Below, piece by piece: positions 1 to 64,000 of a stretch of DNA of 64,000 nucleotides (its first letter is position 1; each line of letters begins with the position of its first letter). This DNA comes from Chryseobacterium polytrichastri (lineage in GTDB: Bacteria; Bacteroidota; Bacteroidia; Flavobacteriales; Weeksellaceae), in assembly GCF_900142445.1 (NCBI RefSeq), contig NZ_FRAV01000027.1, forward strand, positions 1 to 64,000, written 5' to 3'. The notes beneath the pieces were generated by a model that had not been told where the DNA came from, did not search any database, and saw nothing but the letters and a program-made list of their open reading frames with translations. The position numbers were made by a program, and so were the translations under genes.

Positions 1-78
1 AAATATACAAAAAAACAACCAGTAAAACAAACTAAATTAACTGAAAATCAATATATTAAAGCCTTAACTTAATGACAT

Positions 79-135
79 TGGGCTTTAGCCCGTTTACCAC
101 ATCAAAATTTTCATCTGGCTTTAGCCAAAACTTAC
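79..135. repeat. Dispersed GGCTTTAGCC repeat, copy 1
   Basis: Two copies of the palindrome GGCTTTAGCC lie about 35 bases apart, the first extended to GGGCTTTAGCCC. The same two-palindrome arrangement recurs at 19036-19085. It is an intergenic repeat with no coding capacity; its function is unknown. Confidence 0.6.
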
Positions 136-226
136 TACGATATACAAACATTACAAACTTCTTTCAAACACACTCATCTGTGTAAATCAGCGAAATCCGT
201 AGGAGAAAAAAATCAACGTTACTTTT

Positions 227-329
227 GTCATTCCGCAGAAATCTAAACAACGTTTTTTAAGTGCTAAATATAGATTCCACACTCCACTTCGTTCCGTTCT
301 GAAATCGAAGATTCGACGAAGTCAATGAC
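227..329. repeat. MITE-like intergenic repeat
   Basis: The segment starts with GTCATTCCGCAGAAATCT and ends with GTCAATGAC, and holds CACTCCACTTCGTTCCGTTC and the partly palindromic GAAATCGAAGATTCGACG. Repeats of this kind are common between genes in Chryseobacterium. A related CGTCGAATCTTCGATTT string occurs near 36410. The rest of 1-424 holds the repeat at 79-135, a fragment of the 'ctgtgtaaatc..gaaatc' repeat at about 175-205 (also near 4795) and the promoter at 373-401. No gene is visible. Confidence 0.45.
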
Positions 330-372
330 AATTCGCATGGCAAAGAAAACTTCTTAGTTGATTGAAACTCCC

Positions 373-401
373 TTGCGAACTTTAAAAAAATAGTATTTTT
401 G
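373..401 (+). promoter_or_regulatory. Predicted promoter of the 425 gene cluster
   Basis: TTG at 373-375, an 18-base spacer, then TATTTTTG at 394-401 match the Bacteroidota sigma factor consensus (TTG and TAnnTTTG). The start codon follows 23 bases later, so the 5' leader would be short. It probably drives the four forward genes from 425 to 4691. Confidence 0.6.
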
Positions 402-424
402 TAAAAACAATATCATTAAAGTAA

Positions 425-1333
425 ATGCTATTACAACTTCCAACAGAAAAAATCCCGATTCAGGAAATCCTTATTCATCAAAATGTAAAGCTTTTCATTA
501 AAAGAGAGGATCTCGTTCATCCTCAAATTTCAGGGAATAAATATTGGAAGCTTTTTTACAATATCAATCATTATGTAAACCAAAATCCTGAAAAGCCTTA
601 TATCATAACTTTTGGTGGAGCATTTTCAAATCATATTTCTGCCGTTTCTGCCGTAGGAAAATTAGCAGGAATTCCAACATTAGGAATTATCAGAGGGGAA
701 GAATTAAAAGATAAATGGCGGGATAATCCAACCTTAGTTTTCGCAAAAAGGAATGGAATGAATTTAAAATTCATAACTCGAGAAGAATATCGAAACAAAG
801 AAAAATTATCAGAATTTTTACAGGAAGAGTTTCCGGATGCTTTGATAGTTCCTGAAGGTGGAACCAATGAAGATGCCGTACAGGGCGTAAAAATGATGTT
901 AAATAACGAAACAAAAGATTTTGATTATCTTTGCACCGCAGTTGGAACCGGAGGTACAATTGCTGGAATTTCTAAATTTTGTGAAGATAATCAGAAAGTT
1001 ATAGGTTTTAAGGTAGTTGACGACTCTTCTTTAGAAAATAAAATTTTTGAATTAACTTTAAAAAGAAATTTTAATCTAATAGATTCAAGTTTTGGAGGTT
1101 ATGGTAAAATAAAAGATGAAAACATCCGTTTTATCAATGATTTCAAAGAGAAATATGAAATTCCATTAGAGCCGATATATACGGGAAAGATGATGCAGAA
1201 AGTTTTTGAACTAATTGATGAGGGGGAGTTTCCTGAGAATAGTAAGATCTTGTGCTTTCACACAGGTGGATTACAAGGAATTGAAGGAGCAAATTTGCTT
1301 TTAGAAAAACAGAATAGAAATTTAATTATATAA
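425..1333 (+). CDS. PLP-dependent enzyme, ACC deaminase / D-cysteine desulfhydrase family
   Basis: A cytoplasmic fold-type II pyridoxal-phosphate enzyme of 302 residues, close to the family length. The PLP lysine is Lys39 in ISGNKYWKL, and the phosphate-binding glycine loop is visible as GTGGTIAG near residues 173-180. Family members deaminate 1-aminocyclopropane-1-carboxylate or desulfhydrate D-cysteine; the sequence alone does not choose between these, and in flavobacteria the label is generic. It is the first gene of a close forward cluster (gap of 16 bases to the glucosaminidase ATG) with a good promoter just upstream. Class assignment is firm, substrate is not. Confidence 0.88.
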   Translation: MLLQLPTEKIPIQEILIHQNVKLFIKREDLVHPQISGNKYWKLFYNINHYVNQNPEKPYIITFGGAFSNHISAVSAVGKLAGIPTLGIIRGEELKDKWRDNPTLVFAKRNGMNLKFITREEYRNKEKLSEFLQEEFPDALIVPEGGTNEDAVQGVKMMLNNETKDFDYLCTAVGTGGTIAGISKFCEDNQKVIGFKVVDDSSLENKIFELTLKRNFNLIDSSFGGYGKIKDENIRFINDFKEKYEIPLEPIYTGKMMQKVFELIDEGEFPENSKILCFHTGGLQGIEGANLLLEKQNRNLII

Positions 1334-1349
1334 AGTAAAATTGAAAAAC

Positions 1350-2402
1350 ATGAAAAGACTTTTCTTACTAATAAGCCTTTTAGTTTTATCAAAATTCTCG
1401 GCTCAAACTTGGGCTACTGAAGACCAATACATCCAAAAATTTGCTCAATATGCAGTGGAAGAAATGGAGAAGTATAAAATACCTGCTTCCATTACGCTTG
1501 CTCAGGGACTTCTTGAGACTGGAGGTGGACAAAGCAGATTGGCTCTGGAAGGGAAAAATCACTTCGGAATAAAGTGCAAAGAAGATTGGTCGGGTAAAAC
1601 CATGAAACATACTGATGATGCTCCCAATGAGTGTTTCCGTGTGTATGAAGATCCCAGACAATCGTACGAAGACCATTCTATATTTTTAGCAACAAGAAAA
1701 TATTATACAGGTCTTTTCAATTTAGATATGAAAGATTACAAAGCGTGGGCAAATGGTCTTAAAAAGGCTGGGTATGCAACAAATCCTCGCTATGCTTCTA
1801 TCTTAATAGGTAAAATTGAAAGATATAAACTGTATGAATTCGATAATACAAGTTCTAAAGAAGTCTTGTATGCAGTTCTTAGAATGTATCCTGATTTGAA
1901 GGACGACAGAAGTTTTATGGCCAGATTAGAGCCAGGTAAAATGGTAAAAAGAGATCCGGTAACGGTAAGCGTTCCCTATAAGCAGACTTCTTTTGCTCAG
2001 CAAGAAAAAAGAGTAGAAAGAATCAAAACTAAAGCTGAAATTCTTAATTCTATTTTAATTAAAAGCCATCCTAATGACGGCTTGAAATATATCGTTATTC
2101 CTGAAGATACCAATGTTCAATTCATTGCCAATAAATTTAAAGTAAGCGAAAGCAGACTTACCAAATGGAATGAATTGGAGAGTGATGTTTTAAAGAAGAA
2201 TGACATCGTATTCCTTGAATCTAAAAACTCTGATGGAAATACGGCCACTTATAAAGTTACTCCTGGAGAAGATATGCATGACATTGCTCAGAAATTCGGA
2301 ATCAAATTACATAAACTATATGCTAAAAACAGAATGGATGAAGGTCAACAGCCATCACCAGGACAGTTAATGTATCTTATAGACAAGAAACCTAGAAACT
2401 AA
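1350..2402 (+). CDS. Exported N-acetylglucosaminidase with two LysM domains
   Basis: A peptidoglycan hydrolase. The ATG at 1350 gives a clear signal peptide (MKRLFLLISLLVLSKFSAQ); an in-frame TTG at 1341 is the alternative start. A glucosaminidase (GH73-like) domain follows over about residues 25-165, with the family patterns LAQGLLETGGGQSRLA and NHFGIKC. Two LysM peptidoglycan-binding modules lie at the C terminus (near residues 245-292 and 300-345). It should act in the periplasm or at the cell surface on cell-wall glycan, for example in remodelling or cell separation. It lies inside the 425-4691 cluster, 15 bases before the next gene. Confidence 0.9.
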   Translation: MKRLFLLISLLVLSKFSAQTWATEDQYIQKFAQYAVEEMEKYKIPASITLAQGLLETGGGQSRLALEGKNHFGIKCKEDWSGKTMKHTDDAPNECFRVYEDPRQSYEDHSIFLATRKYYTGLFNLDMKDYKAWANGLKKAGYATNPRYASILIGKIERYKLYEFDNTSSKEVLYAVLRMYPDLKDDRSFMARLEPGKMVKRDPVTVSVPYKQTSFAQQEKRVERIKTKAEILNSILIKSHPNDGLKYIVIPEDTNVQFIANKFKVSESRLTKWNELESDVLKKNDIVFLESKNSDGNTATYKVTPGEDMHDIAQKFGIKLHKLYAKNRMDEGQQPSPGQLMYLIDKKPRN

Positions 2403-2417
2403 TACTCAACCCAAACC

Positions 2418-3386
2418 ATGAAAATATTAAATGTGAATTTTAAATATCTATGGATATTTTTAGTTTTCATATCTGGTAACCTTTTTTCACAAGAACAAAA
2501 GTATATTCCTTTTAGAAGAGGGAATTTATGGGGATTGTGTGAAGCAAATAAATTCATTGCAGTACAGCCACAATATTACAGCATAAGTTGGTATGACGAA
2601 TCGGTGGGAGGATTCCATGCCGAGCAGAATGGTAAGTTTGGAATAATTGACAGTAATGCAACGATCATAATGCCTTTTATTTCTGATAAACCGATCATTG
2701 TAAATGGTGAAAATTATCTCGTTTTCGAAGGTCTTGACTATTATAATTATTCCATAAAAACAAAAATGAGGCTTGACAAATACATTGAGCCTGAAAGGTA
2801 TCCTATCAATGATCGCTGGGGGGGGGGAGATAATCATATCGGAGAGCTAAAAGAACCAAAATTAACTTGGGATGATCTGGACGATGAAGATTTGGACATG
2901 ATAAAACCTTTTGAGGATGAACAAAATTATCAGATCAATTTTAAAGCTAATTTTGTAGAGATTTTGTCCAAAGATTCACATATAGGAATTTATATTCCTA
3001 AAATCAAAAAAATGTATTTAAGTACACCAGATATCGCGTATGTGGGATGGCAATTCTACAATGGCAAACCTTATATTCTTTCAACAAATTCAACAAATTT
3101 ATTTGGATTGGTTGACGAAAATTCTAATCAGGTTTATCCGATTAAATATGCTTCAATAAATCTAATGGATGGTTCTGGATTAGTTGTTGTTTCTGAACCT
3201 GATCAAAATAATCCAAATAACTTACTATATCAAACTATTTTCCCAAACAATAAAGTGTTGGAAGGTCAATTTTTTCCGCAAGGAAATGTGTGGAGAAACG
3301 GATCTATATATAGGCTATACTATAAAATAGTAAATGGTTTGAAAAACTATGCAGGAGAAGATGGAACCCCTTATTTTGAAGGGTAA
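2418..3386 (+). CDS. Exported WG-repeat-like protein with an internal G10 tract
   Basis: A 322-residue protein with a signal peptide (cleavage near NLFSQ). WG-repeat-like units follow: RRGNLWGLCEANKFIAVQPQY, then QNGKFGIIDSNATIIMPF, and a later NLFGLVDENSNQVYPIKY. WG repeats form beta-rich surfaces of mostly unknown function. An acidic stretch (TWDDLDDEDLDM) sits mid-protein. A run of ten G bases at 2818-2827 encodes WGGG; it is unusual in this AT-rich genome and could be a slippage or sequencing-error site, although the frame is open here. The gene lies 15 bases after the glucosaminidase and 21 bases before hemL. Function unknown. Confidence 0.8.
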   Translation: MKILNVNFKYLWIFLVFISGNLFSQEQKYIPFRRGNLWGLCEANKFIAVQPQYYSISWYDESVGGFHAEQNGKFGIIDSNATIIMPFISDKPIIVNGENYLVFEGLDYYNYSIKTKMRLDKYIEPERYPINDRWGGGDNHIGELKEPKLTWDDLDDEDLDMIKPFEDEQNYQINFKANFVEILSKDSHIGIYIPKIKKMYLSTPDIAYVGWQFYNGKPYILSTNSTNLFGLVDENSNQVYPIKYASINLMDGSGLVVVSEPDQNNPNNLLYQTIFPNNKVLEGQFFPQGNVWRNGSIYRLYYKIVNGLKNYAGEDGTPYFEG

Positions 3387-3407
3387 ATAATAAAGAAAAA
3401 ATAGAAA

Positions 3408-4691
3408 ATGAAGTATCAAAGAAGTTCAGCTTTATTCGATGAAGCTTACAAATACATTCCGGGAGGAGTAAATTCTCCTGTTCGTGCATTCAAATCTGTG
3501 GGTGGCGTTCCTGTTTTCATGAAATCTGCAAAAGGGGCTTACCTTACAGATGCTGATGACAATACCTATATTGATTACATCAATTCTTGGGGGCCGGCTA
3601 TTTTAGGGCACACCCATCCAGAAGTGTTGGAGGAATTAAAAATCCAGGCAGAGAAAGGTTTCTCTTTTGGTGCTCCGACAGAATTGGAAACTGAAATTGC
3701 AAAATTCATCGTAGACAATGTTCCCAATATTGATCAAATCAGAATGGTTTCTTCAGGAACAGAAGCTTGTATGAGTGCAGTAAGATTGGCAAGAGGTTTT
3801 ACGGGAAGAGATAAAATTGTGAAATTTGAAGGATGTTATCACGGTCATTCAGATTCATTTTTGATCAAAGCGGGAAGTGGTGCTGCCACTTTTGGAAACC
3901 CAAATTCTCCAGGCGTAACGGAAGGTACGGCAAAAGATACTTTGTTGGCAAGATATAATGATTTTGAGCAGGTTCAAGATCTTTTCCGTCATAATCAAGG
4001 ACAAATTGCAGCCGTAATTATAGAGCCTGTTGCTGGAAATATGGGGTGTGTACTTCCTGAAAATAATTTCCTTCAAAACTTAAGACAGATCTGTGATGAG
4101 AACGGAGCTTTATTGATTTTTGATGAAGTAATGACGGGTTTCAGATTGGCTTTTGGGGGTGCTCAGGAACTGTATAATGTGAAAGCAGATTTGGTAACGT
4201 ATGGAAAAGTAATCGGAGGCGGACTTCCGGTTGGTGCTTTTGCAGGTAGAAACGAAATCATGGATCATTTAGCTCCAAAAGGTGGTGTTTATCAAGCCGG
4301 AACATTGAGTGGAAATCCTTTGGCAATGAGAGCAGGTTTAAAAACGCTTCAGTTGATTAAAAATGATGAAAACTTTTTCACTAATCTAAATAAAACAACA
4401 GAAACCTTAGATTTTGAAATTGGCAAAATTTTAAATGAAAAAGGAATTGCTCATAGGATCAACAGAAAAGGTTCAATGATGTCTGTTTTCTTCCATATCA
4501 ACAGAGTTTCTAATTTTGATGAAGCGCAGGAAGCGAACCATGCCTTATTTAATAATTTTTTCCATCAAATGTTGACGAATGGAATTTATCTTCCACCAAG
4601 TGGATATGAAACGTATTTCATCAGTGATGCGATCAAAGATAAAGAAATTGATATGACGTTGGAAGCAGTTAGAAAATTCGAATATTCTTAG
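3408..4691 (+). CDS. hemL: Glutamate-1-semialdehyde 2,1-aminomutase
   Basis: Class III aminotransferase fold enzyme that converts glutamate-1-semialdehyde to 5-aminolevulinate, the C5 route to tetrapyrroles, in the cytoplasm. At 427 residues it has the usual length. The N terminus ([23 protein letters not shown]) is typical of the family, [17 protein letters not shown] is the cofactor phosphate region, FDEVMTGFR holds the Asp that contacts the pyridine nitrogen, and Lys267 in [13 protein letters not shown] is the PLP lysine. It is the last gene of the cluster and is followed by a terminator at 4712-4742. Confidence 0.96.
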
Positions 4692-4711
4692 ATTGAGAAG
4701 ATAAAATATAT

Positions 4712-4742
4712 AAAGGATGAGGTGTAGAACTTCATCCTTTTG
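4712..4742 (+). terminator. Terminator after hemL
   Basis: AAAGGATGA and TCATCCTTT form a nine-base stem around an 11-base loop, followed by TTGTGTTTTG. Confidence 0.7.
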
Positions 4743-5029
4743 TGTTTTGATTAAAACACAAATTGCACTAATATTTTACACAAATAAAGCACAATCATCT
4801 GTGTAAATCCGTGAAATCTGCGGGAGATAAAAAAGAGAATCTACAAAATTTGAAAGGCTGAGCCGAGTCGAAGCCTTTGCCATAATTATAAAGATTACCT
4901 TTGAACTCAATGAACTAAAGTCCGTTCCTATTGATAAAACTGAGATTCAATAAATCATACAAACAATACAATAAACCATACACGTCCGGCAGCTCAGTTC
5001 TTATTAATTTTGTAATAAATAGATTGGAA
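4743..5029. other. Intergenic region with repeat fragments
   Basis: No gene is supported. Bases 4790-4830 (CATCTGTGTAAATCCGTGAA and onward) match the dispersed repeat also seen near 171-205 and, in longer form, in the array at 48382-48738. A TAATTTTG -7-like box at 5005-5012 lies 18 bases before the next ATG, without a convincing upstream TTG. Confidence 0.4.
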
Positions 5030-6358
5030 ATGAAGACTTCAAACATATCTCGTAAAGATTTTCTTAAAAACTCAGCGTTGGCAATGGCTGGATTAACTTT
5101 AATACCCAACATGATGATGGCAAATTCAATTTTTGATAGCGCAATAATTTCTTCAAAAGGAAAATTAAGCTTAAAAAATGTTCGTCTTGAAACAGGTTTT
5201 GAATACGAAGAAGGTGAAGTAATCTCCACAAAAACCAATTTATTTTATATCGAAATTGAAAACGGAAAAATTTCAAAAATAGCTCCCAATCAACCGAATG
5301 CAAAAGCTGTTGATGCCAAAGGATTTTTAATGTTGCCAGCATTTAAAGACATGCATATTCATTTGGATAAAACTTTTTATGGAGACCAATGGCAAGCAGT
5401 ACGAAAAAGAACGGGTGGAGTAAAAGGAATGATTGCCTTAGAGCAGAAAATACTTCCGGAAATGTTGAAAAACTCGACTTTCAAAGCAGAGAAAATGATT
5501 GAACTATTGCAATCAAAAGGAACGTCTTTCGCAAGAAGTCATGTGAATATTGAACCGACTTCAAAATTAGATTCATTAAAAAATCTACAGAAAGCATTAG
5601 ATCATAAAAAGAAAACTTTCGGAGCAGAGTTGGTGGCTTTTCCGCAACATGGTGTTTTTTATACAGACTCAGTTCCATATTTGAAAGAGGCGGCGAAAAT
5701 GGATATTGATTTTATTGGTGGAGTAGACCCTTTTACGATTGACGGAGCGATTGAGAAAACAATTGACTTTACAGTTCAGTTGGCTTTAGATAACAAAAAA
5801 GGAATTGATATTCATTTGCATGAAAGCGGAGAATCTGGATTGAAAACTGTTGAATATTTAATTGACAAAGTGAATGAAAATCCTGCATTAAAAGGAAAGA
5901 CATATCTGAGCCACTGTTTTGTTTTAGGCAAATTAGAAAAGCCAAAGCAGGAAGAAATTGCAGAAAAACTAGCTAACGCGAAAATTGGAATTGTTTCTAC
6001 GATTCCTTTTGGTAGTCTAATTATGCCCATTCCAACTTTATACAAATATAATGTTGAGGTCTTAACAGGAAACGACAGCATCGTCGATCATTGGAATACT
6101 TTCGGAACAGGAAGTGTATTGCAGAAAGCCAATTTAATGGCACAATTATATGGTCAATCCACTGAATTTTTATTATCAAGAAGCTTAAAATTAGCCACAG
6201 CAAATGTTCTTCCATTGGATGATAAAGGAGTTCAACAATGGCCAAAAGTTGGCGACCATGCAGATTTGACTTTCCTCAATGCAAGCTGTTCGGCAGAAGC
6301 GGTTTCAAGAATCTCAAATGTAGAATCTTTGATTCATCAGGGAAATATTGTATTTTAA
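5030..6358 (+). CDS. Exported amidohydrolase (cytosine deaminase-like), paralogue 1
   Basis: A metal-dependent hydrolase of the amidohydrolase superfamily, 442 residues from the ATG at 5030. An upstream in-frame ATG at 4931 would only add non-conserved sequence before the signal. The N terminus (SRKDFLKNSALAMAGL) has the layout of a Tat signal but with Arg-Lys instead of Arg-Arg, so export is probable rather than certain. The metal motif HIHLDKT lies near residues 109-115; later metal or substrate motifs are DIHLHESGESG, SHCF and GNDSIVDHW. About 400 residues align closely with the protein at 7444-8682, which lacks the signal. Substrate unknown; cytosine/creatinine deaminase-like members act on cyclic amidines. 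Confidence 0.85.
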   Translation: MKTSNISRKDFLKNSALAMAGLTLIPNMMMANSIFDSAIISSKGKLSLKNVRLETGFEYEEGEVISTKTNLFYIEIENGKISKIAPNQPNAKAVDAKGFLMLPAFKDMHIHLDKTFYGDQWQAVRKRTGGVKGMIALEQKILPEMLKNSTFKAEKMIELLQSKGTSFARSHVNIEPTSKLDSLKNLQKALDHKKKTFGAELVAFPQHGVFYTDSVPYLKEAAKMDIDFIGGVDPFTIDGAIEKTIDFTVQLALDNKKGIDIHLHESGESGLKTVEYLIDKVNENPALKGKTYLSHCFVLGKLEKPKQEEIAEKLANAKIGIVSTIPFGSLIMPIPTLYKYNVEVLTGNDSIVDHWNTFGTGSVLQKANLMAQLYGQSTEFLLSRSLKLATANVLPLDDKGVQQWPKVGDHADLTFLNASCSAEAVSRISNVESLIHQGNIVF

Positions 6359-6385
6359 TTTTTAAATACCTTTTCAGGATTGGGA

Positions 6386-6417
6386 GCTTTGTCAAGGTTT
6401 TAAACCTTGACAAGGCT
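6386..6417. repeat. Palindromic GTCAAGG repeat, copy 1
   Basis: GTCAAGGTTT and AAACCTTGAC form a near-perfect palindrome, extended by AGC(C)TT / AAGGCT. A second copy is at 34904-34936. It follows the amidohydrolase stop by about 30 bases and may also serve as a terminator. Confidence 0.6.
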
Positions 6418-6519
6418 TATTGAAAGCATATTATTAAAATTACAGTAATAGTTAAAATTTTACCCTGAGTGTAGATCGGAGATTAATTTTATTATATTTT
6501 TGAGAAAAAATTACACACA

Positions 6520-7365
6520 ATGAGCCATCAATCAGATCATTTTCCCATTTTAGGGATTCAGGCATTCAGCGAACATCGGTCGAAGGGTTGTAATTTGCTT
6601 TTCAATGAATTGAATGGTGAACGCTCTATTGATGAACCTCACAAGCATGATTTTTTTATCATTAATCTTTTTGAACGAGGAAAAGGTTCTCACACGATCG
6701 ATTTTGTGGAATATCAGGTTGAAGATTATCAAATCCATCTGGTGTTTCCGGATCAGGTTCATCAATGGGTGATCGAAAAGGAAACAATCGGCTATCAATT
6801 AATGATTACGCGAGATTGGTTTGAAAGCTTTCTTCCGGCATTGAGGTTTTCGGCTTCTTATTATCAAAACCATCCCGTTATCAATCTTTCGAAAGATATT
6901 TTTCCGACTTTTTTATATGAATTTCAGGCAATTCAAAAGGAATTAGACGAAGAAAATATATTTTGGGAACTGATTCAAAAAAGAAGTGAATTGATTGGTT
7001 TGCTGGTCAGTAAATCAGTGGAGGGAGTTTTCAAAGATTTTGAAGTGTATCATTCGAATCCTATTATTTCTAAATTTTTAAACCTCATTGATATCCATTT
7101 TAAAACAGAACGTTCGGTTTCTTTCTATGCCGAAAAATTGAATATTTCTGCCAATTATTTAAATATTATCTGTAAGAAAAGCCTTAATACATCTGCTTCT
7201 TCTCTTATTCAGAACCGAATTTTACTGGAAGCAAAGCGTTTATTAAAAGTCTCTGAAATGTCTGTGAAAGATATTGTTTACGATCTCGGTTTTTATGATC
7301 ATGCCAGTTTTTCAAAATTTTTTAAAACTCAAACCGGAATGACACCTTCCCAGTTCAAAGAATAA
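6520..7365 (+). CDS. AraC-family transcriptional regulator
   Basis: A cytoplasmic DNA-binding regulator of 281 residues. The N-terminal half resembles a cupin ligand-binding domain (EPHKHDFFIINLFERGKGSHTIDF, near residues 38-60). The C-terminal 100 residues form the two-helix-turn-helix AraC domain, ending in the signature VKDIVYDLGFYDHASFSKFFK and GMTPSQFKE. A TATTTTTG box lies at 6495-6502. It sits between two paralogous amidohydrolases in the same direction and is likely to control one or both in response to a small effector; that role is inferred from position. Confidence 0.9.
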   Translation: MSHQSDHFPILGIQAFSEHRSKGCNLLFNELNGERSIDEPHKHDFFIINLFERGKGSHTIDFVEYQVEDYQIHLVFPDQVHQWVIEKETIGYQLMITRDWFESFLPALRFSASYYQNHPVINLSKDIFPTFLYEFQAIQKELDEENIFWELIQKRSELIGLLVSKSVEGVFKDFEVYHSNPIISKFLNLIDIHFKTERSVSFYAEKLNISANYLNIICKKSLNTSASSLIQNRILLEAKRLLKVSEMSVKDIVYDLGFYDHASFSKFFKTQTGMTPSQFKE

Positions 7366-7443
7366 TTGATACAGAACAAGACATAATTGATACTCCTGTT
7401 TAAGATTTGGCAGACGTAATTTTGTAGGATTAAACTTGGGATC

Positions 7444-8682
7444 ATGCAATTACAAAATCAGCCGTTTGCGAAAGGACATTATGTATTAAAAAATGTTCGT
7501 TTGGAAACGGGTTTCGAATACGATAATGAAGAGGTTATTACAACAAAAACAGACTTGTTCTGTGTTGAAATTGAAGACGGAAAAATAAAATCAATTAAAC
7601 CTAACAATGCAAATTCTGATGCTGTTGATGCAAAAGGAAAACTGATGCTTCCTGCCTTCAGAGATATGCATGTTCATTTAGATAAAACCTGGTACGGATT
7701 ACCTTGGCAAACACTTTCTCCAAAAAAGAAAACGGTGAAAGATATGATTTCTTACGAACAGGAAATCATTCCGGAACTCTTGAAAACGTCAGTAGGAAGA
7801 GCCGAACAGTTAATTGATCTGCTACAAAGTTACGGAACCCATTATGTGAGAACGCATTTCAATATTGATCCCACTTCGGGTTTGCAATCATTAGAAAATC
7901 TGGAGAAGGCTTTAGACAATAAAAAAGATTCTTTCAGTGCCGAGTTGGTAGCTTTTCCTCAACATGGCTTATACTATACGGATTCTATTCCTTTGATGAA
8001 GGAGGTTGCAAAATTACCGCATGTAGGTTTTATTGGTGGACTGGATCCTTTAAGTATCGACGGAAGTATCGAAAAAGTACTTGATTTCACTGTGCAATTA
8101 GCATTAGACAATAATAAAGGAATTGATATTCATTTACATGAAGTAGGAGAGTCTGGGATGAAAACTATTAATTATTTAATTGATAAAGCTATTGAAAATC
8201 CTCAACTTCAAGGGAAAACGTTTGTAAGCCACGCTTTTGCATTAGCTCATCTTTCACCAAAAGAAGCTCAGGAAATTGCCGAGAAACTAGCGGCTTCTAA
8301 AGTTGGGATTGCTTCATCCGTTCCATTCACTGGAAAAATAATGCCTATTCCTACATTGAAAAAAAATGGAGTAGAAGTTTTAATAGGAAATGATAACGTT
8401 CAGGATTACTGGAGTACCTTCGGATCCGGGAATATGCTTCAAAAGGCTAATTTAATTGCCGAATTATATGGATACGCAACAGAGTTTCAACTTTCAAGAA
8501 CGTTGCAGTTTGCTACCCAAAATATTCTTCCTTTAGATGATAAAGGAAATCAACAATGGCCAAAGGCTGGAGATAAAGCAAATATTGTCTTGGTAGATGC
8601 AAGCTGTTCTGCAGAAGCGGTTTCAAGAATGTCTGGCATTGAAGCCTTAATGAATGATGGGAATTTATTCTTGAAGAAGTAA
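7444..8682 (+). CDS. Cytoplasmic amidohydrolase (cytosine deaminase-like), paralogue 2
   Basis: Amidohydrolase superfamily enzyme of 412 residues. It matches the 5030-6358 protein along its whole length after that protein's signal segment, from LKNVRLETGFEYDNEEVITT to the C-terminal CSAEAVSRMSGIEAL. The metal motif HVHLDKT is at residues 76-82 and DIHLHEVGESG, SHAF and GNDNVQDYW follow. No signal peptide is visible, so it should be cytoplasmic. A TAATTTTG -7-like box lies about 20 bases before the start. The pair could split one pathway between compartments (outside and inside the cell). Substrate is unknown. Confidence 0.87.
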   Translation: MQLQNQPFAKGHYVLKNVRLETGFEYDNEEVITTKTDLFCVEIEDGKIKSIKPNNANSDAVDAKGKLMLPAFRDMHVHLDKTWYGLPWQTLSPKKKTVKDMISYEQEIIPELLKTSVGRAEQLIDLLQSYGTHYVRTHFNIDPTSGLQSLENLEKALDNKKDSFSAELVAFPQHGLYYTDSIPLMKEVAKLPHVGFIGGLDPLSIDGSIEKVLDFTVQLALDNNKGIDIHLHEVGESGMKTINYLIDKAIENPQLQGKTFVSHAFALAHLSPKEAQEIAEKLAASKVGIASSVPFTGKIMPIPTLKKNGVEVLIGNDNVQDYWSTFGSGNMLQKANLIAELYGYATEFQLSRTLQFATQNILPLDDKGNQQWPKAGDKANIVLVDASCSAEAVSRMSGIEALMNDGNLFLKK

Positions 8683-8750
8683 GCTAAACTGAAGTCTAAA
8701 CTTCTGAGATGTAAATTATAATATTTTTTAATACTTGTTTTTATAAATGA

Positions 8751-8786
8751 AATCCCTGAGAAAGTAACTTTCCCAGGGATTTTTTA
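8751..8786 (+). terminator. Terminator after amidohydrolase 2
   Basis: AATCCCTG and CAGGGATT pair, with additional GAAAGT/ACTTTC pairing inside, followed by TTTTT. It stands between convergent genes, about 30 bases before the stop of the minus-strand lipoprotein gene, and may serve both. Confidence 0.75.
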
Positions 8787-8816
8787 TAGTATTTCGTTAA
8801 ATATTTATTTACTTTT

Positions 8817-9974
8817 TTATAATCCAGACCATCCTGTGGCCCATGTTGGAACTAAGGTTCCATTTCCGGCTCCTACTGCAGCAGGATTTTCTGTAAAGGT
8901 AGTGTCTACTATGGGTACGTTTGCACCAGCAGTAGATTTCAGAGAAACTTTTGTTGTGGTAGTATTAAATAGAGCATTGGTGATTTTTTTATGCCCATTA
9001 AAATTGGCTACGGAAGCATCACTTTCAATATTTACTCCTGTTGTCCAGTTGGATGTTACGACGTTATCAATGGTTGCATATGTTCCCAATTTCAATTTTA
9101 TAGCATTGGCTTCTCCGGTAGTAGCTCCAAGAAAGGTAACGTTCTTGATGATAGGGTTAGATCTTGGCGCAGCATCTGGGTTGCTAGCATTGTTAGTTCC
9201 TTTAATTCCTGTATTTCCTACACCGTCAGCTTTTCTTTTGGTATAGATTCCGGTTGCGGTTCCGTTCCAGCCGTCAGTCCATTCGAAAGCATCATCCAGA
9301 TTGTTTATCGATACGATGTTAGAAACGTTAACTGTTCCTCCATAAAGGTGAATACCATCATTAGCACTGCTTACTAAAGCTACGTTACTTATTGTGGTTC
9401 CGCTACCCACACCGAATAAAGATAGTCCGTTGAATTTTGTAGTTCCTGTGTAGACTGCCCCAGTATTTTCAATTCTTACAAATGATAGAGATCCAGAATT
9501 ATCAGCATTCATTGTGCCACCATAAGTCGCATTTCCTAATTCTGACGTTCCTGAAGCCCCTGTGTTGATGGGTGCCTTACCACAGATCACCAATCCTCCC
9601 CAGCTTCCGGAAGTGGTAGAAGAAGCCGAGAATAATACGGGGGATCCGGAAGTTCCGTTAGCATATATTTGGCCACCTTGCTCTACGATGATAAAAGAAG
9701 TGGTAAGAGTTGCTATAATTCTGGTTCCGGCAGGAATTACCAATTTTCCTCCATCTTTTATGTTAACAGCTCCTGTAAGTCTATATACTTTGGTAGGATC
9801 TAATGTTACGATTTGTCCGTTCGTAATATCACCTTTGAAATCATTGAAATTTACAGCGATTCCTACGGGAGTTATTGTGGGAGTAGAATCATCATCTTTG
9901 CTACAAGAATAAATGGTAAATGTAGTACCTATGAATAAAGCTGCAGCAATTAATTTTAAGTGATTCTTTTTCAT
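8817..9974 (-). CDS. Predicted beta-helix lipoprotein (385 aa)
   Basis: An exported lipoprotein: the signal ends in FTIYSC, a lipobox-like cysteine near residue 24 followed by the SKDDD string typical of surface-directed flavobacterial lipoproteins. The rest is rich in short strands with Gly, Asn and Thr and reads as a right-handed parallel beta-helix. It shares ordered motifs with the neighbour at 10284-11708: VYRLTGAVNI..GGKLVIPAGT, GSWGGLVICGKAPIN, NGLSLFGVGSGTTI and LDDAFEWTDGWNG. The two are therefore paralogues. It probably works with the TonB receptor at 11751-14543, but a hairpin lies between it and the rest of the operon. Function not established. Confidence 0.82.
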   Translation of the reverse strand: MKKNHLKLIAAALFIGTTFTIYSCSKDDDSTPTITPVGIAVNFNDFKGDITNGQIVTLDPTKVYRLTGAVNIKDGGKLVIPAGTRIIATLTTSFIIVEQGGQIYANGTSGSPVLFSASSTTSGSWGGLVICGKAPINTGASGTSELGNATYGGTMNADNSGSLSFVRIENTGAVYTGTTKFNGLSLFGVGSGTTISNVALVSSANDGIHLYGGTVNVSNIVSINNLDDAFEWTDGWNGTATGIYTKRKADGVGNTGIKGTNNASNPDAAPRSNPIIKNVTFLGATTGEANAIKLKLGTYATIDNVVTSNWTTGVNIESDASVANFNGHKKITNALFNTTTTKVSLKSTAGANVPIVDTTFTENPAAVGAGNGTLVPTWATGWSGL

Positions 9975-10187
9975 ATATTTTTTGATTTAATTCTGTTTTA
10001 TTTTTGCGTATTGGGTGAATATATAAAACTCAAAAAAATGGATATTATTTTAGATGAAATATACATTCAACAATTACGAGGTCCAAATTACCACTTTTCT
10101 GTTTATTTTCCCAATTCAAGTTTACTGTTATTGTAAATTTTTATTTGGTATGATGTTGTAAAATATTCATGCAATCTTTATAAACGT

Positions 10188-10222
10188 AAACACCCTCAGG
10201 AAATAATTTCCTGAGGGTGTTT
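10188..10222 (-). terminator. Strong hairpin between the two lipoprotein genes
   Basis: AAACACCCTCAGGAAA and TTTCCTGAGGGTGTTT form a perfect 16-base stem with a 3-base loop. Reading leftward it follows the 474-residue lipoprotein gene by about 60 bases, so it probably ends or attenuates the receptor-lipoprotein transcript. The rest of 9975-10283 is AT-rich and shows no gene. Confidence 0.75.
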
Positions 10223-10283
10223 TAATATAAAAGAAACTAATTACTATTGTGATAATAACGACTTTAAGTCACTGATCCTTATA

Positions 10284-11708
10284 TTACAAGTTGTAGTTTG
10301 TCCAACCTGCATACCATGTATCGTTAGCATCCTTAACAGCTCCTCTGTAAGTTACAGCAGTAAACCATCCAGTTAATTTAGGGTGAGTAAATACGCCACC
10401 TGTTAATAAAGGAGATCCTGCAGCAGGAGAGAAGTTTGGTGTAGTACCAGCCGGTGCCCATGCATTTGTAAATTTAACATCAGCTGTGTAAGCCAACGTT
10501 GTGTTTCCTCCTGTATTGTACCAGTTGGTAAGATCTGTTAATGTAAAAGGAGTAGGAGTTGATGTAGATGCTCCGAATTTTAAAGGAGTTACATTTCCTG
10601 CTAATATATTATTCTGAAATACTAAACGTGATGCACCGATATTGTTATCTGTAGGGGTACCTTTTGTTGCATCAATGAATAAACCAACTGGGAACCCAGT
10701 GAATACAGAGTTAAATACAGAGATTGAAGAGTTTCTTCTGATCTGTAAAGCATTTTGGTATAAAGAGTTGATTGTACCTACGTTTGTGTTTGTAGCCGAA
10801 GTAGAATTAATTGGGCCAATAATTGTCATATTAGAGAATGTAGCTCCGGTTTGTGGTGTTAAAGGAGAACCATTGGCATCATTATCAGATTCAAATGCAT
10901 TAGATCCTGAAACGTCAGCAACCTGAGAATCTCTTACAGAAATACCAAACTGAATTTTTCCTGAGTAGCCATTGTCTGTATCAAAATCATCATCAAGACC
11001 TTTGTAAGCAATAAGGTGAGAACAGTTTACCGTTCCTCCGAACCACTCAAAACTATCATCATTTGCGTAAGCTACTTCTACATAATCTACCGTAGTACCA
11101 TTACCTACACCTCCGAATGTAATTCCGTTGATTTCCTTATCCGGTAAAAATGCATATCCTGCGTATTCTACTCTTACATATTTTAATATTCCACTGTTAT
11201 CAGAAACATTTGTTCCTCCGTAAAGACCTAAACCTTCAGTGTTGTTGATTCCACCTTCAATTTCCCCAATTCCAGCTTGCCCATTGAAAGATGCGTTGGT
11301 AGGAGCAGCTCCTAAGATTACTAAACCTGCCCAGTCACCTCTTTTAGGACTTGGTTTTTCTGAAGTGAAAATAATTGGGTTCGAAGCAGTACCTTCTGCC
11401 ATTATCTTACTTCCCTTTGTAATAATTAATGCTCCGTTTTTATCAGCTTCACCAACAATTTTAGTTCCTGGTTCGATAGTTAATGTAGCTCCGTTTGTTA
11501 CATACACTAATCCTCTTAACTTATAGATATTATTAGCCTTAAGGGTAAGGTTTGTAGTTATTTTCCCTGAAAGAATTAAGTTGTCATTATTTCCACCTGA
11601 GTTACCATTTTCAACTATAGTTTGTCCATCTTCTTCTATGTTTCTACATGCGGTAATAGTTGTTGCTATTGTACCAAGCATTAAAGAGTATAAAACAATT
11701 TTTTTCAT
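10284..11708 (-). CDS. Predicted beta-helix lipoprotein (474 aa)
   Basis: An exported lipoprotein with signal MKKIVLYSLMLGTIATTITAC (lipobox TITAC). The body is Gly/Asn/Thr rich with repeated short strands (for example TLTIEPGTKIVGEADKNGAL, GDWAGLVILGAAPTN, NGITFGGVGNGTTVDYVEVA, GLDDDFDTDNGYSG) and should fold as a beta-helix. Proteins like it have sometimes been labelled multidrug transporter in databases, but no membrane segments other than the signal are present, so that name looks wrong. It starts 42 bases after the TonB receptor stop and is probably co-transcribed with it. It is likely a surface partner of that receptor; the ligand is unknown. Confidence 0.85.
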   Translation of the reverse strand: MKKIVLYSLMLGTIATTITACRNIEEDGQTIVENGNSGGNNDNLILSGKITTNLTLKANNIYKLRGLVYVTNGATLTIEPGTKIVGEADKNGALIITKGSKIMAEGTASNPIIFTSEKPSPKRGDWAGLVILGAAPTNASFNGQAGIGEIEGGINNTEGLGLYGGTNVSDNSGILKYVRVEYAGYAFLPDKEINGITFGGVGNGTTVDYVEVAYANDDSFEWFGGTVNCSHLIAYKGLDDDFDTDNGYSGKIQFGISVRDSQVADVSGSNAFESDNDANGSPLTPQTGATFSNMTIIGPINSTSATNTNVGTINSLYQNALQIRRNSSISVFNSVFTGFPVGLFIDATKGTPTDNNIGASRLVFQNNILAGNVTPLKFGASTSTPTPFTLTDLTNWYNTGGNTTLAYTADVKFTNAWAPAGTTPNFSPAAGSPLLTGGVFTHPKLTGWFTAVTYRGAVKDANDTWYAGWTNYNL

Positions 11709-11750
11709 GTTATAAAGAGTTATTTTTTATTAGATATTGATTGATTTAAA

Positions 11751-14543
11751 TTAGAAGCTATAACCAAGAGTTAAACTGACATTTGTTCCTGTTACTCTGT
11801 CGATAGCAAGTGCATCAGCACTGTCGTATTTTTTATTATTGTTTAGATCGTGATAAAATCTAGCGTGACGATTTAAGATATCTGAAACGTTAAGTTTGAT
11901 CTCTCCTTTGTTCTGCCAGATCTTTTTTGCAATCTGAAAATCAAGAAGAGGTCTTGGTGCTTCCCAAATTGGTGGAACCTGATCATTTCCTACATACAGG
12001 ATTCTTCTTCCAATCATGTTGAAAAGTACTGTTGATGTCCAACCTGTTTTTTCAGTATCATACTGAAGGCTTAAGTTAACAGTATAAGGAGATTGTCCCT
12101 GCATTGGTCTGTCTACCTTTGTTGCTTCGTCAGTTACTTTGTTTTTGATTAAAGCGAAGTTACCACCTAGCGTGAAGTTTTTAAGAACACTGAAGAAATC
12201 CAGTTTTTTTCTGAATTCAAGTTCAGCTCCGTAAGCATCAGCTTTATCTACGTTTAAATAGTTGAAGGTATTACTTGTTCCTACACCAGATTGGTTAAAG
12301 TATAATTCAATAGGATTTTTAAAGTTTTTATAGAAACCTGCAACGGAAAGGATCTCTCCATTTCTCGGGTACCATTCCCAACGAACGTCGGCATTGGTAA
12401 TCTTCGTTCTCTGAATATATTTGTTACCGATAACAGTAGCTCCTAAATCAAAATCATAATAAGCGAGTGGAGAAACTTCTCTAAATTCGGGTCTTACAAC
12501 AGTCTGTGAACCGGCAACACGTAAATTCATGTTGTTCGTAAGTTTAAATGTCATGTTTAAAGCAGGTAAGAAGTCAGTAACACGAGTGTTTACAAAACGG
12601 TCATCACTTCTTTTTGTGCTTCCAACTAACTGGTCAAAGTTTTCAACTCTTAATCCCCATATAGCTCTGAACCAAGGCGTAAAGTTATTGTCCATTTGTA
12701 AATAACCAGCGTTTAGGATGGTATTGGCAATATATCTATACTGGTTTCCCGCAATTTCGTCGAAAGTGAATTTACCACCTCCTGTTCCGAAGTTATTAGG
12801 ATCAAATATACTTTCGAAAGGTTGAGAAAGCAATTGTTGATTATATCCTTCAAGTCTTACAGCGAAAGGCCTTGAGTTATAAACTCTATCTTTTACTTGG
12901 AATAAATATCCTCCCTTGATGGTTTGCTTTTGTCCAAACATCTCAAAGTTTTTAGATAAATCTCCGCCTGCATTGTATAAATAGTCGTTAAGTGTAGAGT
13001 AGAATACACTTCCTGATTTTTGAGAAAGACCATTCGAAATTAAAGCCAAATAAGGGCTTCCGGTCATATCAGGATATTGGTTGTACTGAAGACGTTGTAA
13101 TAATGGAATGTATTGATCTAGAATACCAAAACTTCCGTACCAGTTGAAAGTAAGACCTCCAAGGGCATCTATTTTATGTGTTCCGTTTAGTGTTGAATTA
13201 TAGAAAGTAGTTTGTTTAAACCCAATCTCTCTAGCCATAATATTTGTTCCGTTTATAGGATCAAATTCAAAATCTTTCCCTGTTCTGAAAGACATGTGGT
13301 TTACCGTATTATTGGTAATAATATTCTTTAGGGAAATTTTGTTATTGTTATTAAGTTTTAAAGTAAGATTTAATAAACCTCCTAAAATAATATCGTTTTG
13401 ATACTTTTCAGTAAAGTAATCAAAGTTGGTATCAGCTAGTTGATCATTAATTGTAAAGAAGCTGTTTCTTGTTTCTGTTCTTCTTTTATTGTTACTGTAG
13501 TTAAGTACCGCAATAACACCTAAATCTTTTCCGAAAACTTTTGTGTTGAAACCTCCGTCTAGCTGTAAACTTAAATTCTCAGGATATCCTATACTGTTGT
13601 ATCCTAGATTTTTTACATAATCTTTCCCGATTCCTGTTTTTGTAGCTTCATCTAAAATAGAGAATGCGTTTTTCGCAGGCATGCTTGTTGGAAGTTTTCT
13701 GTATCCGTCATCAATTCCTATGAAATCCCATTTCCCACCTTTCTGCATACGGAACTCTTGCCCCATTGTGATGGAGTTTCCTCCTACACCAACTTGTAGA
13801 TTGAAAAAGTTTTTATTCGGGATGTCTTTGGTATTTACCTGAATCAATCCACCTGCCCATTCACCACTATATTCAGGAATGAAGGTTTTATTGATAACAA
13901 GAGTTTCGATAACGTTGGCAGGGAAAAGGTCAAAAGAGAAAGTCTTTCTGTCTGGTTCAGTACTGGATAACTGAATACCATTCAACATCGCTTGGTTATA
14001 ACGGTCAGATAATCCTCTTACTACGATGTATTTTCCTTCAGCTAAGCTTACACCGGAAACTCTTTTTAGAACTTCTCCCGTGTTTCTATCCGGACTTCTT
14101 TTAATAGCTTCAACACCAATAACCTGTGAAACTACACCAGAATTTCTTTGTAAACCGATGGTAGAGGCAATTGTTTCTTTTCTTGCATTGGATTTTATAA
14201 CAACACCTTCTATTTGCTTTTCTTTTGTAGAAGGTTTATCCAAAATAATATCAAGATGAGTACTTGCGTCGTTTTTTACGGTAACTTCACTAATCTCTTT
14301 TTTGTTATATCCATTAGAAGTTACGGTTATAACATAATTGGTTCCGGGGGGAAGACTGAGAGAGTAGTTTCCGGAAATGTCAGTGGTTACCTCCTGATCA
14401 TTTACCTTAACTTTTACTCCTTCAATAGGAGTATTGTCTTTCTCATCCAATATCCTGCCTTCCAGAACATGACTTTGTGCAAACGCATAGCCAGCAGAAA
14501 ACAAGGCAAGTAGCATAATGCTCTTGTGGAATTGTTTTTTCAT
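11751..14543 (-). CDS. TonB-dependent outer-membrane receptor with CarboxypepD_reg-like domain
   Basis: A 930-residue outer-membrane beta-barrel transporter energised by TonB. After the signal peptide (ending YAFAQ), a carboxypeptidase-regulatory-like Ig domain spans about residues 27-105 (HVLEGRILDEKDNTPIEGVKV). A plug follows (GVVSQVIGVEAIKRSPDRNTGEVLKRVSGVSL shows the start), then the barrel, ending in NVSLTLGYSF with the usual C-terminal aromatic. No SusD gene is adjacent; two lipoprotein genes follow instead. The divergent two-component system at 14737 suggests regulated expression. The substrate is not evident. Confidence 0.92.
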   Translation of the reverse strand: MKKQFHKSIMLLALFSAGYAFAQSHVLEGRILDEKDNTPIEGVKVKVNDQEVTTDISGNYSLSLPPGTNYVITVTSNGYNKKEISEVTVKNDASTHLDIILDKPSTKEKQIEGVVIKSNARKETIASTIGLQRNSGVVSQVIGVEAIKRSPDRNTGEVLKRVSGVSLAEGKYIVVRGLSDRYNQAMLNGIQLSSTEPDRKTFSFDLFPANVIETLVINKTFIPEYSGEWAGGLIQVNTKDIPNKNFFNLQVGVGGNSITMGQEFRMQKGGKWDFIGIDDGYRKLPTSMPAKNAFSILDEATKTGIGKDYVKNLGYNSIGYPENLSLQLDGGFNTKVFGKDLGVIAVLNYSNNKRRTETRNSFFTINDQLADTNFDYFTEKYQNDIILGGLLNLTLKLNNNNKISLKNIITNNTVNHMSFRTGKDFEFDPINGTNIMAREIGFKQTTFYNSTLNGTHKIDALGGLTFNWYGSFGILDQYIPLLQRLQYNQYPDMTGSPYLALISNGLSQKSGSVFYSTLNDYLYNAGGDLSKNFEMFGQKQTIKGGYLFQVKDRVYNSRPFAVRLEGYNQQLLSQPFESIFDPNNFGTGGGKFTFDEIAGNQYRYIANTILNAGYLQMDNNFTPWFRAIWGLRVENFDQLVGSTKRSDDRFVNTRVTDFLPALNMTFKLTNNMNLRVAGSQTVVRPEFREVSPLAYYDFDLGATVIGNKYIQRTKITNADVRWEWYPRNGEILSVAGFYKNFKNPIELYFNQSGVGTSNTFNYLNVDKADAYGAELEFRKKLDFFSVLKNFTLGGNFALIKNKVTDEATKVDRPMQGQSPYTVNLSLQYDTEKTGWTSTVLFNMIGRRILYVGNDQVPPIWEAPRPLLDFQIAKKIWQNKGEIKLNVSDILNRHARFYHDLNNNKKYDSADALAIDRVTGTNVSLTLGYSF

Positions 14544-14683
14544 TTTACTTTATCTTACTATAATTCTTTCGTGGCAAAGAAAGAGAAGTTTACTGCTGTA
14601 AATGGTTTACGGAAATTTAATTTTTTCTTAACTAAACATTAACAATCCGTTATTATTGTTAACTTTATGTGAACGATAGGTTA

Positions 14684-14718
14684 TTTGTTAATCTATGCTT
14701 CAAAAATTGTTAACTTTG
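14684..14718 (+). promoter_or_regulatory. Predicted promoter of the response regulator gene
   Basis: TTTG at 14684-14687 and TAACTTTG at 14711-14718, 23 bases apart, match the Bacteroidota promoter form at the long end of the spacer range. The ATG is at 14737. The 193-base gap is shared with the divergent TonB receptor gene. Confidence 0.55.
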
Positions 14719-14736
14719 ACTCAGTAAAAATTAAAA

Positions 14737-15414
14737 ATGAACCAAAAGAAAATACTCTTAATAGACGATGAGTTGGATATTTTAGAGATTCTATCTTACA
14801 ACTTAGAAAAGGAAGGCTACGACATTTACACAGCTACCAATGGTAACGAAGGTATTGAGAAAGCCAAACAAATTGTTCCTGATCTTATCTTATTAGATGT
14901 AATGATGCCTGAAAAAGACGGTATCGAAACTTGTCAGGAGCTTCGTAAGATAAAAGAACTTCAGAAAACACTTATTGTTTTCCTTTCTGCAAGAAGCGAA
15001 GAGTTTTCACAATTAGCAGGTTTTCAAGCCGGAGCTAATGATTATATTGTAAAATTAATCAAACCGAAAATTCTTATCTCTAAAGTAAATGCTTTATTGC
15101 AATTAACTTCTCAGGTTTCTGATAATGCTAAATTAATCGAAATTGGAGATCTTATTATAGATAAAGACAACTTCAGAGTATCAAAAGCTGGACAACAGTT
15201 CTTACTTCCAAAAAAAGAATTCGATCTATTGTATCTTTTAGCATCAAACACAGAGAAGGTGTTTAAAAGAGAAGAGATCCTAGAGAAAGTTTGGGGGAAT
15301 GATGTTATTGTTGGAGAAAGAACAATCGACGTTCACATCAGAAGATTGAGAGAAAAATTAGGAATTAATACGATTCAGACTTTAAAAGGTATTGGATATA
15401 AATTAATAGTTTAA
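14737..15414 (+). CDS. PhoB/OmpR-type response regulator with atypical Lys-Leu
   Basis: A DNA-binding response regulator of 225 residues. The receiver domain (1-120) has the acidic pair Asp10/Asp11, phosphoacceptor Asp54 in LILLDVMMP, Ser84 and Lys106. The residue after Lys106 is Leu, where almost all receivers have the cis-proline of the KP motif. A winged-helix OmpR domain covers about 130-225 (EEILEKVWGNDVIVGERTIDVHIRRLREKLG). It pairs with the histidine kinase at 15527. In flavobacteria this pair type resembles PhoB/PhoR, but a phosphate role is not proven here. Divergent from a TonB receptor operon, a plausible target. Confidence 0.92.
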   Translation: MNQKKILLIDDELDILEILSYNLEKEGYDIYTATNGNEGIEKAKQIVPDLILLDVMMPEKDGIETCQELRKIKELQKTLIVFLSARSEEFSQLAGFQAGANDYIVKLIKPKILISKVNALLQLTSQVSDNAKLIEIGDLIIDKDNFRVSKAGQQFLLPKKEFDLLYLLASNTEKVFKREEILEKVWGNDVIVGERTIDVHIRRLREKLGINTIQTLKGIGYKLIV

Positions 15415-15443
15415 TCTTAATTATAAAATAAAGTTTAAACGAT

Positions 15444-15487
15444 ATATTCTAACCACAAAGGGTACTTAATTTTTGTGGTTAGAATAT
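15444..15487. other. Perfect 16-bp inverted repeat between regulator and kinase genes
   Basis: ATATTCTAACCACAAA at 15444-15459 pairs perfectly with TTTGTGGTTAGAATAT at 15472-15487. Partial pairing of flanking GTTTAAAC and GTTTAAAT extends it. No T-run follows, so it is not a simple terminator; it may stabilise or process the shared transcript, or reduce kinase expression relative to the regulator. Confidence 0.6.
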
Positions 15488-15526
15488 GCTGTTTAAATAA
15501 ACTTAACCTATAAAAACGGTGTAAAA

Positions 15527-16558
15527 TTGAAATTTTACAGACTTACCCTCGTAGCATCATGTCTGTTGACATTGGTGATGTTTTTTTTAGTAATCATCTT
15601 TGATTCACTAAAAGATATCTATTATAAAACTCCTTTTTTCAAAATAGGACTTTTCATCTGTATCCTAGTTATTTTTATTATTAATTATGTAGTGCTCGAA
15701 CTGCTGTTTAATTATTATGGTAAAAAACAGGTTCGTGGGCTTTCGCAGCTTTTGCCACAAGAAATCGTGAATGATAATAACGAAAATATCACGATGAAAG
15801 AATTGGGAGAGCGATTTTCTGATCTTAATCAGCAAAAGGTTACAGAGATTGATATGATGAAAGAAATGGAGAGTTACCGTAAAGAATACATCGGTAACGT
15901 TTCTCATGAGCTTAAAACACCGTTGTTTTCTATTCAGGGATATGTGGAAACTTTGAGAGATGGCGGTGTAGATAATCTTACGATTCGGGATAAATATTTA
16001 GAAAGAATAGATATTTCTGTAGAAAGGCTAATCGCTATTGTCACAGATTTGGATATGATCAACAGGCTTGAAGCAGGAGAGATCAATCTGAATGTTTCCA
16101 GATTTGATGTTAATTTATTAATCAAAGAAATTTTTGATTTACTCGATCTTGAAGCCGAAAAACATACCACAACCTTACAGATCCAGACGCTGCATCCTCA
16201 GATTTTTGTGGATGCCGATAAACAGAAGATTTCGCAGGTTTTTATCAATTTAGTTTCAAATGCTATTCATTATGCCAATAGACAGGAAGCAAGAGTGGTG
16301 GTAAAAACAAGTGTGCTGAAAAATAAAGTTCTGATAGAAGTTATAGACAATGGGATGGGAATAAAATCAGAAGTTTTATCAAGAATTTTTGAAAGATTCT
16401 ATCGCGTAGAAACCAGCAGAAGTAGAAGAGAAGGTGGTTCAGGGTTAGGATTGGCCATTGTAAAGCATATTCTTGAGGCTCATAACGAAAACATTACGGT
16501 AGAGAGTGTTTATCTTGAAGGCACAAAGTTCAGTTTTATGCTGGAGAAAAGTAAATAA
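15527..16558 (+). CDS. PhoR-like sensor histidine kinase
   Basis: A membrane sensor kinase of 343 residues, read from a TTG at 15527 because conserved-looking sequence (MKFYRLTLVASCLLTLVMFF) begins there and no ATG is near. Two membrane segments (about 7-25 and 37-62) are followed by a linker and the HisKA domain with His127 in NVSHELKTPLFSIQGY. The ATPase domain has the N box (FINLVSNAIHYA), G1 (DNGMGI) and G2 (GGSGLGLAIVKHIL). It has almost no periplasmic loop, so it probably senses within the membrane or through partners, as PhoR does. It should phosphorylate the regulator at 14737. Confidence 0.92.
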   Translation: MKFYRLTLVASCLLTLVMFFLVIIFDSLKDIYYKTPFFKIGLFICILVIFIINYVVLELLFNYYGKKQVRGLSQLLPQEIVNDNNENITMKELGERFSDLNQQKVTEIDMMKEMESYRKEYIGNVSHELKTPLFSIQGYVETLRDGGVDNLTIRDKYLERIDISVERLIAIVTDLDMINRLEAGEINLNVSRFDVNLLIKEIFDLLDLEAEKHTTTLQIQTLHPQIFVDADKQKISQVFINLVSNAIHYANRQEARVVVKTSVLKNKVLIEVIDNGMGIKSEVLSRIFERFYRVETSRSRREGGSGLGLAIVKHILEAHNENITVESVYLEGTKFSFMLEKSK

Positions 16559-16610
16559 TTTTTGCAAAATGTAAGAAAAAAAAATATTTTAAAAAATCCA
16601 GAAATATTTT

Positions 16611-16639
16611 TTTGTCACATGTCATTTATTATATATTTG
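16611..16639 (+). promoter_or_regulatory. Predicted promoter of the 16691 gene
   Basis: TTTG at 16611-16614, a 17-base spacer and TATATTTG at 16632-16639 fit the Bacteroidota consensus; the coding start is about 50 bases downstream. Confidence 0.6.
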
Positions 16640-16690
16640 CAATAGAGATTTATCATAATAACAAAGGCAAAAAAGTAATTTAAAACTGAT

Positions 16691-17284
16691 ATGGTTTACA
16701 AAATCCGCGTAATATTAGATGCGAAAGAAGATATTTTCCGTGATATCGAAGTTAAAGGAAAACAAACGCTATGGAACTTACATTTAGGAATTAAAAGTGC
16801 GTTCAGTCTTCAGGGTGAAGAACTGTCTACTTTTAATTTATTAGAAGAAGATGGAACAATCGTAAAAAGCGTTCCGTTAGAGGATATGAGCGATGATGGT
16901 GATGGTGAGATTATGTCGGATGTATATATTGACGAAGCGTTTGAAACTACAGGTTCTAAGACTCAGTTTCAGTATGGACTTCTTGATCTTTGGGAGTTTT
17001 TCTGTGAACTTGTTGAGGTGATTGAAGAAACAAAAGGAGTCAATTATCCAATTACAGTATACAGATTTGGAAACGTTCCGTTAAAAGCGCCTAGCAAAAA
17101 CGGAAGTGGAGGAGCCAAAAAGAAATCAGCAATGCCACTAATGGAAGATGATTTTGCTTTTGAAGATGACTTTGGAGGTGGAAGCAGTTTTGCAGACGAA
17201 GATGATGACAATTTTGATGACGAGGAAGAAGAAAACTATGATGACGATGTTTTCGATGAAGAAGATGACAACGACGAAAGATAA
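16691..17284 (+). CDS. pRiA4b ORF-3-like (IS1096 TnpR-like) domain protein with acidic tail
   Basis: A 197-residue cytoplasmic protein. The first 135 residues match the plasmid pRiA4b ORF-3 family (YKIRVILDAKEDIFRDIEV, then YGLLDLWEFFCELVEVIEE), a fold named after plasmid and transposon passengers but widespread on Bacteroidota chromosomes. The last 50 residues are very rich in Asp and Glu (DEDDDNFDDEEEENYDDD), probably disordered. No transposon genes are nearby, so this looks like a resident gene. It has its own promoter and a terminator. Molecular role unknown. Confidence 0.82.
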   Translation: MVYKIRVILDAKEDIFRDIEVKGKQTLWNLHLGIKSAFSLQGEELSTFNLLEEDGTIVKSVPLEDMSDDGDGEIMSDVYIDEAFETTGSKTQFQYGLLDLWEFFCELVEVIEETKGVNYPITVYRFGNVPLKAPSKNGSGGAKKKSAMPLMEDDFAFEDDFGGGSSFADEDDDNFDDEEEENYDDDVFDEEDDNDER

Positions 17285-17298
17285 TATCTAAAATATAC

Positions 17299-17328
17299 AG
17301 CCCTGAATTTTTATTCGGGGCTTTTTTT
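17299..17328 (+). terminator. Terminator after the pRiA4b-like gene
   Basis: GCCCTGAA and TTCGGGGC form a stem with a 6-base loop, followed by seven T bases. Confidence 0.8.
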
Positions 17329-17330
17329 AT

Positions 17331-17420
17331 TTGAAGCTATTTCCCGCTTTCCGCACTCGCTATTTTTCTTTTGCAAAGAAAAATGAGCTCAAACAATTGC
17401 TGCAATCGGGGCTAGTGTAT
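17331..17420. repeat. CCCGCTTT..GGGGCTAG repeat, copy 1
   Basis: TTGAAGCTATTTCCCGCTTT leads through a small hairpin (TTTTTCTTTTGCAAAGAAAAA) to CAATCGGGGCTAGTGTAT. The same order, from TTGAAGCTTTTTCCCGCTTT to CAATCGGGGCTAGGGTAT, occurs at 53068-53141. In both places the GTCATTGCGA element follows. Confidence 0.6.
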
Positions 17421-17462
17421 CGGGAATGACAACTTTGAGATATCAGTCGCCAAACACTTTCC

Positions 17463-17539
17463 GTCATTGCGAACCGAAGGTGAAGCAATCTCATTGTACA
17501 AAAAAATGAAATTATTAAATGATTGCTTCTCGCAAAGAC
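17463..17539. repeat. MITE-like GTCATTGCGA..GCAATCTC element, copy 1
   Basis: GTCATTGCGAACCGAAGG..GAAGCAATCTC on the left is matched in inverted orientation by GATTGCTTCTCGCAAAGAC on the right, 77 bases in total. A 150-base relative lies at 53163-53312. The remaining bases up to 17692 hold only a TATTTTTG box at 17612-17619 before the glycosidase gene. Confidence 0.6.
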
Positions 17540-17692
17540 GTTATACAATAATGATATTAAATACAATTCCATTTAACTGCTAACAAATTCAAACTCTTCC
17601 TTTAGATTACCTATTTTTGTTGACAGGAAGAATGCTGGTGAGATAATTGGTCTGGGAATTGTTTCCTGTACCTTCAAAATACAAATAAGAAC

Positions 17693-18973
17693 ATGATGGA
17701 TTTACCTACAGAATGGAAACATTCAACTAATATTTACGAAGTCAACGTCAGACAATATACAAAAGAAGGAACTTTTAAAGCATTCGAAAAAGAAATGCCA
17801 CGCTTGAAATCAATGGGAGTGAAAACCCTTTGGTTTATGCCGATTACTCCCATTGCTCAGGAAAATAAAAAAGGAAGCTTGGGGAGTCCTTATGCAGCTT
17901 CAGATTATACGTCTATCAATCCTGAATTTGGAACATTAAACGATTTCAAACACATGGTAAATGAAGCTCATAGATTGGGATTTAAAGTGATCATTGACTG
18001 GGTTGCCAATCATACCGGATGGGATCATGTATGGACAAAAACGAATCCTGAATTCTATTTAAAAGATTCTGATGGGAAATTCCATATCGCTTCAGGAATG
18101 GATGATATTATTGAACTAGATTATTCAAACCAAGAAATGCGATTGGCAATGATTGATGCCATGAAATTCTGGATAAAAGAAACGGATATTGACGGGTTTA
18201 GATGCGACTTAGCCTCTTGGGTAGAAGTTGATTTTTGGGAACAGGCACGTCCAGCCGTTGAAACCCTAAAACCTCTTTTCTGGTTGGGCGAATTTGATGA
18301 ATTGGAAAGTCCTGAATATGGAAAGGTTTTCGATGCAAGCTATTCTTGGAAATGGATGCATACTTCTGCAGATTATTACAGTAAAAATATGCCTTTACAG
18401 GATTTAAAGAACCTGTTAATTCAATATTCTAACATAGGAGATTCTTCTATGAGAGCTTGGTTTACCTCAAACCACGATGAAAATTCTTGGAATGGAACGG
18501 AATATGAAAAGTATGGCGATATCGCGAAGCCAATGGCTGTATTTTCTGCAACATGGAATGGTATTCCGTTATTATATTCCGGGCAAGAGCTTCCCAATAT
18601 GAAAAGATTGGAATTCTTTGAAAAAGATGCAATTGAATGGACGAATACCTATCAAGCTGCAGATTTTTATAAAACATTATTAAGCTTAAAATCTTCAAAT
18701 CCTGCTTTGCGAGGAGGAGATCCAAATGTTGGAACTTATCTTTTAAACACTACAGCAAACGATAAAATATTAGCTTACCTAAGAAAGAATGGGGACAATG
18801 AAGTTTTGGTGGTGCTTAATATGTCAAAGGAGCCTGCAGATTTCAGCATCCAGGATGACAACCTTTCTGGAAGCTTTAAAAATGTTTTTGAAGGAACAAA
18901 AAAAGATTTCAACAACGGAAAAGATTTCAATTTCAAAGTTTCAGATTATGCTGTATTTGAAAAAATAATCTAG
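17693..18973 (+). CDS. GH13 alpha-amylase-family glycosidase
   Basis: A 426-residue glycoside hydrolase of family 13, with no signal peptide and therefore probably cytoplasmic. The four family motifs are present: DWVANHTGW (region I), GFRCDLASWV with nucleophile Asp172, WLGEFDE with acid/base Glu200, and TSNHDENSW with Asp262. It is a compact TIM barrel plus a C-terminal beta domain, without starch-binding modules. It should hydrolyse alpha-1,4-linked glucose oligomers or a related glucoside; exact specificity is open. Two adjacent ATG codons at 17693 and 17696 are possible starts. It stands alone, followed by a hairpin at 19036. Confidence 0.92.
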   Translation: MMDLPTEWKHSTNIYEVNVRQYTKEGTFKAFEKEMPRLKSMGVKTLWFMPITPIAQENKKGSLGSPYAASDYTSINPEFGTLNDFKHMVNEAHRLGFKVIIDWVANHTGWDHVWTKTNPEFYLKDSDGKFHIASGMDDIIELDYSNQEMRLAMIDAMKFWIKETDIDGFRCDLASWVEVDFWEQARPAVETLKPLFWLGEFDELESPEYGKVFDASYSWKWMHTSADYYSKNMPLQDLKNLLIQYSNIGDSSMRAWFTSNHDENSWNGTEYEKYGDIAKPMAVFSATWNGIPLLYSGQELPNMKRLEFFEKDAIEWTNTYQAADFYKTLLSLKSSNPALRGGDPNVGTYLLNTTANDKILAYLRKNGDNEVLVVLNMSKEPADFSIQDDNLSGSFKNVFEGTKKDFNNGKDFNFKVSDYAVFEKII

Positions 18974-19035
18974 ATTATTAAATTTTGGATGAAAATATAA
19001 AAATTCTTATATTTAAAAATAATATAACGAATGGG

Positions 19036-19085
19036 AGCGGGCTTTAGCCCGCTTTTTAATGTAAATGAATAAAGGCTTTAGCCAA
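19036..19085 (+). repeat. GGCTTTAGCC repeat, copy 2, possibly the glycosidase terminator
   Basis: AGCGGGCTTTAGCCCGCT is a strong palindrome followed by TTTT, then 20 bases later a second GGCTTTAGCC. The layout matches 79-135. The first half could also work as a transcription terminator for the gene ending at 18973. Confidence 0.6.
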
Positions 19086-19093
19086 ACATACCA

Positions 19094-19534
19094 ATGAATA
19101 AAAGAGAAATTTTAGATATCATAAAAACAAAGATCTCAGAAAAAATTCAAAATTTTGAAAATCTCATTGCTGAAACGCGTGCTTCAAGCAACGATACCAA
19201 GAGTTCGATGGGAGATAAATACGAGACAGGGAGAGAAATGCTTCAGCAAGAAATTAATAATTTGCAAAGACAGTTGAATGAAACTTTAAATCAACAAAGT
19301 ATTATTCAGAAAATAAATGCCGAACCATCTTCTAAAGTACAAAATGGAGCGTTGGTAAAAACGAATAAAGGATTGTTTTATATTGCTGCCTCTTTAGGGG
19401 AAATTGTTTCAGAAGGTCAAAAAATAATGACAGTTTCCGTAGAGTCACCTCTTGTAAAAGCAATGTTTGGTAAGGAAATTGAAGAGACATTTACGATAAA
19501 TGATATTCATCAAACGATTGAGAATATTTGGTAA
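19094..19534 (+). CDS. Coiled-coil protein with GreA/GreB-like C-terminal part
   Basis: A 146-residue cytoplasmic protein. Residues 1-75 are a charged helical hairpin (KISEKIQNFENLIAETRASS, then GREMLQQEINNLQRQLNETL), and the C-terminal half (ALVKTNKGLFYIAASLGEIV and following) resembles the FKBP-like part of GreA/GreB elongation factors. Flavobacterial relatives are often named 3-oxoacyl-ACP synthase in databases; nothing here supports that, and no catalytic Cys-His-Asn set exists. A role at RNA polymerase is possible but not shown. It is followed after 17 bases by the repeat protein. Confidence 0.7.
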   Translation: MNKREILDIIKTKISEKIQNFENLIAETRASSNDTKSSMGDKYETGREMLQQEINNLQRQLNETLNQQSIIQKINAEPSSKVQNGALVKTNKGLFYIAASLGEIVSEGQKIMTVSVESPLVKAMFGKEIEETFTINDIHQTIENIW

Positions 19535-19551
19535 ACGAATTCTTTATTAAA

Positions 19552-20196
19552 ATGAAAAACTTATTTCTGATTACTTTTTTGCTAGGCAATATCTTTCTTA
19601 ATGCTCAAATGCGGGCTCATGTTTCTTGGAATTCCTATGATGTAGAATCTGTGGATATTTCAATTGGTGATATCACGGTTAATCTTAGTAAAGATGGACA
19701 AATAACGAATTTTTATTCTGAGAGCCTAAATGGAAATGTTGACTATAATGAAGATAAGAATTTTGATCAATACAAATTCGGAAAATTGAAAAGCATCGGA
19801 AATGTTAAAATTGATTATTGGGATGACTTCAATAAAAATGATCCGAAAGTGGGTAAAATAAAAAGCATTGGAGATCTAAAAATTGATTATTGGGATTCTA
19901 TTGGTTTTGATAAAGATAAACTGGGAAAGGTAAAAACAGTAGGGAATGTTTCTATTGATTACTATGAAAATGATATTATAGATAACAGTAGGTTGGGGAA
20001 ATTAAAATCTATTGGGAATGTTTCTATTGACTATGGAACCAAAGATATTATAGACCAGAGTAAATATAAAAAACTGATAAAGTTCGGTTCGGTAAATCTT
20101 GACTATTGGAATGATAAGATCATGGAAAAAGAAAAATTTGGAAAACTGAAATCTATAAAGGGAAATTCAAAAGATGTAATGGTGATATTATTATAA
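19552..20196 (+). CDS. Secreted protein of five 24-residue repeats
   Basis: A 214-residue exported protein; the ATG at 19552 gives a signal peptide (MKNLFLITFLLGNIFLNAQ), whereas a TTG at 19528 would spoil it. From 19774 to 20133 five units of exactly 24 residues follow the pattern K-x-G-K-[LIV]-K-[ST]-[IV]-G-[ND]-[VL]-x-[IL]-D-Y-x(9), and a partial sixth unit ends the chain. The alternating hydrophobic pattern suggests stacked beta strands. No T9SS tail or lipobox is visible, so it is probably periplasmic or released. Not recognised as a named family. Confidence 0.75.
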   Translation: MKNLFLITFLLGNIFLNAQMRAHVSWNSYDVESVDISIGDITVNLSKDGQITNFYSESLNGNVDYNEDKNFDQYKFGKLKSIGNVKIDYWDDFNKNDPKVGKIKSIGDLKIDYWDSIGFDKDKLGKVKTVGNVSIDYYENDIIDNSRLGKLKSIGNVSIDYGTKDIIDQSKYKKLIKFGSVNLDYWNDKIMEKEKFGKLKSIKGNSKDVMVILL

Positions 20197-20240
20197 CTTA
20201 AAAGCATAACCAAAAAGATACCCAACAAAATAAATTATAG

Positions 20241-20270
20241 AAAGCATTCATAAAAGTGAATGCTTTTTTT
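20241..20270 (+). terminator. Terminator after the 24-residue-repeat gene
   Basis: AAGCATTCA and TGAATGCTT pair around a 6-base loop (TAAAAG) and run into seven T bases. Confidence 0.8.
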
Positions 20271-20336
20271 ATGACTTATGATAACCAAAAATCGCTTATA
20301 TTTTTTTAAATTTGAAGCTTAAAAATAGCCCTTACA

Positions 20337-21131
20337 ATGCAAAATTACTTAGACCTCTTACAACATATTTTAGACAATGGAACCGATAAAACTGATAGAA
20401 CAGGTACTGGAACAAGAAGTGTTTTCGGATATCAGCTGAGATATGATCTGTCTAAAGGTTTCCCTTTGGTAACAACTAAAAAAGTGCATTTGAAGTCTAT
20501 TATTTATGAACTTCTTTGGTTCTTGAAAGGAGATACAAATATTAAATATCTAAATGACAACGGAGTAAGCATCTGGAACGAATGGGCGAACGAAAACGGA
20601 GATTTGGGTCCTGTTTACGGAGCACAATGGAGAAGTTGGAACGGAGCAGACGGGAAAATTGTGGATCAGATTACTGAAGTTATTGATCAGATTAAAAAAA
20701 ATCCAGACTCTAGAAGATTGATCGTTTCTGCATGGAACGTTGCTGAAATTCCGAATATGGCATTGGCGCCTTGTCATGCATTATTCCAGTTTTATGTAGC
20801 AGATGGAAAATTATCACTTCAACTGTATCAAAGAAGTGCAGATGTTTTCCTTGGAGTTCCGTTTAATATTGCGAGCTACGCATTGTTATTAATGATGGTT
20901 GCGCAGGTTTGTGACCTTGAAGTTGGAGATTATGTTCACAGTTTTGGAGATGTTCATATTTACAATAATCATTTTGAGCAGGTAAACAGACAGCTTTCAA
21001 GAGAAACAAGAGCACTTCCAACTATGAAATTGAATCCGGAAATTAAAGATATTTTTGGTTTTAATTTTGAAGATTTTACCTTGGAAAATTATGATCCGCA
21101 TCCGGGAATTAAAGCGCCAGTAGCGATCTAA
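20337..21131 (+). CDS. thyA: Thymidylate synthase
   Basis: Converts dUMP to dTMP using methylenetetrahydrofolate, in the cytoplasm. At 264 residues it has the length of the E. coli enzyme and keeps nearly all of its landmarks: [18 protein letters not shown] for phosphate and folate contacts, nucleophile Cys146 in [31 protein letters not shown], and the C-terminal [19 protein letters not shown] box at 20307-20314 lies just upstream. It stands alone between a terminator and the toxin-antitoxin genes. Confidence 0.98.
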
Positions 21132-21187
21132 TTTTGCTAAAATAATTTTTGTAATTATTTCATTAACTTTGATTAAATTCAAAATGC

Positions 21188-21430
21188 ATGGAAATTAAAA
21201 TAAGTTTAGACGAATATGCAGATGTTGATTTCATCAAAAAACTTTTATCTCAGATAAAGGGAATAAATAATATTGAAATTTCTGAAAATGAAAAAACTTA
21301 TTCCTGGAATGAGCTTGAAGACTCAGAGCATTTTGGAAAGGTGATGGAGCAAAGTGAGAATGATTATAAAAGCGGAAAAACTCAGGAACTGACAGATGAT
21401 TTATTAAATGAAATATTTAATAAAAAATGA
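21188..21430 (+). CDS. Putative antitoxin of a ParE/RelE-type module
   Basis: An 80-residue acidic protein whose stop overlaps the start of the next gene by four bases (ATGA), the usual layout of an antitoxin gene before its toxin. It begins with a beta-rich segment (EIKISLDEYADVDFIKKLLSQIKGINNIEI) and ends in a helical, acidic tail likely to wrap the toxin. The N-terminal part closely resembles the orphan protein at 21805-22038. It should neutralise the downstream protein and may repress the operon. The assignment rests on layout and size. Confidence 0.72.
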   Translation: MEIKISLDEYADVDFIKKLLSQIKGINNIEISENEKTYSWNELEDSEHFGKVMEQSENDYKSGKTQELTDDLLNEIFNKK

Positions 21431-21735
21431 AAATAATAATTTCAGAAACTGCGAGAATTTCGCTGGATGAAATTATAGATTTTCTACAAGTGAAATGGAC
21501 TGCAAAAGAAATCGCTGTTTTACAAACTGATATTAGGAAATTTAGACAAACAATGATCGATGGCATTATAAAACATCAATCTTTAGAAAAATCTCCAAAT
21601 ATAAAATTTACGCTTATTGGTAAGAAACAGATTAAGCTATTTTATGAAATCAAAACAGAGGAAATTGTTATTAAGCTATTTTGGCACTGCAAAAAAGATC
21701 CATTAAAATTAAAACATCTTCTTAATAAAGAATAG
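21427..21735 (+). CDS. RelE/ParE-superfamily toxin
   Basis: A 102-residue basic protein with the RelE/ParE layout: an N-terminal helical hairpin (ETARISLDEIIDFLQVKWTA) and C-terminal strands (IKFTLIGKKQIKLFYEIKTE, VIKLFWHCKKDPLKL). Members either cleave mRNA on the ribosome or inhibit gyrase; the sequence does not decide which. It is coupled to the upstream antitoxin by a four-base overlap and followed by a terminator at 21741-21772. Confidence 0.8.
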   Translation: MKIIISETARISLDEIIDFLQVKWTAKEIAVLQTDIRKFRQTMIDGIIKHQSLEKSPNIKFTLIGKKQIKLFYEIKTEEIVIKLFWHCKKDPLKLKHLLNKE

Positions 21736-21740
21736 AAACT

Positions 21741-21772
21741 AAAGTGAAGCCTACAAACTTCGCTTTTTTTGT
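21741..21772 (+). terminator. Terminator after the toxin gene
   Basis: AAAGTGAAG and CTTCGCTTT pair around an 8-base loop and are followed by TTTT. Confidence 0.75.
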
Positions 21773-21804
21773 AACTTTCAAATCAAATTTTCAACTTATA
21801 CAAT

Positions 21805-22038
21805 ATGAAATATCTAAAAATTACGATAGAAGAAAATGCAGATGCTGAAAAACTGAAAGAAGTTTTACTTCAGATAAAAGGAGTGGATGGTATAGAAATT
21901 ATTGACGATGAAAACCCGGAAAGCGAATTGAAAAAAGCTTTTAACAAAACTAAAGAGCAGTTTAAAAAAGGAGATTACGAAACGGTAGTCAATGATATTT
22001 TCGATATTTTAACAAAAAATAATTCTAAAAATAATTAA
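21805..22038 (+). CDS. Orphan antitoxin-like protein
   Basis: A 77-residue protein resembling the antitoxin at 21188 (shared pattern: KITIEENADAEKLKEVLLQIKGVDGIEI against KISLDEYADVDFIKKLLSQIKGINNIEI), with a charged helical tail. No toxin-sized gene follows; the next gene, 10 bases on, is an aminopeptidase. It may be a leftover of a duplicated module, or an antidote kept for cross-protection. Its stop-to-start spacing suggests co-transcription with the peptidase. Confidence 0.65.
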   Translation: MKYLKITIEENADAEKLKEVLLQIKGVDGIEIIDDENPESELKKAFNKTKEQFKKGDYETVVNDIFDILTKNNSKNN

Positions 22039-22047
22039 TAAATAAAG

Positions 22048-24561
22048 ATGAAAAAGGCCATTTTATCGATTGCTATATTGGGTGGGATTTTCTTTTCCGT
22101 AAATGTATCGGCACAAACCGAAACTTCAGGCAGAGAAAAGGTGTATAGAGCTACTCATACCAAAGTAACAGAGCTAAAACATACCAAACTTAAAGTAAAT
22201 TTTGATTATCAGAAGGAACAAATGAACGGGGAAGAATGGTTAACCGCTTCACCTTATTTTTATCCTACCAACGAATTAACGCTTGATGCTAAAGGAATGT
22301 TGGTTCATGAGGTTGCTTTAGATAACAACGGCAAAAGATCTCCTTTAAAATATGAATATAAAAATGATGTTTTAAAGATTAATTTAGATAAAACCTATCA
22401 GAAGAATCAGGATTATACAGTTTATATTAAATATACTTCTCGCCCAAACGAAGTTAAGCAACAGGGAAGTATGGCAATTAATGATGCGAAAGGATTGTAT
22501 TTCATTAATGCACAGGGAAAAGATCCGGACATGCCAACTCAGATCTGGGCACAGGGAGAAACAGAGTCTTCTTCGGCTTGGTTCCCAACTATCGATAAAC
22601 CGAATCAAAAGTCTACTCAGGAAATTTACATGACGGTTCCGGATAAATATGTGACGCTTTCAAACGGGATAATGAAAGATTCTCAAAAAGAATCAAACGG
22701 ATTGAGAACTGATCATTGGGTGATGGATAAGAGACATTCAACCTATCTTTTCTTTATGGGAGTGGGTGAGTATGCAATCGTTAAAGATAAATGGAAAAAT
22801 ACTCCGGTAGACTATTATATTGAGAAGGAATATGAGCCGTATGCAAAACAGATTTACGGAAATACACCTGAAATGATTGAGTTTTTCTCGAAAAAAATGG
22901 GCTACGATTATCCTTGGGCAAAATATGCACAAATTTCGGGAAGAGATTATGTAAGTGGTGCGATGGAAAATACCACGGCAACCCTTCACGGAAGTGATAT
23001 ATTACAAAAACCCGGACAGTTGATTGATGAAAATAAATGGGAAGACACCATTGCGCATGAGTTATTTCACCATTGGTTTGGAGATTTGGTAACTGCAGAA
23101 AGTTGGAGTAATCTTACAGTAAATGAATCTTTTGCGAATTATTCCGAATACCTTTGGAACGAATATAAGTACGGAAAAGATCAGGCAGATTATCACCAAT
23201 TAGAAGATGTTGACAGATACATTCATAATCCTTCCGATTTCAAGAAAAACTTGGTGAGATTTAATTATGAGTCTCGTGAAGATGTTTTTGATTTAGTGAC
23301 TTACCAAAAAGGTGGCGGAATTCTTCATATGTTAAGAAACTATCTTGGTGATGATGCTTTCTTTGCGGGAATGAATGATTATTTAAAAACCAATGAATAT
23401 CAGAATGCAGAAGCACATCAATTAAGATTATCATTTGAAAAAGTTTCCGGTAAAGACCTAAATTGGTTCTTTAATCAATGGTATTTCGGAAGTGGAAATC
23501 CAAAATTGAATTATTCGTCAACTTTTGAACCTGTTAAAAAACAAGTTACTGTAACAATTAATCAAACTCAGGAACAGCCTTTTGAATTTCCTTTGGCAAT
23601 TGATGTGTATGATAATGGGAAGCCAAAAAGATATAATGTTTGGGTAAATGCAGAAGCAAAAAATACATTCAATTTTGATGTTTCTAAAACACCGGATTTA
23701 ATTAATATCAATGCAGATGGTGTTTTGGTAGCAGAGATTACCGATACAAAAACGCCTGAACAATATTTAATGCAGTTTACGAATTCAAAAGAATTTAAAA
23801 ACAGATATGCTGCTTTGAATGGAATTAAAGATCAGGTTGGAAAAAATCCTACAGCAACAAAATTATTGGCTGCCGGTATAAAAGATCCTTATTTCAGAGT
23901 GAGAATAAAAGCATTGGAACTGATGGATTTATCTAATCCTGAACAGATGAAAGCTTTAGGGACAGAGGTTGAAAAAATAGCATCTAATGATCCTAAAACT
24001 TTGACTCAGGCTGCTGCAATTAATGCTTTAGCAAAAACTAAGGATAAAAAATACCTTCCGATTTTTGAAAAAGGAGTGAATGCTGTTTCGAATGCTGTGA
24101 GAGGGAATTCGTTAGCAGCTATTGCAACCATTGATCCTACAAAAATTGGTTCTTTAGCAGATAAGATTGATCTAAACGGAGCTTCAGAAAATCTATTGAC
24201 ACAAATGTTGCCGATTGTTGTTAAAAATAAAGTGACTTCTCAAATGGCTAATATTGCTCCGATAGTTGCATTTTATCCTTTCGTGAAATTTCAAAATCCT
24301 GAATTGGGGAAATCTGCTGAAGATGGATTTAATTGGATCATGACTTCAGATAATTTGAAAGCTACAGAAAGTATTACTAAAATGTTGTCCCGTGCAAAAG
24401 GACAAATGGGAGATAATGCACAAGCAAAAATGATGATTTCTCAAATGTTGAAAGACGGTCTGAATAAAAAAATGGATTTATTAAAACAAAATCCTCAAAA
24501 AGCATCAAGTATCAATCCACAAATTGATGCCATTAATAAAGCGATTGAAGATTTTAAATAA
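22048..24561 (+). CDS. M1-family zinc aminopeptidase, exported
   Basis: An 837-residue metallopeptidase with a signal peptide (ending NVSAQ), so periplasmic or outer. The M1 features are complete: substrate-anchoring GAMEN (GAMENTTAT), zinc motif His337-Glu338-x-x-His341, and Glu360 18 residues later in NESFANYSEYLWNEY. The C-terminal third (KNRYAALNGIKDQVGKNPTA and onward) is a HEAT-like helical repeat domain common in M1 enzymes. It removes N-terminal residues from peptides, probably for nutrition. A terminator follows. Confidence 0.95.
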   Translation: MKKAILSIAILGGIFFSVNVSAQTETSGREKVYRATHTKVTELKHTKLKVNFDYQKEQMNGEEWLTASPYFYPTNELTLDAKGMLVHEVALDNNGKRSPLKYEYKNDVLKINLDKTYQKNQDYTVYIKYTSRPNEVKQQGSMAINDAKGLYFINAQGKDPDMPTQIWAQGETESSSAWFPTIDKPNQKSTQEIYMTVPDKYVTLSNGIMKDSQKESNGLRTDHWVMDKRHSTYLFFMGVGEYAIVKDKWKNTPVDYYIEKEYEPYAKQIYGNTPEMIEFFSKKMGYDYPWAKYAQISGRDYVSGAMENTTATLHGSDILQKPGQLIDENKWEDTIAHELFHHWFGDLVTAESWSNLTVNESFANYSEYLWNEYKYGKDQADYHQLEDVDRYIHNPSDFKKNLVRFNYESREDVFDLVTYQKGGGILHMLRNYLGDDAFFAGMNDYLKTNEYQNAEAHQLRLSFEKVSGKDLNWFFNQWYFGSGNPKLNYSSTFEPVKKQVTVTINQTQEQPFEFPLAIDVYDNGKPKRYNVWVNAEAKNTFNFDVSKTPDLININADGVLVAEITDTKTPEQYLMQFTNSKEFKNRYAALNGIKDQVGKNPTATKLLAAGIKDPYFRVRIKALELMDLSNPEQMKALGTEVEKIASNDPKTLTQAAAINALAKTKDKKYLPIFEKGVNAVSNAVRGNSLAAIATIDPTKIGSLADKIDLNGASENLLTQMLPIVVKNKVTSQMANIAPIVAFYPFVKFQNPELGKSAEDGFNWIMTSDNLKATESITKMLSRAKGQMGDNAQAKMMISQMLKDGLNKKMDLLKQNPQKASSINPQIDAINKAIEDFK

Positions 24562-24583
24562 TAAAAGCAAATTATAAGTTTTT

Positions 24584-24613
24584 AAAGCATCTCATTTTGG
24601 GATGCTTTTTTTG
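24584..24613 (+). terminator. Terminator after the M1 aminopeptidase gene
   Basis: AAAGCATC and GATGCTTT form the stem, followed by TTTTT. Confidence 0.8.
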
Positions 24614-24700
24614 TAAATTAGGATTAATGCTAAAAAACAGGTGAATAATGAACCTTATTTTGGATTATCTTTTATAATTTAGTATTAAAATTACAGAATT

Positions 24701-26029
24701 ATGACTTTTGGAATTGAAGCTGCAAGTTATCACGTGCCATCTTTATATTTGGAAATTAAAGATTTAGCAGAAAAAAGAGGAATTGAACCCGCAAAATTAG
24801 AAAAAGGATTAGGGTTGCATAAAATGGGATTTCCCGATGTTCATGAAGATGCAGCTACTTTTGCAGCAGAATCTTTATTAAAATTAATACAAGATTATAC
24901 GATTAACCCAAAAGATATTGCCAGAATTTACTTAGGAACAGAGAGTGCTTTAGATGCAGCGAAACCAACTGCTTCATATGCAATGCAGATGGTAGAAAAA
25001 GTATTGGAAAAAGAATTCGGTGAAAGATGTTTTAGAAACTGTGATGTGGTAGATATGACTTTTGCTTGTGTGGGAGCGGTAGATGCATTGCATAATTCTT
25101 TAGATTTTGTAAGAGTAAATCCGGACAAAAAAGCAATCGTGATCGCCAGCGATTATGCGAAATACGAATTGGCTTCTTCAGGTGAATATACGCAAGGAGG
25201 GGGGGCTGTATCTTTATTGATCTCTTCAAACCCAGATTTGCTGGAAATTGAAAACAATTGGGGAGTGGCAACAGAAAGTGTTTTTGACTTTTTCAAACCA
25301 AGACGTCAGTATAAGAAAGAAGACTTAACAAATGCTTCTGAATCTTTCCCAGATAAAATTGAAATCTTTACGGATGAACCTGTTTTTGATGGACAATATT
25401 CCAACCAATGTTATCAAGACAGAATTAGAGAAGCCTACAATCACTATAAAGAAATTACAGGAAAAAGCAAGCCTTATGAAAATTGGAAATATTTGATTTT
25501 CCACCTTCCGTATGCTTTTCATGGTAAAAGAGTTTTTACAGAAATCTACAGTTTAGAAAATGAACTTTCATATGAGACTCCAGAAGAACAAAAAGCGGTG
25601 GCGAAGTCTGAAAAATATATTCAGTTTATTAACGATACGATAGAAAAATCACAAAGAGCTTCTTCCGAAATTGGTAATATGTATACTGCTTCTATTTTCA
25701 TGGCATTACTTTCTGCATTACAAACTTCTTTTAATGAAAACGAAGAATTAAAAGGTTCCGAAATAGGATTTTTAGGCTACGGAAGTGGTTCAAAATCTAA
25801 AGTATTCGTAGGAAAAGTGTCTGAAAACTGGAAAACGGTTGTCGCAAAATGGAATTTATTTGAAGGCTTAAAAAACAGAACTGCCATTGATTTTGAAACC
25901 TATGAAAAACTACATAGAAAGCAATTAGAAGAATCTGTTAATGAAAATTATAAAGGGTTTGGATTACAATCCATTGAATTGGAAAATCCTGTTTTAAAAG
26001 GAGCAAGATATTATACTTATAAGTACTAA
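24701..26029 (+). CDS. mvaS: Hydroxymethylglutaryl-CoA synthase
   Basis: Condenses acetyl-CoA with acetoacetyl-CoA to HMG-CoA, the first committed step of the mevalonate route used by flavobacteria for isoprenoids. It is a 442-residue thiolase-fold protein. The nucleophile is the Cys in VDMTFACVGAVDAL, and GEYTQGGGAVSLLIS and LIFHLPYAFHGK, with the catalytic His, are typical of the family. A G7 tract at about 25199-25205 lies in the GGG codons. The gene is monocistronic, with a terminator at 26061-26089. The other mevalonate genes are not in the window. Confidence 0.9.
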   Translation: MTFGIEAASYHVPSLYLEIKDLAEKRGIEPAKLEKGLGLHKMGFPDVHEDAATFAAESLLKLIQDYTINPKDIARIYLGTESALDAAKPTASYAMQMVEKVLEKEFGERCFRNCDVVDMTFACVGAVDALHNSLDFVRVNPDKKAIVIASDYAKYELASSGEYTQGGGAVSLLISSNPDLLEIENNWGVATESVFDFFKPRRQYKKEDLTNASESFPDKIEIFTDEPVFDGQYSNQCYQDRIREAYNHYKEITGKSKPYENWKYLIFHLPYAFHGKRVFTEIYSLENELSYETPEEQKAVAKSEKYIQFINDTIEKSQRASSEIGNMYTASIFMALLSALQTSFNENEELKGSEIGFLGYGSGSKSKVFVGKVSENWKTVVAKWNLFEGLKNRTAIDFETYEKLHRKQLEESVNENYKGFGLQSIELENPVLKGARYYTYKY

Positions 26030-26060
26030 ATAAGCTATTAATTAAAAATTAATTTTGTTA

Positions 26061-26089
26061 AAACATCTCTTTATTTGAGGTGTTTTTTG
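26061..26089 (+). terminator. Terminator after the HMG-CoA synthase gene
   Basis: AACATCTC and GAGGTGTT pair around an 8-base loop, followed by TTTT. The rest of 26090-26458 is very AT-rich leader DNA with no gene and no clean promoter that I could pick out. Confidence 0.75.
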
Positions 26090-26458
26090 TTTTTTAAAGA
26101 AAAATTGGTGTTAAAATCACATGTAGAGTGTCAAATATATTGGATTGACAATGAAAGCTTGATTTATTTTATTTGATTTTTTTCTGAAATAGGTTTATTT
26201 AATCAATGCTATTTTATTATTTGATTTATAGATGGGAAATTTTTGTTTTTTTTTCGACCATTAAAAATATTTTAGCAAATGTAATTATTGTAGAATTTTT
26301 TCATATCACATAAAGAACCAATAGGTTAAGTTGTTTAAATTTTGTTAATGATAATTAATTATGTTTTTTTTAAACATTTGTTTATCAGTGTTTTGGTGAT
26401 TGTTCGTGTTAATATTTATTAACATATTTACAATCTTGAATACTAAAATCAAAAAAAC

Positions 26459-29365
26459 ATGAATGTAAGATTATGCATGATAACAACTGCCGTTTTATTT
26501 TTTACGGGACACGCTGTACATGCTCAAAAGGTATCGAAAGATACAGCTACCAAAGAAAAGAAAATAGAAGAGGTAGTGATGGTTGGGTATGGAACTCAGA
26601 AGAAAAGTGAGGTTACTGCAGCAGTATCTCAGGTGAAAGCTGAGGATATGGCGGGGTTAGTTACTGCCAGTTTTGAATCTCAATTAGCCGGAAGGGCAGC
26701 TGGGGTAAGTGTAACCACTAACTCGGGAATGGTGGGACAAGCACCTGCAATCAATATTAGAGGAATTAATTCTCTTAACTCGGGAACTTATCCTTTGATT
26801 GTAGTAGATGGAATGCCCATTTTTACTGGAGATACAGGAGGATATGCTCCAAGTAATGCATTGGGGGATATTAATCCGGCGGATATTGAAAGTATAGAGA
26901 TTTTAAAAGATGGAGCTGCGGCGGCTATTTATGGTTCTCGGGCGGCCAACGGTGTGATGATTATTACTACCAAGAAAGGAAAAAAAGGAAGGTTTCAGCT
27001 AGATTACAACACATATACTGGCGTTGCTCAAGTAGCGAAACAATTTGATTTACTTCAAACACCAGAATTTTTAACGATTTCAAATGAGAAAAGAACCAAT
27101 GCAGGGAGGGCACCTTGGGCCTTTGGTTCACAATATAATACTGACTGGCAGAAAGCTGTTTTAAGATCGGCAACCCAAACTGATCATAATATTTCTCTTC
27201 AGGGAGGTTTAGGTAAAGGTTCATATTTTGGTTCTGTAGGTTATACCAAACAAGATGGGATTGTTTTAAGTAATGGGATGGAACGATTTACGGCCCGTTT
27301 TAATGTAAACCAAGAAGTTACTGATTGGTTAAAGATGGGAGCGAATCTTGGAGTAACACGAACAGAATATAATGCACTTAATTCTGGGGTAAATTCCCTT
27401 TCAGGAGCCATGGCCAATTCATTAAGACAATTACCAAATACGCCTATATACAGAGGAGATGGCCCATTTGGCTACAATATTGATATCGTAGGCTCTAATA
27501 CGATTACTGGTAAGGCAGGAAATTCACAGTATGTTGCTAATAACCTTCCAAATATTGTGTATATAATGAATACCAATAAGTTGCAATCCAGAGTGCTAAG
27601 AGTATTAGGAGATGTGTACGGAGAGGTAAAGATTTTACCATCTCTTACTTATAAGCTTCAAATGAGTATAGACAGATCTCAAAATGAAGGCTTGTTGTAT
27701 TGGAATGCCTTTCATGGAGATGGAAGAGGAAGTAATGGAAGAATTCAAAACAGCAATACGACTTTGGAAAGATATAATATCCAAAATATATTAAACTTTA
27801 ATAAGAGCTTTGGAAATCATAAAATCGGGGTGACTTTAGTGAATGAATACCAAAAGGAAAATCAAAATACCTTTTTTGGGGGCGGAACAGATTTAGGGGA
27901 TTCCTATTTTAATAGCAATGTGATTACAGGAACTTATGGAACTCCTGTTTCCGGTGGTGGAAGAACAGAGTTTGCTTTAATATCTTATTTAGCACGATTT
28001 AATTATGATTTTGGGAAAAGGTATTTTTTCCAGGGGGTTATAAGAAGGGACGAATTGTCTTCTCTTCCTAGGGAAGGAAGAGTAGGATATTTCCCGGGAG
28101 GTTCATTAGGATGGAATGTAAGCAATGAAAACTTTTTTGAGAAAGCGAAATCCGTAGTCAATGAACTGAAGTTACGTGCCTCTTACGGTAGAGTTGGGAA
28201 TAGTAATATTGGAAATTATCCTTATATGTCCTTGTATGGACCAGCTAGATATGGAGATATGAATGGATTAGCTTATGCTCAAATGGGAATTAACAGCCTA
28301 AGATGGGAACGAAGCGAAAAGTTTGATTATGGAGCTGATATGAGTTTTTTTAAAAACAAGCTAAAGGTTACAGTAGATTATTTTGTGAATAATATTGATG
28401 AAATGATTCAACAGGTTCCTGTAGATCCATCTTTAGGGGTTCCGGATAATCAATACAGTTCAAATATCGGAGTTGCGAAAAATAAAGGCTGGGAGTTTAC
28501 AGTGAATTATACGCCTATTAAAAAGGCAAATTTTGAAGTCAATATTGGTGCAAACCTATCATTAATTAATAATACTATAGCGCAACTATACAGAGGAGCA
28601 GACATTTTCCCTGGAAATGCTGATTGGAACAATGTAGATCGTTTCTACAGAATTCATAGAGAAGGATATTCAATGAACCAACTCTATGGAGTTAAATATT
28701 GGGGAGTGAATCCAGCCAATGGAAATCCTGTGTATTATAGGCTGGATGGTTCTTTGGTACAGTTTAATTTAAATTCTGCTAATAGAGGGTATTATGTTTT
28801 TAATCCGGATAATCCGGGTAATGTTTCTCAGGCAGGAGGAACGCCGGAAAATCAGGTGTTAGGCAATACCATTCCAAAATATTTTGGAGCATTCAATCTA
28901 TCCGTGAGATATCACAATTTTGATTTGGGAACATTGGTAAGATTTAGTGGAGGGAATTACATTATGAACATTACCAGAAGAGACTTATTGAGTCAGAATT
29001 TTGTAAACAACTCTACAGAAATTATTGGAAGATGGCAGAGCCCCGATAATCCGGGAGATGGATGGACTCCAAGATTAAACGCAGGGGATGACCCGGGGGT
29101 GAATGGTCCTGCAGTTTCCAATAGTCGATTTATTGAAAAAGGAGACTTTATTAAGTTTGATAATCTTACGTTAGGATACAGTTTAGAACGAGAGTTTTTA
29201 AATAAAATTAATATTCAGAAAATGAGACTTTATATCCAGGCACAAAATGCATTTATTATTACCAAATATTCCGGATCTGATCCGGAAATGCAAGTGAACG
29301 GATTGGATTATAATGGAATTCCAAGACAAAGGGTTTTCTCAATTGGATTAAATGTTACACTTTAA
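26459..29365 (+). CDS. SusC/RagA-family TonB-linked outer-membrane protein
   Basis: A 968-residue outer-membrane transporter. After the signal peptide (GHAVHAQ) a short linker leads straight into the plug with the SusC hallmark VMVGYGTQKKSEVTAAVSQV and the TonB plug patterns INIRGINSLNSGTYPLIVVDG and LKDGAAAAIYGSRAANGVMI. The N-terminal CarboxypepD_reg-like domain seen in most SusC proteins is absent. The barrel ends in RQRVFSIGLNVTL. It is followed 14 bases later by its SusD partner. Together they import large nutrients (oligosaccharides or peptides); no glycosidase is adjacent, so the substrate is open. Confidence 0.94.
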   Translation: MNVRLCMITTAVLFFTGHAVHAQKVSKDTATKEKKIEEVVMVGYGTQKKSEVTAAVSQVKAEDMAGLVTASFESQLAGRAAGVSVTTNSGMVGQAPAINIRGINSLNSGTYPLIVVDGMPIFTGDTGGYAPSNALGDINPADIESIEILKDGAAAAIYGSRAANGVMIITTKKGKKGRFQLDYNTYTGVAQVAKQFDLLQTPEFLTISNEKRTNAGRAPWAFGSQYNTDWQKAVLRSATQTDHNISLQGGLGKGSYFGSVGYTKQDGIVLSNGMERFTARFNVNQEVTDWLKMGANLGVTRTEYNALNSGVNSLSGAMANSLRQLPNTPIYRGDGPFGYNIDIVGSNTITGKAGNSQYVANNLPNIVYIMNTNKLQSRVLRVLGDVYGEVKILPSLTYKLQMSIDRSQNEGLLYWNAFHGDGRGSNGRIQNSNTTLERYNIQNILNFNKSFGNHKIGVTLVNEYQKENQNTFFGGGTDLGDSYFNSNVITGTYGTPVSGGGRTEFALISYLARFNYDFGKRYFFQGVIRRDELSSLPREGRVGYFPGGSLGWNVSNENFFEKAKSVVNELKLRASYGRVGNSNIGNYPYMSLYGPARYGDMNGLAYAQMGINSLRWERSEKFDYGADMSFFKNKLKVTVDYFVNNIDEMIQQVPVDPSLGVPDNQYSSNIGVAKNKGWEFTVNYTPIKKANFEVNIGANLSLINNTIAQLYRGADIFPGNADWNNVDRFYRIHREGYSMNQLYGVKYWGVNPANGNPVYYRLDGSLVQFNLNSANRGYYVFNPDNPGNVSQAGGTPENQVLGNTIPKYFGAFNLSVRYHNFDLGTLVRFSGGNYIMNITRRDLLSQNFVNNSTEIIGRWQSPDNPGDGWTPRLNAGDDPGVNGPAVSNSRFIEKGDFIKFDNLTLGYSLEREFLNKINIQKMRLYIQAQNAFIITKYSGSDPEMQVNGLDYNGIPRQRVFSIGLNVTL

Positions 29366-29379
29366 TAGAATATGATATA

Positions 29380-30909
29380 ATGAATACATTAAAAAAATAT
29401 ATAATATTAGCTTCAGCGGGATTAGTATTGAGCTCTTGCCAGCAGGACATCTTAGATACCACTTCTTTTAATAATCCTAATCCTGAATTGGCATTTACCT
29501 CTCCTGAGTTGGTTCAGCTAGCAGTGAATGGCGTTTACAATGCAGCACAAATCGGAAATTTTAATGGGACACCAAGGGGCTATGTTTTCGGGGCGGCTTA
29601 CTTTCAACAGAATGAAGTAAGAGGAGAAGATGTTGTGAATACAGATGCTTTTTATCAACTTACCTACGAATCCAATTATGATCCAACCACCCCCAATAAT
29701 GTTTACTATTGGACAGATGCTTATCGCTTGGTGAACCGTGCTAATCTAGTTAACGAAGGGATTGACAGGGCAGTGAACAATCATGTTATTACTGAGGTTC
29801 AGGGAAATATATACAAAGGAGAAGTTTTATTTTTCAGAGCCTTGGCTCATTTTGAACTTTTAAAACAATTCTCAAGACCTTATCATTTGGATAATGGAGC
29901 TTCTGTAGGGGTGCCTTACAGAACAATAGGAGTAGATACTGAAGCCACTATTGAGCAGGCGATGCAGGTAGGTAGAGGGACTGTAGCAGAAGATTATCAG
30001 AGGCTGCTAACAGATCTGAATTTTGCAGAAAATGGACTTCCTACCAATGCTCAAAGACAAGGAATTAATAAGATAGGAAAAATTACAAAAGGTGCAGCTA
30101 TTGCGATTAAGATAAGGGCTTATTTAAACATGAGAAACTGGAATGGAGTAATTACAGAATATAACAAGCTTACCTCTATGTATGCCTTAGAGGCTACTCC
30201 TGTAGCAGTATTTAATAATAACCTGGGAAATACCGAGTCTATTTTTTCAATTATTAATACGGCGAATAACAATCCGGGAGTTAATGGGGCATTGGCCGCT
30301 CAATTTAATAATAGATCAATGATAGCGATCAGTCCTATTTTATGGAATAGCCCTCTATGGTTGGAACATGATAAAAGGAGAGATATTACTGCTGTCGTTT
30401 CTGGTGCCAGATTTACCAGAAAATATACAGATATTGTCAATTATACAGATGCATCACCAATTGTCCGGTTTTCTGAAATGAAATTGGCTGCTGCAGAGGC
30501 TTATGCAAGAACAAACGATATGACCAATGCTTTAAAACTCCTTAACGAAGTTCGAAATAGATCATTGGCTAATCCTAATACAGAAGCTTATACGATTGCA
30601 TCGTTTGCTAATAAAGAAGATTTAGTAAGAGCTGTTTTGATGGAAAGAAGGATAGAACTGAGTTGTGAAGGAGTTCGTTGGGGAGATATTCATCGATTGA
30701 TTAATGATGATATTGCTCCTACTCAAGGTATTCCGGCGAAAGTACCTAATGGGTTTCCGGCAGCTACAAGTTATACTATAGGAATTCCTTATTCCGGAAA
30801 CCTAACGAGTGCTATTCCTTATACTGATAGAAGATTTTTATGGCCAATACCATTAATGACAACCAGTGTAAACCCTCTCCTTGCCGGCCAGCAAAATCCA
30901 GGGTGGTAA
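29380..30909 (+). CDS. SusD/RagB-family nutrient-binding lipoprotein
   Basis: A 509-residue surface lipoprotein that caps the SusC channel. The lipobox is LVLSSCQQDI. The helical TPR-like core holds typical SusD patterns: YKGEVLFFRALAHFELLKQF, YPLRLSEMKL-like IVRFSEMKLAAAEAYARTND, and ELSCEGVRWGDIHRL near the C terminus, with the closing LWPIPLMTTSVNPLLAGQQNPGW. It directly follows the SusC gene and is followed by a hairpin at 30928-30967. Confidence 0.94.
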   Translation: MNTLKKYIILASAGLVLSSCQQDILDTTSFNNPNPELAFTSPELVQLAVNGVYNAAQIGNFNGTPRGYVFGAAYFQQNEVRGEDVVNTDAFYQLTYESNYDPTTPNNVYYWTDAYRLVNRANLVNEGIDRAVNNHVITEVQGNIYKGEVLFFRALAHFELLKQFSRPYHLDNGASVGVPYRTIGVDTEATIEQAMQVGRGTVAEDYQRLLTDLNFAENGLPTNAQRQGINKIGKITKGAAIAIKIRAYLNMRNWNGVITEYNKLTSMYALEATPVAVFNNNLGNTESIFSIINTANNNPGVNGALAAQFNNRSMIAISPILWNSPLWLEHDKRRDITAVVSGARFTRKYTDIVNYTDASPIVRFSEMKLAAAEAYARTNDMTNALKLLNEVRNRSLANPNTEAYTIASFANKEDLVRAVLMERRIELSCEGVRWGDIHRLINDDIAPTQGIPAKVPNGFPAATSYTIGIPYSGNLTSAIPYTDRRFLWPIPLMTTSVNPLLAGQQNPGW

Positions 30910-30927
30910 AAGGATGTTTAAGGATAA

Positions 30928-30967
30928 AAAAATGGGCTGTCTTTTTAGGCAGCCTCATTTTTTTTAA
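30928..30967 (+). terminator. Terminator after the SusC/SusD operon
   Basis: ATGGGCTGTC and GGCAGCCTCAT pair imperfectly and are followed by eight T bases. Confidence 0.65.
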
Positions 30968-31036
30968 TACATATTCAGTTTCACAGATCCTTTCAAAATA
31001 AAGCATATAGCTATACATTATAATCTATACTTAGGT

Positions 31037-31972
31037 CTAAAAGCTACTGCGTTTCATCCATTCTTTAAAAAGTCCGGGCCAGGCAGACACTTCACTGCCT
31101 TTTTTACCTAAGCCCCAGCCATGCCCTCCTGTTTGGAAAATATGCATTTCAACAGGGATGTTTGCATTTTTTAAAGCTTTATCCATCAAATAACTATTGT
31201 CTATAGGAGAAATAGGATCGTCTATAGCCTGTGCTAAAAATGTAGGTGGAGTATGGGTATTCACTTGTTTTTCTACAGAAAAAGCAATTTCCTCTTCGGT
31301 TGTTGGTTGATTTCCGAAAATACTCTTTAAGGAATGAGTTTTATTATTGGGTGGAAGCATTGAAATTACGGGGTAAATAAGTCCTGTAAAATCGGGCTTT
31401 GAAGATAAGGAATCAATAGCATCAACGGGTTTATAAAAATTTTTGTCAAAAAGAGTAGAGGTGATTCCGGCTAAATGGCCTCCTGCTGAAAACCCTAAAA
31501 TTCCAATTTTATGTTGATCTATACCGTAATGTTTAGCGAGATTACGAATGATTCGCATAGCGCGTTGAGCATCTTCAAAGGGGACTTGGGTGCTGCTCCA
31601 GTTTTCTTGCGGTAATCTATAGATGAGTTCAAAGGCGGTTACTCCTTCAGATGGTAACCAATTAGCCGTGGGAGTACTTTCTTTTCCTAGTTCAATATGA
31701 GCATATCCACCACCACTGATTACTAAAATTGCGGTTCCATTAGGATGTTGAGGTTGATGGACAATCAGCCTTGGGGTAGAAACATTCGTTACAGACCCTT
31801 TATCGCTAATGAGCTCTGAACCCCGGTTACCTCCTGCATTGGGCATATGAGACGGCCATAAATCAATTTGCTCTAAGCTACTCTGGATGCTGAATTTTGG
31901 GCCCTTACCTTGTGCACTGATTGATGCGCTGGCAGAAAATAATAAAGCAGTAATGATCATAAATACTTTCAT
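31037..31972 (-). CDS. Exported alpha/beta hydrolase (acetyl-xylan-esterase-like)
   Basis: A 311-residue serine hydrolase with a signal peptide (SASISAQ). The oxyanion-hole segment is VISGGGYAH, the nucleophile Ser is in GFSAGGHLAG (GxSxG), and the catalytic Asp and His are probably in AQAIDDPISP and FQTGGHGWG. Related proteins deacetylate xylan or other esterified sugars. It is convergent with the SusC/SusD pair, and its N-terminal half (LWPSHMPNAGG) is typical of polysaccharide-associated esterases, so a link to that uptake system is plausible but unproven. Confidence 0.85.
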   Translation of the reverse strand: MKVFMIITALLFSASASISAQGKGPKFSIQSSLEQIDLWPSHMPNAGGNRGSELISDKGSVTNVSTPRLIVHQPQHPNGTAILVISGGGYAHIELGKESTPTANWLPSEGVTAFELIYRLPQENWSSTQVPFEDAQRAMRIIRNLAKHYGIDQHKIGILGFSAGGHLAGITSTLFDKNFYKPVDAIDSLSSKPDFTGLIYPVISMLPPNNKTHSLKSIFGNQPTTEEEIAFSVEKQVNTHTPPTFLAQAIDDPISPIDNSYLMDKALKNANIPVEMHIFQTGGHGWGLGKKGSEVSAWPGLFKEWMKRSSF

Positions 31973-32071
31973 CGTAATAAGCAGATAACTTAGGCTATCC
32001 TAGATGAGGTGCTGCAAAAAAGATGCAAATTTTGATGTTGAAAAAATGATTTGAATAATAATGATAACAAC

Positions 32072-32995
32072 CTACTCATTAAATGTAGTATTATTTTGAA
32101 AACTCTTAGGAGTAATTCCTACCAATTGTTTAAAAACTCTGGTGAAATAATTGGTGTCTGAGAATCCCGTCTGGTAGGCTGTTTCTTTAATACTGTTCTG
32201 GCTCACCAATAGTTCTTTAGCTCTGTTTATTCTTTCCTGTAAAATAAATTCATTGGGAGAAGTTCCGAGCTCATCTTTAAACATTTTAAAGAAATTAGAT
32301 TTGCTTACGTAGGCCAACTTGGCAATACTGTCGATCGATAATTTCTGATGAAGATTATTTTTAATATAGTCAACGGCAAAACCAATTCTGGATTTATTTT
32401 TAGCAATGTTTTTCTCAACCATACTTCTTGCCTGGGTTTGCATCAGTCTTATCAGGAGTTCTTTCAACGCAAAATCTGCCATAATATCCTTTTCAGAATT
32501 GTCATCCATGGCAATTCTCATGATATTGTTGGTCGCAGAAGCAAGCGATTTATTGTTAAAAAGAAAATATTCATCGAGTTGAATATTCCATTGAGAACTT
32601 TCATCTACTTTCGGAAAATGATAATTTAAATGGTTTAAAGAGTTTTCAATAAAATCAGGGTTAAGGCTTAAAGCAATGCATTGTGAGGGTGTTTCATTGG
32701 CTTCAGGAAAATCAATGACCATGGTTTCTCCTGGGGCAACCAAGATACTTTCTCCCGGAAAATAGTCGAAATAACTGGTTTTATTATCCAGCTTCATGTG
32801 CTTTTTGCCGCGGAGCATGGCTGTGAAAGCAATATTTTCAAAATGAAGTTTAAAGTCAAAAGCGGTTTTGTGAGTTTCATAGATACTAAATTCACAGTTG
32901 TTTAGATTGAATTTCGTTTGATTTTCAATGAGGTTTAAAAGCTGATTTTCCTTTTTTAATTCAGGAGTATTTAATAAAAATTTATTATTATTCAT
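32072..32995 (-). CDS. AraC-family transcriptional regulator
   Basis: A 307-residue regulator. The N-terminal domain (SYFDYFPGESILVAPGETMVIDFPEA) resembles the AraC N-terminal effector domain (AraC_N type) often found beside alcohol or aldehyde dehydrogenase genes. The C-terminal AraC helix-turn-helix pair is clear (SIDSIAKLAYVSKSNFFKMF, TAYQTGFSDTNYFTRVFKQL, GITPKSF). It is divergent from the aldehyde dehydrogenase with a 179-base shared upstream region, so it most likely controls that gene and the alcohol dehydrogenase behind it. Confidence 0.9.
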   Translation of the reverse strand: MNNNKFLLNTPELKKENQLLNLIENQTKFNLNNCEFSIYETHKTAFDFKLHFENIAFTAMLRGKKHMKLDNKTSYFDYFPGESILVAPGETMVIDFPEANETPSQCIALSLNPDFIENSLNHLNYHFPKVDESSQWNIQLDEYFLFNNKSLASATNNIMRIAMDDNSEKDIMADFALKELLIRLMQTQARSMVEKNIAKNKSRIGFAVDYIKNNLHQKLSIDSIAKLAYVSKSNFFKMFKDELGTSPNEFILQERINRAKELLVSQNSIKETAYQTGFSDTNYFTRVFKQLVGITPKSFQNNTTFNE

Positions 32996-33174
32996 TTCTA
33001 AACATTTTTTGTTGCCTCTTCTTTCAAATATAGAAATTAAAATGCGATACAGTTGTTAATAAAACTATAAAATTAAGCCTCTGCACTATTGTGATGCTTT
33101 TTTATACGATTGTGCTATAGGGTTCTCAGAGGTAAGTGTAATTTGGTTGTACAGAAAATTAAAATTATACTAAT

Positions 33175-34704
33175 ATGAGCACTATTACAGAAAAAAAATC
33201 AGGTACTATTTTAGACTGGCCTGACTTCAAAAGCAAATATGATAACTATATTGACGGGAAATTTACCGCTCCAGTGAACGGAGAATATTTTAATGTAGTT
33301 TCTCCAATTGACGGAAAAAATTTCACACAAGCAGCGCACTCCTCTAAAGAAGATTTAGAATTGGCTGTAAATGCGGCCGACAAAGCTTTTCAAACGTGGA
33401 AAAACACATCCTCTACAGAAAGAAGTATTATTTTAAATAAAATTGCAGACAGAATAGAGCAAAATTTAGAATATCTGGCGACCGTTGAAACAATAGATAA
33501 CGGTAAAGCGGTAAGAGAAACATTGGCGGCAGATTTACCTTTGGTGGTAGATCATTTCAGGTATTTTGCCTCTGTGATCCGTGCCGATGAAGGATCACAT
33601 AACGAGTTAGATAAAGATACCGTTTCTTTGATCGTTCACGAGCCGTTGGGAGTCATTGCTCAAATCATTCCTTGGAATTTTCCTTTATTAATGGCAGTTT
33701 GGAAATTAGCTCCGGCATTAGCAGCAGGGAATTGCGTCGTGATGAAACCTGCAGAAAGCACCCCGATTTCTATTATTGTTTTAATGGAAGTGATAGGAGA
33801 TTTATTGCCTGCAGGCGTTATCAATATTGTTAATGGTTTCGGTGCAGAGCTGGGAAGAGCGTTGGTTACAAATCCAAAAGTGAATAAAGCAGCATTTACG
33901 GGTTCTACAGCGACAGGCCGTTTGGTGATGCAGTATGCCACAGAAAATATCATTCCGGTGACGTTGGAATTGGGTGGGAAATCTCCAAACGTTTTCTTCA
34001 GTTCAGTGATGGATGCAGATGATGCATTTTTAGATAAAGCTATTGAAGGCGCTGTTCTTTTTGCGCTAAATCAAGGTGAGATTTGTACGTGTCCGTCAAG
34101 ATTATTGGTTCAGGAAGATATTGCAGATGCGTTTATTGCTAAAGTGATTGAAAGGGTAAAAGCCATTAAAGTAGGAAATCCTTTAGACAAAACAGTGATG
34201 ATGGGCGCTCAGGCTTCTCAGATTCAAAAAGATAAAATCCTTTCTTACATCAAATTAGGAAAAGAAGAAGGCGCAGAAGTGCTTGTGGGAGGTGATGTAA
34301 ACAATGTGGGTGAAGGTTTGGAAGAGGGATACTATATTCAGCCAACGATCTTCAAAGGGAATAACAGAATGAGAATCTTTCAGGAAGAGATTTTCGGACC
34401 TGTGTTGGCGTTCACAACATTTAAAGATGAAGAAGAGGGAATCAAAATTGCCAACGATACCATCTATGGTCTTGGAGCCGGAGTCTGGACAAGAGATGCA
34501 CATCAGTTATACAACGTTCCTCGCCAGATCCAGGCGGGCAGAGTTTGGGTAAATCAATACCATTCTTATCCTGCTGGTGCTCCTTTCGGAGGATATAAAC
34601 AGTCGGGAATTGGTAGAGAAAACCACAAAATGATGTTAGATCATTACCGCCAGACTAAAAATATGTTGATTTCTTACAACAAAAACAAACTAGGTTTCTT
34701 TTAA
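33175..34704 (+). CDS. NAD-dependent aldehyde dehydrogenase (ExaC/AldB-like)
   Basis: A 509-residue cytoplasmic enzyme oxidising aldehydes to acids with NAD(P). The folding and catalytic motifs are complete: IIPWNFPLLMAVWKLAPALAAG, GSTATGR, VTLELGGKSPNVFF with the general-base Glu, and nucleophile Cys304 in NQGEICTCPSR. The GEICTCPSR form is typical of acetaldehyde-type dehydrogenases. It is divergent from an AraC regulator and followed by a Zn alcohol dehydrogenase, so alcohol is probably taken to acid by the two enzymes. The DUF779 gene that often accompanies this family is at 47913. Confidence 0.95.
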   Translation: MSTITEKKSGTILDWPDFKSKYDNYIDGKFTAPVNGEYFNVVSPIDGKNFTQAAHSSKEDLELAVNAADKAFQTWKNTSSTERSIILNKIADRIEQNLEYLATVETIDNGKAVRETLAADLPLVVDHFRYFASVIRADEGSHNELDKDTVSLIVHEPLGVIAQIIPWNFPLLMAVWKLAPALAAGNCVVMKPAESTPISIIVLMEVIGDLLPAGVINIVNGFGAELGRALVTNPKVNKAAFTGSTATGRLVMQYATENIIPVTLELGGKSPNVFFSSVMDADDAFLDKAIEGAVLFALNQGEICTCPSRLLVQEDIADAFIAKVIERVKAIKVGNPLDKTVMMGAQASQIQKDKILSYIKLGKEEGAEVLVGGDVNNVGEGLEEGYYIQPTIFKGNNRMRIFQEEIFGPVLAFTTFKDEEEGIKIANDTIYGLGAGVWTRDAHQLYNVPRQIQAGRVWVNQYHSYPAGAPFGGYKQSGIGRENHKMMLDHYRQTKNMLISYNKNKLGFF

Positions 34705-34722
34705 TTTTAAATAATAGGGCGT

Positions 34723-34764
34723 GCCCGTTTTGCCTCAGCTTACACTGAGGCAAAACGGTCGGGC
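34723..34764. repeat. Long hairpin and GGGCGTGCCCG-type repeat
   Basis: CCGTTTTGCCTCAG and CTGAGGCAAAACGG form a 14-base perfect stem with a 6-base loop, with GC-rich flanks (GGGCGTGC, TCGGGCTATCC). Downstream to about 34870 lies a GC-rich, non-coding stretch with CCACTTCGTTTCGG and CTATCCCTCACGCG. This is a well-known kind of intergenic repeat in this group. It may also end or attenuate the aldehyde dehydrogenase transcript. Confidence 0.6.
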
Positions 34765-34903
34765 TATCCAAGGCTCCACTTCGTTTCGGTACTCCGTTTC
34801 ACTTCGCACCGGCTCGTTCCTCGCCGCCTTTCCTATCCCTCACGCGAAAAAACTACTTTTCCCCCCTTATCCGACATTTTTCGGGTGAGCAGGAGATGTT
34901 ATG

Positions 34904-34936
34904 AGCCTTGTCAAGGTTCAAAACCTTGACAAGGCT
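34904..34936. repeat. Palindromic GTCAAGG repeat, copy 2
   Basis: AGCCTTGTCAAGGTT and AACCTTGACAAGGCT form a perfect 15-base inverted repeat with a 3-base centre. It matches the repeat at 6386-6417 and lies 47 bases before the alcohol dehydrogenase start. Confidence 0.65.
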
Positions 34937-34983
34937 TTCAAGAAAAAGCAAACAAAAAACTAACTCAAAAAAATCAAAATACT

Positions 34984-36021
34984 ATGATTCCAAAAACAAT
35001 GAAAGCTGCAGTTGTTCAAGGCTACGGACAGCCGCTACAAATCCAAGAAGTTCCTGTAAAAGTACCGGGAAGATATGAAGTACTCGTAAAAGTAATTGCG
35101 TGTGGAGTTTGCCATACAGATTTACATGCGGTAGATGGCGACTGGCCGGTAAAACCCAAAATGCCATTAATTCCAGGTCACGAAGGAGTCGGAATTGTAG
35201 TGGCATGCGGACCGGAAGCAATGGTAAAAGAAGGAGATGCAGTGGGAGTTCCATGGTTATATTCTGCTTGTGGGTGTTGCGACTACTGTATCACAGGTTG
35301 GGAAACATTGTGTCATGCTCAGCAAAATGGAGGTTATAGCGTTGATGGTGGTTTTGCAGAATATGTCATTGCAGATTCAAGATATGTAGGACATTTAAAA
35401 TCGGATGTCAACTTTTTAGAAATTGCCCCAATTCTTTGTGCGGGAGTAACGGTTTATAAAGGACTAAAAGAAACAGAAACAAAACCGGGAGAGTGGGTGG
35501 CTATTTCAGGAATTGGTGGATTAGGGCACGTTGCCGTACAATATGCAAAAGCAATGGGGATGCACGTTGCGGCGATTGATGTTTCAGATGATAAATTAGC
35601 ATTAGCTAAAAAATTAGGAGCCGATTTAGTGGTCAATGCAAAAAACACAGATCCTGGAGAATATCTACATAAGGAAGTCGGCGGAATGCACGGCGCATTG
35701 ATCACAGCGGTTTCCCCTATCGCATTCAAACAGGGAATTGATGTGTTGAGAAGAAAAGGAACAATTGCCCTTAATGGACTTCCGCCAGGATCTTTTGAAC
35801 TTCCGATTTTTGAAACGGTGTTGAAAAGAATTACGGTAAGAGGTTCGATCGTTGGGACAAGAAAAGATCTTCAGGAAGCATTGGATTTTGCCAATGAAGG
35901 ATTGGTAAAAGCAACGGTAACTTCTGCAAAACTGGAAGATATCAATGAAGTTTTTGATAAAATGAAAGCGGGACAAATCGATGGCAGAATCGTTCTCGAT
36001 ATTGCCGGAAGTGCAAGTTAA
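34984..36021 (+). CDS. adhP: Zinc-dependent alcohol dehydrogenase, AdhP type
   Basis: A 345-residue medium-chain dehydrogenase interconverting alcohols and aldehydes with NAD. The catalytic zinc ligand Cys43 is in [15 protein letters not shown] and the His in IPGHEGVG. Four structural-zinc cysteines are in [15 protein letters not shown], and the Rossmann loop is [17 protein letters not shown]. It lies 279 bases after the aldehyde dehydrogenase, same strand, with repeats in between. A terminator follows at 36040. Confidence 0.94.
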
Positions 36022-36039
36022 ATTATAATGAGTTTAATG

Positions 36040-36072
36040 AAGTCCGGTAGAGTTTTTCTCCGGACTTTTCTT
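36040..36072 (+). terminator. Terminator after adhP
   Basis: AAGTCCGG and CCGGACTT form a perfect 8-base stem with a 12-base loop, followed by TTCTTTG. Confidence 0.7.
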
Positions 36073-36500
36073 TGACAAATATTCAGTGTATTTAGTTCAT
36101 TTTTGTTTAAATTTTATAATAACAATGTTTACTAATACCATCTTTAACAAATTTATTCTTACTAAAAAAATAAAAGAATGTTCATTTTTAATGTTCATTT
36201 TTTTTTATTTTGAAGTCCGTTTAAACTAATAAAAAAATTAAACCGCAAAAGATACAAAAGCTATTATTGAATCATTTAAAGTTTAGCTCTTTTGAAAACA
36301 AAGCTTTCAAAAGAATAAAAATCAAAGCTTTTTTTAACTTTTGGGTTCTTATTTGTATTTTATGATGAACTTAAATAAATAATATATTAATCTTTTGTCT
36401 CTTTTGACTCCGTCGAATCTTCGATTTGTGTTTAAAATAGAAAGTTTAAACAAGTTCTTAATATAACTTCTTTTGACAAAAATACAATCAGATTGTTTAA
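36073..36500. other. AT-rich non-coding stretch at the left edge of the accessory region
   Basis: No gene is visible. Bases 36240-36480 hold an 'aaccgcaaaagatacaaaag' repeat-like segment, the inverted pair TCTTTTGAAAAC / GCTTTCAAAAGA, and a CGTCGAATCTTCGATTT string also present in inverted form at about 302-319. Confidence 0.4.
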
Positions 36501-36690
36501 TTACATTTTATAAATTAGAGAGTCTGTTCTGACTTTATCGAAAGTTTTTGATTCATATTCTTCAATATCTCTTCTAATTTCAAGGGAAATATCTTTTACA
36601 TTATAATTTTCAAAGTAATTAGGTTCAAAATCTTCTGGAAAAATTCTTGATGCCAGGTTTCAATAACTTCTCGTAAATGGATATTAAGGT
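36501..36690 (-). pseudogene. C-terminal remnant of an unidentified gene
   Basis: On the minus strand a 50-codon open stretch ending in a stop at 36501-36503 reads RIFPEDFEPNYFENYNVKDI and continues ISLEIRRDIEEYE, then KTFDKVRTDSLIYKM. Just upstream, in another frame, a further piece (NIHLREVIETWH) joins naturally, so one frameshift separates them. Composition and reading suggest a decayed protein-coding gene. I do not recognise the family. Confidence 0.45.
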
Positions 36691-36897
36691 TTATAAAACA
36701 AATTACCAACAGCAAACAGTCATTGATTTTTTATTCCTAGAGGTAAATCTTTTGTAAGAAATAATACCTTAGCTTTAGTTTACGCGAGTATAATTATGTA
36801 AGTATGGCTTCAACCATAGAGGTGAATTTTTTTTAATTAATTATTTTTTCTGAAAACAGATTTAATCATATCTGAAAATTTCCAATAATGTTTGATT

Positions 36898-37151
36898 TTT
36901 CATTCAGACACATGCGTACAGTATGCCAATACTATTGAATCTTTATGGAGTAATGAGAAGTGTGAGTAGGAAGGGTTATTGTTGGGATAATGTAGTGGCA
37001 GAGAGTTTTTCAAGTCATTAAAAACTGAATTAATTTATGGCAATAAACTCATCGAAAAAAACAAATGGAACTGGAAGTCTTTGAATACATCGAAATATAG
37101 TTCAACAAAAAAAGAAGGCATAGTCCCTTGAATTACAAAAATGTAGCTTAA
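36898..37151 (+). pseudogene. IS3-family transposase orfB, C-terminal remnant
   Basis: The DDE integrase core of an IS3-type OrfB is recognisable across at least three frames: HSDTCVQYAN (normally HSDRGVQYAN), then MRSVSRKGYCWDNVVAESF with the region carrying the catalytic Glu, FKSLKTELIYGNKLI, and QMELEVFEYIEI followed by a TAG where Trp is expected and FNKKRRHSPLNYKNVA. Two or more frameshifts and the stop show that it is dead. The following AATTTTATTTGCACATCCAA may be part of the IS end. No N-terminal half precedes it. Confidence 0.8.
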
Positions 37152-38371
37152 CTAAAGAATGCAAATTTTATTTGCACATCCAATTTTTATTAGATAAATA
37201 ATGGGATTCAGTTGATTTATTTGGTTTTGTAGATTAATTGTTTCATTTGTAATTATTTTATTAAATATTTAATTTTTGTACTGATTTTTTATTAAATTTG
37301 ATTTGATTTATTAAATAAACTACCATGAAATCAATTATTAATTTGAACTTAAAGAGTTTAAACAAATCTTCCAAAAGAATATCACATATCATGATTCTTT
37401 AAACACACAAGTTTTTTGATGATGGATCATGGACATACATGGACGTTGAATAAAATCCGTCCAATCTGAAATATTAGTAAAAAATATAATTAACCATATG
37501 AAACAACTACAAATCACTTACAATTATGATGAAACAACTATTATTACTAACCTTATTAGGGCCTTTCGTTGCCCTTTTAATAACAGTATGTAAACAACGT
37601 AGAAAATAGACATTTTGTGATTAACACCCTATCAATAAACTACTAATATCGTTAAAAAGTTTATAAAGATGATGAATTTGTTGATGGTAATTTGGAAGTT
37701 ATGATTAACAATTTAAAAACAAATTAAGATATATCCAATTATACTACAATAGGTACTGATCATAAACACACTAATATTAAAGATGGAATAACATTTTTGA
37801 AAAATATTATGACCTGGTTCTTTTTTACCCTGAAAACTCAACAAAACAATAAGTCTACAAATATATCATAAGATTAATTTTTTTTACACATATTTCACTA
37901 TTTGTTGATATTTTATTGAGAATAGTTATATTTGGTGTAAAATTGATTTTATAAGATTGAAAAATCTAAAATAAATTTTATTCCTTTTTTCTTATCTACT
38001 GCAAAGCAACTTCAAAATATTTGTAAATAAATAGTAATCATTGAATTATAGAACAGTGCATAATTGTAGTAGAGTTTCCATAGATGCATAATAGTAAATT
38101 TGCAAATACAAAAATGCCAACATATCCGGGTAAATTTTTAGACTAGTCATTTGAGTATAAGATCAGGATTCTAAACGCAAAATAAATTAAAATTCAATTA
38201 AAACCTTTAATTAGGTAATAATAAATAACAAATTATTATTCATTACTTAATGTTTTTTTTTGGTTAGAATGTAAGAGATATTTTAATTATTCCCATAAGT
38301 AAAAGCCCTTGCTATCAAACCTGTATTTGAGAACATTATTGGAAATTATAAAATAATCTAAAATTAAAATA
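37152..38371. other. AT-rich region without supported genes
   Basis: About 1.2 kb of very low GC. A short open stretch at 37324 (MKSIINLNLKSLNKSSKRIS, then a stop after HIMIL) and the 27-codon ORF at 37526 are the only protein-like pieces. Fragments such as KDDEFVDGNLEVMINNLKTN near 37667-37727 hint at decayed genes. Nothing convincing is seen between 37740 and 38371 other than leader sequence for the next gene. Confidence 0.4.
37526..37609 (+). CDS. Possible 27-residue membrane peptide
   Basis: A short ORF encodes MMKQLLLLTLLGPFVALL followed by ITVCKQRRK: one hydrophobic helix with a positively charged end, the layout of a small single-pass membrane peptide. It has no recognised family and no clear ribosome-binding site, and lies in a decayed region, so it may be chance or a fragment. 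Confidence 0.25.
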   Translation: MMKQLLLLTLLGPFVALLITVCKQRRK

Positions 38372-39094
38372 ATGAAAAAAATATTTATGATATTATTAGC
38401 TATAACTTTTTCAAGTATAGTCTATTCTCAGGTAGGTATTAATACAGCCTCACCAAAATCAACCTTAGATATTACAGCTAAAAATTCTACAGGAGCCTCA
38501 ACAAATGTTGATGGCCTTTTAGTACCCAGATTAGACAGACTTCGTGCTCAAAGCATGATTTCAGTCCCTTTATCAACTATGATTTATGTTAATGATATAA
38601 GTACTGGTGCTGCTGCAGGAATTGCTGCTAATATTGATGCTGTAGGATATTATTATTACAATGGCACTATATGGGTAAAGACTGAAACTTTGACTACCTT
38701 AACCAATAACAATAATGGTACCTTTACTTATGTATCTGAAAATGGAACAGGGGTTAGTATTAACGCCGTAGTACCTAAATTTTTTTACATGCCTTCAATA
38801 GTATTGCCTACAAACATTGCAGATCCTGCATATAATCCTTCTACAGGAGAATTTACACTTAATCTTTATCAATTGTATTCCTCACAGTTTACAGCTCCGG
38901 TGATCAGTAGTAATGCTGCCTCAACACTTCCTGTGTTATCCAGTGGAGATATGGATTATTTTGTTACGTATTCTGATGCCAGTGTTTTTAATATTATCTC
39001 TTTGGGTACAGATGGAATATTGAAATATAAACTCCAAACAGGATATGTAATTTCAGAGAAAACGTATATGAATGTTGTATTGAAAGTGAAATAG
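38372..39094 (+). CDS. Secreted structural protein with QVGINT N terminus
   Basis: A 240-residue exported protein. The signal peptide ends in VYSQ and is followed at once by VGINTASPKSTLDITAKNST, the N-terminal motif of a large group of Bacteroidota surface proteins that resemble tail-fibre or adhesin stalks. The middle reads as beta-rich (YYYYNGTIWVKTETLTTL), and the C terminus (SEKTYMNVVLKVK) has no T9SS tail. It is followed two bases later by a 944-residue surface protein, so the two are surely co-transcribed and probably act together. Precise role unknown. Confidence 0.8.
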   Translation: MKKIFMILLAITFSSIVYSQVGINTASPKSTLDITAKNSTGASTNVDGLLVPRLDRLRAQSMISVPLSTMIYVNDISTGAAAGIAANIDAVGYYYYNGTIWVKTETLTTLTNNNNGTFTYVSENGTGVSINAVVPKFFYMPSIVLPTNIADPAYNPSTGEFTLNLYQLYSSQFTAPVISSNAASTLPVLSSGDMDYFVTYSDASVFNIISLGTDGILKYKLQTGYVISEKTYMNVVLKVK

Positions 39095-39096
39095 AT

Positions 39097-41931
39097 ATGG
39101 CGAAATATAAATACTTTTTAGCTTTTTTGTGGATCTTCATATTATCCACAAAAGTTTTTGCCGCAGACTATTATTGGGTAGGAGGCAATGGAAACTGGAG
39201 TGATATCAATCATTGGCGTACAACTTCAGGGGGAACACTTATCCCGAGTGTTATCCCTGGTCCTGTAGATAATGTGTATTTTGATGTAAATTCAGGATTT
39301 ACAGTAGGTAACAGTACAGTGACTTTGAATGTTACCGGAAACAGTCATAATATTACTTTTTCGGGCAGTGCTATAGCACCGACCTTTACCCAGAGTGGTA
39401 CCCAAACCCTTAATATTTATGGTTCCTCAGAATGGCAAATCGGAATGCCTACCATTACGATTTCAAATATTTATTACCGTAATACAGGGGAAGCTAAAAC
39501 GATAAAAAGCAATGGAGTAGGTACGGTTGTATCGGGGAGTACTTATTTTGAGGAGCAGAATTCTATAGATCTCCTTGATGATTTTAGTGTGGGTTTTTTA
39601 GATCATAATGCAGGTACATGGAGTACCAATAATCATCAGGTAATAATTGGGCGTGATTTTTCTACGACTACCAGTACCCAAGCCCGTACAATCAACCTTG
39701 GGAGTTCTGAGGTATTTGTAAGAAATAGTGATGGAATATTCAATATCAGTGGGGCTAATATTACCCTGAATGCAGGAACTTCTCACATTCACTTTAATCC
39801 TAACACAACTTTTACTTCGAGTAATACCCTTATAGGGAGAGCGGGACAGACCTTTTATGATGTAAGTTTTGAGGGAACAACTACTGTGGGAGCAATTGCA
39901 GTAGGAGGAACAGCAGCAGCTCCTTTGAACTTCCATAATGTAGAATTCAAGAATAACGGAAGAATTTCGGGATATAATAATTTTAATCAGTTGCTTTTAG
40001 CCCCTGTTAAAAATTATGAAATAGCAAGTAACAGTACACAACAGATCAACAATCTATTCTCTTTCAGTACCCCAAGCTGCTTAGGTTGGGCCTCACTATC
40101 GTCATCCACTTCTGGTACGGCAGCGAGATTTTCAGCACCTTCTACGGCAGTTATTAATGTCAGTGGTGTTGTAATGCAGGATATTTCAGGAATAGGAGGA
40201 GCATCTTTTATGGCTAATAATTCGGTGAATAACGGAAATAATACAGGGTGGGTTTTCCCTCCTTCTTCGGGTCAGAGCTTATATTGGGTAGGAGGCAATG
40301 GAAATTGGAATGATCAGACCCATTGGTCGCAGACTACTGGTGGAGCAGGAGGATACTGTGTCCCTGGTCCGAACGATAATGTGTATTTTGATGTAAATTC
40401 TGGTTTTACTGTGGGTAATAATACAGTTACGCTGGCAGCTACCGGATATGTCCATAATATTACTTTTTCGGGCAGTGCTATAGCACCGACCTTTATCGAG
40501 AGTGGTAGCCAAACCCTTAATATCTATGGTTCTTCAGAATGGCAAAGCGGAATGCCTACCATTACGATTTCAAATATTTATTATCGCAATACAGGGGAAG
40601 CTAAAACGATAAAAAGCAATGGAGTAGGTACGGTTGTATCGGGTATTACTTATTTTGAGGAGCAGAATTCTATAGATCTCCTTGATGATTTTAGTGTGGG
40701 ATTTTTAGAGCATACAGCGGGTACATGGACTACTAATAATCATCAGGTAACAATTGGACGTAATTTTTTTACGACTACCAGTACCCAAGCCCGTATAATC
40801 AACCTTGGAAGTTCTGAGGTATTTGTAAGAAATAGTGATGGAATATTCAATATCAGTGGGGCTAATATTACCCTGAATGCAGGAACTTCTCACATTCACT
40901 TTAATCCTAACACAACTTTTACTTCGAGTAATACCCTTATAGGGAGAGCGGGACAGACCTTTTATGATGTAAGTTTTGAGGGAACAACTACTGTGGGAGC
41001 AATTGCAGTAGGAGGAACAGCAGCAGCTCCTTTGAACTTCCATAATGTAGAATTCAAGAATAACGGAAGAATTTCGGGATATAATAATTTTGAGGAACTG
41101 TTTTTCGGTACAGGAAAAAGCTATGTTCTAGAGCGCAATACAACCCAGAAAATTACCAATTGGGTGTTAAGCGGTACTCCTTGTAGCATTACTTTTATTG
41201 AAAGCAGTATGGCAGGCACACGTGCTAATGTCAACATAACGGCTGGTAATACAAGTTTTAATTTTGCCAATATTAAAGATCTTAATGCGTCAGGACTTCC
41301 ATTGCAGTTTGGAGATAAGAGCACAGATAACGGAAATAATAGCAATATAACATTTGAACCTTATAATCCGGGGGCTTTTGAAGGCTTTGGAGCAGACTGG
41401 ACTTGCCATGTCATTGATAATGCAACTCCTTCCACTTATATGTTGGGGACAAGTGGTTTCTATGGAAACATATATACAACCTACAAATGGTATAAGCTAA
41501 ATGATCCCAATTATGATCCGGCAGCAGTCATAAGTACTGCCAGCGCGGTAGATATCAGAACTTTTGGATTTGGTACATATAAGGTTGAAGTTTCATATTC
41601 AGATGGTACGTCTGTTACCTGTACCATATCAGACGAGATCAACATTTATTCTAAAACGGAAATACCAGCTGCCTCTGGAAATGTTTGTAAGAAAGCAAGT
41701 AATACTTTAGCTGATATCTCTGTAAATGGAACAGCTATACAATGGTATATTTCTGCATCTTCAGGAACAGCATTACCCATTACAACTCCTATTGTAGATG
41801 GCCAAACCTATTATGTATCACAGACTGTAAACTCTTGCGAGAGTAATAAAGCAGCTGTTACAGTTGTAATGAAAGATTGTCAAAATGCAGTAATGGTAAA
41901 TCCAGGAATAAGAATAAGAGTACAACAATAA
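39097..41931 (+). CDS. Large secreted adhesin-like protein with duplicated modules
   Basis: A 944-residue exported protein, signal peptide ending KVFAAD. It holds two copies of a module beginning YYWVGGNGNWSDINHW and YWVGGNGNWNDQTHW, offset by about 369 residues. Each module is rich in short strands (for example TFSGSAIAPTFTQSGTQTLN). At DNA level 39268-39984 and 40375-41091 are highly similar, with about 280 bases identical at the 3' end. Ig-like segments follow (TYKWYKLNDPNYD, VEVSYSDGTSVTC, QTYYVSQTVNSC). The chain ends in GIRIRVQQ without a typical T9SS domain. Likely a surface or released adhesin made with the 38372 protein. Confidence 0.82.
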   Translation: MAKYKYFLAFLWIFILSTKVFAADYYWVGGNGNWSDINHWRTTSGGTLIPSVIPGPVDNVYFDVNSGFTVGNSTVTLNVTGNSHNITFSGSAIAPTFTQSGTQTLNIYGSSEWQIGMPTITISNIYYRNTGEAKTIKSNGVGTVVSGSTYFEEQNSIDLLDDFSVGFLDHNAGTWSTNNHQVIIGRDFSTTTSTQARTINLGSSEVFVRNSDGIFNISGANITLNAGTSHIHFNPNTTFTSSNTLIGRAGQTFYDVSFEGTTTVGAIAVGGTAAAPLNFHNVEFKNNGRISGYNNFNQLLLAPVKNYEIASNSTQQINNLFSFSTPSCLGWASLSSSTSGTAARFSAPSTAVINVSGVVMQDISGIGGASFMANNSVNNGNNTGWVFPPSSGQSLYWVGGNGNWNDQTHWSQTTGGAGGYCVPGPNDNVYFDVNSGFTVGNNTVTLAATGYVHNITFSGSAIAPTFIESGSQTLNIYGSSEWQSGMPTITISNIYYRNTGEAKTIKSNGVGTVVSGITYFEEQNSIDLLDDFSVGFLEHTAGTWTTNNHQVTIGRNFFTTTSTQARIINLGSSEVFVRNSDGIFNISGANITLNAGTSHIHFNPNTTFTSSNTLIGRAGQTFYDVSFEGTTTVGAIAVGGTAAAPLNFHNVEFKNNGRISGYNNFEELFFGTGKSYVLERNTTQKITNWVLSGTPCSITFIESSMAGTRANVNITAGNTSFNFANIKDLNASGLPLQFGDKSTDNGNNSNITFEPYNPGAFEGFGADWTCHVIDNATPSTYMLGTSGFYGNIYTTYKWYKLNDPNYDPAAVISTASAVDIRTFGFGTYKVEVSYSDGTSVTCTISDEINIYSKTEIPAASGNVCKKASNTLADISVNGTAIQWYISASSGTALPITTPIVDGQTYYVSQTVNSCESNKAAVTVVMKDCQNAVMVNPGIRIRVQQ
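39268..39984 (+). repeat. Internal duplication in the adhesin gene, copy 1
   Basis: From GATAATGTGTATTTTGATG to ATATAATAATTTT this matches 40375-41091 at a constant offset of 1107 bases. Differences are scattered in the first two thirds; the last roughly 280 bases show none that I could find. Confidence 0.85.
40375..41091 (+). repeat. Internal duplication in the adhesin gene, copy 2
   Basis: Second copy of the module DNA, in frame with the first (1107 bases = 369 codons). The near-identity at its 3' end suggests recent duplication or gene conversion. Confidence 0.85.
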
Positions 41932-42056
41932 ATAAATGTAGTATTCCTTCGGTCATATACTATAGTAAGAGACTGTCCGGAAAATTTTGAGGTATCTTGA
42001 AAATTTTTTATTTGAAAATCATTCTCAGGAAATACAAGTAAAATAGATGAAGTTTT

Positions 42057-42094
42057 AAAGAGGCTGTCCGAAAAGGGCAGCCTCTATTTTTTTG
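42057..42094 (-). terminator. Terminator of the histone H1-like gene
   Basis: GAGGCTG and CAGCCTC pair around a short AT/GC loop (GAGGCTGTCCGAAAAGGGCAG..). On the minus strand the hairpin lies directly after the stop codon at 42095. The gap 41932-42056 also holds GAGACTGTCCGGAAAATTTT, resembling an IS end or a degenerate copy of the same hairpin. Confidence 0.6.
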
Positions 42095-42271
42095 TTACTT
42101 TTTAGCTTCTTCAACAGAAACCTTTCTGAATTCTTTGAGCAGCTTACTAAGTTCAAGTGCTGATTTACGGACTCTTGTTCCTGCAGCTTTGTTACCTTTT
42201 TCCAATTGTAATGCGGCGTCTGATTTAAAATTTTCAAACTCGGCATTAATTTTTTCAATAAGATCTTTCAT
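42095..42271 (-). CDS. Histone H1-like small protein (Hc1 family)
   Basis: A 58-residue lysine-rich protein: MKDLIEKINAEFENFKSDAA, then LQLEKGNKAAGTRVRKSALE, LSKLLKEFRKVSVEEAKK. This is the form of the Bacteroidota histone H1-like proteins, helical and with an AGTRxRKSALxLSKLxKEFRK core. It probably binds DNA or nucleoid components. It stands alone inside the accessory region, with a hairpin after its stop codon. A longer reading in another frame over the same bases lacks any family resemblance and was discarded. Confidence 0.85.
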   Translation of the reverse strand: MKDLIEKINAEFENFKSDAALQLEKGNKAAGTRVRKSALELSKLLKEFRKVSVEEAKK

Positions 42272-42693
42272 AGTATTATTTTCTAATGATGAATGGTGAA
42301 AATAGGAGTTTTGCCTGATTCATAATAAGTTGGGTTTCTGAAAATTTAGAGTACTGCAATTTAATTGAACACTATTAAGGTTAAATTTTGATAAGAAAGA
42401 GTATTACCAATAAGCGGATTAAATAACTTTGATTAATCAGGGGCAAAAATTGCAAGATTAATTTTTTTCAGAAATAAGCAGAAAGATAACTGGCGGACCG
42501 TTGAGTGATAAGGGAAGAACCACGAAAAAAAAAATTGACTTCCGTGGAGCATCTTAAAAAAAGAAGGATTTTCAGGGTTGAATATCACAAAAGCAAATGT
42601 AGACCAGAAGCTGATTTATTCATGGGAAGAGCATGGTAACCTTGATTCAGACCACATCATAATACAAAAATAAATAATGTTACTTTTACTTTA
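42272..42693. other. Intergenic stretch with a gene fragment
   Basis: AT-rich DNA. At about 42555-42673 a forward open piece reads EGFSGLNITKANVDQKLIYS and WEEHGNLDSDHIIIQK before a stop, preceded in another frame by KKKLTSVEHLKK. This may be the end of a decayed gene. I do not recognise the family. Confidence 0.3.
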
Positions 42694-44100
42694 TTATAAC
42701 TCCAAAATCCACATATGAAGATTGGTTTCAGCAGAAAGGCCTAATTTTTTTTTCAATCTATATCGTTTTGTTTCAACGGTACGTATGGTTGTATTTTCAT
42801 ACTGACTGATTTCCTTACTGCTAAGATTGAGTCTCAAAAAAGCACAAAATTTCAAATCATGACCTGAAAGATTGGGATTCTGTATTTTGATTTTTTCAAT
42901 AAAATCGGGATATACTTCTGTAAAACGGATAAGAAAAAAAGGATCACCGGATTTTGCAAGTTGCATTACTTCTTTGAATGAAGAGTTGATCTGTAATTTC
43001 ATTTTTTTTGTTTCCTGTGATTTTTCTTCTATAATACTATCCTTTTTCACTTGTTTATTGAAAGAAATTCTTCGGATAAAATAGATACAAATCAAGGCTA
43101 TAATTAGAATAGCAGCAACGATAAAATAATATTTATTTTTTTCGGCTTCTCTTTCATCATCCCTTTCCTCGATCATATTTTCAATAACAGCACTTAAAGT
43201 CTTTTTTTCCTCAGTTTTTATGCTGTCATTAAGACTCATAAATCTATTTGAAAATTCTTTAGACTTTTCGAGGTTATTAAGGAATTCATATGTTTCAGCA
43301 ATTTTTTTATAAAGATTTCTTATTTCATCTCTATTTTTTGCTTTTTGATATCCTTTAAGAGATTTTAGATAATATTCCAAAGCTTTGCCATGATCATTCT
43401 TTGCAGCATATAGATTACCATATACCAATAATGGGGTAGATATTTCAGTGACGATTTTACTTTTTTTAGCTAGGTCCATAGATTTACGTAGATAATATTC
43501 AGCAGAATCCAGATTCTTTTTTTTCTCTATAAACCAATCTGCCGCCTGAGCATACGTTATCGGATCTTCGAGAAGTTGTAAGCATTTATTTCTTGCCACC
43601 TGCATAGAATCTATTTCATTGAGCATCGTAAAATTATACCACTTCCATGAATAACTATAGGTGGTGAAGCTTATTTTCTGTTGTTGATTTGATATTTTTT
43701 CAGCTTCTTTAAGAGCCGCATTGAGATTTTTATTAGACTCTTTAAAAAGTCCTAAATCTGCATATGTAACTCCAAAAGCATTATATAATCTTGAAATAAG
43801 AATAGGATTTTTTATTTCCTTACTTTCTTTTTGAGCCTCACGAAGATAAAAAAGGCTTTCAGTTAACTTCCCCAAAGTAGACATATGAAAGCCAATTCTG
43901 ATGTTTGTAGCTACAATGCATTCGGAATTACCTGTTTTTTTGCAAGACTCTAATGCCTTAAAATTAAATTTTAGGGCATTTTCTATCTCTGATTTATCAG
44001 CATATTCATTATTGATGCTATCAAGAATAGGTAATGTGTAATTCTGAGCATTAGAAGCCATAAATGAAAATAACAACAGAAAAAGTATTTCTTTCTTCAT
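42694..44100 (-). CDS. Membrane-tethered TPR protein with LuxR-like HTH
   Basis: A 468-residue protein from the ATG at 44100, which gives a signal peptide (FLLLFSFMASNAQ); a longer start at 44130 is possible. Tetratricopeptide-like helical repeats fill about residues 30-300 and should lie outside the inner membrane. One membrane helix follows (YYFIVAAILIIALICIYFI), then a coiled linker and a C-terminal helix-turn-helix of LuxR type (LRLNLSSKEISQYENTTIRT and VETKRYRLKKKLGL). Such proteins probably pass a periplasmic signal directly to DNA. It lies between the two adhesin-like loci and may regulate them. The 60572 protein is built the same way. Confidence 0.85.
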   Translation of the reverse strand: MKKEILFLLLFSFMASNAQNYTLPILDSINNEYADKSEIENALKFNFKALESCKKTGNSECIVATNIRIGFHMSTLGKLTESLFYLREAQKESKEIKNPILISRLYNAFGVTYADLGLFKESNKNLNAALKEAEKISNQQQKISFTTYSYSWKWYNFTMLNEIDSMQVARNKCLQLLEDPITYAQAADWFIEKKKNLDSAEYYLRKSMDLAKKSKIVTEISTPLLVYGNLYAAKNDHGKALEYYLKSLKGYQKAKNRDEIRNLYKKIAETYEFLNNLEKSKEFSNRFMSLNDSIKTEEKKTLSAVIENMIEERDDEREAEKNKYYFIVAAILIIALICIYFIRRISFNKQVKKDSIIEEKSQETKKMKLQINSSFKEVMQLAKSGDPFFLIRFTEVYPDFIEKIKIQNPNLSGHDLKFCAFLRLNLSSKEISQYENTTIRTVETKRYRLKKKLGLSAETNLHMWILEL

Positions 44101-45081
44101 AAACAGATAGTCAAATAATATATAAAACAAAATTAAATATTTGACGATGATAATTATTGTTTTTTATAAATAAGTTGAAAAAAGGATGATTTAGAAAGAT
44201 AACTCCACAAAACTTATTAAATATTATCTACTTAAATGCTACTGCATTGTTTTTGTTAAGTTGTTGTTTTTTAATTTGTTGTGGGTGGGTAGTAAAGGAG
44301 TAGTACTCGTTTTGTTATTCAATGGTTATACATTTGCAAAGTAAATTACAACAAGCATTCGAGTATATCGATTAGCTGATTGTGAAGGTACGATTCTAAA
44401 TACACTAAGGAAAAAAATAATTCTAAAAACAAACAACAATTAACAAATAAGAGGTGGGGTAATTTATTCTAATTGTTATAAAGCTGTCCCTGCATTTTCT
44501 CACAACATAATAATCTGAAAAATTTATAAATATATAGTATAGCAGAAGCGGGAAGTGATGGTCTCATCACAACTAGAGTAGAAGTATTTCTGTTTTTTTT
44601 CATTCAACGTTTGTGTTTAGAAGCAGGGATGTTACAAAGCATCCCTGTAATTCTAAATGATACAAAGTAGTCTCAAATTAAAATTTTATGAATTGATTTT
44701 AAGAAAATAAGTCATTTCTTATCAATTTTTGTACTTGCTTTAATATGTAGCGTACTTCAATAATGGAAAATATAAAATTTGGATAGTAGGTAGTGAATTG
44801 TCTTATGATGAGTATTTTATTAATTAATAGTTTGGAATTCGTTTGTATTTACTTGAATTACATGTGTTTTGGATTACTTTTTTAATTAAATTTGAATAAC
44901 AAAACTAACATACCAAACACAAAACTACTTTTCATATACAGGCTCAAATCCCAAATGTATTATTCAAGGTAGATGTAACACCTTACATCTAGAGCATAAA
45001 ATACATATAGAATTCAACAAAAAAAATACTTCATATACACACATAGGAATTGAAAAAAATATAAATTAAAAAATCAATACA
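44101..45081. other. 981-base AT-rich gap with one hairpin
   Basis: No gene is supported on either strand. CAGGGATG at 44624-44631 and CATCCCTG at 44640-44647 form a perfect 8-base hairpin without a T-run. The last 150 bases are AT-rich leader for the 45082 gene. The gap is unusually long, so a non-coding transcript or a decayed gene is possible, but nothing in the sequence proves it. Confidence 0.4.
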
Positions 45082-46143
45082 ATGAAAAAAAATACAATTA
45101 TTTTATCTGCCTTAGTTTTCTCAGGTTTTGCCTTCTCACAGGTAGGCATTCATACTGCTAATCCACAAGGAAGTTTCCATATAGATGGAGCTAAAGATAA
45201 TCCTGCAACAGGAGTTCCTTCGGCTGTTCAACAATCAAATGATTTCGTTTTGCTTAAAAATGGATATATCGGTGTAGGAACAATTAATCCTTCCTCTAAA
45301 CTTGAAATAATAGCGGATAATCAAGGTGAAGGTACAATTAATGATTTTAATTTTAGAGGATTTGGTACATCGAAACTTCCTGCTCTTATCTTTTCAAGTG
45401 CTAATGGAACATATTCAACTCCTTCAAATCTTATCAAAGATGAACCGATTGGTGCAGTAACATTTATTCCAAGAGCAAATAATGGATATAATTATAATGC
45501 AGGGTCTAGAATTAATTCTTATTATCAAGGAAATGGTACCGATGGTTTTACTGATTTGAGATTAATCACATCAGGAAATGAACAAATAAGAATTTCAGAA
45601 ACAGGAAATATAGGAATAGGAACAACAGTACCAACATCTAAATTGGATGTAAATGGAAATACTCGTATTCGTACAATAAATTCTTCAATAGGTACTACTT
45701 CGGATAATATTGTCTCAGCCGATTCAAATGGCAATTTAAGAGTAGTTTCTGATATCCCAAGAAGAACGGTTTATTCTACCACTAGTATTGCTCCAAATGA
45801 CAGTGGCTCCATAACAGTTACTGACCCTAATTTCACTTTTGCTCAAATCAATGTTACAGGAGGTAATGCATGTGCTAGAACAATGATTACAACATTTTCG
45901 AAAAACGGTAATACAATTAACTATTTGGGAGGGCAGGCAAGAGATATTACAGGGCAATTTACTCAATTGGATGCTAACGGAAATAATATATCGATTAAAT
46001 TTCCAGGCGTATTAAATTGTGCTGATGGTGGCAATGGAACGCAGTTTGATTTTGATATTTTAATAAGTGGAAATGTTATAACAATAACCAATAGAGGTAA
46101 TATTGCAAAGTCGTTTACTGCTAGAATTATTAGTAATTTATAA
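45082..46143 (+). CDS. Secreted structural/adhesin-like protein
   Basis: A 353-residue exported protein with signal peptide ending in AFSQ and then VGIHTANPQGSFHIDGAKDN, the same N-terminal type as the 38372 protein. Two GxGTxxPxSKLxx motifs (YIGVGTINPSSKLEI and NIGIGTTVPTSKLDV) are characteristic of tail-fibre-like beta stalks in Bacteroidota. The C-terminal domain is beta-rich and ends in KSFTARIISNL without a T9SS tail. It probably forms a surface or secreted trimer-like structure; partner unknown. It stands alone, followed by a MITE-like element. Confidence 0.8.
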   Translation: MKKNTIILSALVFSGFAFSQVGIHTANPQGSFHIDGAKDNPATGVPSAVQQSNDFVLLKNGYIGVGTINPSSKLEIIADNQGEGTINDFNFRGFGTSKLPALIFSSANGTYSTPSNLIKDEPIGAVTFIPRANNGYNYNAGSRINSYYQGNGTDGFTDLRLITSGNEQIRISETGNIGIGTTVPTSKLDVNGNTRIRTINSSIGTTSDNIVSADSNGNLRVVSDIPRRTVYSTTSIAPNDSGSITVTDPNFTFAQINVTGGNACARTMITTFSKNGNTINYLGGQARDITGQFTQLDANGNNISIKFPGVLNCADGGNGTQFDFDILISGNVITITNRGNIAKSFTARIISNL

Positions 46144-46194
46144 TTAAATAGCTTTACAATAATGAATGTAAGACTGTTTATCATTTTTTTATTC

Positions 46195-46593
46195 TAGAGC
46201 CTGTTTAAATTTCTAAATTTAATTTTTTGCATCACATTCAAATCTTTATCTAAATCATATTCTTTAAGGATTTTTTTTGATTTAAAAGACAATGTACTGA
46301 TGACCTATTTTTCTAACGCAAAGCTTTAGCTTCATTATGTATGTTTTCAGGGAGCAAAGGATAGAATCAACTTCGTTGATTCGTCGAAGCGTATGGATAG
46401 GCATACTGCTTCATCAGCGACGAAGTCGCATGACTTTGCTCACTTAGAATAAAGCAAAATTATTCATCAACTTTGCGTTAATCTTTTTAATCAAAAAATA
46501 ATTTCAAATATCATCTATTGAATATTGTTGATGAATATAAACAACTGATAACTAGATATAAAAAAATATTGAGTAAAATCTAAACAGGCTCTA
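46195..46593. mobile_element. MITE-like element with terminal inverted repeats
   Basis: TAGAGCCTGTTTAAATTT at the left end and its inverted match (AAAATCTAAACAGGCTCTA) at the right end bound 399 bases with no open frame. The interior holds palindromic pieces such as ATCAACTTCGTTGAT. If the ends are GAGCC and GGCTC, a TA dinucleotide flanks both sides, as in mariner/IS630-type elements; because the ends are palindromic this cannot be decided. It lies 52 bases after the adhesin gene. The remainder up to 46814 is AT-rich with no gene. Confidence 0.6.
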
Positions 46594-46814
46594 AAGTTAG
46601 AGTGAATATAATTCGATATTTTCAGACTTATATTATCGTTATTGCGGTTAGAAAATTTGAAAAAAGAAAGTCGAGATGATTTCATCTTAAAAGTTTGCTT
46701 TTTGGCTTTTAATGTTGTCCAGGCATATAAAAAAAGGTTTCCATTATCAATTATACGGAATCATAACCACTTATTATTAAGCTCTATATTTGTATTAGTT
46801 TAAATAAAATCCAC

Positions 46815-47327
46815 ATGATAAAATTAAAATTTCTAATTCCAATTATCTTCTTCATGATAATATCTTCTTGTAATAACGAAGGAACAAAACATAATATAAA
46901 ACTGATAGAAAAAACATCCATAAGAACTAATCTCACAGTTGACTCCTTTCCAGATTCACTTGTTATGGATAATTTTGATGTAGGATGTATGGTTTCTTAT
47001 TCTAAAAAAGATGCTAATGAGTATGAGAATATTTTTATGGAAGGAGCAGGAGTTCCATCTGAAATAGGTAAATCTCTTACTATTATGAAAATTGACAGGA
47101 CTTTACAGGTATTTCATTCCAATGATGAGAAAGATATGAAGAGTATAAATGAAAATCTATTTAAAACAAAATTGAGCAATAAGGATTATGAAGTGGAAGT
47201 AACCACACATCTTGGACAATCTTTTGAAGCATCAGATTCAACTGAACATTTTGGAACAATAAAAGTTACTAGAAAAAAGGATAAGTCTACAATCACTATT
47301 GATTTTAAAGGAGGAGTAGCTTGTTAA
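46815..47327 (+). CDS. Small putative lipoprotein
   Basis: A 170-residue exported protein with lipobox MIISSCNNEG. The mature part is charged (KLIEKTSIRTNLTVDSFPDS and LSNKDYEVEVTTHLGQSFEA) and ends in GGVAC. No family was recognised. It stands alone between the MITE-like element and the IS3 remnant. Coding character is good: signal peptide, even codon use and a full-length frame. Confidence 0.7.
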   Translation: MIKLKFLIPIIFFMIISSCNNEGTKHNIKLIEKTSIRTNLTVDSFPDSLVMDNFDVGCMVSYSKKDANEYENIFMEGAGVPSEIGKSLTIMKIDRTLQVFHSNDEKDMKSINENLFKTKLSNKDYEVEVTTHLGQSFEASDSTEHFGTIKVTRKKDKSTITIDFKGGVAC

Positions 47328-47467
47328 AGCTATTTTTCATTTCAAGTAGTTTTTATATATCTAAAAAGTAAATTTAAGAGCAAAAACTACTGAATTTAAA
47401 ATAAATTCATCATAGTTGTAAGCTATGAACGTTTAAAACGGTTTAATTATTCTTTATCTTTAAGAGT

Positions 47468-47862
47468 ATGAAAATATCAGAAAAAATTTAAGATCCAAAG
47501 TAGTATCTTTAAGTGAGCAGCGAGGCAATGTATCTTCGGTAGCTCAATAATTGGGAATCTGCAAAGAAAGTCTAGTCAATTGTAGAAAACTACACAAAGA
47601 AGGTAAACTTACAAAGAAAAAACAAGTTTCCTTTGATCCCATTAGAGAAGAGTTACTGAGACTTCGCAAGGAACTTGAAGAATCAAAAGCTTGAACGCGA
47701 CATCTTAAAAAAGGTGGCAGGCATATTCTACAAGAGAAAGGGGTAAGATATAAATTTATCAAAGAATACGCTAATATACTTCATGTCGGGAAGACGTGTG
47801 AGGGTGTTAAAAGTAAGCAGTAGCAGTTTCTATTATTGCAAGAAAAGAAAGCCCACTAAACG
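47468..47862 (+). pseudogene. IS3-family transposase remnant: orfA and start of orfB
   Basis: OrfA pieces are clear: VVSLSEQRGNVSSVAQ, a TAA, LGICKESLVNCRKLHKEGKL, TKKKQVSFDPIREELLRLRK, ELEESK, then after a frameshift LERDILKKVAGIFYKRKG (the leucine-zipper end of IS3 OrfA). OrfB begins YKFIKEYANILHVGKTC and, shifted, RVLKVSSSSFYYCKKRKPTKR, and then stops. The integrase core is absent. Several stops and shifts show that it is inactive. The complementary C-terminal part of an orfB lies 10.3 kb upstream in the same orientation. Confidence 0.8.
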
Positions 47863-47912
47863 AACATTTACACTCTATCTTTTTTAACTTTAATTCAATA
47901 AAAACAAAAAAA

Positions 47913-48296
47913 ATGGAAACAAAAATATCCAGAGTATCAGTCACAGAAAAAGCGCTTGAAGTTATTTGGGAGCTAGAGAAGAAATACGACGAACTCATGT
48001 TCTACCAAGCGGGAGGATGTTGTGAAGGAACTCAACCCCAATGCTTCGAAAAAGGAGGTTTTTTTCCAAGAATGAATGATGCTATGATAGGAACCATCAA
48101 CGGTCACGAATTCTGGATTGATCGCGATTTATTTGAGTACTGGAAATATTCTCACTTTACATTAGATGTTGTAGATGGTTTCGGACCGGGTGGATTTTCA
48201 TTAGAAACGCCTTTAGGAAAAACCTTTAAAGTAGAATATAAACTTTTCACCCCTGAAGAATTCGAAAACTTAGAACCTGTAAAACGCAGTGAATAA
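47913..48296 (+). CDS. DUF779 domain protein
   Basis: A 127-residue cytoplasmic protein of the DUF779 family, recognisable by MFYQAGGCCEGTQPQCF and DFFIDRDLFEYWKYS-like WIDRDLFEYWKYSHFTLDVV. Members are small, Cys-rich near the N terminus and usually encoded beside aldehyde dehydrogenases of the type found at 33175; the exact role is not known. Here the nearest such enzyme is 13 kb away, across the accessory region. The conserved cysteine pair suggests metal or redox function, which is inference. Confidence 0.85.
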   Translation: METKISRVSVTEKALEVIWELEKKYDELMFYQAGGCCEGTQPQCFEKGGFFPRMNDAMIGTINGHEFWIDRDLFEYWKYSHFTLDVVDGFGPGGFSLETPLGKTFKVEYKLFTPEEFENLEPVKRSE

Positions 48297-48381
48297 AAGT
48301 ATGATATATTGTATTGAAGAATCTGCGTTATCTGCAAAATCTGCGAGACAAAAAGACGATTCAAATTATTTATAATTAAAT

Positions 48382-48738
48382 CTCCCACAGATAAAGCAGA
48401 TGTTTGCGTTTAAATTATTTGTGGAAATTCGTGAAAAAAGATTCGTGTCATTCGTGTTTAATCTGGAAGACAAAAAATCTATGAAAATTTGTGGTTGAAA
48501 ATCTCTCCCGCAGATTTCACAGATAAACGCAGATGTTTGCGTTTAAATTGTTTGTGGAAATTCGTGAAGAAAGATTCGTGTCATTCGTGTTTAATCTGGA
48601 AGACAAAAAATCTATGAAAATTTGTGGTTGAAAATCTCTCCCGCAGATTTCACAGATAAACGCAAATGTTTGCGTTTAAATTATTTGTGGAAATTAGTGA
48701 AAGATATTCGTGTCATTTGTGTTTAAACTACAAAAAAA
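48382..48738. repeat. Three-copy array of a 120-135-base intergenic repeat
   Basis: Three units start at 48382, 48505 and 48638, each running CTCCCGCAG..GCAGATGTTTGCGTTTAAA..TTTGTGGAAATTCGTGAA..GATTCGTGTCATTCGTG..AATCTGGAAGAC..AAATTTGTGGTTGAAAAT; the third is cut short. Spacings are 123 and 133 bases. A short related piece precedes at 48318. No coding potential. Partial relatives exist near 171-205 and 4793-4830. Confidence 0.85.
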
Positions 48739-48770
48739 ATAGGACGTCAAAATTGTGTTTAAATAAAACA

Positions 48771-49970
48771 TCAAGTCTTGACAAACCGATTCACAAACAT
48801 CGAAGCTACAACCTGTCCAACCGCATTTAAAACCGTTGCCAAAGGATCAACCAATGTTCCGATAATCATTACAGCCGGAATCGCTTCCTGAGGCAATTTA
48901 TAAACAGAGATCATCAGCATTTCACCAATATATCCACCGTTGGGAATTCCTCCTGCAACGATACTTACAAAAACCGTAATTCCTAATGCTAACAGAAGAT
49001 TTGTCGGTTCAAAAAAATCTCTGCCGATAATTAAGAAGGCTACGTAAATTTTAATGATGGAAGACATGGAAGATCCATTCTTATGCAAAGTGGTTCCAAT
49101 AGGAATCACAAGATTCGCAATAGAACTTGGAACACCAATTTTTGATGCAGCCTGTAAGTTAGCAGGCATGGTGGCAAAGCTGCTGCAGGTACTTAACGCA
49201 GTTAAGCTTGGATAGATTGCATTTTTCCAGAAGCTCTTGATACCATTTTGTCCGTTTGCCATAAATGCATAGAGTGAGAAAAATACGAAGAAATAAACAA
49301 TTCCTGCGATATAATATAAGCCTAAAGGTTTCGCATAAAATCCAAAAAGCTGAGGTCCTAAAGTAGCTACCTGATAGGCAAAATAAGCACCCAACCCAAT
49401 TGGTGCGATTTTCATGATCAATAAAAGCAATTCTTTCATTACCTCATATCCGGAGGCAAGAAAAACTCTGAAGGGCTGCCCTTGTTCACCTGCTTTTCTT
49501 GCTGCAAATCCTGTCATAAAAGCAAAAATTAAGAGCGCCAACATATTTTGCCTTGAAAAAAGCTGGGTAAATTCTCCTACGGTAAAGAAACCTACAATTC
49601 TATTTCCCCAAGTGTCATTATTAGCTGCTTCTTCTACAATTTCCTTGCTTCCCGAAACTCCGGAAACAGGAAATAAATAAACAACACAGATGGTAAAAAT
49701 AGCCGCTGTTAAAATAAAGAATAGAAAGGTGAAAACCATGGTCAACATTATTTTTCCAAACTTAGACTGCTGTTCCAAAGAAGCAATAGAATTAGAAACG
49801 GCAAAAAAGACCAGCGGAACTACACTCACAAAAAGGAGATTAAGGAAAATATCTCCCAAAGGTTTTATATAATCTACAAAATGGGGTGCAATAATTCCGA
49901 TAATACTTCCAACAGTGATTCCGACGAGTAAAAATATAATTCCGGAGTAGTTTTTAAATACTTCTTTCAT
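48771..49970 (-). CDS. Dicarboxylate/amino acid:cation symporter
   Basis: A 399-residue inner-membrane secondary transporter of the DAACS (glutamate transporter GltP/DctA) family. About eight membrane segments are visible (YSGIIFLLVGITVGSIIGII, then IMLTMVFTFLFFILTAAIFT). Family motifs include the serine-rich hairpin region (STCSSFATMPANLQAA), VIPIGTTLHKNGSSMSSIIK, where most relatives have NMDG, and the late VDPLATVLNAVGQVVASMFV. It imports C4-dicarboxylates or acidic amino acids with protons or sodium. A TATCTTTG box (minus strand, 49984-49991) lies just upstream. Confidence 0.93.
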   Translation of the reverse strand: MKEVFKNYSGIIFLLVGITVGSIIGIIAPHFVDYIKPLGDIFLNLLFVSVVPLVFFAVSNSIASLEQQSKFGKIMLTMVFTFLFFILTAAIFTICVVYLFPVSGVSGSKEIVEEAANNDTWGNRIVGFFTVGEFTQLFSRQNMLALLIFAFMTGFAARKAGEQGQPFRVFLASGYEVMKELLLLIMKIAPIGLGAYFAYQVATLGPQLFGFYAKPLGLYYIAGIVYFFVFFSLYAFMANGQNGIKSFWKNAIYPSLTALSTCSSFATMPANLQAASKIGVPSSIANLVIPIGTTLHKNGSSMSSIIKIYVAFLIIGRDFFEPTNLLLALGITVFVSIVAGGIPNGGYIGEMLMISVYKLPQEAIPAVMIIGTLVDPLATVLNAVGQVVASMFVNRFVKT

Positions 49971-50063
49971 CCATGTTTTTTATCAAAGATAGTTTTATTT
50001 TTAACATCCTATTATTTTATTTTCAGGCATAAATTTGTTAAATTTGAGTAAATAATCGTTTTT

Positions 50064-50984
50064 ATGGCTTATATAGATTACTATAAAATTTTAGGCGTAG
50101 ATAAAAGCGCAACGCAGGATGATATTAAAAAAGCGTACCGAAAGCAGGCGAGAAAACTCCATCCTGATCTTAATCCCAACGACAAAGAAGCAGAGAGAAA
50201 ATTCAAAGAGCTGAATGAAGCCAATGAAGTTCTCAGTAATCCGGAAAATCGTACAAAGTATGATAAATATGGTGAACATTGGAAGCATGGTGAAGAATAC
50301 GAAAAAGCACAGCAACAGCAAAGACAGCAATCTCAAAGTCAGGGCGGACATTATGGAGGCAGATCTTCGGGTGCTGATTTTGGAGAAGGTGAAGATTTTT
50401 CAGACTTTTTCCAGGATATGTTTGGTGGAGCAGGTGGCGGTTTTGGCAAGAGCTCACGAGGAAGTGCTTCGGGAAAATTTAAAGGGCAGGATGTGCATGC
50501 AGAATTAAATTTAAATTTAAGAGATGCTGCAACAACGCATCCTCAGACTTTTGATATTAACGGCAAGAAAGTAAGAATTACCATTCCTGCGGGAGTATAT
50601 GACGGGCAACAAATTAAGCTGAAAGGTCACGGAAGCCCAGGATATAATGGAGGTCCGAATGGTGATCTGTATATTACTTTTAGCATCAATTCAGATCCTG
50701 ATTTTGAAAGAGTAGGAGATGATTTAAAAACCAAAGTTACTGTTGATTTGTATACTGCGGTTCTTGGCGGCGATGTACAGGTAAATACATTGGACGGAAG
50801 TGTTAACCTGAAGGTAAAACCTGAAACCCAAAGCGGAGTAACGGTAAGACTGAAAGGGAAAGGTTTTCCGGTGTATAAAAAAGAAGGACAGTTTGGAGAT
50901 TTATTTGTGACTTACGAAGTGAAGTTGCCGACAAATCTTACCGAGAAACAGAAAGAACTTTTCGAACAACTTAAAAACACCTAA
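50064..50984 (+). CDS. cbpA: DnaJ-like co-chaperone CbpA
   Basis: A 306-residue Hsp40. An N-terminal J domain (about 1-70) has His33-Pro34-Asp35 in [12 protein letters not shown], and is followed by a Gly/Gln-rich linker with [17 protein letters not shown]. The two-part C-terminal substrate-binding domain starts near residue 140 ([20 protein letters not shown]). No zinc finger is present, which separates it from DnaJ. It stimulates DnaK ATPase. A TAAATTTG box lies at 50039-50046. The next gene, three bases on, encodes the CbpM-type modulator. Confidence 0.93.
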
Positions 50985-50987
50985 GTC

Positions 50988-51290
50988 ATGGATGAAAAAA
51001 TATCGCGAGAAGAACTCGTAAAAATATACAATATAGAGATTACTTTTTTTGATGAACTGGTAGATTCTGGTTTATTACACATTCAGACTGAAAATGAGAT
51101 TCGATATCTGATGTATGAAGATCTTCCAGTTTTTGAGAAATTTGCCAATTGGCATTATGATCTGGAGATTAATCTTCCGGGTTTAGAAGTCATTCATGAT
51201 ATGCTTCGTAAAATGGAAGATTTAAAACGCAAAAACCGTGAATTAATGATCAAACTTTCCGGAATAAGTGCCCATTATGAAGATATTTAA
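50988..51290 (+). CDS. cbpM: Chaperone modulator CbpM
   Basis: A 100-residue protein of the CbpM/MerR-like fold: ISREELVKIYNIEITFFDEL, then YLMYEDLPVFEKFANWHYDL and INLPGLEVIHDMLRKMEDL. CbpM binds the J domain of CbpA and inhibits it. The three-base gap to cbpA shows translational linkage and supports the name. Confidence 0.88.
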   Translation: MDEKISREELVKIYNIEITFFDELVDSGLLHIQTENEIRYLMYEDLPVFEKFANWHYDLEINLPGLEVIHDMLRKMEDLKRKNRELMIKLSGISAHYEDI

Positions 51291-51334
51291 TTTAGTTTTG
51301 TAAACTTTTAAAACAAATTAAATATTTCTAAGAA

Positions 51335-51862
51335 ATGGACGGAGATAAAATTATTAAGTTGGATGTAAACAGAAAGGATTTTGAGGAGATTTATTTCAGC
51401 GGTAATCAAGGAAGTTTATTTTTTTCACCAACTACTAAAAGTAAAACAATTTCTACAATTACCGTTGGATTGGTTTTATTAATCACGTTTTGTTTTAAAC
51501 ATAATCTAAATGAAGAAAGCTTCGGAGTTTTATATTTTGCGAGTTTTATTTTTCTTCTTTGTGCTGTTTATCTTTCCGTGAGTATCAACAAAGTTTCAAG
51601 ATGGAAAAAGCAGGTTAATGGATATTTAAAATCACTGGAAAATTCTAAGATGTATGAGATTAGATTCAATGATGAAATTTTTAACGTCAATCTTAATGGT
51701 CAGGAAGAACTAAGTAAGTGGGAAGATTTTAAATATTTTGAATCAAATAATGAATTTATTTCTTTGGAAGGAAAATTCAATTATATGTTTCCACGAAAAT
51801 CAATGAGTGAGAAAGATTATAGCTTATTGAAACAAGTACTTAAGAAAAATATTAAAGAATAA
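51335..51862 (+). CDS. YcxB-like membrane protein
   Basis: A 175-residue protein with two membrane helices (ISTITVGLVLLITFCF and FGVLYFASFIFLLCAVYLSV) and a C-terminal beta-rich cytoplasmic part (FNDEIFNVNLNGQEELSKWE and FNYMFPRKSMSEKDYSLLKQ) that resembles the YcxB domain. Function unknown. It lies 44 bases after cbpM, on the same strand, and ends at a bidirectional terminator. Confidence 0.75.
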   Translation: MDGDKIIKLDVNRKDFEEIYFSGNQGSLFFSPTTKSKTISTITVGLVLLITFCFKHNLNEESFGVLYFASFIFLLCAVYLSVSINKVSRWKKQVNGYLKSLENSKMYEIRFNDEIFNVNLNGQEELSKWEDFKYFESNNEFISLEGKFNYMFPRKSMSEKDYSLLKQVLKKNIKE

Positions 51863-51863
51863 A

Positions 51864-51898
51864 AAAATCAGAGTAAATGTTTACTCTGATTTTTGTTT
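51864..51898. terminator. Bidirectional terminator
   Basis: AAAATCAGAGTAAA and TTTACTCTGATTTT form a perfect 14-base stem with a two-base loop, flanked by A-rich and T-rich runs. It separates the converging YcxB-like and cysteine synthase genes. Confidence 0.85.
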
Positions 51899-51914
51899 TT
51901 ATGATGGAGATTGA

Positions 51915-52898
51915 TTAATCTAACCAACCCATTTCTTTCATCCATTCGTCGTTGTAGACTTTTCCTACATATCTTGAACCGTGATCGTGTAAAAGAACAA
52001 CAATTACATCATCTTTTGTAAACTGATCTTTCATCTGAATTAAAGAAGCAATCGCGCTTCCTGCAGAATATCCACAGAAAATTCCTTCTTCTTTAGCCAG
52101 TTTTCTAGCGTAGATCGCACCGTCTTTATCCGTTACTTTCTCAAAATGATCAATGATAGACATATCATAGTTTTCAGGAATGATATCTTCACCAATTCCT
52201 TCTGTGATATACGTGTAAGCATGGTCGTAATGAAGCTCACCCGTTTCGTGGAATTCTTTCAAAATAGAACCATATGTATCAACTCCAATTACTTTGATAT
52301 TAGGATTTTTCTCCTTGAAGAACATTCCGCAACCTGTAACAGTACCTCCGGTTCCGGCTCCAGCTACAAAGTGAGTTAATTGACCTTCAGTCTGTTCCCA
52401 AATTTCAGGAGCAGTAGACTCGTAATGAGCGGTTCTGTTCGATAAATTATCGTATTGGTTAACGTACCATCCGTTTTCTGTTTCAGTAGCCAATCTTTTA
52501 GAAACTGAATAATAAGAACGTGGATCTGTAGGTTTTACATCTGTAGGACAAACGATTACCTCAGCACCTACGGCACGAAGAATATCACATTTTTCTTTAG
52601 ACTGTTTAGAGTTGGTCACAAAAATACATTTGTAACCTTTGATGATTGCTGCAAGAGCCAACCCCATCCCTGTATTTCCAGAAGTCCCTTCAATAATGGT
52701 TCCTCCCGGTTTTAATCTTCCGTCTTTCTCTGCATCTTCAATCATTTTCAGAGCCATTCTGTCTTTCACCGAGTTCCCTGGGTTGAATGTCTCTACTTTT
52801 GCTAAAACTAATGCCGGGAAATCTTCTCCTAAAACTTTATTAAGCTTTACTAGTGGCGTATTTCCTATAGTTTCAAGAATGTTTTTTGCGTATTTCAT
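51915..52898 (-). CDS. PLP-dependent cysteine synthase family protein (CysM/CBS type)
   Basis: A 327-residue cytoplasmic fold-type II enzyme. The PLP lysine is Lys45 in NPGNSVKDRMALKMIEDA, the substrate loop is EGTSGNTGMGLA, and the phosphate loop is GAGTGGTVTGCG. Members make cysteine from O-acetylserine and sulfide or act as cystathionine beta-synthase; the C terminus (VLLHDHGSRYVGKVYNDEWM) is that of the CBS-like group in Bacteroidota. It has its own promoter at 52919-52947. Confidence 0.92.
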   Translation of the reverse strand: MKYAKNILETIGNTPLVKLNKVLGEDFPALVLAKVETFNPGNSVKDRMALKMIEDAEKDGRLKPGGTIIEGTSGNTGMGLALAAIIKGYKCIFVTNSKQSKEKCDILRAVGAEVIVCPTDVKPTDPRSYYSVSKRLATETENGWYVNQYDNLSNRTAHYESTAPEIWEQTEGQLTHFVAGAGTGGTVTGCGMFFKEKNPNIKVIGVDTYGSILKEFHETGELHYDHAYTYITEGIGEDIIPENYDMSIIDHFEKVTDKDGAIYARKLAKEEGIFCGYSAGSAIASLIQMKDQFTKDDVIVVLLHDHGSRYVGKVYNDEWMKEMGWLD

Positions 52899-52918
52899 AA
52901 TTGGTTTTATAAGCCGTG

Positions 52919-52947
52919 CAAAGATACAGCTTTCAAATAACTAACAA
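52919..52947 (-). promoter_or_regulatory. Predicted promoter of the cysteine synthase gene
   Basis: On the minus strand TTG at 52947-52945, an 18-base spacer and TATCTTTG at 52926-52919 match the Bacteroidota consensus, 20 bases before the ATG. Confidence 0.65.
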
Positions 52948-53067
52948 TTATGATTTGAGTATAATTAATCCGTGAATTATCAAATGTTAATAGTGAATTT
53001 TACAAACGAACTTGGAAAATTAATAAAGAAATTAATTGGCAACTCTTTATTGATTGTTTTTATTTTT

Positions 53068-53141
53068 TGAAGCTTTTTCCCGCTTTTCATTACAATCTTT
53101 TTTTCAAAAAAGGATTTTCACTACAATCGGGGCTAGGGTAT
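53068..53141. repeat. CCCGCTTT..GGGGCTAG repeat, copy 2
   Basis: TTGAAGCTTTTTCCCGCTTT through a T-run and A-run hairpin (TTTTTTTCAAAAAAGG) to CAATCGGGGCTAGGGTAT. It has the same order as 17331-17420. Confidence 0.6.
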
Positions 53142-53162
53142 TGGTCGTTGTCAGAGCTATTT

Positions 53163-53312
53163 GTCATTGCGAGGAGCACAGCGACGAAGCAATCTCAACT
53201 TAAAACAGAGTTTACTCTTAATATTCTTAACTCCTTAAACTCAAACTTAATGGTTCAAATTTCAACGATTAAATACTTTTAAGAGATTGCTTCACCTTCG
53301 GTTCGCAATGAC
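53163..53312. repeat. MITE-like GTCATTGCGA element, copy 2
   Basis: GTCATTGCGAGGAGCACAGC..GAAGCAATCTC at the left and GAGATTGCTTCACC..GGTTCGCAATGAC at the right are imperfect inverted repeats around about 85 bases of AT-rich DNA. An apparent open frame across it (53067-53282) is an artefact of the repeat. Confidence 0.7.
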
Positions 53313-53327
53313 TGTGTAGATTAAAAA

Positions 53328-54557
53328 TTAATTATACTTAATCGCTTTAACCGGAGAAATCTTGCTAATCAAATAACTTGGAATGATCAATGCCAATCCT
53401 GAAATAATCAAAATTCCCAATGAAATTGAAATAATAGCAATCGGATTTAAATCTACAGGAACAGTACTTACGTAATAATTTTCAGGATTCAGTTTAATGA
53501 TTCCAAAGAACTTTTGTAATAATATCAAACCAATTCCAATAACGTTTCCGTATAAAAGCCCGGGCACCATGATAATTAAAGTATAATTGATAAAAGTAGC
53601 GCGTATCTGAGAATTGCTTGCTCCCAACGTTTTAAGCAAACCAATAGAATTTGTTCTTTCAATGATCAAAATTAAAAGAACCATGATGATATTAATAACT
53701 ACTACAATCAACATAATCACGATGATCAACGCGATATTGGTATCAAAAATACTGATCCAGTCTGTTATTTGAGGGAATTTTTCTGTTGCTTTTTCTGCGT
53801 AGTTTTTGTAACCTATAAGACCTTCGATTTCAGGAAAATCACGGTCGATGTCATTTACGTTTTTTAGGAAAATATCAATTCCACCTATTTCATTAGGTTT
53901 CATATCCTGAATTTTTCTCACATGATTAATTCCGCCAATGACAAACTGTTCGTCAATCATTTTAATGTCAGTCTTGTAAATCCCGACCACTTCAAATTTT
54001 CTGTAAATAGGCTTTTGATCTGCTTTTGAAAAAATGGTGACAATGCTGTCTTTTAATTTTAAATGAAGATCATTGGCTATTTTCTGAGAAATTGTAACCC
54101 CATTATTGTATCCTACTTCGGTAATTTTTGGAGTTCTTCCAGCAACCAAGAATTTTTTAAATCGTAAACTGTCAAAATCTTTTCCAATTCCTTTAAAGAT
54201 TATTCCGGCAAAATTATGCTCGTTACGCATAATTCCTGTTACCATAGCGTATTTCTGAACTGATTCTACATCGGGAAGTTCTTTTATTTTAGGAATATCT
54301 AATCCCTGACTATCAAGAACTGAAGTGTTGTAGGAAGAGTTCGATCGTGTGGATTTTACCGTAATGTGCCCGTTGAAATCTGCTAATCTCTCTTTAATCG
54401 CTTTCTTCGAACCAAAACCTGTGGAAACCGTTATCAATGAAACGATAATTCCTAAAGCCACAGAAAGTCTGCCTATGAAGATGATAACCCTCGAAAGGTT
54501 ATTTTTGTTATCTTTGGAAAACGCTATTTTTCTAGAGAAATATAAAGGAAATTTCAA
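53328..54557 (-). CDS. FtsX-like ABC transporter permease (LolC/E type)
   Basis: An inner-membrane permease of about 409 residues. Membrane helices are visible near the N terminus (VIIFIGRLSVALGIIVSLIT) and three near the C terminus (NIALIIVIMLIVVVINIIMV, then YTLIIMVPGLLYGNVIGIGL and NPIAIISISLGILIISGLAL), with a large periplasmic domain between: the MacB/LolE pattern. It should work with an ATPase encoded elsewhere, perhaps releasing lipoproteins. A TTG at 54557 is chosen because LKFPLYFSRKIAFSKDNKNN looks like the family N terminus; the ATG at 54626 would overlap the divergent DUF1343 gene. Confidence 0.88.
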   Translation of the reverse strand: MKFPLYFSRKIAFSKDNKNNLSRVIIFIGRLSVALGIIVSLITVSTGFGSKKAIKERLADFNGHITVKSTRSNSSYNTSVLDSQGLDIPKIKELPDVESVQKYAMVTGIMRNEHNFAGIIFKGIGKDFDSLRFKKFLVAGRTPKITEVGYNNGVTISQKIANDLHLKLKDSIVTIFSKADQKPIYRKFEVVGIYKTDIKMIDEQFVIGGINHVRKIQDMKPNEIGGIDIFLKNVNDIDRDFPEIEGLIGYKNYAEKATEKFPQITDWISIFDTNIALIIVIMLIVVVINIIMVLLILIIERTNSIGLLKTLGASNSQIRATFINYTLIIMVPGLLYGNVIGIGLILLQKFFGIIKLNPENYYVSTVPVDLNPIAIISISLGILIISGLALIIPSYLISKISPVKAIKYN

Positions 54558-54561
54558 GCTT

Positions 54562-55758
54562 ATGAATTTAGATTTCAAAATTAAAAATTTACTTCTTATT
54601 TGCCTAATTTTTTTAGGTGTATTCAATCAATATTATTCTCAGAAGCCAAATAATGATGGTTTTAAAACGGGAGCAGACCGCCCGGAAGTTTATTTACCCC
54701 TATTAAAGAATAAAACAGTGGGTATTGTAACCAATCAAACAGGCTTGATGAGTGATAAAACCTATCTGGTAGATTTCTTGGTTAAAAATAATATTAAAAT
54801 AAAAGCCATCTTTGCTCCTGAACATGGTTTTAGAGGAGATGCTGACGCCGGTGAGAAAGTGAAAAATGGGGTAGATGTGAAAACAGGAATTCCTATCGTT
54901 TCTTTATATGGAAATAATAAAAAGCCAAAACCTGAGCAGCTAAAAGGACTTGATGTCGTAATTTTTGATATTCAGGATGTTGGGGCAAGGTTCTACACTT
55001 ATATTTCTACTTTAACCTATTTAATGGAGGCTGGAGCAGAGAATAATGTTGAGATCATGGTTTTAGACCGTCCAAATCCACATGATGGGTATACAGACGG
55101 ACCGGTTTTAAAGAAAAAATGGTCCAGCTTTGTAGGAATGCATGAAGTTCCTGTAGTGTATGGATTGACAATTGGAGAATATGGGAAAATGGTGAACGGA
55201 GAAAAGTGGCTTAAAAATGGAGTTCAGGCAAAATATACTTTGATCCAGATGCAAAGCTATCATAAGAAAAAACGTTATGCCATCTTAGATAAGCCATCAC
55301 CGAATTTGCCAAACGATAAATCAATTAACTTATATCCAAGTCTATGCTTTTTTGAAGGAACTCAGGTTTCTGCAGGAAGAGGGACAGATTTGCCTTTTCA
55401 AATTTACGGTTCACCTTGGACAAAAGATATGCCTTATCAGTTTACTCCAAAACCGAACTTTGGAGCTAAAGATCCTTTCTTAAACGGTAAACTATGTTAT
55501 GGTGAAAACCTTTCCAATTATCCGACAGATTTAAGAGAACTGAATCTTGAATGGGTGATTAAAGCTTATAAGAATTATAAAAATCCACAACAGGATTTTT
55601 TCCTTAAGAATTTATGGTTTGATACGTTGGCAGGAACTGATGAGTTGAGAAAACAAATCGTTGCCGGAAAATCTATCAAAGAAATAAAGGCTTCATGGAA
55701 ACCAGATTTAGATAAATTTGAGAAAATAAGGACTAAATATGTTGTTTACGAAAACTAG
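54562..55758 (+). CDS. DUF1343 protein, NamZ-like exo-beta-N-acetylmuramidase
   Basis: A 398-residue exported protein; the ATG at 54562 gives a signal peptide (IKNLLLICLIFLGVFNQYYS). DUF1343 patterns are complete: KNKTVGIVTNQTGLMSDKTY, FAPEHGFRGDADAGEKV, FDIQDVGARFYTYISTLTYL, LDRPNPHDGYTDGPVL and SAGRGTDLPFQIYGSPW. Characterised members (NamZ) release N-acetylmuramic acid from the ends of peptidoglycan fragments, so a wall-recycling role is likely. An upstream in-frame ATG at 54349 lies inside the opposite permease gene and is rejected. Only four bases separate the two divergent start codons. Confidence 0.9.
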   Translation: MNLDFKIKNLLLICLIFLGVFNQYYSQKPNNDGFKTGADRPEVYLPLLKNKTVGIVTNQTGLMSDKTYLVDFLVKNNIKIKAIFAPEHGFRGDADAGEKVKNGVDVKTGIPIVSLYGNNKKPKPEQLKGLDVVIFDIQDVGARFYTYISTLTYLMEAGAENNVEIMVLDRPNPHDGYTDGPVLKKKWSSFVGMHEVPVVYGLTIGEYGKMVNGEKWLKNGVQAKYTLIQMQSYHKKKRYAILDKPSPNLPNDKSINLYPSLCFFEGTQVSAGRGTDLPFQIYGSPWTKDMPYQFTPKPNFGAKDPFLNGKLCYGENLSNYPTDLRELNLEWVIKAYKNYKNPQQDFFLKNLWFDTLAGTDELRKQIVAGKSIKEIKASWKPDLDKFEKIRTKYVVYEN

Positions 55759-55762
55759 GGTT

Positions 55763-55838
55763 GGTGAATGGTCAATTTGCTGCGCTTGTGAATTTTAAAA
55801 TTCACGATTGACTAGCGAAGCTAAATTGACCATTCACC
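55763..55838. repeat. Large palindromic intergenic repeat
   Basis: GGTGAATGGTCAATTT and AAATTGACCATTCACC are perfect inverted ends; inside lie GCTGCGC / GCGAAGC-like and TGAATTTTAAAATTCA palindromes. It fills the gap between convergent genes and could end transcription from both sides. Confidence 0.75.
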
Positions 55839-55844
55839 TTCTGA

Positions 55845-56051
55845 CTAGTCAAAGTCCGGCGGTGGAGTTTTATCATCTTTACCTTTATTCAAGATAAAAA
55901 GTCCGATTGTTAACCCTATAACTCCCGCACCTGCTATCATCACAGCACTTTGTAATTTATCTGCTTGCTCATTTCCTATAAAATTCATTAAAAACAGAAT
56001 AACAAAAGTAATAGCTGAAATGATAATATGGTTTTTCCCGAAAAGTTTCAT
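55845..56051 (-). CDS. Small membrane protein, 68 residues
   Basis: Two hydrophobic helices (HIIISAITFVILFLMNFIG and LQSAVMIAGAGVIGLTIGLF) and a short charged C terminus (NKGKDDKTPPPDFD). Family not recognised. It starts four bases after the DUF3575 gene stop and is the last gene of a three-gene minus-strand operon. Confidence 0.75.
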   Translation of the reverse strand: MKLFGKNHIIISAITFVILFLMNFIGNEQADKLQSAVMIAGAGVIGLTIGLFILNKGKDDKTPPPDFD

Positions 56052-56055
56052 TGTA

Positions 56056-56682
56056 TTATTTTAATTTATAAGAAATCATGACACCGCCTCTGTAAGGAAT
56101 GATTTCTCCACTTTTATTATATCTGTCGGCTGAATCATATCTTTCTCCTGTTGAACGGTCATATCCTTTATAAAATCCTTGAGAGGTGCCCACCGTAGCA
56201 TAGATGTCCATATTCCATCTGTCTGATAATTGAAATTGATAACCTCCTGTAACTCCTAATGCAATAGAATAACCTTTTTGATAAAGATTTGAATTGATAT
56301 GGCTTGTTAAACCATCTTCGCTTTCTGAAATATTGTCGTTCCAATAATTCCATTTTTGTAAATTGAAAGCTGATCCAGTAATATTGGCTCCGATATACCA
56401 ATGTTTAAAAGCTTCATTAAAATAATACCTTCCCTCTACGCCTATTGAATAGTTTTGTAATTTATGACCTGCAAAAGATTTCCAAGGGGAGATGAAAACA
56501 TCTGCTTGTACAGTGTACTTTTTACTTATTTGGTGCTCTACGGCAGCATTTAAAATTCCTATTGGTAAAAATACAGCATTTGCTTTTACATAGACACTCT
56601 TTTCATTATTTTGCTCCTGAGCATTGATTGTTCCTAATACCGATAAGGTTAGGAATCCTGTAAGAATTTTATTTTTCAACAT
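56056..56682 (-). CDS. DUF3575 outer-membrane-type protein
   Basis: A 208-residue protein with a signal peptide (LSVLGTINAQ). Strands typical of a small beta-barrel follow: KANAVFLPIGILNAAVEHQI, YTVQADVFISPWKSF, NYSIGVEGRYYFNEAFKHWY, ending VMISYKLK. DUF3575 proteins are predicted outer-membrane barrels, related to OmpA-type N-terminal domains. It lies three bases after the thioredoxin gene stop, so the two are tightly coupled. Function not known. Confidence 0.85.
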   Translation of the reverse strand: MLKNKILTGFLTLSVLGTINAQEQNNEKSVYVKANAVFLPIGILNAAVEHQISKKYTVQADVFISPWKSFAGHKLQNYSIGVEGRYYFNEAFKHWYIGANITGSAFNLQKWNYWNDNISESEDGLTSHINSNLYQKGYSIALGVTGGYQFQLSDRWNMDIYATVGTSQGFYKGYDRSTGERYDSADRYNKSGEIIPYRGGVMISYKLK

Positions 56683-56685
56683 TTG

Positions 56686-57861
56686 TTATTTTATTTGTTT
56701 TAATAACGCTTCTGCTAGACTAGAATCTTTTTGTGACTGAGATGCTATATTTTTAGACATTTCAGCATATGTTTTTGCCATATCATTATTCCCTGTTAAG
56801 AAATAAAGTCTTGCCAAAATATACGTGTTTTCTGAGGTTTCACCTCTCATTACTGATTTTTCTGCCCATTCCAACCCTTTCTTGAGTGAAGATGGAGTTT
56901 TGATATGTTCAGAGAAAATCCATGCTGCTTTTAGCAACTCATTCGGTTCAAAAGAATCTGAATTTTTATAATATTCTAAAGCTGCTTTTTCGTATTCTGT
57001 AAAATTAACATTCTGTTCGTAGTAGCTTAATTTTGTTTGATTAAGTTTAACCTCAGCATCATATTTTCCCACCAAAGGTTCAGCCGTTTTCATGAAATAT
57101 TCTTCATTGATCCTTTTGTTTTTATCATCAATGGATTGTTCAACTACTTTAGATAATATTAATTGATTATCAAATTGTTTATAAGTGTCTTCTGGAAGAA
57201 ATTTAATGATATCTGCTTTTTTAGATACAAAGACTTTATAGTTGGGTTCCTCGGTAGATTTTAAAAAGAATAATAAAAATCCGATGTCATCTTTTGATAA
57301 TTCGTCTGTTTTCTTTTTCGTTTCAAAATATCTTTCTGAGGCTTTTCTTGCAAAATCAAAATCAGATGATGAATTAAGTTTCATGATGTTGATTAAGAAT
57401 TCAGGATCTTTTTCTCCTTTTGCAAAGCGTTCTTTAAGGGAACCTTTTTTATTGTTAGGTGAATTTATTTCCTTGGCCATCGATACAAACATATCTCCTT
57501 CCATATAGCCGGAATTTTGAGAAACCAGTTCTCCATCGCCATTTAGAAACAAGTAAGTAGGATAGGAGCGAACCCCATATTTCATGGCAATTTCTCTTCC
57601 TTCTCCTTTCTCCATATCGAATCTTGCATTCACAAAACTGGAATTGTAATAATCCCCAACAGATTTTTGAGTGAATATATTTTTTTCCATCATTTTACAA
57701 GGGCCACACCAAGAAGTATACGCATCAAGAAAAATGAGTTTATTGTCTTTTTTTGCCTTTGCAATAAGATCTTTGAATGGTAAGTCCTGAAACTGTATTG
57801 CTTCCTGAGCAAAAGTAATGATGGAAGTAAATAAAAATAATCCAGAGATGATCTTCTTCAT
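56686..57861 (-). CDS. Exported thioredoxin-family protein
   Basis: A 391-residue protein from the ATG at 57861, which gives a clean signal peptide (ISGLFLFTSIITFAQ); earlier in-frame ATGs add unrelated residues. A thioredoxin-like domain (about 20-150) holds the active site Cys52-Gly-Pro-Cys55 in TSWCGPCKMM and the cis-Pro region RSYPTYLFL. The C-terminal half is helical, TPR-like (GLEWAEKSVMRGETSENTY and NTYILARLYFLTGNNDMAKT). It should act on periplasmic disulfides. First gene of the operon with DUF3575 and the small membrane protein. Confidence 0.88.
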   Translation of the reverse strand: MKKIISGLFLFTSIITFAQEAIQFQDLPFKDLIAKAKKDNKLIFLDAYTSWCGPCKMMEKNIFTQKSVGDYYNSSFVNARFDMEKGEGREIAMKYGVRSYPTYLFLNGDGELVSQNSGYMEGDMFVSMAKEINSPNNKKGSLKERFAKGEKDPEFLINIMKLNSSSDFDFARKASERYFETKKKTDELSKDDIGFLLFFLKSTEEPNYKVFVSKKADIIKFLPEDTYKQFDNQLILSKVVEQSIDDKNKRINEEYFMKTAEPLVGKYDAEVKLNQTKLSYYEQNVNFTEYEKAALEYYKNSDSFEPNELLKAAWIFSEHIKTPSSLKKGLEWAEKSVMRGETSENTYILARLYFLTGNNDMAKTYAEMSKNIASQSQKDSSLAEALLKQIK

Positions 57862-58078
57862 TTTTTGAAATAAAATTAAAAAAGCGAATATACTTATTTT
57901 CAACGTAAATAAATGAGGAATAGTATTGAAAGTATGGCTCATTTTTATATTTTTAAATGAAATCAAATACATAAAATACTATAACACCCTAATGATAAAG
58001 AGAAGAATAATTAATCTGTTTCTTTTATTGATAATTGTGGAAGATTTATTTTTAATCTTAAAAATTTGATAATAAATT

Positions 58079-58110
58079 AAAAAACCGCCTTTGGGAGAGG
58101 CGGTTTCAGG
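58079..58110 (-). terminator. Terminator of the T9SS protein gene
   Basis: AAACCGCCT and AGGCGGTTT form a 9-base stem with a 7-base loop; on the minus strand it is followed by TTTTTTAATTT, 24 bases after the stop. Confidence 0.8.
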
Positions 58111-58133
58111 ATTGTGAAAAAAGATTAAAGAAG

Positions 58134-60461
58134 TTATTTTTTGATAACTTTTTTAATTATCGTTGGGCTGTTGAGTTGCTCAATTTTCAAAAGGTAAACT
58201 CCTTTTGTTAAATTGGAAATATCAATACTAGATTTATTCTCTGAGGTTAAAACCAATTGTCCTACAGTACTGTATATGGTTACTTTAAACTTAGTAGCAT
58301 TTTTACCTAATTTAATATTGATGACGTCCTGAGCCGGATTTGGATAAATACTGATGTCATCTTTTACAATACCGGGGTTTGAAGTTCCTAAAGTAGAGAA
58401 GTTAATTACATCTTTTATAATTCCTAAAGAATTAGTGGTTAAATATACTTCAGCGGTATTCGTATCTACAAAACGTGCTGTACCATCCAAAACGGTAGTG
58501 TTGAAATAATTGGAAGCCGTTCTTTCCTGCCAGTTTGCTCCTCCGTTGTTGGTGTAAATTACTTTAGGAAGAGTATCTAAATAAGTATTGGTAATTCCTA
58601 TGATTTGTCCGTTTTGTTTGGTAGAGTGTTCTACTTTATTTACCATTCCGTCGTAGATTTTAGACCATGTATTTCCTGAGTCAAGTGAAGTGTAAATACC
58701 ATTTGAAGCTGCCATAGTATATTGGTTTGTATTCAATGGGTTTTGAACTAAACTTAAAGCAATATTTGGAAGCACTAAACCTTGTAAACCTGCTGTGATT
58801 TCAGTCCATGACGTTCCGCTGTTGGTTGTTTTAAATAGTTTATTACCTACGGTTACCAATACTTCATTAGCATTATTTTGATTGACTTTAATTCCATAAA
58901 TATAATCCTCATCATAGGGTAATGTGATGATATCATTGGTAGGATTTCCGATATTGGTGAAATCTGATTTGATTAAAGTGGCATTCACTCCGTTGAAAGT
59001 GGCTATCCAAGCAATATTTGAATTGGTAGGATCTGTTTCAGCAGCTGTAAAACCTGTGTCATATGTATTATAAAGCTGCGTTACATTAGTTCCATAGTCA
59101 TCACTTACATTGATGTTGTTTCCCATAAAAGATGATTCATAGGTGTACACTCTTCCTGCCTTTTTTCTGTCTACATAGATAAGACCTATTTCCCCGCTCA
59201 TTGGACTTTCGCTAAGGGGCATTACATTGATCGGAGTTTCCAGATTATTCACAAGATTTTTAACAGTATAACCATATTGTACTCCGTAAATCAATTTGTC
59301 GGTTCCGTTATCATCTATGGTATTTATTTTTCCCATTCCTCTAAAAAAAGGATTTGCTATAGAAGTGAGAGTTACTCCTTTGTCTGAAGATAATTTAGGG
59401 AAACGGTTGCTTGAAATTAAAACATTATTTAAATTTTTGGGATTAAAGGCTGCGTTAATTCCATAAAAATAAGAGCTACCGTCTGCTATGCCATTGTGTG
59501 GAGTAGTGGTCCATGTACTTCCGTCATTAACTGTTACCGCGACCCTGTCATCTGCTAAAATAATAACATGGTTTGGATCGTAAGGATTTATTTCAATTTT
59601 TGGAACATTTTTTAGTCCTTGGGTATTTGTGGACCATGTAATTCCTGTTTGTTCTGCCCATGTATTTCCTCCGTCAGTTGATTTGTAAACTGCTTCATGT
59701 TGTGTTGGATACGCCCAAAGTATTCCTGTTCCGGCATAAATGATATTGGGATTGGAAGGGTTGATAGCGATGGATTGAAGAATAAGTCCGTTCAATGTTT
59801 CTGTCCAGGTAGCTCCGGCGTCAGTTGATTTTAATAAACCTCCATCCACATTTCCGGGGCCTCCATTACGAACAATATAAAGCTTTTGAGCGTCTACTGG
59901 ATCCATGATAGCATCGTTCAGGATAACATTTTCATGATTGGTTGCATCATACACTTTAGTCCAAGAGCTGCCACCATTTGTAGTGGTAAAAAACTTATCA
60001 TTATCACCTTTTGTCAATAAGCTAGCGGTATTCATATTACCATTATCAAGAATAGAATAATTACTGATAGAAGCAATAGCTTCATTTGTTGGAATATTAA
60101 ATTCTTTAATGATATTTAAAGACTGCAGGTCTAATACAATCACTTTGTTAAACGAGCTTCCTGCACCAAAATATTGAATAAAGCTCAATGCTGTCCCGTT
60201 ATTCGTAAGTTTCATTTGTGAAATATTTGGGGCATATGCGGGATAGGCGAGTGTGTATAAAATATTCCAGGTGGTGCCATTGTCGGTGGATACCATAATG
60301 TGCTTATCAATATACGTGGTTGCGTAGATTTTGTTGCTAACAGTTTTATCGTAAACGAAGTTTCTCAACTGTCCATATTCTGGGTTTCCAGCAAAACTCA
60401 CCTGAGCGAATGATATTTGCAGAAAAAGAATAAAAAATAAAGTAAGTACTGTTTTCTTCAT
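58134..60461 (-). CDS. Secreted Asp-box (BNR) beta-propeller protein with T9SS type A tail
   Basis: A 775-residue exported protein, signal peptide ending QISFAQ. At least eight Asp-box motifs of the form S/T-x-D/N-x-G-x-T-W are visible (STDNGTTWNIL, TTNGGSSWTKV, STDAGATWTET, STDGGNTWAEQ, TTNSGTSWTEI, SLDSGNTWSKI, TNNGGANWQER), as in sialidase- and VPS10-type propellers. No sialidase active-site set was recognised, so catalysis is uncertain. The last 75 residues form the T9SS type A sorting domain (ISIYPNPAQDVINIKLGKN, YSTVGQLVL, LTKGVYLLKIE). It should be secreted or attached to the cell surface. A TAAATTTG box lies 26 bases upstream. Confidence 0.9.
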   Translation of the reverse strand: MKKTVLTLFFILFLQISFAQVSFAGNPEYGQLRNFVYDKTVSNKIYATTYIDKHIMVSTDNGTTWNILYTLAYPAYAPNISQMKLTNNGTALSFIQYFGAGSSFNKVIVLDLQSLNIIKEFNIPTNEAIASISNYSILDNGNMNTASLLTKGDNDKFFTTTNGGSSWTKVYDATNHENVILNDAIMDPVDAQKLYIVRNGGPGNVDGGLLKSTDAGATWTETLNGLILQSIAINPSNPNIIYAGTGILWAYPTQHEAVYKSTDGGNTWAEQTGITWSTNTQGLKNVPKIEINPYDPNHVIILADDRVAVTVNDGSTWTTTPHNGIADGSSYFYGINAAFNPKNLNNVLISSNRFPKLSSDKGVTLTSIANPFFRGMGKINTIDDNGTDKLIYGVQYGYTVKNLVNNLETPINVMPLSESPMSGEIGLIYVDRKKAGRVYTYESSFMGNNINVSDDYGTNVTQLYNTYDTGFTAAETDPTNSNIAWIATFNGVNATLIKSDFTNIGNPTNDIITLPYDEDYIYGIKVNQNNANEVLVTVGNKLFKTTNSGTSWTEITAGLQGLVLPNIALSLVQNPLNTNQYTMAASNGIYTSLDSGNTWSKIYDGMVNKVEHSTKQNGQIIGITNTYLDTLPKVIYTNNGGANWQERTASNYFNTTVLDGTARFVDTNTAEVYLTTNSLGIIKDVINFSTLGTSNPGIVKDDISIYPNPAQDVINIKLGKNATKFKVTIYSTVGQLVLTSENKSSIDISNLTKGVYLLKIEQLNSPTIIKKVIKK

Positions 60462-60571
60462 AATATTGTTCTATTAATTAACAGTTACAAATTTATTTTT
60501 TGAAGAAAACTTCACACTAGATCAAGAGGGAAATAGTAAGACGGTCAACGGAAAAAGCGTGACTTTTTAAT

Positions 60572-62206
60572 TTAAATACTTGATAAATAGTTGTATAGAT
60601 CGTTTGAGTTTGCTAGATTTAATTTTTTAGAAACTCTTTCTTTCCTCTTTCTGCAAGCTTCGATGGTGATATTGAAGATAGAAGAGATTTCTTTCGTAGA
60701 AAGATTCATATAAATATAACTGATATATCGAATATCATTCAAGGTAAGGTCTGGATGTTTCAATTTTAGGGTATCAATAAACTTACTGTTGATTCTTTCA
60801 AAATGTGTTAAGAAATCGTCGTTATTGTCCTCTTTTGTTAGAATTAATTTTAATTGATCCAGTTGCTGTGAAAGCGGATTACTTTTAATAATCTCCGGAT
60901 TCTTTTTTAATTTAAGAATATACTCTTCTATCTTATCATTTCTTTGGGCGATGTGGATGGCATTGGCAGCTAATTTTCTATTTCTGCTTTCCAGTTCGTT
61001 TTTAAGTTTTTCTTTTTCTAAAAGAGTTTCAGTTTCTTTTTCCTTGATTTGTTGTTCAAGTAAAAGATTGTCATTTTCTTTATTTTTTAATTCTAAGGCA
61101 ATAATGTGTTCATTACGCTCAGCGATGGTTCTTTTTTGTCGGTTTTTTAAATAAAGTGTTCTAAAGAGCCAGCTTAATAAAAGAAGAAGTGAAATACAGA
61201 ATGCTGCAACGTAAAACTTTAATCTTTTTTCGCTTTTAAGTTCTTTTTCCGAATCCTGAAGCTTTAGTTTGATTTCACTATTTTGATACATTGCCTGATT
61301 TTTAATTGCATTCAATGAATCTTTAACAATGATTACAGAATCTTTGTATTGTAGGGCTTTGTTATAATCTCCTGCACTGAAATAAAGATTGGAAAACTGA
61401 TTGTAAATATCTTTTGTATTGGTGTAATTGAGGTTTTCTTTTTGTGCCTGATGAGCATAAGTAATGGCTTTGCCGTTATCTTTCTTGCCTAAATAAACTT
61501 TAGAAAGTATTAGTAAAGCAGAGATTCTATGATCGATATATTCTTTATTTTTTAGTTTGTTTAAAAGAGGTTCAAGAATACTGAGTGCTTTGTCATAGTC
61601 TTTTCTTTCAACGAGATTTTTGGCTTCTGCCAAATCAAGGTCAATATCAATTCTCGGGTCATTATTTTGTACCAAAGCCTGTCTGGATATTTTGATGTAC
61701 TCGGAAGCTTTATCCAGTTGATGCGTAATATTGTAAAGATCTGCCAAGCTGCTTGAATAAATAGCAATACCAATATTGTCTTTATTGGTTACTGCCAAAT
61801 CGTATGCTCTTTTTTGATGTTTTTCAGATTCTTTATACTTTCCTTGTTGCAGGTAAACGAGAGCAATGTTATTAAGTATAGTCATCTCACGATCGCTTTT
61901 CAAATGTTTTACGGCGATGGAGTAGGCTTCTAAATAATAATCTAAAGCGGTGCTGTAATCTGACATTTGATAATAATTCAGCCCAATACAGTTGGTGGTA
62001 ATAAACTGGCTCTCGTACAGATTTTTTTGTTCAGCAATTTTTTTTGCTTCAGCAAATAGTTCTAAGGATGTGGAATGATCTTTTTTATACAGGGCATCAA
62101 TTCCTTTTTTAATTAAAATATCACAATATGCTGTGGAGTCGTCTTTTTGAGCGACCATATTACCAGAGGAAAGAATTAATATGAATAAGAAGATAACATG
62201 CTTCAT
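60572..62206 (-). CDS. Membrane-tethered TPR protein with HTH output
   Basis: A 544-residue protein from the ATG at 62206 (signal peptide HVIFLFILILSSGNMVAQ); an ATG at 62275 is possible but adds unrelated residues. TPR repeats (LNNIALVYLQQGKYKESEKH and so on) span about 25-310, one membrane helix follows (FYVAAFCISLLLLLSWLF), then a long coiled coil (LLLEQQIKEKETETLLEKEK) and a LuxR-type helix-turn-helix (YMNLSTKEISSIFNITIEAC and RKRKERVSKKLNL). It is built like the 42694 protein. It lies 110 bases upstream of the T9SS protein on the same strand and may control it; this is inferred. Confidence 0.86.
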   Translation of the reverse strand: MKHVIFLFILILSSGNMVAQKDDSTAYCDILIKKGIDALYKKDHSTSLELFAEAKKIAEQKNLYESQFITTNCIGLNYYQMSDYSTALDYYLEAYSIAVKHLKSDREMTILNNIALVYLQQGKYKESEKHQKRAYDLAVTNKDNIGIAIYSSSLADLYNITHQLDKASEYIKISRQALVQNNDPRIDIDLDLAEAKNLVERKDYDKALSILEPLLNKLKNKEYIDHRISALLILSKVYLGKKDNGKAITYAHQAQKENLNYTNTKDIYNQFSNLYFSAGDYNKALQYKDSVIIVKDSLNAIKNQAMYQNSEIKLKLQDSEKELKSEKRLKFYVAAFCISLLLLLSWLFRTLYLKNRQKRTIAERNEHIIALELKNKENDNLLLEQQIKEKETETLLEKEKLKNELESRNRKLAANAIHIAQRNDKIEEYILKLKKNPEIIKSNPLSQQLDQLKLILTKEDNNDDFLTHFERINSKFIDTLKLKHPDLTLNDIRYISYIYMNLSTKEISSIFNITIEACRKRKERVSKKLNLANSNDLYNYLSSI

Positions 62207-62337
62207 TGTATAAATGGTACCTGAAAGGTGTTTTAATGTAAAGATAAATATCAATTGGTGATTAAAATTACACAAAAACTAGAAAATATAACTGTTTAGA
62301 ATCTTTAAATTTTAAATGAAGAGATATAGACATAAAA

Positions 62338-62361
62338 AAACCACCTTGATTAAGGTGGTTT
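62338..62361 (-). terminator. Terminator of tRNA-Phe
   Basis: AACCACCTT and AAGGTGGTT form a 9-base stem with a 4-base loop; on the minus strand it is followed by TTTTTTATG and lies just downstream of the tRNA. Confidence 0.85.
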
Positions 62362-62363
62362 GT

Positions 62364-62435
62364 GGTTTCTCCAGGAATCGAACCAGGGACACATGGATTT
62401 TCAATCCATTGCTCTACCAACTGAGCTAAGAAACC
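62364..62435 (-). tRNA. tRNA-Phe (GAA)
   Basis: The minus strand folds as a 72-base tRNA: acceptor GGTTTCT/AGAAACC, D arm GCTCAGTTGGTAGAGC, anticodon arm ATGGA-TTGAAAA-TCCAT with anticodon GAA, and T arm CCTGG-TTCGATT-CCTGG. CCA is not encoded. It reads Phe codons UUU and UUC. A promoter lies at 62477-62507 and a terminator at 62338-62361. Confidence 0.96.
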
Positions 62436-62476
62436 GTATATTTTTGTTTGACTTACTTCGTTCGTTTATTGTGGTG

Positions 62477-62507
62477 CAAAAGTAGAGGTTTTTATAATAC
62501 GGTGCAA
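62477..62507 (-). promoter_or_regulatory. Predicted promoter of tRNA-Phe
   Basis: On the minus strand TTG at 62507-62505, a 20-base spacer and TACTTTTG at 62484-62477 match the Bacteroidota promoter. The rest of 62508-62911 is AT-rich and shows no gene; a TATTTTTG box lies at about 62791-62798. Confidence 0.65.
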
Positions 62508-62911
62508 GTTTTGGAGGGATATTTTTTAAAATAAAACATAAATAATCTTGAAATAATCGGTTTTTAAGGAGTGTTTTATTTCTTTATCATTAGTTTATAC
62601 TTCTGATTGTACGGGAGTTAATTTTAATAATTGAATGCGTTTTTTATGGGGTAAATTTTGTAAATATTTTTTTAATTAAATAAAAAAGATTGAGAGATTT
62701 TATGACTAATAAGACTGTTTTACGTAAAATTAGCTCTAATGATTTTCAATATTGGAATATTAAGTGCCCTTTTTTTGCCTGAAAAATTATGTATTTTTGT
62801 CTCCTGTTTATGGAGATGCCAATTGTGTTTCCTTTTATTTTACACAAAACAAAGGTTTAAAATGAGTTTAATAGAAACTTTATTTTAAACGAAATAACAA
62901 TTTAAAAACAA

Positions 62912-64000
62912 TTGAAGATTAATTTTAAACATGCACTCACCCAAAGATCTGTTTTTATAGCGGCTTTGTCAGCTTGTTTAATTGCGGTGGTGGCATTTGC
63001 GATTCTGAGTCTTCTCATTACGCATGACAGCCGTAAAAATAATGAAGAATTTGCACGGAAAACATTTTTACGAAAGTATGAAACCGTAGAAAAAGAGTTT
63101 AGAAATATTGAAGATTATCAATATCTGCTTCGTGCTTTGGTTCAGAAAGACGGTCTGAAAAATTATAAAGATTACTCTTCTGTTTTAAATAATTTAAACC
63201 GCAGACGCAAACTTGTTCCTTACAGTTGGTACTATTACTATAATGGCATTTCCGGTGAATCGCCCAACAAAGACCTTTTATCTGATGTTCTTAAAAAAGA
63301 TGAAACAGTAGAGAAGTATATCAAAATAAAGAACAAAGCGCCAGGTAATTTTAATAACTATTTAATTACGCATAACGACAGTATTTATTGGTTAAGTTAT
63401 GATTCTTTGGTACAGTCTAACAAAAATATGCTCTATTATGGTTCTGCGGTGAGCTTGGATAATCTTCATCAATATTTTGCAACGATTGATCAGTCTCCAA
63501 ATACATATACTTATGTTTTTTCAAAAGAAGGGGTTTGTATCACACATCCCGATAAACAGTATTTGGGAAAGAATATTTTTGATTTTACCGATATTCAGCC
63601 AAAAGATACCTTAAGTAGTAAAACAGAATTGGGATATACCGAAAGAAATACCATTTCTGAGTATCTTGATGTGGAAGTTATCCGATTTATTAAACCTTTA
63701 AAAACAGATAATTTTGAAGGATATGCAGTGGTGAATTATGTCAGTTTCCTGATTGATGAAAGCGTGAATCAAACGAAAAGATATACTGTTTATATTTTTC
63801 TGGCAGCCTTGGTTCTTATTGTAACGGTGTTTATTTTGTTTTATAGAGCTACGAATATTGCGTATCAGGAGAAAGAGAAGATACAGTCTGAAAAGAATTT
63901 ACTTCTTGTTGAGAATGAAAAAATGCACAGAGACGAAGCATTAAACCAGCTTCAGCAGCTTAAGAATAATATCAATCCGCATTTTCTGTTCAATTCATTA
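62912..64000 (+). CDS. LytS-type sensor histidine kinase, partial (runs off the window)
   Basis: An open frame from TTG at 62912 continues to the end of the window (363 codons, no stop). The first ATG-like bases nearby are out of frame. A membrane helix (AALSACLIAVVAFAILSLLI) is followed by a periplasmic sensor of dCACHE-like look (YVFSKEGVCITHPDKQYLGK, then NIFDFTDIQP), a second helix (YTVYIFLAALVLIVTVFILF), and a coiled linker ending NNINPHFLFNSL, the phospho-His box of the LytS/YehU (His_kinase) family. The ATPase domain lies beyond the window. It should partner a LytTR regulator or another response regulator downstream. Confidence 0.85.
   Translation, partial: MKINFKHALTQRSVFIAALSACLIAVVAFAILSLLITHDSRKNNEEFARKTFLRKYETVEKEFRNIEDYQYLLRALVQKDGLKNYKDYSSVLNNLNRRRKLVPYSWYYYYNGISGESPNKDLLSDVLKKDETVEKYIKIKNKAPGNFNNYLITHNDSIYWLSYDSLVQSNKNMLYYGSAVSLDNLHQYFATIDQSPNTYTYVFSKEGVCITHPDKQYLGKNIFDFTDIQPKDTLSSKTELGYTERNTISEYLDVEVIRFIKPLKTDNFEGYAVVNYVSFLIDESVNQTKRYTVYIFLAALVLIVTVFILFYRATNIAYQEKEKIQSEKNLLLVENEKMHRDEALNQLQQLKNNINPHFLFNSL

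Follow-up and report, generated by a model that had tools for sequence, protein, structure and literature searches.

A probable lineage-specific genomic islet with remnants of two different IS3-family elements between adhP and a DUF779 gene in Chryseobacterium polytrichastri

The adhP–DUF779 spacer and its contents

The window analysed here is a stretch of 64,000 nt from Chryseobacterium polytrichastri (NZ_FRAV01000027.1, positions 1–64,000; genome label G000). Chryseobacterium sp. ERMR1:04 (label L112) was the closest relative found, and C. limigenitum is labelled L113. Features lie on the forward strand unless the reverse strand is indicated. The conserved left flank contains the gene of an ExaC-like aldehyde dehydrogenase (33175–34704; NCBIfam NF050026, E 1.7e-260, with a score of 864.8, slightly below the cut-off of 900), and an aldehyde dehydrogenase is found upstream of adhP in the relatives as well. 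It is followed by the gene of the alcohol dehydrogenase AdhP (34984–36021; NCBIfam NF006940, above cut-off), whose product shares 99.7% of its amino acids with the ERMR1:04 counterpart. An intrinsic terminator of adhP, consisting of a hairpin and a T-tail (36040–36073; predicted fold of −15.8 kcal/mol), comes next, and the identical hairpin is present in both ERMR1:04 and C. limigenitum. The gene of a DUF779 protein (47913–48296; PF05610, E 2.7e-32) is the next conserved neighbour, so that the spacer between adhP and DUF779 measures ~11.9 kb.

Most of this spacer is an 11.8-kb insert (36077–47879), which was delimited against the empty site in ERMR1:04 and C. limigenitum. Its junctions, at ~36077 and 47879, fall within the terminator's T-tail downstream of adhP, and the left one is placed to within ~3 bp; the alignment with C. 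limigenitum stops at window position 36076 and restarts at 47880. A T-rich stretch of ~9 bp, imperfect, lies at either side of the insert. It is not read here as a target duplication, which it could nonetheless be if it stemmed from an unrecognised transposase. No tRNA gene was found at the insertion site.

The left part of the insert contains a dispersed intergenic repeat, R1 (36208–36456), with identities of 84% to G096 and 82% to G166 and with copies at three of the seven loci compared in the own genome (L204, L225 and L218). It is followed by the 3′-end fragment of an HTH/S24-like regulator gene (36534–36762, reverse strand; family name read by eye), which is 77–81% identical in nucleotides to the end of an ORF of 262–274 residues in G138, G097, G160 and G098. 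Beyond the first of two IS3-type fragments, which are described in the next section, lie the genes of a 240-residue secreted-type protein with an SQVGINT N-terminus (38372–39094), which had no match in Pfam, NCBIfam or PHROGs and whose N-terminal 100 residues are common to proteins of other loci, and of a 944-residue surface-type (secreted-type) protein (39097–41931; Ig_7, PF19081, E 5e-7, above cut-off), the latter gene having an internal duplication of ~1.1 kb. On the reverse strand, a histone H1-like Hc1 gene (42095–42271; PF07432, E 5.3e-23) represents the second copy in the genome, the other being at G000:C60:81969, and a regulator-like TPR protein of 470 residues (42694–44106; PF13424, E 3.8e-12, above cut-off) has a C-terminal end that weakly matches an HTH domain (PF08281, E 0.0043, below cut-off), with a best relative in 148 genomes of 47%.

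Further to the right is the gene of a 353-residue surface-type protein with an SQVGIHT N-terminus (45082–46143), which had no match in Pfam or NCBIfam. Its residues 166–237 are similar to a tail-fibre family of PHROGs (E 5e-7), and a segment of 45 residues matches a phage fibre protein (E 2e-5); a phage origin of the protein was considered and set aside, as the tail-fibre-like part is short only. The 240- and 353-residue proteins, which had been described as adhesin-like, are surface-type or secreted-type proteins with a putative, unproved role in adhesion, and two single-sequence models computed with respect to an adhesin fold were poor (mean pLDDT of 35.8 and 40.5). A MITE with 18-bp terminal inverted repeats (46195–46593) was recognised by its arms and its copies elsewhere, at 97% in the own genome (G000:C60:146434–146833) and at 94% in G129; given its 97% identity to another copy in the same genome, it may be a later arrival. 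The last gene before the second IS3-type fragment encodes a 170-residue protein, a putative lipoprotein by its N-terminus as read by eye (46815–47327), with relatives of 76–81% nucleotide identity in G069, G098 and G021 among the matches listed. IS fragments apart, six ORFs of the insert scanned with Pfam, NCBIfam and PHROGs and ten further short ORFs scanned with Pfam contained no recognisable integrase, relaxase or Rep gene and no gene of a phage structural protein.

An earlier note, made from the sequence of this region, had described the stretch from 36898 to 47862 as poorer in genes and GC than its surroundings and as carrying a MITE-like element. Both descriptions hold: the GC content is 31.0%, compared with 34.4% in the rest of the window and 32.4–36.5% in 58 flank segments of the same size, ORFs of at least 110 residues cover 55% of the stretch, compared with 79–92% of these segments, and the MITE is real, with its 97% copy in the genome.

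Two decayed fragments from different IS3-family elements

The left IS3-type relic (36884–37182) comprises the C-terminal part of an OrfB and the right terminus of its element. It is decayed by a frameshift and stops, and the peptide read through these breaks matches Pfam rve_3 and rve_2, both below cut-off. The terminus, TTTGCACATCCA, is retained at 37171–37182, and none of 2000 shuffled sequences scored as well. The right relic (47448–47858) comprises an OrfA and the start of an OrfB, lacks both element ends and is decayed by an in-frame stop and frameshifts; its peptide, likewise read through the breaks, matches Pfam HTH_Tnp_1 above cut-off. No left terminus was recognisable in it, with 1232 of 2000 shuffles scoring as well. 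An IS3 transposase model matches both relics below its cut-off. The left relic sits ~800 bp inside the left junction, and the right relic ends ~20 bp from the right one.

Both relics were compared with element-spanning copies, some of them broken, of two elements, here termed IS-A (in G035, G003 and G026; L047–L049, L052 and L053) and IS-B (in other genomes, e.g. L057–L063, L065, L066, L069 and L071). Three further partial IS-B copies occur in the own genome (L002, L004 and L005). The OrfB proteins of IS-A and IS-B are 55% identical. The left relic was 72–76% identical to all five IS-A copies versus 48–63% to all 12 IS-B copies, and it grouped with IS-A in the tree with a support of 1.000. The right relic was 71–85% identical to all 14 IS-B copies compared versus 53–56% to the five IS-A copies, and it fell on the IS-B side of the split, again with a support of 1.000. 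L069 was omitted from the set used for the right relic, as its start motif was not found, and further IS-B matches were included in neither set.

That both elements are of the IS3 type was indicated by the whole relatives L048 (IS-A) and L059 (IS-B), which have the HTH_Tnp_1 (PF01527) and rve core (PF00665) domains and whose OrfBs score above the NCBIfam cut-off for IS3 transposases (NF033516). Terminal inverted repeats of the IS3 family start with TG. The left ends of the elements read TGG in five of five IS-A and 11 of 14 IS-B copies, the remaining ones reading TGA, CGG and AGG, while the right ends read ATCCA in IS-A and TTCA in IS-B, the inverted repeats of the latter being imperfect. By eye, no consistent target duplication was seen at the IS-A and IS-B copies. 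As judged from these sequence comparisons, the two relics are remnants of two different elements of the IS3 family, not of different families.

Over its full length, the IS-B relic reaches at most 85% identity to the 14 copies compared, with shorter stretches of up to 88%. Because this value lies below the 91–94% at which the flanks match ERMR1:04, the IS-B relic is probably older than the insertion. The presence of two IS3 scraps within one stretch is not remarkable in itself, since the IS3 model gave 22 matches in the 5.1-Mb draft, grouped by eye into ~16 places, for which ~0.5 pairs at most 11 kb apart are expected by chance (by hand arithmetic), and since contig C60 has three such places within ~4.5 kb.

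The earlier note had placed an OrfB C-terminal fragment on the left and an OrfA with the start of an OrfB on the right, both reading rightward, which is what the sequence and the Pfam matches show. It had further taken the fragments to bound the segment; the right one ends ~20 bp inside position 47879, and the left one does not bound the insert, which starts at ~36077. Its proposal that two direct copies of one IS had each lost the outer half fails: comparison of the fragments with full IS3 elements assigned the left one to IS-A and the right one to IS-B, with OrfBs of 55% identity, and thus refutes the proposal at the element level. Scraps from different elements do not represent the halves of a duplicated IS.

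Origin of the insert

The insertion was evaluated by comparing the locus across species. The site is empty, with matching flanks, in both closest named relatives found: the flanks of ERMR1:04 are 94.2% and 91.0% identical to the window in nucleotides and enclose a spacer of 301 bp, and those of C. limigenitum are ~86% identical and enclose 84 bp. Among 80 named adhP loci listed, DUF779 was found downstream of adhP in 73, at a distance of 7–591 bp (median of 101). In the other seven it was upstream (four loci) or not in reach (three loci), where the fetched flank was 10 kb, so that an insert of more than 10 kb would score as having no DUF779; in these three loci the adhP is distant (82–83%) and the aldehyde dehydrogenase is likewise out of reach. 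Among 35 same-genus genomes searched besides the own one, all 19 with a close adhP have DUF779 within ~600 bp of it. Since the site is empty in the closest two relatives, in the 73 of 80 listed loci and in the 19 genomes, an insertion event between adhP and DUF779 is supported by comparative sequence data. The part of the earlier note that proposed an insertion accordingly stands, in contrast to its proposal that both fragments had a common origin. The 301-bp spacer of ERMR1:04 was also considered as a trace left behind by the loss of the insert there and showed no significant match (best E 0.10).

No close copy of the block from 37900 to 46190 was found in ERMR1:04 or C. limigenitum (best match of 77%, in the Hc1 gene), and a move of the block from elsewhere in the genome was discarded on this ground. 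Neither with nor without IS sequences was the same block found over 37900–46190 in the three genomes compared, or in 148 genomes of the genus, of which the best two candidates each were inspected; the matches listed in these 148 genomes are short pieces, most of which belong to the MITE, to IS elements, to further repeats or to Hc1. The searched genomes yielded no donor. Translocation of the core Hc1 gene into the block is ruled out by the second Hc1 at C60. Among the publication titles listed, none dealt with the adhP–DUF779 locus.

We conclude, with a probability of roughly 0.78, that the locus harbours an 11.8-kb lineage-specific genomic islet within the terminator T-tail downstream of adhP, and that this islet was not built by two copies of one IS. 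Most likely, the block would have come from an unsampled relative, a horizontal origin being suggested by its absence from the limited set of genomes searched, and would have entered the chromosome through recombination that relied on no enzyme encoded by the block itself. The IS3 scraps had probably decayed beforehand and were most likely carried along as debris, while the working cargo would be a surface-protein module, consisting of the TPR regulator-like protein, which may control the surface proteins, and the adjoining secreted-type proteins.

A stepwise build-up, by which unrelated insertions (repeats, IS-A, the gene module, the MITE and IS-B) enlarged the spacer, is the alternative that survives best, and it is considered rather unlikely. 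The stretch is indeed pieced together from dispersed sequences, the adhP–DUF779 spacer of L129 contains a MITE belonging to the same family, and that of ERMR1:04 contains a different repeat, found also in L161, L135, L117 and L143. However, no intermediate was seen, all 73 measured spacers being at most 591 bp long, and the IS-B fragment looks too diverged for an insertion after the split from ERMR1:04.

The remnant of an integrated plasmid, phage or conjugative element is a distinctly improbable source. Among plasmids, 38000–45900 is matched best in nucleotides (79%) by Hc1 genes on two small plasmids of C. glaciei, one of which also encodes a distant relative of the 944-residue protein (28%), and the 353-residue protein contains the short tail-fibre-like stretch. 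Against this, none of the mobility or phage structural genes named above turned up among the six and ten scanned ORFs, and the site has no tRNA. Extra Hc1 copies are also found in two of 21 other same-genus genomes, in ERMR1:04 and in C. limigenitum, and Hc1 is therefore no mark of a plasmid. Integration of such a plasmid was rejected, as only Hc1 (in nucleotides) and the 944-residue protein (distantly) match the C. glaciei plasmids within 38000–45900.

An assembly artefact, in which a foreign piece was joined into the contig, is very improbable: the genome is a draft of 99 contigs, but the sequences on either side align in order with the same relatives, the junctions lie within one stretch of ~9 bp of the empty site, and the MITE of the insert has its 97% copy elsewhere in the genome. 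Least probable is the relic of a composite transposon bounded by two copies of a single IS3 element in direct orientation that lost their outer halves, which the order and orientation of the fragments and the inner (right) terminus retained by the left one would fit, whereas the fragments come from different elements, the left one lies ~800 bp inside the insert rather than at its edge, and the right one has no recognisable inner terminus.

Module turnover and comparison with known systems

Several other loci of the genome likewise have TPR regulator-like and surface-protein genes side by side. The comparison of module sites covered the window and two sites on contig C63, with C70, C51 and C16 left out. 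Near 15.8 kb of G000:C63, 4.5 kb with a TPR gene and a surface protein correspond to 370 bp in ERMR1:04, and near 30.6 kb of the same contig, a module of 8.6 kb with direct repeats of ~270–320 bp at both ends corresponds to ~85 bp. The module is thus absent from ERMR1:04 at all three own-genome sites compared. At a C32 site, the flanking genes are common with a C. limigenitum locus and, by eye, the module is present in both genomes, which argues against simple presence or absence there. Regulator/surface-protein modules seem to turn over quickly, as two further modules are also missing from ERMR1:04, while a gain here rather than a loss in ERMR1:04 is supported for the window alone. We tentatively suggest, as a possibility that is on balance unlikely, that TPR/SQVGIN modules are repeatedly exchanged as units in Chryseobacterium, being intergenic cassettes that are acquired and lost one by one without a recombinase of their own. 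Such coming and going of modules, of which there is a hint here, would bear on surface variation in the genus.

The locus is an ordinary accessory insertion, and it teaches that IS scraps around a gene block point to a composite transposon only if they derive from the same element and lie at the edges; the useful parts of the evidence were the unoccupied site of a close relative and the hint of module turnover. With composite transposons, the insert has in common that directly oriented IS pieces lie near its two ends, but here they stem from two different IS3 elements, both are decayed, and the left one is not at the edge. The whole IS-A and IS-B copies fit the OrfA/OrfB organisation of IS3-family elements, whereas the window has broken fragments alone. 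As for TPR and SQVGIN-type surface modules, the same kinds of genes adjoin here and at loci of ERMR1:04 and C. limigenitum, the window differing in a TPR protein without a relative above 47% in 148 genomes. Finally, although the insert lies in a terminator tail instead of a tRNA gene and has no recognised recombinase, it shares with genomic islets the lower GC content and coding density, the mobile-element debris and the empty site in close relatives.

Further modules on contig C63

A second module, in which a TPR regulator-like gene and SQVGIN-type surface-protein genes lie side by side, was found at 24.6–32.0 kb of contig C63 of the C. polytrichastri genome (G000:C63; L224:2664–10035), without a counterpart in Chryseobacterium sp. 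ERMR1:04, the closest relative found, at G171:C3:279752–279837 (L232). Direct repeats of intergenic DNA, ~270–320 bp long, lie at both edges of this module. A DnaA-box-like palindrome, TTATCCACA, occurs in the right-hand repeat and is degenerate in the left-hand one. A third such module, near 15.8 kb of the same contig (L204:3763–8258), is missing from ERMR1:04 by comparison with L232:13931–14301. This short ERMR1:04 site carries a dispersed repeat (74%) of the same kind as that in the ERMR1:04 adhP–DUF779 spacer.

The adhP–DUF779 locus within the genus

Among genomes G001–G035, a close adhP is missing from 13 of the 32 same-genus genomes bearing DUF779. By eye, a terminator-like hairpin is retained in several same-genus genomes lacking a close adhP, and G022 retains a piece resembling the adhP 3' end.

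Mobile elements and repeats

The MITE of ~400 bp at 46195–46593 has relatives in other Chryseobacterium genomes, including one of 94% in G129, and the adhP–DUF779 spacer of L129 holds a related copy (81%). Copies of the IS3-family element IS-B in L044 (G020) and L005 (G000) are shortened internally, with both ends still recognisable.

Within the window, a 944 aa gene contains an internal duplication (39172–41043; ~1.1 kb start to start) with identity of up to 89%. Downstream of DUF779, a tandem repeat with a unit of ~133 bp (48393–48790) comprises two near-identical copies and a weaker third, and sequence comparison suggests that its copy number differs in ERMR1:04.
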